Assembly (NCBI GenBank): GCA_019309045.1
Contig: JAFDGZ010000025.1
Location: 1 to 35,510, forward strand
DNA from: Deltaproteobacteria bacterium
GTDB lineage: Bacteria > Desulfobacterota > Syntrophobacteria > BM002
Direction of reading: 5' to 3'
DNA length: 35,510 nucleotides
Shown: positions 1 to 35,510 of the stretch, piece by piece
How the letters are laid out: every line of letters starts with the position of its first letter
Numbering within the stretch: the first letter of the stretch is position 1
Notes under the pieces: generated by a model
The model's database searches: none
Told to the model about the DNA's origin: nothing
The model's input: the letters and a program-made list of their open reading frames with translations, nothing else
Translations under genes and position numbers: made by a program

Positions 1-1352
1 AGCAAGGTGTTCCTGTGGATCTTCAAGATGCGCGCCGCTTCACTCTGATTCCACCCTGCCCGCTTCAGTGCCCTGATTATGTACTGTCGTTCAAAATTTT
101 CCCGCGCTTGCAGCAGACCATTTCGTTCCCCAGAAGTAGTTTCAGGTGGGGCCACTGAATCTAGAATAAGCTCCAGGGGTAGGTCCTCATAGGCAATCGG
201 TTCGTTATCTCTTCCCAGAACCACAAGCCTCTCCACCAGGTTCTCCAGTTCTCGAATGTTGCCGGGCCACGGATACCGTTCCAGGGCCTCCAGGGCCCTG
301 GGAGTAAATCCCAGTACCTGCCGTTTCACCTGTTTGTTGAATTTGGCCACGAAATGCTGGGCCAGAATCGGTACATCGCCCAGGCGTTCCCGCAAAGGCG
401 GCAGTTTGATAGGTATCACATTCAAGCGAAAGTAGAGATCCTGCCGAAAAGTGCCATTTCTGATGGACTTTTCCAGATCAGTATTGCTGGCTGCTACAAT
501 TCGCACATCAACCTTGATGTTGCGGTTGCTTCCGAGCCGGTTTATCTCTTTTTCCTGAATCACCCTGAGAAGTTTGGCCTGCAGATCAAGGCGAAGCGCA
601 GCTATTTCATCAAGAAAAAGCGTACCCCCATCAGCATATTCGAACTTGCCGATGCTTCGGTTGTGTGCTCCGGTAAAAGCGCCCCTCTCGTGGCCAAACA
701 GCTCACTTTCCATGAGTTCGCCAGGTATCGCAGCACAGTTTATCGCCACGAATGGTCCATCCCTCCTGTTGCTCCAGCGGTGCAGACAGCGGGCCACCAG
801 TTCTTTGCCGGTGCCGCTCTCTCCTGCTATCAGAATTGAACTCGTGGTAGGCGCCACTTTCCTGACAAGCTCCAGGATCCTGGCCACCGCACTGTTCTGG
901 GTTATGATCTCATTGTGGCTGAAGGCATAGGCCACTTCAGAACGAAGATAACGATTTTCTCGCTGCAGATTTCGTTTTTCCAGGACGCGGCTTACAGCCG
1001 AAAGTATCTCGTCCGGTTCGAAGGGTTTGGTGATGTAATCATAGGCCCCCAGTTTAATGGACTGCACCGCTTTTTGGGCCTTGTCCGAGGCTGATATCAT
1101 AACCACATCCATGCTGTCATCCATGCTCTTCAGCCTTTTCAAGACCTCGATTCCATCTAGCTCTGGCATGGTAACGTCCAGAAACACCACATCAAAGCTC
1201 GCCTGCATGCAGAGGCTGAGCGCTTCCTGTCCGCTCGCCGCCAGTGTTACACTATAGTCGTCCTCGAGAATGACCTGCAAGGCATCTCTCGCCCCCTGGT
1301 CATCGTCTACCACAAGGATTTTCGGCTGTATACCTGCTGTGTCTGCCACCAC
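1..1352 (-). CDS. Sigma54-dependent NtrC-family response regulator (3' end cut by window edge)
   Basis: Translating the minus strand gives an N-terminal receiver domain (KILVVDDD acidic pocket, phospho-acceptor Asp in FLDVTMPELDG, a later ITKPFEP Lys). An AAA+ domain follows with Walker A GESGTGKE, GAFTGA loop, Walker B GGTLFLDEI and the WPGNIRELENL sensor region, then a Fis-type helix-turn-helix (NQSEAARILKIHRNTLL) that runs past base 1. Only a few C-terminal residues should be missing. The start is uncertain: in-frame GTG codons lie at 1352, 1349 and 1385, and a GAGG just upstream favours 1349 or 1352. It lies about 70 bases downstream of the PEP-synthase-like gene, on the same strand and in the same frame, and is probably co-transcribed with it. 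The family activates sigma54 promoters after phosphorylation by a histidine kinase. No kinase is visible here. Confidence 0.93.
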   Translation of the reverse strand, partial: MVADTAGIQPKILVVDDDQGARDALQVILEDDYSVTLAASGQEALSLCMQASFDVVFLDVTMPELDGIEVLKRLKSMDDSMDVVMISASDKAQKAVQSIKLGAYDYITKPFEPDEILSAVSRVLEKRNLQRENRYLRSEVAYAFSHNEIITQNSAVARILELVRKVAPTTSSILIAGESGTGKELVARCLHRWSNRRDGPFVAINCAAIPGELMESELFGHERGAFTGAHNRSIGKFEYADGGTLFLDEIAALRLDLQAKLLRVIQEKEINRLGSNRNIKVDVRIVAASNTDLEKSIRNGTFRQDLYFRLNVIPIKLPPLRERLGDVPILAQHFVAKFNKQVKRQVLGFTPRALEALERYPWPGNIRELENLVERLVVLGRDNEPIAYEDLPLELILDSVAPPETTSGERNGLLQARENFERQYIIRALKRAGWNQSEAARILKIHRNTL

Positions 1353-1421
1353 ATCCTCGTTTGACCTGGCCAGCGCCTCTGCCACTGCAACGCCCTGGCG
1401 CGTCTTTGCCAGGTAGCCACC

Positions 1422-4007
1422 CTAAACTCTGTCCGCAAAAATCCCCAGAGTATAATCACCCTGCAAGAAACGCTGCACACACTGTTCGACCAGGGCATCG
1501 CTGGTCAAGGCCATATCTAACAGCCGTGTACAGGCGACCAGTCTGCCGAGAAGATCCAGCTTTTGCAAACATTCTTCTGACTCACCGTATTTCCACCTGG
1601 CCTTGATGAAGTCGCCCTTGGCCTTGTAGTCAAATTCCAGGTGCAGGAGAATGTCGCCTATCACTTTAATTCTTCTCAGCCGTCTCTCTTCGGGCGCCGC
1701 GCCTCCCTTGAATGTCAGAACCACATAGTTGTCTCGGCTAATCGAGCAGACATAGGCGTCAATGGTGGTGAAATGGTAGCCAAAGCGCAAGCTCACGTTA
1801 AGATAGTTGGCTGCCACGATAAAATAGTTGGAGCCCATTGTTTGATCAGAGACGAGAGTAGTCACCATTGTCTGGGACATGGCTGAAAAAAAGCCCTGCA
1901 AATCCAGTTTTCCTTGCAGGAATCCTTCCCAGTGCAGCCTCTCACAGGACAACCCCGTCCAGAAGGCTTGAAAAAGCCGGGAGTCCACATCCTCTGGTTT
2001 TATGGTTTGCTCATTGCTGGAATTTATTATCCTGCCGTCAACATCAATCACATAAGTGAGCAGAGGCAAGCGCCCCTTCAGCCGATAGGCACGCTGCTTC
2101 GACTTGCTCGCGGTCGTCTTGCTGGCAAGATCGTACATAGCCTTCATGCCCGTCTCATGGACAAAACGTATAATGTCATGCAGCGACCGACAGTTTCTTG
2201 CGGTAAACTGGGGGGAATCCGGATCACATAGATTCAGAGGCGTGATAAAGGGGATCACTTTGCTGAGAACCCGGTAAGATTCTGTGGCTTTGATGTTGGC
2301 CACCGGCTTCTTCTGGACAACGTCCCAGTTAGTCGCCTGTTCATGACTACCGCGGTAAACCAACTTTTGGCTGGCGTCGACAATGACCCAATCTTGCTCT
2401 GACAACCGCCTGGTGGCTTTACGTGTATTTACCAGAGTCGGAACGTGAAACTCCCTTGCCAGGGAAGACATATGATCCGTGAGACTGCCCACGTTAGTGA
2501 CGATGGCACTGACCCTATCCATGACCTTCACAAAGCGAGGTGAAGTCCTGGCAGAAACCAGCACAGCTCCCTTTGGACAGCGAGCCAAATCGTGCTCCGT
2601 GCGGTACCTGAAGACGACACCGGCACCGATGCCACCGCAGGCTGTTTCTCCTCCTTGCAACAACAGCTCACCATGAGCATAGTTGGTCTGCTGAGCAGCA
2701 GCTTTTTTGGCAATAGTCAACGGTCGACTCTGGAGAATATAGAGTGTACCGTCTTCGTCAAGGGCCCATTCAATATCTTGCGGCCACTGATAATGTTCTT
2801 CTATTTTTTGGGCATACGACAGAAGCGTCTGCAGCTGGAATTCATTGAGGCAGGGTAGATCTCTCTTCCTGTCGGGAACCCGCACTTTTTTGAGACCACC
2901 TCGAGGGTCGGCAACGAGCATCACCCTCTTGGTGGAAATATTCATCGCCAGCAGACTATTACCGCTCTCTTTGTCAAATACAAATGTATCAGGGGTTATT
3001 TCGCCATCGACCAGCAATCGTCCTAGTCCCCACAGGCCGCTTATGGTGACCAGATGGCTGTCAGGATCGTTAGGATCTTCTGTATAAATGACACCTGAGG
3101 CAACCGCTCGCACCATTTTCATGATCGCCACACTCATGGCGATATCTTGGTCACGATAACCGCGTTTTTGTTGGTAGTAAATAGCTCGAGCGTTGTATTT
3201 GCTGGCTACCACTTCCTTGTAAGCCTCTTCAGCTTGTGCTGGCGGGATATTCAGAAGCGAACTATATTGGCCCGCAAACGACGAGTCCGTATCCTCTCCG
3301 AGGGCACTGCTGCGAAAACTGGCAAAACACCTTGAATCTCCCCGGGCCAGACGTTGACAACCTTTTTGCAGCGACGAAGAGAGATCGTAAGGCAGAGCTG
3401 CCTTTCTGATGAGCTCCTTGATGTCCTGTTCAACCTGGAGCAAACTTTCGGTATTTTCCAGATCGACCTTTTCAAGCAGACGCGATATGGCAAAATCAAG
3501 ATGGCTGTATTCAATGAACTGGGTGTAAGCGCACACCGTAGTGCCGAAACCATCCGGGACCGGCAGCTGCAGCCGGTTCTTGATTTCACCCAGGTTGGCC
3601 ATCTTGTCGCCGACTTTATCTGCCATCTCGTGGTATATATAGTCGATAAATACCGCTGTTGGCGTGTAAATCGGCTCTGAAGCACCGGTAACCACGCCAC
3701 GGATCTTTTCGGCCAGTGATTCGCAGATTTCCACCAGTTCTGGATACTCCTCATCAGTAAGGAGGTTCAGCAGTCGCACAGCATTTTGCACACTGAGCAG
3801 CAGACTTTTCGTGGTATTGCGCAGATAAGGTATGGTAAAAACACTCTCGCCATCAAAGTGGGCGTGCAGTTCGTTGATCAGCTCCAGGGCGAAGTCATTT
3901 TCCGCCAAGAGTTTTACAAAATTATCGTAATCATGCCTGAGATCACGCTCCCTGTTCTTTGCAACTCCTTTAGCATGTTTTTTCAGCCATGGAACGAATC
4001 GTGTCAT
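1422..4007 (-). CDS. PEP synthase / pyruvate phosphate dikinase-like protein with divergent C-terminus
   Basis: Predicted 861 aa. Residues 133-155 (GDKMANLGEI, LPVPDGFGTT) and 232-240 (RSSALGEDT) mark the ATP-grasp pyruvate-phosphate-dikinase N-terminal domain, as does DIEWALDEDG...ILQSRP near 411-429. A swivelling phosphohistidine domain follows, with GSLTDHMSSLARE around residues 507-519; His512 is in the position of the phosphorylated His of PEP-utilising enzymes. The last ~300 residues do not look like the usual PEP-binding TIM barrel, so an ordinary PEP synthase activity is doubtful. It may transfer phosphate to another partner or act on a different substrate. The ATG has an AGAGGGA about 11 bases upstream. 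The downstream response regulator gene is its likely operon partner. Confidence 0.85.
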   Translation of the reverse strand: MTRFVPWLKKHAKGVAKNRERDLRHDYDNFVKLLAENDFALELINELHAHFDGESVFTIPYLRNTTKSLLLSVQNAVRLLNLLTDEEYPELVEICESLAEKIRGVVTGASEPIYTPTAVFIDYIYHEMADKVGDKMANLGEIKNRLQLPVPDGFGTTVCAYTQFIEYSHLDFAISRLLEKVDLENTESLLQVEQDIKELIRKAALPYDLSSSLQKGCQRLARGDSRCFASFRSSALGEDTDSSFAGQYSSLLNIPPAQAEEAYKEVVASKYNARAIYYQQKRGYRDQDIAMSVAIMKMVRAVASGVIYTEDPNDPDSHLVTISGLWGLGRLLVDGEITPDTFVFDKESGNSLLAMNISTKRVMLVADPRGGLKKVRVPDRKRDLPCLNEFQLQTLLSYAQKIEEHYQWPQDIEWALDEDGTLYILQSRPLTIAKKAAAQQTNYAHGELLLQGGETACGGIGAGVVFRYRTEHDLARCPKGAVLVSARTSPRFVKVMDRVSAIVTNVGSLTDHMSSLAREFHVPTLVNTRKATRRLSEQDWVIVDASQKLVYRGSHEQATNWDVVQKKPVANIKATESYRVLSKVIPFITPLNLCDPDSPQFTARNCRSLHDIIRFVHETGMKAMYDLASKTTASKSKQRAYRLKGRLPLLTYVIDVDGRIINSSNEQTIKPEDVDSRLFQAFWTGLSCERLHWEGFLQGKLDLQGFFSAMSQTMVTTLVSDQTMGSNYFIVAANYLNVSLRFGYHFTTIDAYVCSISRDNYVVLTFKGGAAPEERRLRRIKVIGDILLHLEFDYKAKGDFIKARWKYGESEECLQKLDLLGRLVACTRLLDMALTSDALVEQCVQRFLQGDYTLGIFADRV

Positions 4008-4836
4008 TTTGGCAACATTCCCTCTTTGGCTAACACCATCGTTCTAAATGTGAGTTCCCTGGCCAGCAACAATATCCTCCTGGTCTATGCTTTGCTTGCC
4101 ATCTGCTGATATGCGGAGAACGCCAGGCAACATCACCATGTTGACATGTTGATGGCTGAAATTGCTGAAACACCGAGGCTGCAGCAAGCTCCTGTAAACA
4201 AGCCGCCAATTGTTCCGCGGTGTCCAATCCTGGCAAGGTGCCTCCCAATTCTATTACCAAGTAAAAGCTAGAGCAAATAGTTTTGTTGCTTTCTGGACTG
4301 AAATGTTTCCTTGGCCAGACCGCGGCAAATATTATACTTCACCTGTAACCAACTATTGTTGCCGAATCGCAGAGCGCCAAGGGATGAGCACCTCATGGCT
4401 TCTGGAAATATTGCAGCAGCGGAACCATATTGACTGCAGCGCCACAACAGGCGGCTAACGGCTGTGCTGCGGCATGGCGGCAACACCAGGATTTTCACCG
4501 TGTTAATGAGGCGGCTGCGTCGCAGAGCATGCTTCGAGAATCACCTGGCTTCCAGCTGGAGTTTTCTGCTGACTTCTCTGGTTCCCTGAAGAGTTTACCA
4601 CTGCTAAGGTATAGAAAAATTAAGGAATCTTTGCTCAAAGCAAGTTGACAAATCTGTAGCACCTGAGTTAGGTTAACGGGTGGCAAATTGACGTGCTGCA
4701 GACAAGCACCCCCGGGCGATCACGCCTGAGGGGGAGCGGATATTGCAGCCTTCGAAAGTAGAGTCAGCCTTTGCTGCATTCCTTTTGGGCCGTGCATCTT
4801 TCTCTGGGCTGGCCAGTGAAGAGTGCCAACAGACGC
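4008..4836. other. Long intergenic region without a supported gene
   Basis: About 830 bases lie between the divergently arranged PEP-synthase-like gene and hpt. Short open frames exist on both strands (for example minus 4268-4498 and 4030-4260). None has a good ribosome binding site, recognisable motifs or family-like composition. A GC-rich hairpin lies at 4709-4734. The region must hold promoters for both flanking genes, but I cannot place them confidently. A decayed gene cannot be excluded. Confidence 0.5.
4709..4734 (+). other. GC-rich hairpin upstream of hpt
   Basis: CCCCC (4709-4713) can pair with GGGGG (4730-4734), and GGCG (4715-4718) with CGCC (4723-4726), around an ATCA loop, with a small internal bulge. 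No T-run follows, so it is not a standard intrinsic terminator. It lies about 100 bases before the hpt start and could be part of its leader. Confidence 0.35.
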
Positions 4837-5370
4837 ATGGGAGATATCAGCCAAATTGACAAGCGTCTTCTCTTTTCTCCAGAGCAAATAGATCGTCAGG
4901 TTGAACGGTTGGCCGGGGAGATCAGTAGAGACTATCAGGGCAAGGACCCTGTGTTGGTCGGAGTCCTCAAAGGTGTATTCATCTTTCTAGCAGACCTTGT
5001 GCGGCTTCTGACCATACCAGTACAGGTCGACTTTGTGCGGCTTTCCAGCTACGGAGAAAATACCACTTCGAGTGGCACGGTGCGCATCAGCCACGATGTG
5101 GAGATGAGTCTGCGAAATAGGCACGTGCTCATAGTCGAGGACATAGTGGACTCCGGACTCAGCATGCACTTTCTTCGTGATCATCTTGCTTCACATGAAC
5201 CGTGCTCTTTGAAAATATGTGCGCTTCTAGATAAGCGTGAACGCAGAAGCACGGAGGTTGCCTTAGATTATGTCGGCCTCAGGGTAGAGAAGGGTTTCGT
5301 TGTGGGCTACGGGCTCGACTGCAATGAAGCATATCGTCAACTGCCTGGAATTTACGAGTTAATTTTCTAA
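4837..5370 (+). CDS. hpt: Hypoxanthine phosphoribosyltransferase
   Basis: Predicted 177 aa from ATG 4837, a normal length for bacterial HPRT; a frame extension back to a TTG at 4771 looks non-coding. The PRPP-binding loop VLIVEDIVDSG is at residues 97-107. The N-terminal VGVLKGVFIFLADL and the flexible-loop SSYG are also typical. The enzyme converts hypoxanthine or guanine plus PRPP to IMP or GMP in cytosolic purine salvage. No strong Shine-Dalgarno is visible before the chosen start. The gene stands alone, followed 54 bases later by an unrelated zinc-ribbon protein. Confidence 0.92.
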   Translation: MGDISQIDKRLLFSPEQIDRQVERLAGEISRDYQGKDPVLVGVLKGVFIFLADLVRLLTIPVQVDFVRLSSYGENTTSSGTVRISHDVEMSLRNRHVLIVEDIVDSGLSMHFLRDHLASHEPCSLKICALLDKRERRSTEVALDYVGLRVEKGFVVGYGLDCNEAYRQLPGIYELIF

Positions 5371-5424
5371 CAAGGGCATGAGGGGCTGACTCATCAGCTT
5401 CTGCCATTATATGCAGGTGCCAGC

Positions 5425-6123
5425 ATGATTATACAGTGTGATAATTGCCATACCAGGTTTCGTTTGGATCCCGACCGCCTCAAAGGCGAAAGCACCAGAG
5501 TGCGGTGTTCAAAATGCCGGCATGTGTTCACCGTCAGCCGGCCTGCCACTCCTGAAGACCAGGAAACTGCACACCCCCCCCTGGAAAGCACTCCCAGAAT
5601 TCCTCCCCGCCGGGCAAGCGCCAGCCGCTACCTGTTGCTGCTCCTGCCTCTGCTGTTGGTGGTAGCTGGAGTTGCCCTATGGCTTTATTTCCCCAGATCA
5701 ACACAGCAGCCAACCACATCGACAACCAAGGGCATTGAATTTCTCCATCTGGTCGAAGCTCGTGGCTATTTTATCGACAACCTGCAGGCTGGACAACTAT
5801 TTGTGATAGAGGGACGTGTTCGCAATGACTTTCCAGAACCTCGCCGCCGGATTCGCATGCGAGCAAAATTGTATACGAGTGACGGACAGCAGGCACAACA
5901 AGTAGATTTTTACGCTGGCAATTCTCTTACTGCTGCCCAGCTGCGCAATCTTCCCCTCGAGGATCAACGCCGGCTGATACAACAGCCTCCAGCTGGAAAC
6001 TCGCAGGACGAAGTGGTTGCCCCTGGCAGCGAAATCATTTTCACGGTTTCCTTTGGAAATCTGCCTGAACTGAGCAAGCTGAGCGATTACAGCGTGGAAA
6101 TAGTGGCATCCCAGCCAGCCTGA
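5425..6123 (+). CDS. MJ0042-type zinc-ribbon, single-pass membrane protein (DUF3426-like)
   Basis: Predicted 232 aa. The N-terminus has four zinc-ribbon cysteines (C5, C8, C28, C31; the pattern CDNCHTRF...RCSKCRHVF is the MJ0042/zinin-like family). A Pro-rich linker follows, then one hydrophobic helix at about residues 69-89. The remaining ~140 residues look like the extracytoplasmic DUF3426 beta domain common in delta- and betaproteobacteria. The function of the family is unknown; the layout suggests a cytoplasmic metal-bound domain anchored to a periplasmic domain. The Shine-Dalgarno is weak. Confidence 0.85.
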   Translation: MIIQCDNCHTRFRLDPDRLKGESTRVRCSKCRHVFTVSRPATPEDQETAHPPLESTPRIPPRRASASRYLLLLLPLLLVVAGVALWLYFPRSTQQPTTSTTKGIEFLHLVEARGYFIDNLQAGQLFVIEGRVRNDFPEPRRRIRMRAKLYTSDGQQAQQVDFYAGNSLTAAQLRNLPLEDQRRLIQQPPAGNSQDEVVAPGSEIIFTVSFGNLPELSKLSDYSVEIVASQPA

Positions 6124-6202
6124 AAGGGCTTATTCATGCTTTCCCTTCTAGAGTGATTGAAAGCGCGCAAACTTTTTCTCACTTTTGCGGCAGTGATCAA
6201 TT

Positions 6203-7213
6203 ATGCAAAGAAAATGGAATCTCCTGATCGCCGGCCTGATGCTGTTCATGGTGCTGGCCATGGGTACAGCGGGGTATATGTTTTTGGACGGCTGGAGTTT
6301 CCTCGATAGTTTCTACATGACCATAATCACTCTTACTACTGTAGGCTTTGCAGAGGTACATCCGCTAACGCCTGCGGCACGGATCCTCACCATTGCCGTC
6401 ATTGTTCTTGGCATCGGTGTGGGGGCTTATCTCCTCGGAACTGTCAGTCAGATGATTATCGAGGGGAGGTTGCTTTATGTGCTGGGGAGGAAGAAATTGG
6501 AACGAAAGATCCTTTCTCTGAAGAATCACTACATCATTTGCGGCTATGGGCGCGTAGGCAGAATCGTCTGCGAGGAGATCAAAAAAAGCAGGCCTGTACC
6601 ACTGGTGGTCATTGAAAAAGACAATACCATGACTCCCAAGATCCAGGAAGACGGCCACCTCTACATCCTTGGAGATGCCACAGACGAGGAATCGCTCGTC
6701 CGAGCAGGAATCATGCAGGCAAAGGCCCTGGTTACCGCCCTGGACTCGGAAGCTGACAATGTCTATATCACCCTGACTGCCAAAGGATTGAAGCCAGATC
6801 TATTTGTGCTTGCTCGGGCAGGCAGAATCGGCTCAGAGAAGAAGCTTCTTCGTGCCGGCGCCAACAAGGTAGTTTCACCTCATCATATCGGCGGCTCGCG
6901 CATGGCGCAAGCCCTGCTCCGCCCAGCAGTCACTGACTTCATTGAACTGGCAATTCACGACCCAGAAATAGAGCTGCAGATGGAGGAGATTCTGGTAAAG
7001 CCCACGAGCAGTCTGGCTGACGTGCCCCTGGTCGACTCGGGCATTCGCCAGCAGCTCGACCTGATCATTGTGGCTATAAAAAAGGCGAGTGGAGAAATGC
7101 TTTTTAATCCAGCTTCCCACACTCGCATCCAGATCGGCGACACTCTTATTGCCCTGGGCAAGAAAAAAAGTCTCCTCAAGCTGGGAGAATTGTTAGGAAA
7201 TTCCTCTTCCTAG
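6203..7213 (+). CDS. Two-helix potassium channel with C-terminal RCK (TrkA-N/TrkA-C) domains
   Basis: Predicted 336 aa. A first transmembrane helix (about 7-28), a pore loop with filter TTVGFAE (residues 45-51) and a second helix (about 60-82) form an Ion_trans_2 module. An RCK/TrkA-N Rossmann domain follows (HYIICGYGRVGR, nucleotide motif at 114-119, acidic residues in VIEKD), then a TrkA-C domain near 255-330. This is the MthK/Kch-type architecture for ligand-gated K+ flux across the inner membrane. The filter reads VGFAE rather than the commoner VGYGD, a variant seen in bacterial RCK channels. Gating ligand and exact ion preference cannot be read from sequence. Confidence 0.9.
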   Translation: MQRKWNLLIAGLMLFMVLAMGTAGYMFLDGWSFLDSFYMTIITLTTVGFAEVHPLTPAARILTIAVIVLGIGVGAYLLGTVSQMIIEGRLLYVLGRKKLERKILSLKNHYIICGYGRVGRIVCEEIKKSRPVPLVVIEKDNTMTPKIQEDGHLYILGDATDEESLVRAGIMQAKALVTALDSEADNVYITLTAKGLKPDLFVLARAGRIGSEKKLLRAGANKVVSPHHIGGSRMAQALLRPAVTDFIELAIHDPEIELQMEEILVKPTSSLADVPLVDSGIRQQLDLIIVAIKKASGEMLFNPASHTRIQIGDTLIALGKKKSLLKLGELLGNSSS

Positions 7214-7336
7214 AACTTTCCTCTTTCGTTGGCCGCCGATGACCGCAGTTTATTAGCTCCCGTACCCTGCCTGAGCTACAACTCTGTCGACCGCAGTAAC
7301 CGACCGGCAGTGACAGTAGTCCAACTAGGCATATTG

Positions 7337-7365
7337 TTGACAGAAAGTTATCGACATGTTAGCTT
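7337..7365 (+). promoter_or_regulatory. Candidate sigma70 promoter for serS
   Basis: A perfect TTGACA (7337-7342) is followed after 17 bases by TAGCTT (7360-7365), a weak -10 match. It lies about 120 bases upstream of serS. No other good promoter is seen in the 270-base gap after the channel gene. Confidence 0.4.
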
Positions 7366-7470
7366 TTCTATTCTTTTTTTGCGATTCTACTTTTGCGAAC
7401 TGCATGTTCAGACAAACCGTAGATATAGAGAGCGTTGCCCGTATTTGCTCCAGGTAGTGATTCTGTCTAG

Positions 7471-8763
<1,293 letters not shown>

Positions 8764-8842
8764 AGACTGTCCACTGAGTCAGTCGTTGTTCTTAATATGG
8801 GACAAGCCTGAATCCCTCGTCATTTTGCCTCGTTCTTGGAAC

Positions 8843-8928
8843 GGGACGTGATGATGCCCATGCGTCATTGCCGTGGAAACGGCAGTCCCATGCGGGAAAG
8901 GCAAGTTGCCGAGAAACTTTTTAGGGAC
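8843..8928 (+). other. Structured RNA candidate between serS and the GerMN gene
   Basis: GGGAC (8843-8847) pairs with GTCCC (8885-8889) to close a junction with two arms: TGATG/CGTCA (8849-8853 with 8863-8867, one G-U pair) and TGCCGT/ACGGCA (8869-8874 with 8879-8884) capped by a GGAA (GNRA) tetraloop. TCCC (8886-8889) can instead pair with GGGA (8894-8897), and another GGGAC is at 8924-8928. A further short hairpin GGCA/TGCC lies at 8900-8910. Mutually exclusive pairings of this sort are riboswitch-like. I do not recognise a known class. Confidence 0.35.
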
Positions 8929-9061
8929 AACCAAACCGAGCTATGCTGCTGTAAGAATTTGAATTAGCAGTTTAACCAATATTGCCCCTAGGCAACACTG
9001 TCAGCAATCAGAGTACTGCTAGAGTACTGCCTTCGGAATGCCGAGGGACAATTGCTTGGTG

Positions 9062-9664
9062 ATGGGCGCCATGAATGGAGATCATAGCCACGGGAACCGT
9101 CTGTTGCTCATTGCTGCTGTGTCGGTGGCAGTTGTCTTGGGGTTCATGGCCGGAGCGATTCTTGTTCACATTTCCAATTCAGAAAAGGAGACACCTGCGT
9201 TACGCTCAAAGATCAGCTCTACTGTCACTGGCCATAATTTGGCCGAGTTGGAGGTGCAGCTCTATTTCGGTTCAACAACGGCCAACTACCTTTACGCCGA
9301 AAAACGAGTCATTCAGGCGGGTGGGGCGGTTTCCGCAGCAGCAGCCATCATAAGAGAGCTCTTGCAAGGGCCACATTCTGCAGGTTTTGTCTCAACTATC
9401 CCTGAGCAGACCACACTGCGCCATCTATTTGTTACAGAAGACGAGATCGCTTATGTGGATCTTTCAGCAGAAATCTCGAGAGGACATCCTGGAGGTATTA
9501 TCGCTGAACTGTTAACCATATACGGAGTTGTCAATGCCCTCGCGCTGAATCTCAAAGAGATACAGCGTGTGCAAATACTGGTTGATGGCGAGGTTGTACC
9601 GACTCTGGCGGGACATGTGGATGTCAGCCACCCATTGCCTGCCAATCTTGCTCTAGTCCATTAA
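9062..9664 (+). CDS. Membrane-anchored GerMN-domain protein
   Basis: Predicted 200 aa from ATG 9062; ATGs at 9038 and 9071 are alternatives and none has a strong ribosome binding site. A hydrophobic N-terminal helix (about residues 12-33) anchors it, and the C-terminal ~150 residues match the GerMN (spore germination GerM/sporulation) domain: LEVQLYFG...YLYAEKR, a hydrophobic RELLQGP, then VDLSAEI and IVYGVVNAL-like segments (here LLTIYGVVNALAL). GerMN domains occur in many non-sporulating bacteria as envelope proteins of unclear function. It ends 12 bases before the EF-G gene, so the two are probably co-transcribed. Confidence 0.82.
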   Translation: MGAMNGDHSHGNRLLLIAAVSVAVVLGFMAGAILVHISNSEKETPALRSKISSTVTGHNLAELEVQLYFGSTTANYLYAEKRVIQAGGAVSAAAAIIRELLQGPHSAGFVSTIPEQTTLRHLFVTEDEIAYVDLSAEISRGHPGGIIAELLTIYGVVNALALNLKEIQRVQILVDGEVVPTLAGHVDVSHPLPANLALVH

Positions 9665-9676
9665 CAGGAAAGCAGC

Positions 9677-11716
9677 ATGTCCAGCCGCCTTCGCAAAACG
9701 CGAAACATCGGCATCATAGCTCACATCGATGCCGGCAAGACCACAGTTACTGAAAGGATGCTCTATTACACGGGCAAGTCTCACAAGATGGGTGAGGTGC
9801 ATGACGGTGAAGCAGTCATGGACTGGATGGAACAGGAACAGGAACGCGGCATTACCATTACTTCAGCTGTTACTACCTGCTTCTGGCGCGAACACGAAAT
9901 TCACCTGATAGACACCCCTGGGCACGTAGACTTTACTATCGAGGTGGAGCGTTCTCTTCGAGTACTCGATGGGGCCATCGGCGTCTTTTGTGCTGTGGGT
10001 GGAGTGGAACCTCAGTCAGAGACCGTCTGGCATCAGGCTGACAGGTACAGAGTGCCCAAAATTGCCTTTATCAACAAAATGGACAGATTGGGAGCTGACT
10101 TCTTCGGCACGGTCCAGCAAATACGTGAAAAACTGGGAGCCAGACCACTGGTGTTGCATATACCGTTTGGTTCTGAAGCAAGTTTTGCCGGGGTGATTGA
10201 TCTTGTCCGCATGCAGGTAGTATCCTGGGACGAAGCTACCTTGGGGGTAGTCTACGAATACCACGAAATTCCACAGTCGCATCTGAAGGAGGCAGCTGAC
10301 AAAAGGGAAGAACTGCTTGAAAACATAGCAGAGTTCGATGACGAGCTCATGGAGAAGTACCTGGCAGATCAACCTGTTGAGGCAGAGGATTTGCTCCCTG
10401 CTATACGCCGGGCTACTTTGAATTTGGACGTGGTTCCAGTTCTCTGTGGCAGTGCACTCCGTAACAAGGGCATTCAACTACTGCTCGATGCGGTAGTCGA
10501 CTTCCTCCCAAGTCCCCTGGATGTGTCTGCTGTGGCAGGCCAACATCCCAAAGACGGCCGCCAGTTAACCCGGGGTAGCAGTGAAAAAGAGCCTTTTGCT
10601 GCTCTGGCTTTCAAGATCCACATGGATCAGGGTCGCAAACTCACCTATGTTCGAATTTACTCGGGTTCGGTTACTACAGGTACTGATGTCTACAACGTGA
10701 ACAAAGATGTCAAAGAGAGGGTGGCGAGAATTTTTCAAATGCACGCCAACAAGCGCGAACGTCGCAACAGGGCGGCTGCAGGAGAAATTGTTGGCATGGT
10801 TGGTCTCAAGGCAACTACCACTGGCGACACCCTTTGCGACCCGCAACATCCCATATTGCTGGAGCGCATCGAATTCTACGAACCGGTAATTTCGATTGCC
10901 ATGGAGCCTCGCACCCACGCAGATGAAGACCGCATACTCCAGGCCCTGAGCAAATTGGCGGAAGAGGATCCCACCTTTCGCTATCGCCAGGATGCCGATA
11001 CTGGGCAAACAATAATTTCTGGCATGGGGGAACTCCATCTGGATATCCTGGTTACTCGGCTTCTGCGAGAGTATTCACTGCAGGTAAATGTGGGCAAACC
11101 ACAGGTCGTCTACCGGGAAACCATTTGCAGGGAGGTGGAAGCTGTTGGCACCTTTGACAAGGAAATTGCCGGTGTTCGCCACTTTGCTCAGGTAGAACTC
11201 CATCTGCAGCCCAGGGAACGAGGCAGAGGCAACCTCTTTCGCGACCTGGTCCGAGACGGCTCCATACCAGTGGAGTTCATTGGCGCCGTTGAACAGGGTG
11301 TCATGGAATCAATGGAAAGCGGCGTACTGGCGGGTTACCCCATGGTGGATGTGGAAGCAGCTGTGATCGGCGGCACCTATAAAGAGCAGCTAGCCAGCGA
11401 ACTCGCCTTCAAAGTTGCCGCTTCCATTGCTTTTCAGGAGGGCTGCCGCAGAGCCCAACCCCAGCTGCTGGAGCCCATCATGGCAGTGGAGATTCTCTGT
11501 CCGGAAGAATTTACTGGCGAAGTGATCAACGATCTCAATATCCGCAAAGGCAAAATTGAGGGGGTCCTCAGCAAGCCCTCTGTAAAGATTGTCAGGGCCA
11601 CTGTGGCCTTATCCAAAATGTTTGGCTATTCCACAGCACTGCGCTCAGCCACCCAGGGGAGAGCAAGCTTTACCATGCAGTTCTCTCATTACGACAACAT
11701 TCTGGAAAAAAAATAA
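9677..11716 (+). CDS. fusA: Translation elongation factor G (stand-alone copy)
   Basis: Predicted 679 aa. GTPase motifs are intact: G1 AHIDAGKTT (15-23), switch [14 protein letters not shown]3 DTPGHVDF (79-86), G4 NKMD (132-135) and SAL (G5-like, in CGSALRNKG). Domains II-V follow, including the [12 protein letters not shown]-terminus close to the usual EF-G end. EF-G drives ribosomal translocation and, with RRF, recycling. The neighbours are not rpsL, rpsG or tuf, so this is probably a second EF-G copy outside the str operon. A specialised role (for example recycling only) is possible but cannot be read from sequence. The start has AGGAAAGCAGC just upstream. Confidence 0.95.
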
Positions 11717-11904
11717 AGGGTGCTACTCTGTTCTGGCAGTGCCTTCCCCTCTGCAGCATTTACCTCAAAGTTGATATATCATCCAAAAGCCAAATGTTGT
11801 ATGAACTTGTATGGTGCTTCCCATGCCTGTCACCTCATCGCCAGCGGGGATGGCTAAAACAGTAAGAGGAAAATGACATGGCATCTGCGATGAGGTGTAC
11901 TGTT

Positions 11905-12537
11905 TCAGTCGATCTGTCTCAGGTGCCCGATGGCCTTCCTTAGCGCTGCCGAATGTACTTCCCCGGCAAAATGTACTGGACTTTTGCCATAGAAAGGATC
12001 CCAGCCAGCGGGATCGGCTCCACAGAAAAACTGGGTCTCCAGGCCGATGCGCACCACTGCCTCCTCCACAGACAGGCCCACCACCTTGTCGGCAGCCTTC
12101 CAGGTTGCCCCGCATGGGGCTCCCCGAACCACTACGATGCTGCCTATGCGATCCCTGTCCATCTCTACAATCAATTCGGGAGTGCCGAACCTTTGTCCAT
12201 AAAGCCCCAGGCAAGCCTGCCGGGAAAGGCCGCATCAGGTGGGCGGCGTAAAGACCCCCGGCAGTCTGATTTTTTTGCCAGAAGCCACAACCGGGATGTT
12301 TTTCTTGCTGAACATCCTGGCGAGATCATGAGATAGATCAGGATGTTTCAAGAAGTCCAGAACGAGGTCCACCCGTATGTTGCTCGGCAGATATTCCCTG
12401 CAATCGTCTAACAGAGGTGGCAGCATTTCATCAATGGAAAAAACCTCCAGGCAAAAGTCGCCATTGCCATACTCGCGAATACCCGCTATCTTCGCCTCAC
12501 CACTGCCGTTTTGCTGGCATACAAGAATACGCATCAT
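11905..12537 (-). CDS. DUF166-family protein with one in-frame TGA (candidate selenoprotein)
   Basis: The minus strand reads 100 codons from ATG 12537, then TGA at 12237-12235, then 109 more codons in the same frame to a stop at 11905. Both halves look like DUF166 (PF02593): the N-terminal half has the Rossmann-like MRILVCQQNG start and DLVLDFLKHPDL, and the C-terminal half has the family's APCGATW motif with VVGLSVEEAV. The TGA is codon 101, directly followed by Cys102 in a PPT-U-CGL context. From memory, family members have a conserved Pro-x-Cys stretch here. A gene caller would split it into a 100-aa and an 89-aa gene. Selenocysteine is my preferred reading, because there is no frame change and no other damage. 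A nonsense mutation or sequencing error is the alternative. Family function is unknown; some databases label it thymidylate-synthase-like. Confidence 0.6.
12205..12224 (-). promoter_or_regulatory. Weak bSECIS-like hairpin after the DUF166 TGA
   Basis: In the mRNA, bases 11-30 after the UGA form CCC-GG-CAGG-CUUG-CCUG-GGG: two short helices with a GG bulge and an apical loop 20 bases after the UGA. That distance suits a bacterial SECIS element. The stem is short and lacks an obvious bulged U, so support is limited. Confidence 0.35.
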
Positions 12538-12674
12538 TACTCGGTCTTTTCTCTCTCGGATCCCGCTTCAGTATCGGATCGCGGTTAGAGAAACGCTGCT
12601 GCCGAGGGTTCACCTTCCTGAAACGACTTACCTGCAGGAGAGGCCCTCCAGCCACGACATAACAACATCAACCC

Positions 12675-13316
12675 TTACCGCATCCGGCAACGCACCAACC
12701 TGCTTCTGCCCGAGGGGGAGTGACTCAGTTCCACCGAACTGAAAACCTCCTTGAAGGGTGTCAGATCACCTGTAGCAAATTCTCTGGCGTCTTTCGAACC
12801 CATCGAGGCGATTCTGGCATAAAATAGTAATTTTTGCACTCTTTTTGCCGGCACCTCGTGCTCCATAACAAGCACCACACCTTCCGGCTTCACCACCCGC
12901 GCCATTTCTCGCAGGGCCTTGTCTCGCGCCTCGCCCTTCAGTTCATAAAGTGCATGTGAGCAGGTCACCACATCCATACTGTCGTCCCTAAAGGGGAGTT
13001 GTGCGGCATCGGCCTGCACAAAATTGACCTCTGCTGAAAAGCTTTTCTTTCTGGCCTGCAACAGCATCCCTCTGGAAAAATCTAGTCCAAAGAAAATGGT
13101 TCTCCTGCTGGCTTCTCCAAATGCAGCAAGTACCGAACCTGTACCACAACAGACGTCCAGAACACGAGCACCTCCTTTATTGCTCAACTCGGCCGCCTCT
13201 ACCAGAAAATGCCTGGTGTCCTGCTCATCCCGACGGGCATGGATCTTGATGAAAGTGTCATAAAAGCGAGAAAACAGATCATAGTATTTTTGTCTACCCT
13301 GGCGATAACTTGTCAT
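12675..13316 (-). CDS. Class I SAM-dependent methyltransferase (UbiE/COQ5-like)
   Basis: Predicted 213 aa from ATG 13316, which has GGATGAG upstream; a frame extension to 13370 is less likely. Motif I is VLDVCCGTGSV at about residue 52, followed by the acidic LDFSRGML strand, VQADAAQLPFRDDSMDVVTCSHALYEL (motifs II and post-II) and LREMARVVKPEGVVLVMEHE (motif III). This is a Methyltransf_11/UbiE-type fold with a quinone- or small-molecule-like signature; the substrate is unknown. It lies 137 bases upstream of the DUF166 gene on the same strand. Confidence 0.88.
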   Translation of the reverse strand: MTSYRQGRQKYYDLFSRFYDTFIKIHARRDEQDTRHFLVEAAELSNKGGARVLDVCCGTGSVLAAFGEASRRTIFFGLDFSRGMLLQARKKSFSAEVNFVQADAAQLPFRDDSMDVVTCSHALYELKGEARDKALREMARVVKPEGVVLVMEHEVPAKRVQKLLFYARIASMGSKDAREFATGDLTPFKEVFSSVELSHSPSGRSRLVRCRMR

Positions 13317-13904
13317 GGTTGTCTCATCCAGACTCAAAGAGCAGACTCTCCTTGTTCCGCTAAAAAGCATAGCAGCTCAACCAGATCACGACAAGCGTCT
13401 TGGACAGAATTCACTGGTCTCCTGCCCCTGCCGCTGGATGTGGATGGTCTTCTCCACGAATCCTTTGCAGGAGCAATGACAGCTCAATGCCATTTGCATG
13501 AGGCAGCAGGGCAAAATTGCTTCAAGCTGCAAAAGTGCGGCCCAGGTGTGGTCCCTCAAAGATCTTGCTTCCGCACAAGTACACTCCTGCTAAGGCCCGA
13601 ACTGTGGCGCTGCATGGCTCAAAGTCTGCTGTTCTGACAAAAACAGCGTGGTACAGAGTTTGCTAGTTTCCTGGAGAGTGTTAGACAAGGAACGCTGACC
13701 CCGGGCAAAAAGAGTACTGTACTGGCAAGTTCCTCGGGCACAGCGGTTCTGCTCCCATGAGGGAGTGTATGATTTGCCATACATAAACGGAGGAAAAGAC
13801 ACAGCCAAAAACTACCAGCCACCAGATATGAGTAAAAAATAATATTCCTCCTAGGGCAAGAGTTTCTACGAAACTAAATTCAGGCTGCAGACAGAGGAGA
13901 ACCC
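13317..13904. other. Intergenic region, divergent methyltransferase and bactofilin
   Basis: About 590 bases with no open frame that resembles a protein. Both flanking promoters should lie here. The right end supplies the AGAGGAG ribosome binding site of the bactofilin gene. I see no strong repeat or palindrome. Confidence 0.5.
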
Positions 13905-14354
13905 ATGGCTATCTGGAAAAAGAAGACGGAAAAGTCTGCGAACAGGAAAGGCCTTACCTTTATAGGCGACAACTGCAAAATTGAAGGACGAGTCGAGGTC
14001 CAGGGTGAACTGGTTGTCAACGGCCGCCTTCAAGGAACGGTGAAATGCGATACTTTGCACACAGGGCCTAGCAGTCACCTCGAGGCCAACATTGTAGCAG
14101 GCAACATGTTTCTCTCCGGCAGAGTGGAAGGCGAAACCCTGGTACATCAGCATCTGGCCATTACCAGTACCGGGGTGCTCTCCGGCAAGGTTTCTTATGA
14201 AACCCTGTCAATAGAATCCGGCGGCATACTCAATGGCGATGTATTGAAGAAGCAAATGAACTCCAACAAGGTTCTCTCTCTGGAGGAAGCAGGCGAGCCA
14301 AAATCAGAGAATCAACCGTCCAAGAAACCATCCGGCAAGTCCAGTACAGGATAA
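13905..14354 (+). CDS. Bactofilin (polymer-forming cytoskeletal protein)
   Basis: Predicted 149 aa. A short basic N-terminal tail (WKKKTEKSANRK) precedes the DUF583/bactofilin right-handed beta-helix of repeated G-x-hydrophobic turns (GLTFIGDNCKIEGRVEVQGELVVNGRLQG, SHLEANIVAGNMFLSGRVEG and so on), then a disordered Ser/Lys/Glu-rich tail. Bactofilins self-assemble into non-polar filaments that organise cell-wall enzymes, stalks or chromosome segregation factors. The start is supported by AGAGGAGAACCC-ATG. The gene is convergent with the selenocysteine DsrE gene, with a long hairpin between them. Confidence 0.93.
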   Translation: MAIWKKKTEKSANRKGLTFIGDNCKIEGRVEVQGELVVNGRLQGTVKCDTLHTGPSSHLEANIVAGNMFLSGRVEGETLVHQHLAITSTGVLSGKVSYETLSIESGGILNGDVLKKQMNSNKVLSLEEAGEPKSENQPSKKPSGKSSTG

Positions 14355-14412
14355 TGTCTGAGCCCGGTTCATCCTCCAGCCTGGGCGAAGGAATGAACCA
14401 GCTGCTCAGACA
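14355..14412. terminator. Long hairpin between convergent genes, candidate bidirectional terminator
   Basis: TGTCTGAG (14355-14362) pairs with CTCAGACA (14405-14412), and inside it GGTTCAT (14366-14372) pairs with ATGAACC (14393-14399), extended by CC/GG past a bulged A. It starts directly after the bactofilin stop and lies 61 bases after the stop of the convergent DsrE gene. There is no U-tract on either side, so termination is inferred from position only. Confidence 0.5.
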
Positions 14413-14473
14413 ACATCAGGAGGGAATTGACAAAACCGCACCGCTCCGAGCAGTGCAGCACACCAACTCACTC

Positions 14474-14830
14474 TTAAAAGCTCAAAGTTTCCGATTCAGC
14501 CATAAGATCGACCAGGAAGGGCGCCCCTTCGATACGTACCCCCGGAAGCATCTCATCGGGGGATAAATACCTGTGATCCACTCAGGCCTTGCAGGCATAA
14601 ATGGGGGCATCGTGTTCAATGAGATAATCAATAAAGGGCTTCATCTCCTCGCCAGTGGACGCTCTCGCCCCTTCCGCCATCCCGAATTGGACCCAGTGGA
14701 TAGCATCGTCGACAAGAAAGACGCTGACGTCGTGCCCCTTTTCGCAGGCCACTTTGGCAAACTGAAAGGCGCGCGTCGCTCGGCCGGCCTTTTCGAAGCC
14801 ATTGGAAATAATAAAAACCATTTTTGACAC
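14474..14830 (-). CDS. DsrE-family sulfur carrier with active-site selenocysteine (TGA, residue 83)
   Basis: From GTG 14830 (GGAGG 8 bases upstream) the frame reads 82 codons to a TGA at 14584-14582, then 35 more codons to TAA at 14474. The post-TGA part (VDHRYLSPDEMLPGV...ETLSF) is normal DsrE family C-terminus. It aligns without gaps to the neighbouring DsrE at 15374-15742: C83-T-P-C86-IKERQIDEAD there, C80-K-A-U83-VDHRYLSPDE here. The TGA thus sits exactly on the cysteine that carries the persulfide in DsrE/TusD. A SECIS-like hairpin follows. DsrE-like selenoproteins have been reported from deltaproteobacteria and marine metagenomes, which supports the reading. A gene caller would stop at 14582 and lose the catalytic residue. 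It is the last gene of the Hdr-TusA-DsrE operon and probably accepts or passes sulfane sulfur. Confidence 0.85.
14532..14570 (-). promoter_or_regulatory. Bacterial SECIS-like element in the DsrE gene
   Basis: Counting from the UGA, bases 20-25 (CCCCCG) pair with 38-43 (CGGGGG) around a 12-base loop AUGAGAUGCUUC. U19 is bulged, and the stem continues with U17-A45 and A18-U44, then further pairs down to base 12. The apical loop begins 26 bases after the UGA, inside the range used by SelB. A bulged U just under a GC-rich upper stem is a feature of known bacterial SECIS elements. Confidence 0.7.
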
Positions 14831-14918
14831 AGTATTCACCTCCTTTCTCCGTTAATTTTCAGGCAGCAATTTTTGCCAACGAGCAGAAATGGCAAGTTCT
14901 TCTCCCCAGCCTGTCGCA

Positions 14919-14940
14919 CCTTACCCCAGCGGGGTGAAGG
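14919..14940. other. Hairpin between the second and third DsrE genes
   Basis: CTTACCCC and GGGGTGAAG pair across an AGC loop with one bulged G (14919-14940). It lies in the 120-base gap before the selenocysteine DsrE, inside the operon. It could be a processing or attenuation site that changes expression of the last gene. Confidence 0.35.
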
Positions 14941-14950
14941 CGGCACCAAT

Positions 14951-15295
14951 CTAGGCTTTGATATAATGATATCCCTGGTCTTCGAGATCGAGAATTGCTC
15001 GGAGACCGTTCGGCACGCACTGGATGAATTCTGGCAGGTTTTCCGGTTTCAGGTTTAGAAAACGAAGCGAGTCTTCACATGCCAGGATGGAAAAGCCTTT
15101 CTGGCTCAACTCTTGTATCTCTTCCCGCAGCAAGCGGTCGCAGGCGATGCACACTCCGGCTGCAAAAATATCAGCAATTATAGTAATCTGCAGGCCGGCA
15201 TCTCCCTCCCTCTCTACCAGCCTAGCTGCCTGTTTGACGACCAGGCGCCACTTGTCCCTGTCAGATAAGTGGATAAGAATCTTCTGCCTTGCCAC
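14951..15295 (-). CDS. DsrE-family protein (second of three)
   Basis: Predicted 114 aa from GTG 15295, chosen because AAGGAG lies 5 bases upstream; a TTG at 15313 overlaps that site. The fold order QKILIHLSDRDKW...RLVVKQAARL...LQITIIADIFAAGVC...KGFSILACEDSLRFLNLKPENL matches DsrE/DsrF-like proteins. Cys73 (ILACEDS) occupies the usual active position. C49 and C52 (CIAC) and C93 are additional. The CIAC pair after the third strand is not part of the basic family pattern and could bind a metal or form a disulfide. Soluble, cytoplasmic, probably a persulfide carrier in this operon. Confidence 0.78.
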   Translation of the reverse strand: MARQKILIHLSDRDKWRLVVKQAARLVEREGDAGLQITIIADIFAAGVCIACDRLLREEIQELSQKGFSILACEDSLRFLNLKPENLPEFIQCVPNGLRAILDLEDQGYHYIKA

Positions 15296-15373
15296 ACCAT
15301 CTCCTTGAGGCAACTACATGCTATTGTCAGAAGGTACAAGCATTGCTTATCTCACATGACACTCTGATTTCAG

Positions 15374-15742
15374 CTAGTACACCAGCGTGGCGTTGGCAGT
15401 GAGAATTTCCTGGGTTAGAACGCCTGAGGCTGTTGGGACTGCGCCTTCAATAAGATCAGCCTCGTCAATTTGCCGCTCCTTGATGCAGGGGGTACAGACT
15501 AGAAGCCTGCCACCAGCCTCCCTGTAGCTATCCACCAGTTGTTTGAGCGGCGGCAAGCCAGCAGCAAAAACATGCTCCATGCAGTGGTTAGTAGCAAGTA
15601 ATACTCCCGTGCCCTGCAGCACCACTACGGCCTCCACGTCCATAACCTGGGCCGCATTTGCCAGGACGAACGGCAAAGTAGCCCTTTCCGGATCTTCTCC
15701 TGCATGAGTTACAATATAAATTATTTTTTCCTTCTCTGCCAT
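15374..15742 (-). CDS. DsrE-family protein (first of three)
   Basis: Predicted 122 aa; ATG 15742 has AAAGGAGG 7 bases upstream. It shows the DsrE fold: KIIYIVTHAGEDPERATLPFVLANAA, a VEAVVVLQGTGV strand, GLPPLKQLVDSYREAGGRLLVCTPCIKERQI. C83 and C86 form the CxxC of the family, with the second Cys being the sulfur-carrying residue by homology. The third DsrE in the operon has selenocysteine at the C86 position, so this paralogue is a useful internal reference. It follows HdrB by 85 bases. Role inferred: persulfide transfer between TusA and the Hdr-like complex. Confidence 0.86.
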   Translation of the reverse strand: MAEKEKIIYIVTHAGEDPERATLPFVLANAAQVMDVEAVVVLQGTGVLLATNHCMEHVFAAGLPPLKQLVDSYREAGGRLLVCTPCIKERQIDEADLIEGAVPTASGVLTQEILTANATLVY

Positions 15743-15827
15743 GGTTGCCTCCTTTTATCAGCTCCGTTCTGGGAGTCTCAAGATATTGATGGCAAATTCA
15801 CCCTGCTGCTATTTACAGAAGCTCACC

Positions 15828-16757
15828 TTATGCGCACTTGGCAATCACTGTGGAGAGATCCTCTGCCTCCACTCCACCTTTCCTCAGATTTGCCATGCAA
15901 ATTGGACACATTGCCACTATCGGTGCCCCAGTACCTTTCAGCTCAGCAATTCTTCTGTCCCCAATTTCTTTAGACAGTTTTGGGGAAATGGACTCAGCTG
16001 GCCCACCGCAGCAATGAGTAAACTGCCCCGAGTTTCGCACCGCCACACATTCGATGCCAAGACTCGTCAGCAGCTTCACAGGAACCTCTGAAAGCTCCAG
16101 GTAGCGCCCATAGAAGCAAGGATCATGAAGTGTCACTCGCTCACCGTTGCCGTTATCTGCCTTGAAGTCCGCCAGCTCGAAATAAGTGTGCACCTCGAAG
16201 TTTTCCCCCACATACTTTGGATAGAGCACTTTCAAAGCATATGTGGTGTGAGGATCCACAGTTATCAACTTGCGCACTTTGTGGCGCTTCAAGGTGCTGG
16301 CCACAAATCTTGCGTGTTCTATAAAGCCGTCGATGTCTCCAAGGTCATAGAGCAAGATGCCGCTGTAGAAGTCGAGATCTGGCTGATAGTAGAAATCAAC
16401 TTCTGATTTTTCGAGAATCTTGACCACATTGAGCAGCATGCCGTTGAACTTTTTTTTCTCCTGCCTTGAGGCGAGAAAAGCAAAGCCCAGACCTACAAGA
16501 AACTTTGGCATATATTTCCCATAGCCCACGTAGTTTGCCAGGGCGGTATCCTCGTAGCGTTCAAGATAGGCCGTGGTCTTCTCTATGTAGGGAACCGATT
16601 GATACATGAGCCCAGTATAGAGCATGGCATCACCTGTTGTGGGCAGGGAGGCCTTCTTCCACCATCTATTTATGACAAAGTTTGGCGCCCCAAAGGGATT
16701 CCTGCTTTTTCGGACATTGTCGGCTATCAGTTCAATGATATCTCGTGGTCTATACAT
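15828..16757 (-). CDS. hdrB: Heterodisulfide reductase subunit B-like CCG-domain protein
   Basis: Predicted 309 aa from ATG 16757, which has GGAGGGGG upstream and overlaps the end of hdrC by 8 bases. One CCG cluster-binding domain is visible: C214 (HDPCFYGRY), C249-C250 (THCCGGPAES), and C284/C287 (MCPICMANL). The N-terminal half is related to HdrB/DsrK-type proteins (DAMLYTGLMYQSVPY) but lacks a second CCG motif, so it probably binds one non-cubane or [4Fe-4S] cluster rather than the two of methanogen HdrB. In this family the CCG cluster handles disulfide or persulfide-type substrates, consistent with the adjacent sulfur-carrier genes. Cytoplasmic; no membrane helix. Confidence 0.88.
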   Translation of the reverse strand: MYRPRDIIELIADNVRKSRNPFGAPNFVINRWWKKASLPTTGDAMLYTGLMYQSVPYIEKTTAYLERYEDTALANYVGYGKYMPKFLVGLGFAFLASRQEKKKFNGMLLNVVKILEKSEVDFYYQPDLDFYSGILLYDLGDIDGFIEHARFVASTLKRHKVRKLITVDPHTTYALKVLYPKYVGENFEVHTYFELADFKADNGNGERVTLHDPCFYGRYLELSEVPVKLLTSLGIECVAVRNSGQFTHCCGGPAESISPKLSKEIGDRRIAELKGTGAPIVAMCPICMANLRKGGVEAEDLSTVIAKCA

Positions 16758-17061
16758 GAGCTGTCCCCCTCCAGTTGGCAATGACAAACCGCCGCAATGC
16801 CAGGATAATTTCCCCCGGATCCGCCTCCCTCGGGCAAGTATGGCTGCACATGCCGCAGTGGAGACAGCGCCAGAGTTCATCAGCACTCTCGAGAATTCGC
16901 TCTCCAGCCCCTATTTGCGTGTAACGAATCATCTTTCTCGGAAAGTGTTCATAAATGAGTGGACATATAGCCGCACAGGTGCCGCAATTAAAGCATTCCA
17001 TGGCCGTGTCAACGCCGAAATGCTCCAACTTTTCAGCAAATTGAGGATCAACCACTGCCAT
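16750..17061 (-). CDS. hdrC: Heterodisulfide reductase subunit C-like ferredoxin
   Basis: Predicted 103 aa from ATG 17061, supported by AAGGAAGG 7 bases upstream; an upstream ATG at 17124 overlapping the preceding stop is possible but has a weak site. Two [4Fe-4S] motifs: C23-x2-C26-x2-C29-x3-C33P and C66-x2-C69-x2-C72-x3-C76P. This is the HdrC/QmoC-type two-cluster ferredoxin that passes electrons between HdrA and HdrB. The basic stretch between the clusters (EHFPRKMIRYTQIG) is family typical. There is no membrane domain, unlike QmoC, so the complex is predicted to be soluble. Confidence 0.92.
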   Translation of the reverse strand: MAVVDPQFAEKLEHFGVDTAMECFNCGTCAAICPLIYEHFPRKMIRYTQIGAGERILESADELWRCLHCGMCSHTCPREADPGEIILALRRFVIANWRGTAHV

Positions 17062-17120
17062 ATCTAAACCTTCCTTTCCTGAGGGGCTGTCATCTCTTCT
17101 GCCCGAGAAAGTCATATCTT

Positions 17121-17423
17121 TCATTCTGCTCTTGACAGCCCTGCTGCCAGCTGGTATCGGAAAAAGCTGCCGTCTTTTTCTCCTTCGACAACCTCACCGT
17201 ATTTTTTCAGAGCAGCCACAAACCAAAGCACCTCTGCTGGCTCCAGGCCTGTAGCCTCGGCCACCTCTGGTATTGTTCGTTCGCCGTTGTTCAGCTGCTC
17301 TTTGATGGCCTCAATCTTTTTCTTCTGTATTTTCATTCTGGCTGAAGCTGCTTTGATCATCTCCTTGCGCTCGGCCCTCAGCTGTTTCATCGCCTGTTTT
17401 TTGCTCTTGTCGTTGTTGTCCAT
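17121..17423 (-). CDS. Winged-helix-like small protein inside the hdr operon
   Basis: Predicted 100 aa from ATG 17423 (GAGGGACTC upstream); ATG 17438 is an alternative. The first ~45 residues are a highly charged Lys/Glu helix (KKQAMKQLRAERKEMIKAASARMK), followed by a helix-turn-helix-like stretch (RTIPEVAEATGLEPAEVLWFVAALKKYGEV) and a short wing (GSFFRYQLA). No known function is recognised. Similar small genes accompany hdr-like clusters in Desulfobacterota to my recollection. It could be a regulator or a subunit that docks between HdrA and HdrC. It sits 94 bases after hdrA and overlaps or abuts hdrC. Confidence 0.72.
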   Translation of the reverse strand: MDNNDKSKKQAMKQLRAERKEMIKAASARMKIQKKKIEAIKEQLNNGERTIPEVAEATGLEPAEVLWFVAALKKYGEVVEGEKDGSFFRYQLAAGLSRAE

Positions 17424-17517
17424 GGTAGAGTCCCTCATTTGAGCATCGCTCTAGAGCATCCACTCCTTGAATGCCCAGAGAACATCTTCGCTGAATTCTG
17501 ACGGAGTGCTTTTCCTT

Positions 17518-19443
17518 TCAGGCCGCAATGTCTGAGGCAACAATAGCATCCACCATGGCTTCGTACTGCTTCAGCGTCCAGCCTTTCACATTGATGGCAT
17601 TCTCTGGACATACTGCCACACAAGCGCCGCATCCCATGCACAGGGCCGGGTTCACTTCGGCACGCTGCACTTTTTCTCCTGCCACCTCTACTTGCACCAG
17701 GCGCAGAGCGCCGTCACGAAGGCAGGCATCCACACAAGCACCGCTGCCTGTACATTTATCCAGGTCTACTTCTGCCACAAAGGGATCCAGCTCCACGTAA
17801 CCACGGGCTAGCAATGAGGCAGCCTTCACAGCAGCACTGGAGGCAGCATTGCACGCCTCGCCTATGTCCATAGGCGACTGACAGGTTCCTGCCAGCAGAA
17901 TGCCTGCCACTGACAACTCAACTGGTCTGAGCTTTGGATGCACCTCTAGTAGGAACCGGTCTGCACCGACCGGCAGCTTCATCATATCTACCAGGCGAGA
18001 GACATCATTTGGCACCATGCCCACAGCAAGGACTACCAGATCCACAGGGACCTGCACCTCTTCGCCGAATGTCAGGGAATCATTCACCGTAACTTTGAGT
18101 GGATAGTCGCTGCTGCCGCTGTTGCTGGCTACCTGGGGTGGCTCTTCCACCTCATACCGCAAAAAAAGCACCCTGTTTTTAGCAGCCCGCTCATAGAGCT
18201 CCTCCTGGCCGCGACCGTAGGTACGAATATCCCTATAAAAATCGAATACTCTCGTGGCCGGATAGGTCTCCCGGATCAAGTTGGCAGCATGCAGTGTAGA
18301 GGCGCAACAGGTGCGCGAACAGTATTCGTGCAAATTGCCCTCTTCATCCTCCTGGTGGATTCCAGGAATTTGTCTGCTGCCCACGCAGTGAATCATGGCC
18401 ATGCTTCTGATCTGGCGGCCTTGCACCTGTAAAGCCTCACCCTCACCACCGTCCTCACTCATGGCCCGAATAAGTTCAGGCAAGGTGATGACCTCTGGGT
18501 ATTCACCGTAGCCAAATTCACCCCTTTTTGGAATGTAGGGCTTGAACCCGGTGGCGAGCACCACCACGCCAGTTTCCAATATGACCTCTCTGGCTCTCTC
18601 AGGAATTGCTGCAGGGCAGATTCCCACGAAGGGTATAAACTCACCGACTCCTGCACCAGCCTCCTGCATCATCGTCAACATTTCCTGTTCGCTGCCGCCT
18701 CGAGGTGGCTGTATATTAATGCGCAGTTTAAAATTGCCCACGTATCCTTCGAAATCTACCACCTCGGCACAGGTATAAATTTCAACGGCAGGATCTGCCA
18801 TCACCTGTTCCGTCAGTTCTTTGAGAAGGTCTGCGGCCCTTTCCCCGGTGGGGGCCACTCGGTCTAGCTGCGCCACTCGCCCACCTAGAAACGGCGTCTT
18901 TTCCACCAGAGTGACCGGAATGCCCCTCTGGGAGAGGTCACATGCCGCCCGCAGCCCTGCAATGCCGCCCCCGAGTACAATAGCATGCCTCTTGGCCTCA
19001 ACTTTGATGGGCTCGAGAGGTTCGAGCTGTTTTGCCTTGGCTGCCGCCGCCGCAACCAACCTGTTCGCCTTTTCAGTGGCTGCCTCGCCATGATGCACCC
19101 AACTGACTTGCTCCCGGATATTGGCGTGTTCATAGACATAGGGATTTGCCCCCGCCCTGGCAAGAGCGTTACGAAACGTCGCTTCATGGAGGCTGGGTGC
19201 ACAGGAGGCCACCACTACCCGGTCCACCCTGCCGCTTTTTATGTCCTCCATGATCATTTCCTGACCAGGATCAGAGCACATAAACATATTGCTTCGTGCT
19301 ACCACGACACCCGGAATCTTGCCAGCCTGCTCACAGACTCCTTCCACATCCACGTGATCTGAAATATTGCCGCCGCAGTAGCAGACGTACACACCCACTT
19401 TGCCTTCCGATTCCCTGTTCTTTTCTTTTTTCTTGTCCGTCAT
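17518..19443 (-). CDS. hdrA: HdrA-like flavoprotein, QmoB-related (641 aa)
   Basis: An N-terminal HdrA-type domain (VYVCYCGGNISDHVD, C21 and C23; C56, C81) precedes the FAD-binding Rossmann fold AIVLGGGIAGLRAA (GGGIAG 158-163) and ends GILLAGTCQSPMDIGEA. A cysteine-rich HEYCSRTCCASTLHAANLI carries the HdrA internal cluster cysteines. Two ferredoxin motifs close the protein: C602-C605-C608-C612 is complete, but the other reads C564-T-G-S567-G-A-C570-x3-C574, with Ser in place of the second Cys. Qmo/HdrA proteins channel electrons, sometimes by flavin bifurcation. The usual MvhD tail of QmoB is absent; MvhD is a separate gene here. GGAG lies 8 bases before ATG 19443. Confidence 0.9.
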   Translation of the reverse strand: MTDKKKEKNRESEGKVGVYVCYCGGNISDHVDVEGVCEQAGKIPGVVVARSNMFMCSDPGQEMIMEDIKSGRVDRVVVASCAPSLHEATFRNALARAGANPYVYEHANIREQVSWVHHGEAATEKANRLVAAAAAKAKQLEPLEPIKVEAKRHAIVLGGGIAGLRAACDLSQRGIPVTLVEKTPFLGGRVAQLDRVAPTGERAADLLKELTEQVMADPAVEIYTCAEVVDFEGYVGNFKLRINIQPPRGGSEQEMLTMMQEAGAGVGEFIPFVGICPAAIPERAREVILETGVVVLATGFKPYIPKRGEFGYGEYPEVITLPELIRAMSEDGGEGEALQVQGRQIRSMAMIHCVGSRQIPGIHQEDEEGNLHEYCSRTCCASTLHAANLIRETYPATRVFDFYRDIRTYGRGQEELYERAAKNRVLFLRYEVEEPPQVASNSGSSDYPLKVTVNDSLTFGEEVQVPVDLVVLAVGMVPNDVSRLVDMMKLPVGADRFLLEVHPKLRPVELSVAGILLAGTCQSPMDIGEACNAASSAAVKAASLLARGYVELDPFVAEVDLDKCTGSGACVDACLRDGALRLVQVEVAGEKVQRAEVNPALCMGCGACVAVCPENAINVKGWTLKQYEAMVDAIVASDIAA

Positions 19444-19482
19444 CTGTTTAGCTCCACCGCAGGTACGTTGGGGTTTATAGCC

Positions 19483-20790
19483 CTAGGCAACCGCTCTCCT
19501 TCTGGAGTTCAAGACTGTGAGGTATTCTGCCGCGCTCATGGCGGCTGCTCCCGCCTCGGCAATGGAGTCCACAATGTCTTTCGGGCCCGCAGCGGCTCCA
19601 GCAACGAAAATACCCTCTGTGTCGGTTAGAGTGGGTGCCAGTTTTGGTTTTACACTTCTTATGAAACCATCCGAGGCGGTGGACACCTCGCAATAGCCTG
19701 CAGGATTCCAATCGGGCACCATCCCTAGTGACAGCACCACCAGATCATGCTCGGCGCTGGTCACTCCGCCGTCAGCCTCCTGGGATTCATAATGAACTGT
19801 CACCGCACCGTTTTCCCCTTCAGTCAATCTGGCAACCTTGGCTTTGACAAACTGAATCCCCATAGCCTTGGCATTCTGGTAGAACTGTTCGTAGCCTTTG
19901 CCAAAGGCCCGGATGTCCATATAATAGATGGTCACATCTGCCAGGGGCAGGGCACCGGACAACAGCATGGCCTGCTTTATGGCGTACATGCAGCACACCC
20001 GCGAGCAGTAGGGAACCCCCATGCTCTTGTCCCTGGAGCCAGCACACTGAATGTAGGCGATGGAGTCTGGCTCCATGCCATCGGCCGGCCGGAGAACCCG
20101 GTTGTAAGGTCCGTGCGGTGCCAGAAGTCTTTCCATCTGCAAGGCAGTTATGACATTCGGAATCTTGCCCTCACCGTACTGCACCTTGTTCTCCAGAGGA
20201 GTGATGCCGATACCTGTTGCCAGAATAACTGTCTTGGCTTCGATGCTGAAATCTTTCGGTTGCTGCAAGTAGTCCACCGCTTTTGTAGGACAGACCTTTT
20301 CACACTTGCCGCACAGCATGCAGTTTTCAACGTCCAACACGGCCACCTGTGGAATTGCATTGGAAAAAGGAACAAAGATGGCCTTGCGTGCCGAAAATCC
20401 ACCCTGTTCAGGATCAGCCACGTACACTGGACACTCGTACTCACACTGCCGGCAGCCTATGCACTTGAGCTCGTCTACAAACCGCGGCTTCTGCTGTATG
20501 CTGGCGCTGAAGCCTCCCGCCAACTTCTGCAACCTCTTCATCTCACAATAGGTAAATATGGTTATGTTTTCATGGTGAGCAGCAGAGGCCATCTTGGGCG
20601 TGGTAATACAGCTCGCACAGTCAAGTGTTGGAAACACTTTCGACAGCCGGATCATTTTGCCGCCAATGGAGGCGTCTCGCTCTACAATGGCTACCTTGAA
20701 CTCCTGATCGGCCAAATCCAGTGCCGCCTGCAGACCGGCAATGCCGCCGCCGACAACCAGAGCGTCAAATGTCATCTTGTTTTCTGCCAT
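19483..20790 (-). CDS. hdrA: HdrA-like flavoprotein, QmoA-related (435 aa)
   Basis: Start ATG 20790 is supported by AAAGGAAAAGTCC; an extension to 20889 has no site. FAD/NAD Rossmann GGGIAG at 14-19 and GGKM at 43-46, then the QmoA/HdrA cluster motif FPTLDCASCITTPKM (C58, C61) and two [4Fe-4S] ferredoxin motifs: C110-C113-C116-C120 and C157-C160-C163-C167. The C-terminal half holds a second flavin-binding part with CAGSRD...YCSRVCCMYAIKQA and ends GIFVAGAAAGPKDIVDS. QmoA in sulfate reducers passes electrons between quinol and APS reductase. Here there are no aprAB or membrane QmoC genes, and the partners are sulfur carriers. Two HdrA-type proteins in one operon suggest a heteromeric flavin complex. 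Confidence 0.92.
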   Translation of the reverse strand: MAENKMTFDALVVGGGIAGLQAALDLADQEFKVAIVERDASIGGKMIRLSKVFPTLDCASCITTPKMASAAHHENITIFTYCEMKRLQKLAGGFSASIQQKPRFVDELKCIGCRQCEYECPVYVADPEQGGFSARKAIFVPFSNAIPQVAVLDVENCMLCGKCEKVCPTKAVDYLQQPKDFSIEAKTVILATGIGITPLENKVQYGEGKIPNVITALQMERLLAPHGPYNRVLRPADGMEPDSIAYIQCAGSRDKSMGVPYCSRVCCMYAIKQAMLLSGALPLADVTIYYMDIRAFGKGYEQFYQNAKAMGIQFVKAKVARLTEGENGAVTVHYESQEADGGVTSAEHDLVVLSLGMVPDWNPAGYCEVSTASDGFIRSVKPKLAPTLTDTEGIFVAGAAAGPKDIVDSIAEAGAAAMSAAEYLTVLNSRRRAVA

Positions 20791-20900
20791 GGACTTTTCC
20801 TTTCGACCCTCGGAAAGCGTTTCATTGCAAGCACATCTTGCTGGCATGAGAGGTATTCTCACAAGATAATGTCCTGCAATGCTCTCCATTCTTGGAATTG

Positions 20901-21320
20901 TCAGGCTGCTTTTTCTGTGCCGGGTGGGCCGAGTTCAGCAAGAACCTGATTCATGTTGTTAACTTCATTCACAAAGGCTCTCGTGCACACCGTGCAAATG
21001 GAGGTGAGTCGAAGTCTGCGGATGTCGAGCCCTTCCTGCTTCATCATCTGGTAGACCCTGTCCACCCGTTTTGCTAGGGCGTCATAGGCCCCCTCATAAG
21101 GACACTCTTCGCCACAGGACATGATGATGATGCCCCCTATTCCCTTCTTGAAGCAATCTAGGTAAAACTTTTCTGGGAAAAGCACGGGTGCATGCACCCT
21201 CAAGATATAAGTGTTGGTGGGGTAGCCCATGTGGGCCTGCCCCACCGCGTTGGCACCGGGATAGGCACAGCTCTCTGTCGCCAGGATAAGTATTTTCTGT
21301 TGATTTTCCGGAGCTGCCAT
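20901..21320 (-). CDS. MvhD/FlpD-like [2Fe-2S] electron-transfer subunit
   Basis: Predicted 139 aa from ATG 21320 (GGGAGGG 8 bases upstream). The MvhD/FlpD fold is seen: KILILATESCAYPGANAVGQAHMGYPTN, ILRVHAPVLF, a GIGGIIIMSCGEECPYEGAYDALAKRV segment and a C-terminal helix. C18, C69 and C73 fit cluster ligands of the family; C109 and C112 (CTVC) are extra. In methanogens MvhD links hydrogenase or formate dehydrogenase to HdrA; here no such enzyme is adjacent, so the donor is unknown. The usual NWCS signature is replaced by ESCAYPG. Confidence 0.88.
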   Translation of the reverse strand: MAAPENQQKILILATESCAYPGANAVGQAHMGYPTNTYILRVHAPVLFPEKFYLDCFKKGIGGIIIMSCGEECPYEGAYDALAKRVDRVYQMMKQEGLDIRRLRLTSICTVCTRAFVNEVNNMNQVLAELGPPGTEKAA

Positions 21321-21334
21321 CAGTTGCCCTCCCG

Positions 21335-21589
21335 CTATTTCTTGCGCACCACAAAGAGCCGCTCGTAGCCATCTGCTTCCAGATGCCCAAGATATTCGTG
21401 ACCCACTTTTTTGGCCCATACTGGAATGTCATTTTTGGTACCGGGGTCATTGGAAAGAATCTCCAGTACTTCGCCCACCTTCACCTTGCCAATTCCCTTT
21501 TTGGCTTCCAGCAAGGGTCCTGGGCAGGCACTGCCCCTGGCATCGACCACACTGGCCGCTTGAATGGTGCTCAAATCTACTGCTGTCAT
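21335..21589 (-). CDS. tusA: TusA/SirA-family sulfur carrier (CPGP type)
   Basis: Predicted 84 aa. ATG 21589 has AAGGAGGGAACA upstream and overlaps the preceding TGA (ATGA). VVDARGSACPGPLLEAKKGI carries the TusA active-site Cys22 in CPxP; the second half (GEVLEILSNDPGTKNDIPVWAKKVGHE) is the standard alpha/beta core. TusA proteins carry persulfide sulfur on this Cys and pass it to DsrE-type partners, of which three are encoded downstream. Fits as the ordinary carrier beside the unusual first TusA. Confidence 0.92.
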   Translation of the reverse strand: MTAVDLSTIQAASVVDARGSACPGPLLEAKKGIGKVKVGEVLEILSNDPGTKNDIPVWAKKVGHEYLGHLEADGYERLFVVRKK

Positions 21590-21900
21590 TGTTCCCTCCT
21601 TCTGGTTCTGTTTTTCGGAACACAACCCTGACAACCCAAGGTGTCATTGTGTTCTATTGTTCGACCCTTCCTAACATAAAGCCGTGAAAATCCTGACTCT
21701 TCCTCTACTTCAACTACCTGGTGGCCGCTCTGTCCAAGAACATTTGGCAGATCTACCATTGTTTTTTGATCTGTAATCAGTACCTCCAGAATTTGTCCAG
21801 GCTGCATCACATCGAGCTCGCTTTTCGCCTTTAAAATACACCAGGCACAACTCCAACCTCGAAGATCCAGCCTCCTATCCGCTCTCTGTTCACGCCGCAC
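21586..21900 (-). CDS. tusA: TusA-like sulfur carrier with variant active site (CAWC)
   Basis: Predicted 104 aa; start GTG 21900 with GAAGGAGA 6 bases upstream. It is the first gene of the operon, with a sigma54 promoter about 50 bases ahead. The TusA core is recognisable (RRLDLRGWSCAWCILKAKSEL...GQILEVLITDQKTMVDLPNVLGQSGHQVVEV). The catalytic CPxP is replaced by C18-A-W-C21, a CxxC. A C-terminal extension adds C90-QG-C93, which is not part of normal TusA. The two CxxC pairs suggest a dithiol or disulfide chemistry beyond simple persulfide carriage. The role is inferred. Confidence 0.84.
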   Translation of the reverse strand: MRREQRADRRLDLRGWSCAWCILKAKSELDVMQPGQILEVLITDQKTMVDLPNVLGQSGHQVVEVEEESGFSRLYVRKGRTIEHNDTLGCQGCVPKNRTRRREQ

Positions 21901-21948
21901 CCAGAATCTCCTTCACTGTGTTGTGCCCGGTGTCAGAACGTGACTACG

Positions 21949-21963
21949 GCAATATTGATGCCA
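21949..21963 (-). promoter_or_regulatory. Sigma54 promoter of the TusA-Hdr-DsrE operon
   Basis: On the minus strand the sequence TGGCATcaataTTGC matches the -24/-12 consensus TGGCAY-N5-TTGC with exact spacing. Transcription would start near 21938, leaving a short leader before GTG 21900. A sigma54 activator gene is divergently adjacent, which supports it strongly. Confidence 0.88.
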
Positions 21964-22034
21964 AACGTTCTCAACCAATAATAAAGTACTAATACAGTGA
22001 ATATACAGGTCAAATTAGATTGCTAATTTTTTAC

Positions 22035-22063
22035 TTGACTGTTAACAATGGCATCTTTATAGT
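22035..22063 (+). promoter_or_regulatory. Sigma70 promoter of the divergent activator gene
   Basis: TTGACT (22035-22040), a 17-base spacer, and TATAGT (22058-22063) differ from consensus by one base each. It precedes the activator start at 22160 by about 90 bases. Two GTTAACA boxes overlap the promoter. Confidence 0.65.
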
Positions 22064-22098
22064 TAACAGGTGTTTATAAGTTAAGGTTATTGTTAACA
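22040..22098. promoter_or_regulatory. Three GTTAACA boxes, candidate enhancer and autoregulatory sites
   Basis: GTTAACA occurs at 22041-22047, 22062-22068 and 22092-22098; the first and last are the full palindrome TGTTAACA. Spacings of 21 and 30 bases equal about two and three helical turns, so the sites face the same side. They sit about 100-160 bases upstream of the sigma54 start of the operon, the usual distance for an enhancer, and they overlap the activator's own promoter. Confidence 0.6.
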
Positions 22099-22159
22099 GT
22101 TCATACCCCCGCAAACAGTCCAGCCACGGGGTGATGTTTGCTCATGGAAGGTGCACCTT

Positions 22160-23545
22160 ATGCTCGAGATGGAATACAGTCGCTATTGGGAAACCGTAGT
22201 GGATACAATGATGGACGGCCTCATGGTCGTGGATCCAGAGGGCATGATCGTCTCGATTAACAGTGCTATGGAACAACTCACGGGCTACAGTAAGATGGAA
22301 CTGATCGGCCAGCCCTGTGCCGTTCTTGATTGCGATACCTGTTTCCACTCGAGGGCCCGCGGTGAAGATAAACATTGCGAACTATTCAAGGAAGGGCAGG
22401 TGAGGCGCTGTAAATGCATCCTCAAGAAAAAGGACGGCAAGCCCTTGCACGTGTTGAAAAATGCTGCAGTCTTGAGAGACAGCAGCGGCAAGATCATCGG
22501 TGGTGTAGAAACACTTACTGACCTTACTGCACTAGTAGCCAAGGAAAAAGTCATAACCAGGCTGCGGCGAGAACTGACCGGTAAAGACGGCTTCCAGGGC
22601 ATTCTGGGCAAGTCACCCGCCATGCAGCAGGTATTCGCTCTCATATCTAGTGCAGCCCAATCCGAGGCCCCGGTAGTAATCTATGGCGAGAGTGGAACCG
22701 GCAAGGAGCTGGTGGCCGGTGCAATTCATCGACTTGGCCCTCGCCGTAAAGGCCCCTTCATCAAAGTGAACTGCGCAGCACTCAACGAATCGCTCTTGGA
22801 AAGTGAACTGTTCGGCCATGTCAAGGGATCTTTTACAGGAGCCGATCGAACCAGGGTGGGACGCTTCGAGGCGGCTAATGGCGGAGACATTTTCCTGGAT
22901 GAAATCGGCGATCTTCCCCTGGCCACCCAGGTCAAGCTTCTCCGTGTACTTCAGGAAAAAGAGATCGAAAAAGTAGGAGACCATCGGCCGATCCCTGTAG
23001 ACGTCCGGGTACTGGCAGCTACCAACAAGAATTTACAAACACTTATGGAAACCGGCCAATTCAGAGATGACCTCTATTATCGTATCGGGGTGATTCCCAT
23101 CCACCTGCCTCCTTTGCGACAACGGCCCGAGGATATTCCCTTGCTTATTGAGACATTCACCAGCAGGATTCGTTTAAAAACCGGCAAAGCCATCGAGGGA
23201 ATTAACCATGAAGCTCTCGACCTGCTCATCCATTATGAGTGGCCTGGAAATGTGCGTGAACTTATCAATGTTCTCGAATACGCCTTTGTCATCTGCCCCG
23301 AAGGTGAAATACTGCCGGCGCATCTGCCTACACATATTACTGGTCAACCGCACCAGGCCAGCAGCCCGCACCGTTTGCGAGCAAGGCACCACGCTCCTGC
23401 CGAGAGGGCAAAACTGTTGGAAGCACTAAAACGAACCGGGGGAAACAAGTCGGAAGCCGCCCGTCTCCTCGGTATCAGCCGGGTGACTTTGTGGAAACGC
23501 CTCAAAATGTACAATATCCACGTTGACAGGGAAATCAGAGCATGA
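22160..23545 (+). CDS. Sigma54 activator with Cys-rich PAS domain (divergent regulator of the Hdr operon)
   Basis: Predicted 461 aa from ATG 22160 (GGAAGG 8 bases upstream; GTG 22151 and ATG 22169 are alternatives). An N-terminal PAS domain (VVDTMMDGLMVVDPEGMIVSIN...) contains six cysteines, C53, C58, C61, C73, C84, C86. There is no phospho-receiver domain. The AAA+ core has Walker A GESGTGKE (176-183), loop GSFTGA (223-228), Walker B GGDIFLDEIGDL and arginine-finger region. The C-terminus is a Fis-type HTH (SEAARLLGISRVTLWKRLK). The PAS cysteines suggest redox, Fe-S or sulfur sensing. It is almost certainly the activator of the sigma54 promoter at 21949-21963. Confidence 0.93.
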   Translation: MLEMEYSRYWETVVDTMMDGLMVVDPEGMIVSINSAMEQLTGYSKMELIGQPCAVLDCDTCFHSRARGEDKHCELFKEGQVRRCKCILKKKDGKPLHVLKNAAVLRDSSGKIIGGVETLTDLTALVAKEKVITRLRRELTGKDGFQGILGKSPAMQQVFALISSAAQSEAPVVIYGESGTGKELVAGAIHRLGPRRKGPFIKVNCAALNESLLESELFGHVKGSFTGADRTRVGRFEAANGGDIFLDEIGDLPLATQVKLLRVLQEKEIEKVGDHRPIPVDVRVLAATNKNLQTLMETGQFRDDLYYRIGVIPIHLPPLRQRPEDIPLLIETFTSRIRLKTGKAIEGINHEALDLLIHYEWPGNVRELINVLEYAFVICPEGEILPAHLPTHITGQPHQASSPHRLRARHHAPAERAKLLEALKRTGGNKSEAARLLGISRVTLWKRLKMYNIHVDREIRA

Positions 23546-23554
23546 CGGCCGCGC

Positions 23555-23818
23555 CTACACCTCTACGTTGAGTGAGTCGATCACAGGTTCGTATCTACGC
23601 TTGAACTCCGGGTAAATTTCAGCAAGTATTCTGTAATAGGGCGCAATGTATCTCATTTTCTCCCGAATTTCCGACAGGGAAACGTATGGACATTCTTCGC
23701 AGTTCCACACTTGCCAGTCCTGGCTCACAGCGTGAGATAAACACTCCTGGTAAAAGGGGCAGTCCAGCATTCTGAGTCCTTTTCTGTTCACAGGTCGAGG
23801 TTTTTCTCTTCTTCCCAT
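23555..23818 (-). CDS. Small Cys-rich conserved protein of unknown function
   Basis: Predicted 87 aa; ATG 23818 has GAGGAGG upstream. Four cysteines in CPFYQECLSHAVSQDWQVWNCEECPY (C-x5-C, C-x2-C) could bind a metal. I do not recognise a named family. It is convergent with the activator gene, whose stop is only 9 bases away. Signal peptide and membrane segments are absent. The well-formed ribosome binding site makes a real gene likely. Confidence 0.7.
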   Translation of the reverse strand: MGRREKPRPVNRKGLRMLDCPFYQECLSHAVSQDWQVWNCEECPYVSLSEIREKMRYIAPYYRILAEIYPEFKRRYEPVIDSLNVEV

Positions 23819-24321
23819 GGCCGCACCTCCTCTCCCTGTTGGTGGGACTCAACTTACTGTTCTATGGTATTTTCTCAAACAGGCAATGATCATGCCACTT
23901 ACATTCTAGTCTATAAGACACCGATGCAAGGTAGTTTGTTCATTGCCACAAAATCAGCCATCCACTTGCATTATCACTGGGGCTGACAACTAATAAGGCC
24001 CAATTGATACAATATTTTTTTCAAGTCAGCGAAGCTATCCTGAACCCTCATCAGCCCAATACACCGTTTGAGACACGCAGTAGAGTATCCCTTGTGCAAC
24101 TTTTTGGCTTCACAAAAGTAGCCTTTTTGCAACTACAGCAGCATGCTGTGAGAGCTCTCAAAACTGGAACTAGTGAGTACCTGGTACCTACGGCCTGCCA
24201 TTGCCCCAAGCCGAGTGGTCTGGCACGGCTATTGCGGCGGCAAATTAGGAATGGTGTCCTCTTGCGAGTAGACAATTTTTCTCTTCAATGGCAGTACAGG
24301 ATCAGCAGTGAATTTTCTAGG
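23819..24321. other. Intergenic region with no supported gene
   Basis: About 500 bases between the small Cys-rich gene and the winged-helix-like gene. An open frame from TTG 24004 continues into the next gene, but its first 106 codons look like random sequence. AT-rich stretches near 23990-24020 may hold promoters. I see no strong palindrome. Confidence 0.45.
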
Positions 24322-24684
24322 ATGACTCTCTTAGAAATCATAGAAAAGCGGTCAAGAGAACTGTTATTGGCTGCAGTGGATCAGAGTGAAGAGCTGGAGG
24401 TAGTTTTGCGCGCACTTGCTGCTGAGCTCGGCATCACTGGGGCCACGGTCAGAGAAGCATTGGCAAAGCTTGTCAGAAAAAAGAAGTTGGCTCTCACATT
24501 TCGGCACCACAAGGTTTTCCTGGAGATTCCAACCTGTTCGGACGTCAGACAGAGACGCCCATTCAAAGTTGTCATAGACAAGCACGGTGAACCCTGGATT
24601 TGCGACATGGACGTTGATCCTTCCAGAGACCTTGCTTCACAAGGCTGCTGGCAATTGCCAAAAAATTTTGCAAAAAAGGATTGA
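24322..24684 (+). CDS. Small winged-helix/GntR-like DNA-binding protein (hypothetical)
   Basis: Predicted 120 aa from ATG 24322; the frame is open upstream to TTG 24004 but that part has no recognisable content. Residues 20-60 (EELEVVLRALAAELGITGATVREALAKLVRKKKLAL) look like a helix-turn-helix with a following wing. The C-terminal 50 residues are unrecognised. The ribosome binding site is weak. It sits directly before the Fur/PerR gene and could be a regulator of the same stress module. Confidence 0.5.
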   Translation: MTLLEIIEKRSRELLLAAVDQSEELEVVLRALAAELGITGATVREALAKLVRKKKLALTFRHHKVFLEIPTCSDVRQRRPFKVVIDKHGEPWICDMDVDPSRDLASQGCWQLPKNFAKKD

Positions 24685-24754
24685 CCGGCGATGTTTGCCA
24701 TGTTACTTATCAGATTAAATCTTAACTAGTAATTAACCTTTATTTAGGGAAGAG

Positions 24755-25219
24755 ATGTCAAAGCTGTCAGAAGAACAATTTGCCAGACTGAAGCGTATCT
24801 GTCGCAATGGAGGTCTTAAACTTACCCATCAGCGACTGGAGATCTTCGAGGAGCTCGTTAGAGCCGAGGACCATCCTTCGGCTGAGATGATTTTCAAGCG
24901 TGTTCAGTCGCGGACGCCAACCATATCCCTTGACACCGTCTACCGAACCCTGGCAACTTTTGAGCGCTTTGGCCTCATCTCAAAAACTCACGTCTCTGAT
25001 GGGCGGGCCAGATATGATGCCGATCTTTCCCCCCATCACCACCTTGTCTGCTCCAGGTGCAAAGCCATCTCGGACTTTCATTGGCAGGAGTTCGACAGCA
25101 TAGAACCACCAGAGGAAGTTCGGAATTGGGGTGTTGCCACTAGCAAGGTGGCCGTAATGAGTGGAATCTGTAAACATTGTTTGAAAAAGGAGGAAGAGGA
25201 ATCTCAACGCGACAACTAG
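24755..25219 (+). CDS. Fur/PerR-family metal-dependent repressor
   Basis: Predicted 154 aa; ATG 24755 has GGGAAGAG a few bases upstream. The N-terminal winged helix is standard (LTHQRLEIFEELV..., SLDTVYRTLATFERFGLI). HHHLVCSRCK holds C99/C102, and a second CxxC is C139/C142 (GICKHC), making the structural zinc site of PerR/Fur. The regulated peroxiredoxin lies next to it, and a PerR-like box is found in the gap, so PerR function is favoured over Fur or Zur. Confidence 0.88.
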   Translation: MSKLSEEQFARLKRICRNGGLKLTHQRLEIFEELVRAEDHPSAEMIFKRVQSRTPTISLDTVYRTLATFERFGLISKTHVSDGRARYDADLSPHHHLVCSRCKAISDFHWQEFDSIEPPEEVRNWGVATSKVAVMSGICKHCLKKEEEESQRDN

Positions 25220-25250
25220 TAAGGAATATTTTTTTGCATGTTTAATAAGA

Positions 25251-25261
25251 ATAATTATTAT
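25251..25261. promoter_or_regulatory. PerR-type operator upstream of the peroxiredoxin gene
   Basis: ATAATTATTAT is the exact 11-base core of the PerR/Fur palindrome (ATAAT-N-ATTAT). It lies just upstream of a TATACT -10-like box at 25270-25275, so a bound repressor would cover the -35 region. The outer two bases on each side do not match the full 15-base box. Confidence 0.6.
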
Positions 25262-25348
25262 CTATGAAATATACTTTAATTTACTATGGTCAGGGCATCC
25301 GAAAACCAGAGAAGGTTCTTGCAACGCAATATGTGAGTCGTGACACTC

Positions 25349-25368
25349 TTCCGGTCAGATGACCGGAA
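25349..25368. promoter_or_regulatory. 20-base perfect palindrome in the peroxiredoxin leader
   Basis: TTCCGGTCAGATGACCGGAA is a 9-base perfect inverted repeat with two centre bases. It sits 37 bases before the start codon and after the putative promoter, so it could be a second operator or a leader hairpin affecting translation. Confidence 0.5.
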
Positions 25369-25405
25369 AGACTAAAGCAACCATCAAAGAAAAGGAGGAA
25401 AAGAA

Positions 25406-26059
25406 ATGGAAGAGAAGAAGCAGAGCATGCCCCTCTTGGGAGACGAATTTCCCAGGTTGGAGGTGCAGACAACTCATGGTCCCATGAACATTCCTGGTGA
25501 TCTGCAGGGCTCCTGGTTTGTCCTATTCAGTCACCCTGCAGATTACACCCCGGTGTGTACCACGGAATTCGTAGCCTTTCAGAAACGCTACGAGGAATTC
25601 GAGAAACTCAACTGCAAACTTATAGGCATGTCCATCGATCAGGTCTTCTCACACATCAAATGGGGAGAATGGATAAACGAAAAACTGGGGATAGAAATCA
25701 AATTCCCCATCATTGCCGGCAATGACACTATTGCCAACAGGCTCGGCATGCTTCATCCAGGCAAGGGCAGCAACACTGTCCGGGCAGTTTTTGTCGGCGA
25801 CCCCCAAGGCAAAGTCAGACTGATTCTCTACTATCCCCAGGAACTCGGCAGAAACATGGACGAGATTCTCCGGGCGGTAAAGGCCCTGCAAATAGCTGAC
25901 AAGGAAGGTGTGGCCATGCCAGCAAACTGGCCGGCAAATGAATTACTCGAGGACCGAGTCATCGTGCCACCCGCCACCGATGAGAAAACAGCTAAAGAGC
26001 GCCGAAAACAATATGACAACTATGACTGGTGGTTCTGTCATAGGCCCCTCGAAAAGTAG
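25406..26059 (+). CDS. Peroxiredoxin (AhpC/TSA family, Prx6-like)
   Basis: Predicted 217 aa; AAAGGAGG lies 7 bases upstream of ATG 25406. The peroxidatic Cys51 is in [12 protein letters not shown], with Pro44, Thr48 and a later Arg completing the site. The C-terminal arm ends [13 protein letters not shown]; Cys211 may act in resolution. Length and the long C-terminal arm suit the Prx6 subfamily found in anaerobes. It reduces H2O2 or organic hydroperoxides, and the PerR-like box suggests peroxide induction. Confidence 0.93.
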
Positions 26060-26441
26060 AGCCCAGACAGCTGGCAACGGAACAATCGCCCTCGACAGTA
26101 AATTGCCATCCGTGCAGGGCTCCAATCGACAGATGGCTGCAGAATAAATTACACCTGCAGGAGTTGCCTGGTGAACTCTATTGACCAGGCAACATCCCTG
26201 CATTATCTTCACAACAATGTTGTAAGGAAAGCGTTTATTGATTGCTTGGCCAGTTGGATGTTTCACGAATTTTTGCGCCACGGTGGTGAAGATACCCTGG
26301 CATCCGGCAACGGCGTCCTTCTGGGCCACATGGTTCAGGCATTCATTACTGGCGGAGAAATTAGCCACCGCAAGGTACCAATATGACCACAGCCATTTCA
26401 GGCTGCCATGATTGCCATGCGGAAAAGAGGAGTATAGCCAC
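26060..26441. other. Intergenic region after the peroxiredoxin, with a large hairpin
   Basis: About 380 bases. A 71-codon frame starts at GTG 26171 behind a GGAG, but it begins inside the hairpin at 26156-26202 and resembles no protein, so I leave it out. A second short palindrome ACAACA-A-TGTTGT is at 26211-26223. The persulfide dioxygenase promoter should lie here. Confidence 0.5.
26156..26202 (+). terminator. Hairpin after the peroxiredoxin gene
   Basis: GTTGCCTGGT (26163-26172) pairs perfectly with ACCAGGCAAC (26184-26193) across an 11-base loop, and the stem extends with TGCAGG (26156-26161) and CCTGCA (26197-26202) past a small internal loop. No T-run follows. It may be a terminator or mRNA-stabilising structure for the upstream gene. 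Confidence 0.5.
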
Positions 26442-27824
26442 ATGTATTTTAAACAAATAACAGTTCCAGGTTTGGGTTGCTTCTCCTATGTGATCGGCTG
26501 CCCAGCAGCAAAGGCTATGGTAGTGGTTGATCCCAAACGAGACGTGCAGGACTATCTGGACATATCCAGAAACGAAGGCATGAAAATCACTCATATCATC
26601 AATACTCACGTTCACGCTGATCACGTCAGCGGTGACCAGGAACTCCGCTCGCATACCGGCGCTCAGATATACGTCCAAGAAAATGCCCCCGTGGCGTATC
26701 AACATCAGGATCTCAAAGAAGGTGACGTAATAGAGGTCGGTATCGCCAAATTGGAGGTCCTTTTTACCCCAGGACACACCCCGAACTCCATCTCGCTTCT
26801 GGTCACGGACAGATCACGCTCACAAGAGCCCTGGATGATTCTCACTGGAGACGTACTCTTCGTGGGCGACATTGGCCGACCAGATCTTGCTGGAGAGGAG
26901 ATCCTCGACGAACAGGTTCACAATCTCTATAACAGCCTCTATGACAAACTTGCCAGCTACCCGGATCACCTGGAGGTCTTCCCTGCCCACGGTATGGGTT
27001 CTCTGTGCGGCAAGGGCATGAGCTTCAAGACCAGCTCCACCCTGGGCTTCGAGCGGCACCACAACCCCATGCTCCAGTTTTCCTCTTTTGAGGCTTTCAG
27101 GGAAGCAGTAACAAAGGAATTCCCTGCCAGGCCCAAGAGCTTCAGCCATATTATTCAGACCAATATCAAGGGCGCTCCCCTGTTGGAGCGCTGTCCACTG
27201 GATCTGGCCATGTCACCCGAACGCTTTGCAGAGCGTATGCAGCAGGGGGCCATCGTCATTGATACCCGCGACACTGCCGCTTTCGGTGGCTTTCACATCC
27301 CCGGGTCTCTCAACATTGGTTTCGAAAAGCAGCTTGCCAACTGGGTCGGCATGGTAGTGGAACCCACAGCCGATCTGCTGCTGGTGGTTACGGACAGGGA
27401 GCGCTACGATGCCATGTGCACCGAACTTCATAGAATAGGCTACGACAACATTTACGGCTACCTGTCAGGAGGGATTGCCTCCTGGCTGTTCTCCGGCAAA
27501 CCAGTGAGCAAGTTGCCTCAACTTTCGGTCCATGAGCTCAAAGCGAGGTTAGACCAGGGCGAACCTACGCACCTGATTGATGTGCGCACCAAGGCAGAAT
27601 GGGATGGCGGCCACATAGCTCAAGCCAAACACCTGCCGCTTACAGAGGTGCTGAGCAACGGTTTTGCCTTGCCCACAGACGTCCAGATTGTGGTAAATTG
27701 TGGGACGGGCTATCGCTCCAACATTGCCGCCTCATTTCTCCAGCAGCGTGGCTATGGCAACGTCTTCTCATTGGCTGGCGGGACCTTCGCCTGGACGCAT
27801 GCCGGCTTCGAATTGACCAATTAG
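26442..27824 (+). CDS. Persulfide dioxygenase-rhodanese fusion (CstB/ETHE1-like)
   Basis: Predicted 460 aa from ATG 26442 (AGAGGAG 9 bases upstream). The N-terminal metallo-beta-lactamase domain has THVHADH (H56, H58, D60, H61), GHTPNS, GDVLFVGDIGRPDL and PAHG, the ETHE1 iron site. Two rhodanese domains follow. The first has no active Cys (LLLVVTDRERYD), and the second has CGTGYRS. This layout matches CstB, which oxidises persulfides with O2 and transfers sulfur to sulfite. In an anaerobe it may detoxify sulfane sulfur during oxygen exposure. It is near the TusA/DsrE operon, so excess persulfide is a plausible common substrate. Confidence 0.9.
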   Translation: MYFKQITVPGLGCFSYVIGCPAAKAMVVVDPKRDVQDYLDISRNEGMKITHIINTHVHADHVSGDQELRSHTGAQIYVQENAPVAYQHQDLKEGDVIEVGIAKLEVLFTPGHTPNSISLLVTDRSRSQEPWMILTGDVLFVGDIGRPDLAGEEILDEQVHNLYNSLYDKLASYPDHLEVFPAHGMGSLCGKGMSFKTSSTLGFERHHNPMLQFSSFEAFREAVTKEFPARPKSFSHIIQTNIKGAPLLERCPLDLAMSPERFAERMQQGAIVIDTRDTAAFGGFHIPGSLNIGFEKQLANWVGMVVEPTADLLLVVTDRERYDAMCTELHRIGYDNIYGYLSGGIASWLFSGKPVSKLPQLSVHELKARLDQGEPTHLIDVRTKAEWDGGHIAQAKHLPLTEVLSNGFALPTDVQIVVNCGTGYRSNIAASFLQQRGYGNVFSLAGGTFAWTHAGFELTN

Positions 27825-27937
27825 ACAAGACCCTTCCCCGGAGGTGGCAAGAAAACGGTGAAACAGACAAACACTTCAGCAATTATCCTCAACCTCATCT
27901 GTCAGGGTGGAACACGGATGATAGGGAGAAAAAGACA

Positions 27938-29152
27938 ATGAACGCACCGTACAAGGCAATCAAAGTAAGCGACCATGTCTACTGGGTTGGAGCCATTGAT
28001 TGGGGCATTCGTGATTTTCACGGTTATGCCACCTACCGGGGAACTACCTACAATGCCTTTCTTGTTACAGCGGACAAGCTCACCTTGATCGACACCGTAA
28101 AGAGACCATTTCAGGAGGAGCTTCTTTCCCGGATAAGGTCGGTAGTGGACCCTAGAGACATCGCCTATCTGGTCTCCAATCACGCGGAAATGGACCATTC
28201 CGGTTCCCTTGTCGGCGTGCTCGAGGCCATCCAACCAGAGAAGGTCTTTGCCTCTGTCATGGGCGCCAAAGCACTAAAAGATCACTTTCATCTGGACCAG
28301 GAAATAGTGCCGGTAAAAGATGGCAGTGACCTGAGCCTCGGCAATCTGCACCTCAGTTTTCTTGAGACTCGCATGCTCCATTGGCCCGACAACATGTTCA
28401 GCTATCTCGCCGAGGACAGGCTGCTCTTTTCCCAGGACGCCTTTGGCATGCACCTTGCCAGCAGTGAGCGCTTTGCAGATGAAATAGACCCTGGCATCCT
28501 GGAATATGAAGGGGCAAAGTATTTCGCCAACATCCTGCTGCCCTTCTCGCCGCTGGTCACCAAGCTTCTGGAAAAGGTGGGCCAGCTGGGACTGCAGATC
28601 GACATCATTGCTTGTGATCATGGCCCCATTTGGCGGCGGGACCTCGACAAGATCCTCAGCTGGTACGCCACCTGGGCCAAACAGAAGCCCACCATGAAGG
28701 CGCTGATTGTCTTTGATACTATGTGGCACAGTACGGCGCTCATGGCTGAGAGCATTGCCGAGGGACTCGTAACTGGCGGTGCCAACCCGAAGCTGCTCCC
28801 CCTGAAGGCGAACCATCGAAGTGATGTTGCCACTGAACTCCTGGATGCCGGTGCGTTGCTGGTAGGCTCCCCCACCCTGAATAACAACATGTTCCCCACG
28901 GTGGCGGATGTCCTGACATACCTGAAAGGTCTGAAACCGCGAAACCTTGTGGGCACTGCCTTTGGTTCCTACGGTTGGAGCGGCGAAGCAGTGGCCCAAG
29001 TCCGGGGAATACTCGAAGCTATGAAGGTGGAACTCGTTGGCGACGGGCTCCGCGTCAAGTTTGTTCCTGACCGAGAGACTCTTGGCCGCTGCTATGATCT
29101 TGGCATTGCCATAGCTGACAGGCTCAAAGCAAAGGCGGCAAAGGCAGACTAG
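27938..29152 (+). CDS. Flavodiiron protein (rubredoxin:oxygen oxidoreductase type)
   Basis: Predicted 404 aa from ATG 27938 (AGGGAGAAAAAGACA upstream). The beta-lactamase-like domain carries the diiron ligands H82-x-E84-x-D86-H87 (NHAEMDH), then HWPDN, a DAFGMH aspartate and CDHGPIW. A C-terminal flavodoxin domain begins near residue 253 (KALIVFDTMWHSTALMAESIAEG) and has the FMN loops. There is no fused rubredoxin. The enzyme reduces O2 to water or NO to N2O with electrons from rubredoxin. It follows the persulfide dioxygenase by 113 bases and may be co-transcribed with it as an oxygen-defence pair. Confidence 0.95.
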   Translation: MNAPYKAIKVSDHVYWVGAIDWGIRDFHGYATYRGTTYNAFLVTADKLTLIDTVKRPFQEELLSRIRSVVDPRDIAYLVSNHAEMDHSGSLVGVLEAIQPEKVFASVMGAKALKDHFHLDQEIVPVKDGSDLSLGNLHLSFLETRMLHWPDNMFSYLAEDRLLFSQDAFGMHLASSERFADEIDPGILEYEGAKYFANILLPFSPLVTKLLEKVGQLGLQIDIIACDHGPIWRRDLDKILSWYATWAKQKPTMKALIVFDTMWHSTALMAESIAEGLVTGGANPKLLPLKANHRSDVATELLDAGALLVGSPTLNNNMFPTVADVLTYLKGLKPRNLVGTAFGSYGWSGEAVAQVRGILEAMKVELVGDGLRVKFVPDRETLGRCYDLGIAIADRLKAKAAKAD

Positions 29153-29209
29153 CATGCTGTCGGCAAGCAATTTTCACCAGCTACATGCGGCAATTCACAC
29201 CATGAGCCG

Positions 29210-29308
29210 CGGCAAACCAACTGGGGCGATTTTTTTCTTGCTGCAGATGTTCAGAAGTGAGCCAATGAGCTCCTTATAGGAGTATTTCAAGTACGGCAAA
29301 CCAACTGG
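29210..29308. repeat. 15-base direct repeat upstream of the second sigma54 activator
   Basis: CGGCAAACCAACTGG occurs at 29210-29224 and again at 29294-29308, 84 bases apart, in the 166-base gap between the flavodiiron gene and the activator. The second copy ends 10 bases before the ATG. It is not palindromic. A protein-binding site or small duplication are both possible. Confidence 0.6.
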
Positions 29309-29318
29309 TAGATACCAA

Positions 29319-30710
29319 ATGGCAGATCACCTAGACGCTACCGCCTGCCCATATACCCAGGCTGCCCTCTCGCCAGACTGGTTCGAGGCAATTCTATGCA
29401 GTCTCAACGATGGTGTTTTCTGTGTTGACGCGAACTGGCGCATCACCTGCTTCAACCGAGCAGCTGCCGAAATCACTGGTGTGCCTCGTGAACAAGCCCT
29501 GGGCCGCCCCTGCCACGAGGTCTTTCGCAGCAACATATGCAAGAAGGCCTGCGCCCTTCGCTTTACCATGGAAACTGGCAAACCAGTAATCAATCTGGTC
29601 ATAAGCATTGTCAATTCAGTGGGAAGCAAGGTACCCATCAGTATCTCGACAGCTGTTCTCAAGGATAAAAATGGCAAGATCGTAGGAGGGGTAGAAACGT
29701 TTCGAGATCTCAGCCTGGTGGAGCAGCTGCGCAAGGAAATCGACAAGCGCCATACTTTTGAGGACATTATAAGCGAGAGTCCAAAGATGGCCCACCTTTT
29801 CGACATGATTCCCGTCATTGCCGCCAGCGACAGCACAGTGCTGATTACCGGGGAAAGCGGCACCGGCAAGGGTCTGGTTGCTCGAGCCGTTCACAATTTG
29901 AGTCCCCGACAAAAACTTCCCTTTGTCACCGTAAACTGCGGTGCCATACCAGAGACTCTCCTGGAGTCAGAACTCTTTGGCTACAAGGCGGGAGCCTTTA
30001 CCGATGCGCGCAAAGACAAACCAGGAAGATTTGCCCTGGCACAGGGAGGCACTATTTTTCTCGATGAGATTGGCGACATCCCCACCTCTATTCAGGCAAA
30101 GCTCCTCAGAGTTCTGCAGGAAAAAATCTTTGAGCCCCTCGGGGGTGTACAGGGTATTCGTGCCGACGTGCGCATCATAGCAGCCACCAACAGGGATCTG
30201 GTAAAGCTGGTGGAACAAGGTCTCTTTCGCACTGACCTTTATTATCGAGTCAACGTCTTTCAGCTCGTACTGCCACCCCTGCGAGATAGGAAGGAAGATA
30301 TCCCTTTGCTCGTAGAGCATTTTATCACCAAGCTGTCTGCCCTCAAGGGCAAAGACATTGCTGGAATCACTCCTGAAGCGATTCGCATTCTTATGAACCA
30401 CAACTATCCAGGAAATGTGAGGGAACTGGAAAACATTATAGAGCATGCCTTTGTTATCTGTCCCGGCGGTATGATTCAGGCGCATCATTTGCCTGACAAC
30501 CTGCTGGATGGTGCTGCCGCTGCTGTCCGTCCGACTCTCAAACTCGTGGATCAATATGAAAGAGAACTGATTCTCACGGCCCTCAGAAAAAATCGTTGGA
30601 ACAGGCTGCAGACCGCCCGAGACCTGGGAATTCACAAAACTACTCTATTCAGAAAAATTCGCAAATTAGGAATCAACCTCCCCCGGAAGGATGGTCGCAG
30701 CAAGGGGTAG
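29319..30710 (+). CDS. Sigma54 activator with Cys-containing PAS domain
   Basis: Predicted 463 aa. A PAS domain (FEAILCSLNDGVFCVDANWRITCFN...) contains C65, C74 and C78 (GRPCHEVFRSNICKKACA), a cluster of three cysteines. The AAA+ core has Walker A GESGTGKG, loop GAFTDA in place of GAFTGA, and Walker B GGTIFLDEIGDI. The C-terminal Fis HTH is NRLQTARDLGIHKTTLFRKIRK. No receiver domain, so activity is probably set by the PAS ligand or redox state. The related activator at 22160-23545 has a similar PAS. Targets are unknown; neighbours suggest stress or flavin-enzyme genes. The ribosome binding site is weak. Confidence 0.93.
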   Translation: MADHLDATACPYTQAALSPDWFEAILCSLNDGVFCVDANWRITCFNRAAAEITGVPREQALGRPCHEVFRSNICKKACALRFTMETGKPVINLVISIVNSVGSKVPISISTAVLKDKNGKIVGGVETFRDLSLVEQLRKEIDKRHTFEDIISESPKMAHLFDMIPVIAASDSTVLITGESGTGKGLVARAVHNLSPRQKLPFVTVNCGAIPETLLESELFGYKAGAFTDARKDKPGRFALAQGGTIFLDEIGDIPTSIQAKLLRVLQEKIFEPLGGVQGIRADVRIIAATNRDLVKLVEQGLFRTDLYYRVNVFQLVLPPLRDRKEDIPLLVEHFITKLSALKGKDIAGITPEAIRILMNHNYPGNVRELENIIEHAFVICPGGMIQAHHLPDNLLDGAAAAVRPTLKLVDQYERELILTALRKNRWNRLQTARDLGIHKTTLFRKIRKLGINLPRKDGRSKG

Positions 30711-30936
30711 CACTTCTGCAACTCAGCGGCCCATAACTCCCGCCTTTTTAATCTTGATTTCATGGCCAACACTCAGAAAGATTCTGCGCAACACCGCTAC
30801 TCTCCAGCAATTTTACTTTTTGGCTAACCTGTTGTCACCCTCTAGGGCATGGCTATTGCTACAGGTAGTTTTTGACACGCGAGGTTACTTCTCGACCCAG
30901 GGGTTCCCAGCACTTTCTTCCGAAGTAACGATTGCT

Positions 30937-30963
30937 CAGGCAATTGCCATTAGAAATTGCCTG
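30937..30963. promoter_or_regulatory. Inverted repeat upstream of the flavin oxidoreductase
   Basis: CAGGCAATT (30937-30945) and AATTGCCTG (30955-30963) form a perfect 9-base inverted repeat with a 9-base spacer, ending 19 bases before the start codon. It could be an operator or a hairpin near the ribosome binding site. The rest of the 272-base gap (30711-30982) shows nothing clear. Confidence 0.45.
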
Positions 30964-30982
30964 CGAGTGAAAGGAGTGGATA

Positions 30983-32893
30983 ATGAAAGAGATGTTCACT
31001 GAATATGCCCTCGACGGACTGCAGCTGGTAAACCGCTTCGTTTTCCCGCCAATCAAAACAGGCTATGGCAGCCTTGACGGCAAGGTAACAGAACGGCAAC
31101 TCCAGTTTTACCGGCAGATCGCCCAGGACGGCCCTGCAATAATCATAGTCGAGCCAGCGGCAGTTACGGCAAACGGCAGGGAGCATCCCAGGCAGCTTTC
31201 CATTCATCAGCCACACAGCGTGGAAGAACTCACAAAAATAGTCCAGGTCATCCACCATGAAGGTCGCTTGGCCTGTCTCCATCTCAATCATGCTGGCGCT
31301 GCTGCCAACCCCAAAGTAACAGGTGTCAGGCCAAAGGCGCCTTCTGCCGTCACCTGTTCCTCCAGTGGGCAGACAGCCGAAGCATTAACCGAGGCAGAAA
31401 TAGCAGAGATCGTGGAAGCATACCAGAGAGCAGCAAACAGGGGAGTCTTGGCAGGATTCGACCTCATAGAGCTTCAGGCAGGCCACGGATATCTGCTCTC
31501 ACAATTTCTCAACAGCAAAATCAACCAGCGGCAAGATCGCTTTGGCAAGGACCGGCAGCTCTTCGTCAGAGAGGTACTTTCAGCAGTGCAAAAAGGTGCA
31601 GGCGGCATCCCTCTTGTCTTGAGGATTTCAGGGAATGAAATGTCCCCGGAATTCGGTATCCCTGACGAAGAGCTGCTTTCCCTCCTGAACATGATTGCTG
31701 AAGCCAGCGTTGCTGCAGTGCACGTTGGTATGGGCAGTGCTTGCTTCAGCCCGCCCTGGTATTTTCACCACATGAGTCTCCCTGAAAAACCTCAACTGGA
31801 AAGTCTGTCTCGACTTCAGCAGCACTGTTCGCTTCCTGTCATTGCAGCCGGAAGATTTGGCAGAAAAGAGCGAATTCAAAACATCCTCAGTCAGAATCTT
31901 GCAGATCTTATTGCTCTCGGACGGCCGCTCATTGCTGATCCCAATCTTTTGAAAAAATGGCTGCACCAGCAGGACGACAGGGTCATCCAGTGTGGTTATT
32001 GTCTGCAGGGTTGTCTGCATCGAGTGCGCAGCGGCGAGGGCCTGGGATGTAATGTCAATCCACAGATTGGTCAGCAAGAGCTCACTCCGTCGCCAAAGAA
32101 GTTGCGCGTTCTCGTTGCCGGAGGAGGACCAGCAGGAATCTCGGCAGCTCTTTACCTGGCAAAACGCGGCCACCAGGTCACCCTAGCAGAAAAAGAGCCC
32201 GATCTGGGAGGCCAGTTTAGCCTTGCCTGTAAAGCACCGGGGAAAAGCCCCATGCATGACAGCCTCGCTTCCTTGATTCGGGCAGTGAAACAAAGTCCGG
32301 TCACAGTGCTTTTGGCAACAGAAGTTGACAGCGAGCTTGTCAGGAAAATAAGTCCAGAGTTCCTTGTCTGGGCCACTGGTGCCCATGATACCATCCCTGA
32401 TATCCCAGGACTCTCCGAGCAGCACCATCTATCTGCCCTGGAGTATTACAGAGATGAAAGGCAGGTACGCGGCCCCCGGATACTTGTCATAGGGGCAGGC
32501 AGGACAGGCCTTGAAATCGCTGAAAAACTGGGACTGGAGGGCTATATTGTGGTTGCCACAAAACGCACCGATCCCTTGGGAAGCAACATGGAAATGGTTA
32601 CCAGGAAACTGGTACTCAACAGAATTTCGGCCATGGAAAACGTCACTCTCATGCCGCGTACCCGGGTAAAAGCCTTTACAGCCGAAGGGGTAGCAGTGGA
32701 GACAGCGGGAGAAGAACAATTGCTCGAGCCGTTTCAGACGGTGATCCACGCTTTTGGACTTACACCGTGCCAAGGGCCAGGTGAGGAGATCAAAAATTTG
32801 GTACCACTACTGGAAACAATCGGCGACGCCCAGCAGGTGCAGGACATCTACACTGCCACCCTGGCTGGCTATCAGCTGGCATGCAAGTATTGA
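30983..32893 (+). CDS. NADH:flavin oxidoreductase, old-yellow-enzyme/2,4-dienoyl-CoA reductase type
   Basis: Predicted 636 aa; ATG 30983 has AAAGGAG at a good distance. Residues 1-330 are the FMN TIM barrel (NRFVFPPIKTGYGS..., HLNHAGAAANP, AGFDLIELQAGHGYLLSQFLN). A linker binds [4Fe-4S] in CGYCLQGCLHRVRSGEGLGC (C-x2-C-x3-C-x11-C). The C-terminus is an FAD/NAD(P) module (VLVAGGGPAGISAALYLAKRG, then ILVIGAGRTGLEIAEKLGL). This is the FadH/trimethylamine dehydrogenase/enoate reductase architecture. Substrate unknown: an enoyl-CoA, enoate or amine. The barrel's family-typical ERxQF has lost clear catalytic tyrosine placement by eye. Confidence 0.9.
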   Translation: MKEMFTEYALDGLQLVNRFVFPPIKTGYGSLDGKVTERQLQFYRQIAQDGPAIIIVEPAAVTANGREHPRQLSIHQPHSVEELTKIVQVIHHEGRLACLHLNHAGAAANPKVTGVRPKAPSAVTCSSSGQTAEALTEAEIAEIVEAYQRAANRGVLAGFDLIELQAGHGYLLSQFLNSKINQRQDRFGKDRQLFVREVLSAVQKGAGGIPLVLRISGNEMSPEFGIPDEELLSLLNMIAEASVAAVHVGMGSACFSPPWYFHHMSLPEKPQLESLSRLQQHCSLPVIAAGRFGRKERIQNILSQNLADLIALGRPLIADPNLLKKWLHQQDDRVIQCGYCLQGCLHRVRSGEGLGCNVNPQIGQQELTPSPKKLRVLVAGGGPAGISAALYLAKRGHQVTLAEKEPDLGGQFSLACKAPGKSPMHDSLASLIRAVKQSPVTVLLATEVDSELVRKISPEFLVWATGAHDTIPDIPGLSEQHHLSALEYYRDERQVRGPRILVIGAGRTGLEIAEKLGLEGYIVVATKRTDPLGSNMEMVTRKLVLNRISAMENVTLMPRTRVKAFTAEGVAVETAGEEQLLEPFQTVIHAFGLTPCQGPGEEIKNLVPLLETIGDAQQVQDIYTATLAGYQLACKY

Positions 32894-32901
32894 TCTCTTT
32901 G

Positions 32902-33083
32902 AGCCAGGCTGTTCAAGCTGCGGTGAGTCCTGATTCAGAGCCCTGCACGGTGCAGAACCGCTCCACCTGGCTTCGCTCCTGTGACAGGCAGCGCAGCATG
33001 CAGGGAAAAAACCGCTGCCCATAGGCAACTGAGGTCAGCTTCGCAGGCCTCCTGATTCCCCCTGGCAAGGAATTGGACTTGCC
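32902..33083 (+). other. Hairpin-rich leader between the flavoenzyme and the RACo-like gene
   Basis: A nested set AGCCAGG/CCTGGCT (32902-32908 with 32966-32972), GCGGT/ACCGC (32920-32924 with 32957-32961) and CTGCA/TGCAG (32943-32947 with 32951-32955) forms one long stem. It is followed by CCTG/CAGG at 32978-32988, GGCAGCG/CGCTGCC (32987-32993 with 33013-33019), GAGG/CCTC (33031-33051) and GGCAAG/CTTGCC (33064-33083). The first could end transcription of the flavoenzyme. Whether the whole is a regulatory RNA is unknown. Confidence 0.4.
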
Positions 33084-33190
33084 TCATTATTCAGGAAAGC
33101 CTATATTTGATGGTTAAATTCTCTTGAACGCTTGAGAGAAGTATTGAATGGTTTATTGGGAAAGTTTTCACGACCAACCAGGAGCAATGC

Positions 33191-35125
33191 ATGGCAAAAC
33201 ACAAGGTGGTATTTCAACCGGAAGGCAGCAAAGTGGAAGTTGCAGCAGGCAACACTCTCTTGGAGGCTGCAGGTGAAGCAGGCGTCTATATCAACAGTCT
33301 TTGCGGCGGCGAGGGAGTGTGCGGCAAATGCCGGGTGCAGATTACCAAAGGAGAGGTGAAGCCTGACAGCCATAGCATCAGATTTCTCAGCAGGGAAGAG
33401 ATACAGGAGGGCTTCGTCCTTGCCTGCCAGACGGAAGTACACGCTGATCTGGAAGTGTGGGTCCCGCCTGAAGCGCGTCTGGAAGAGGAACAGATTCTTA
33501 CGGCCGAAAACATTGTCAACTACAATCCTCCTGAAGGGCTGGATCTGAGTGACACAGGCCACAGGCCGTCGCTTCTCTACGTCCCCTTGACCCAAAAATG
33601 GCATCTTCCTTTGCCGCAGCCCACACTGGCCGACAATATCTCTGACCTCGACCGCATTTATCGTGAGATCCGCAAGAAGATAGAGACCCGCCATTTGGAG
33701 ATCTCACTCACTACCCTGAGAGGCATGAGCCGTTTGCTCCGCCAGAGCAATTGGGACGTGACAGCCACTCTTCATCCTTACAACGAACATTGTGTGGAAA
33801 TCATCTCTCTCGAAGCCGGCAATACCAGCACAGCCAATTACGGCATTGCCTGCGATGTTGGCACTACCACTATCGTGGCCCAGTTGATCGACCTGCGCTC
33901 CGGCATCAGCCTGGGAGTAGAAGCAAGTCACAACCAGCAGGCCAAGTACGGCGAGGACGTGATCTCGCGCATGATTTATGCCTGCGGCCGGGGAGGCCTC
34001 TCGCCCATCCATCAGGCCGTAATCGACACCACCAATAAACTCATCGACTCCTTGTTGGAAAAACACCAGGTGGCGGCAGAGAGCGTTACTGCCTTTGTAG
34101 CTGCTGGCAACACCACCATGACGCACCTTTTCCTGGGGCTGGAACCCTGCACAATCAGGCTGGAACCTTACATCCCCACAGCCAATCATCTCCCCTCTGC
34201 ACCTGCCGAAGAACTCAATCTTCATCTGAATCCTAGAGCTGTAGTGTACTGTATGCCGGGTGTGAGTTCTTACGTAGGAGGCGACATTACTGCCGGCGTG
34301 CTGGCATCCGGGATCAGCAATACTCCAAAAGTATGTGCCCTCATTGACATTGGTACCAATGGTGAAATCGTCATCGGCAACAATGAATGGCTCGTATGTT
34401 GTTCTGCTTCTGCCGGCCCTGCTTTTGAGGGCAGCGGCACCAAATGCGGCATGCGGGCAACCCGCGGAGCCATCCAGAAGGTGATCATTCAGGGTGATGA
34501 ACTCCGTTACGAAACCATCGGCAATGCCAAACCAAGGGGAATATGCGGCTCTGGTCTCATAGACACCATTGCAGAGCTGTTCCGCAATCGCATTCTGGAT
34601 CCCAACGGTAAGTTTCCTCGAGAAACCACCAATGATCGAATTGTAGTGCGCGACAATTCAGCAGAGTACATCCTCGCCCGAGAAGATGAAACGGAAACAG
34701 GCAAGCCAGTGGTCATCACAGAAGAGGATATCAGCAACCTCATTAAGTCCAAGGGTGCCATCCTTGCCGCCATGCGAGTACTGCTGAGCAGTGTGGGCAT
34801 GTCGTTTACCGATCTGGAAGAAATTTACGTGGCTGGCGGCTTCGGCAATTATCTCGATGTAGAAAAGGCTATTCTCATAGGCCTGCTCCCCGACGTGCCA
34901 GTGGATCGGGTGCGCTTCATCGGCAACAGCTCTCTTACTGGTGCGCGTATGGCCCTCTTGTCCAGACATGCATACTCGTGCGCCTCCACGCTGGCCCGGC
35001 AGATGACCTACTTTGAACTATCGGTGGACCCCACCTTCTACGACGAATTCGTTGCTGCCCTGTTTCTGCCACATACGGATATCGATCTGTTTCCAACTGT
35101 CAAGAAGATAATGGCCGGCAGCTAG
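33191..35125 (+). CDS. RACo-like [2Fe-2S]-ASKHA protein (corrinoid-protein reductive activator)
   Basis: Predicted 644 aa; ATG 33191 has CAGGAGC upstream. The N-terminal ferredoxin binds [2Fe-2S] through C38, C44, C47 and C79 (SLCGGEGVCGKC...C). A linker and middle domain precede a DUF4445/ASKHA ATPase with YGIACDVGTTTIVAQLIDL (phosphate 1), VAAGNTTMTHLFLGL, LIDIGTNGEIVIG (phosphate 2), SASAGPAFEG and YVAGGFGNYLD. RACo-type proteins use ATP to reduce inactive Co(II) corrinoid to Co(I) in methyl-transfer systems. No corrinoid protein or methyltransferase is in the window, so the partner is probably encoded beyond the right edge or elsewhere. Confidence 0.93.
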   Translation: MAKHKVVFQPEGSKVEVAAGNTLLEAAGEAGVYINSLCGGEGVCGKCRVQITKGEVKPDSHSIRFLSREEIQEGFVLACQTEVHADLEVWVPPEARLEEEQILTAENIVNYNPPEGLDLSDTGHRPSLLYVPLTQKWHLPLPQPTLADNISDLDRIYREIRKKIETRHLEISLTTLRGMSRLLRQSNWDVTATLHPYNEHCVEIISLEAGNTSTANYGIACDVGTTTIVAQLIDLRSGISLGVEASHNQQAKYGEDVISRMIYACGRGGLSPIHQAVIDTTNKLIDSLLEKHQVAAESVTAFVAAGNTTMTHLFLGLEPCTIRLEPYIPTANHLPSAPAEELNLHLNPRAVVYCMPGVSSYVGGDITAGVLASGISNTPKVCALIDIGTNGEIVIGNNEWLVCCSASAGPAFEGSGTKCGMRATRGAIQKVIIQGDELRYETIGNAKPRGICGSGLIDTIAELFRNRILDPNGKFPRETTNDRIVVRDNSAEYILAREDETETGKPVVITEEDISNLIKSKGAILAAMRVLLSSVGMSFTDLEEIYVAGGFGNYLDVEKAILIGLLPDVPVDRVRFIGNSSLTGARMALLSRHAYSCASTLARQMTYFELSVDPTFYDEFVAALFLPHTDIDLFPTVKKIMAGS

Positions 35126-35510
35126 CGAGCTCGTCCCCCGAAGGCACTCCCCAATCTTCATCCAGGATTACTGGAGTTCTGCATCTTCTATTGCAGGAAG
35201 CAAACGCCACTTGTAGACGAATCTGCGCCGGCATAGTTCGCCAGGATAACGAGTCTTCCCGCCTAGCCACGAGACCGGCCCAGATGCTTTTCTCTGGATT
35301 CTGGCGGCACTCTACCGCCATCTGGACGCAGGGTCGGGATGTTGGCAGATCCTCTTGCTGCAGAATTGCCACGGCAGAAAAGTCTCACGGGATAGCTGAT
35401 TTGAGGGACCAGTTGCTTTCAGCCGCTCGGGGAAGGAGGGGCCCCTGTGGAGCAGATATGCAAATGCTCCACAGGGGTTTGAGGGGAGGGTATGTCTCCT
35501 TCACAACATC
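35126..35510. other. Intergenic tail of the window
   Basis: No coding frame of quality is seen. TGGCGG (35302-35307) pairs with CCGCCA (35315-35320), and a much stronger hairpin lies at 35442-35477. A GGAAGGAGG-like purine stretch at 35430-35440 is directly before that hairpin. Confidence 0.5.
35442..35477 (+). terminator. Strong 13-bp hairpin near the window end
   Basis: CCCCTGTGGAGCA (35442-35454) and TGCTCCACAGGGG (35465-35477) are perfectly complementary around a 10-base loop (GATATGCAAA). Only TTT follows. It may terminate the RACo-like transcript, although it is 316 bases after the stop codon. Confidence 0.6.

Follow-up and report, generated by a model that had tools for sequence, protein, structure and literature searches.

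In the 35,510-nucleotide stretch of DNA analysed here (contig JAFDGZ010000025.1 of a Deltaproteobacteria bacterium of sulfate-reducing type; hereafter the window), a gene of the DsrE family is crossed by an in-frame TGA codon, raising the questions of whether this codon is read as selenocysteine (Sec) and, if so, which residue of the protein selenium replaces and what it might do there. DsrE-like selenoproteins as such have been known since 2005, and the earliest listings came from the Sargasso Sea and from Desulfovibrio vulgaris (PMC1088965, PMC1794560, PMC2398784, PMC13188914). The listings found in the literature all have the motif UxxC (PMC1088965, PMC2398784, PMC13188914), and such proteins do occur in the Desulfobacterota, as stated in an earlier note on this DNA. 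What is new at this locus is the position of Sec, which comes second in the motif (CxxU); a literature search for DsrE proteins with CxxU returned just the reviews and surveys of UxxC forms.

An in-frame TGA read as selenocysteine

The reading frame from the GTG at 14830, which is probably the translation start and has a GGAGG readable about nine bases before it (within aaaggaggtgaatact), contains one in-frame TGA (14584-14582, position 83) and continues for 35 more codons to a TAA at 14476-14474. The 118-residue product matches PF02635 (DsrE) over residues 3-115 (E 2e-19; 70.2 bits against a curated cut-off of 22.7), and since the match extends past the TGA, the earlier description of a single TGA followed by 35 family-consistent codons holds. 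The protein has no match among the NCBIfam models at E 0.001, and its relatives score 18-24 bits against the cut-off of 89 for the TusD equivalog, a level that is thus not reached. It is also easily missed, as ordinary gene callers would stop at residue 82; standard annotation would cut the gene at the TGA, as had been anticipated.

The TGA is conserved. A contig search identified seven close homologues (72-84% identity) in Desulfobacterota and in metagenome-assembled genomes labelled Deltaproteobacteria, including Desulfoferrobacter suflitae DRH4 (L003), and all seven share the TGA codon, in the context CKA-TGA-V[D/N]HRYL. A search of 395 whole genomes from the phylum yielded another distinct close copy with TGA (L033, in genome G371) and a more distant CKA-TGA member (L048, in G236), along with numerous Cys forms and additional TGA forms. 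The window's gene, the seven contig-search copies and L033 make up the nine distinct close CxxU homologues considered below; in these the column holds TGA, and in relatives it holds Cys. A class-wide search gave matches at E 1e-35 or better in 23 of 56 genomes, five of them with TGA.

Selection on the nine CxxU genes was compared on the two sides of the codon. Before the TGA pN/pS is 0.14 (pS 0.78), and in the last 20 codons, which follow the hairpin described below, it is 0.26 (pS 0.76); a low ratio combined with silent divergence equal to that upstream indicates that the part downstream of the TGA is translated. Over the first 15 codons past the TGA pS drops to 0.29, the kind of constraint on silent sites that a SECIS element would impose, and this points to a stretch that is constrained at the RNA level. 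Synonymous-codon identity in alignment columns 90-98 averages 0.84, a value reached in none of 20,000 random draws, as against 0.45 elsewhere; in the Cys forms silent codon identity at the same columns is 0.41, with no such constraint.

This stretch contains a SECIS-like hairpin that starts 19 bases past the TGA, with a 12-base loop between CCCCCG and CGGGGG, and that takes the form CCCCCG-AU-GAR-AUGN-UUC-CGGGGG across the CxxU genes. In layout (a stem, a bulge containing U, three base pairs and a loop of four bases) we take it to resemble the E. coli fdhF element; its apical loop differs from the classical GGU type, which we count against the explanation favoured below. The folding energy is not exceptional (MFE z -0.71), counts on the same side and was dropped as support, so the case for the hairpin rests on conservation: the earlier claim of a SECIS-like hairpin at the right distance is upheld by its presence and by the silent sites, not by its energy.

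The genome is equipped to decode such a codon, with SelA (621 bits), SelB (397 bits), SelD (371 bits) and a tRNA-Sec with anticodon TCA (tRNA-Sec(UCA)), completing the selA, selB, selC and selD set. SelA is present in all six further CxxU genomes tested; but 28 of the 29 genomes that carry Cys forms have it too, and it is therefore useless for discriminating between the two. The SelD gene itself (L028, G000:C39:27299-28225) has its own in-frame TGA, and its product probably contains Sec.

The alternative that there is no selenoprotein here, the TGA being a genuine stop or the result of pseudogene mutation or faulty sequencing, would agree with the 85-residue open reading frame of standard annotation that ends at the TGA. 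It is exceedingly improbable given the complete sel set, and we consider plain stop, pseudogene and sequencing error to be ruled out by the selection past the TGA and by its recurrence in nine distinct close homologues, which come from independent assemblies. We are accordingly close to certain that 14474-14830 encodes a real DsrE-family selenoprotein.

The motif position occupied by selenocysteine

The earlier note placed Sec on the sulfur-carrying cysteine. Profile alignments put Cys80 of the window protein opposite Cys78 of DsrE (2HY5_A, '..VCVAAAQRRG') and the carrier cysteine of TusD (2D1P_A), and the column of Sec83 is Ala in both. Cys78 is the residue proven to be persulfurated in DsrE (PMC3397948); as it aligns with Cys80, which is still a cysteine, and as Ala stands opposite Sec, replacement of the carrier is not supported, and Sec takes the place of a second, CxxC-specific cysteine. 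In these alignments Sec83 is the second position of the CxxC that YchN-like members have, the CKTC of E. coli YchN aligning residue by residue and ungapped with CKAU; in 3mc3 and 2pd2 the first cysteine of the motif alone is retained.

The original placement drew on the DsrE paralogue upstream, whose CTPC falls opposite CKA-TGA over 98 ungapped columns (20% identity, hhalign 94%). Both the ungapped match and the position of the TGA on a Cys stand, but that Cys is not supported as the sulfur carrier, and the match is remote, as pairwise BLASTP finds none and the relation is visible to a profile only.

An AlphaFold2 model of the window protein (mean pLDDT 97) predicts that a strand ends at Cys80 and that Sec83 lies in the opening turn of the helix that follows. 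The top structural matches of the model are YchN, 3mc3 and DsrE, with YchN (PDB 1JX7) the best in the PDB at TM 0.86, and DsrE and TusD at 0.77 and 0.76. YchN is thus the nearest solved fold, although it has Cys in place of Sec and its sequence identity is low; a literature search on YchN returned nothing, and to our knowledge its function is not established. DsrE of DsrEFH and TusD of TusBCD share the fold and the carrier cysteine, but have Ala in the Sec column and are subunits of a known heterohexamer; three adjacent DsrE-family genes are present in the window, to be compared with the three subunits of DsrEFH. The known UxxC selenoproteins have in common with it the PF02635 domain, a single Sec, the four-residue motif, a SECIS after the UGA and an occurrence in Desulfobacterota, but their Sec is at the first position, the equivalent of Cys78.

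Among 70 family sequences read there are 45 with CxxC, 15 with UxxC, 10 with CxxU and none with UxxU, numbers that are not frequencies, the sequences having been chosen partly for having a TGA. In a family tree, built from a short alignment and with many weakly supported forks, all nine close CxxU genes fall into a single supported group (97/94). L048 (match 1501-1848 in G236) falls within the sister CKAC group, so that CxxU requires at least two changes, either two gains or a gain and a loss. This gene has a different, stable SECIS-like hairpin after its TGA (CUCAUCG-GUCC-CGAUGAG), and has probably either acquired Sec on its own or retained an ancestral Sec that the group went on to lose. The UxxC forms, which are identical to the window protein at 33-46 of 118 residues, require at least three changes and lie on branches separate from CxxU. 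In different lineages, then, Sec can occupy either position of the DsrE-family CxxC. Two Cys forms with CTPC (L075 and L076) are nested inside the UxxC selenoprotein group, a likely Sec-to-Cys reversion, and the changes required for UxxC include such a reversion; the G371 genome has three paralogues, a CxxU (L033), a CKAC (L077) and a CTPC (L076).

The Cys80-Sec83 pair and its possible partners

The selenoprotein gene (DsrE-Sec) is the last in a co-directional run in which two TusA-like genes are followed by MvhD/FlpD, two HdrA-like genes, a gene for a 105-residue protein, HdrC, HdrB, the CTPC DsrE paralogue and a DsrH-like gene (Table 1).

Table 1. Coordinates of DsrE-Sec, its internal elements and the genes upstream of it in the window.
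Feature	Position	Strand	Basis or remark
DsrE-family selenoprotein gene	14474..14830	-	118 residues, GTG start, TAA stop, motif Cys80-Lys-Ala-Sec83
SECIS-like hairpin	14539..14562	-	CCCCCG stem, 2-nt AU bulge, GAG/UUC, AUGC loop, CGGGGG
TGA codon read as selenocysteine	14582..14584	-	TGA in 9/9 distinct close homologues; Cys codon in sister group
Cys80 codon (TGC), DsrE/TusD Cys78 equivalent	14591..14593	-	profile alignment to 2HY5_A and 2D1P_A
Small DsrE-family gene	14951..15313	-	partial PF02635 match, DsrH-like in size, directly upstream of DsrE-Sec
DsrE-family paralogue, CTPC motif	15374..15742	-	alignment to DsrE-Sec
HdrB-like, one CCG domain	15828..16886	-	family match
HdrC/QmoC-like ferredoxin subunit	16750..17124	-	family match
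105-residue protein	17121..17438	-	without family match; same place in L003, L004, L085, L089
HdrA-like flavoprotein, longer copy	17518..19443	-	family match
HdrA-like flavoprotein, shorter copy	19483..20889	-	family match
MvhD/FlpD-like subunit	20901..21419	-	PF02662 E 4e-20
TusA-like sulfur carrier	21335..21634	-	PF01206 E 1e-20
Second TusA-like protein, CAWC in place of CPxP	21586..21900	-	PF01206 E 1e-18

The placement of the Sec gene at the end of an Hdr/TusA operon, as noted earlier, is thus correct here, but it does not extend to a general link: among relatives, Hdr genes accompany the Sec forms L003 and L004 and the Cys forms L085 and L089. L004 retains much of the window's gene order, and in L003 the pair of DsrH-like and Sec genes is divergent from the Hdr genes; the small DsrH-like gene adjoins the Sec gene in L003, L004 and L009. 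No Hdr genes lie near the CxxU genes L005-L008 and L082, and strict Hdr operon linkage is rejected for that reason. The locus also resembles the YTD / DsrEFH type II cluster (PMC13293266), which combines TusA with several DsrE-family genes in organisms with reductive DsrAB, and the window's genome has dsrA. It differs in having Hdr genes and in the lack of the YedE/YeeE transporter, for which (PF04143) there is no match in the window's genome, and we have rejected the YTD cluster as the identity of the locus on this ground.

The explanation that we favour for the whole, with a probability of roughly 0.55, is that SECIS-guided Sec83 forms a redox-active thiol-selenol pair with Cys80 in which Sec is the resolving residue; its partners, direction and chemistry we infer. 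The cell's own SelA, SelB, SelC and SelD would decode the UGA as Sec, guided by the hairpin just past it. Cys80 would take sulfane sulfur from TusA or a neighbouring DsrE paralogue, and the Sec83 selenolate would attack the Cys80 persulfide, or a substrate disulfide, to give a Cys80-Sec83 selenenylsulfide with release of sulfide or a thiol; the same chemistry in reverse could load sulfur. The pair would be reduced again by the HdrB/HdrC/HdrA/MvhD complex here, or else by thioredoxin. The Hdr complex may be the partner in the window's genome, and a general reductant is the more likely one for stand-alone copies; Hdr need not be the partner, since its genes adjoin DsrE-Sec in few relatives only.

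The family pattern argues for an exchanging pair, since a conserved carrier Cys is accompanied by a second Cys or Sec, with Sec at either place and never at both; that the residue has switched at each of the two positions along the tree we count in the same direction. The CxxU position further suggests a pair engaged in redox chemistry, as opposed to a plain one-cysteine sulfur carrier. Counting against this is that one cysteine carries the sulfur in DsrE and TusD, so that the second motif residue is dispensable for carriage there. It is doubtful that Sec83 itself carries sulfur as Se-SH in place of the carrier cysteine: of the two residues Sec is the more reactive, and its column is Cys in the relatives and in the CTPC paralogue, but the proven carrier aligns with Cys80, DsrE and TusD have Ala opposite Sec, and the known UxxC forms have their Sec at the other position. 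Somewhat less probable again is a role for Sec83 without sulfur transfer, either in selenium trafficking or in the binding of a metal, selenide or some other ligand. The TusA-like partners do match YedF-type selenium-metabolism models weakly, and the gene stands alone in several genomes, but the strict alternation of CxxC, CxxU and UxxC fits a redox pair better, and the neighbours in the window's genome are DsrE, TusA and Hdr genes.

If Cys80 and Sec83 are such a pair, a further step, speculative and on balance unlikely as a whole, is that Sec as resolver makes the carrier a sulfur-releasing or sulfur-loading enzyme, in which sulfur would pass from TusA to Cys80 and leave as sulfide, and the flavin-based Hdr/MvhD proteins would exchange electrons with the selenenylsulfide. 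Were this true, sulfur trafficking would be coupled to Hdr electron transfer in a selenium-dependent way. The alternation itself argues that the second cysteine in the CxxC branch of the family takes a catalytic part in redox chemistry and is not incidental, which bears on how sulfate reducers release or load sulfane sulfur.

Three other genes of the region deserve mention. In four related operons the gene for the 105-residue protein lies between those for HdrA and HdrC; by the TusA end of the operon there is a divergent PAS/sigma-54 activator gene (22151-23545, plus strand), a candidate regulator; and downstream of the region lies a gene for an elongation factor G-like protein of 679 residues (9677-11716, plus strand).
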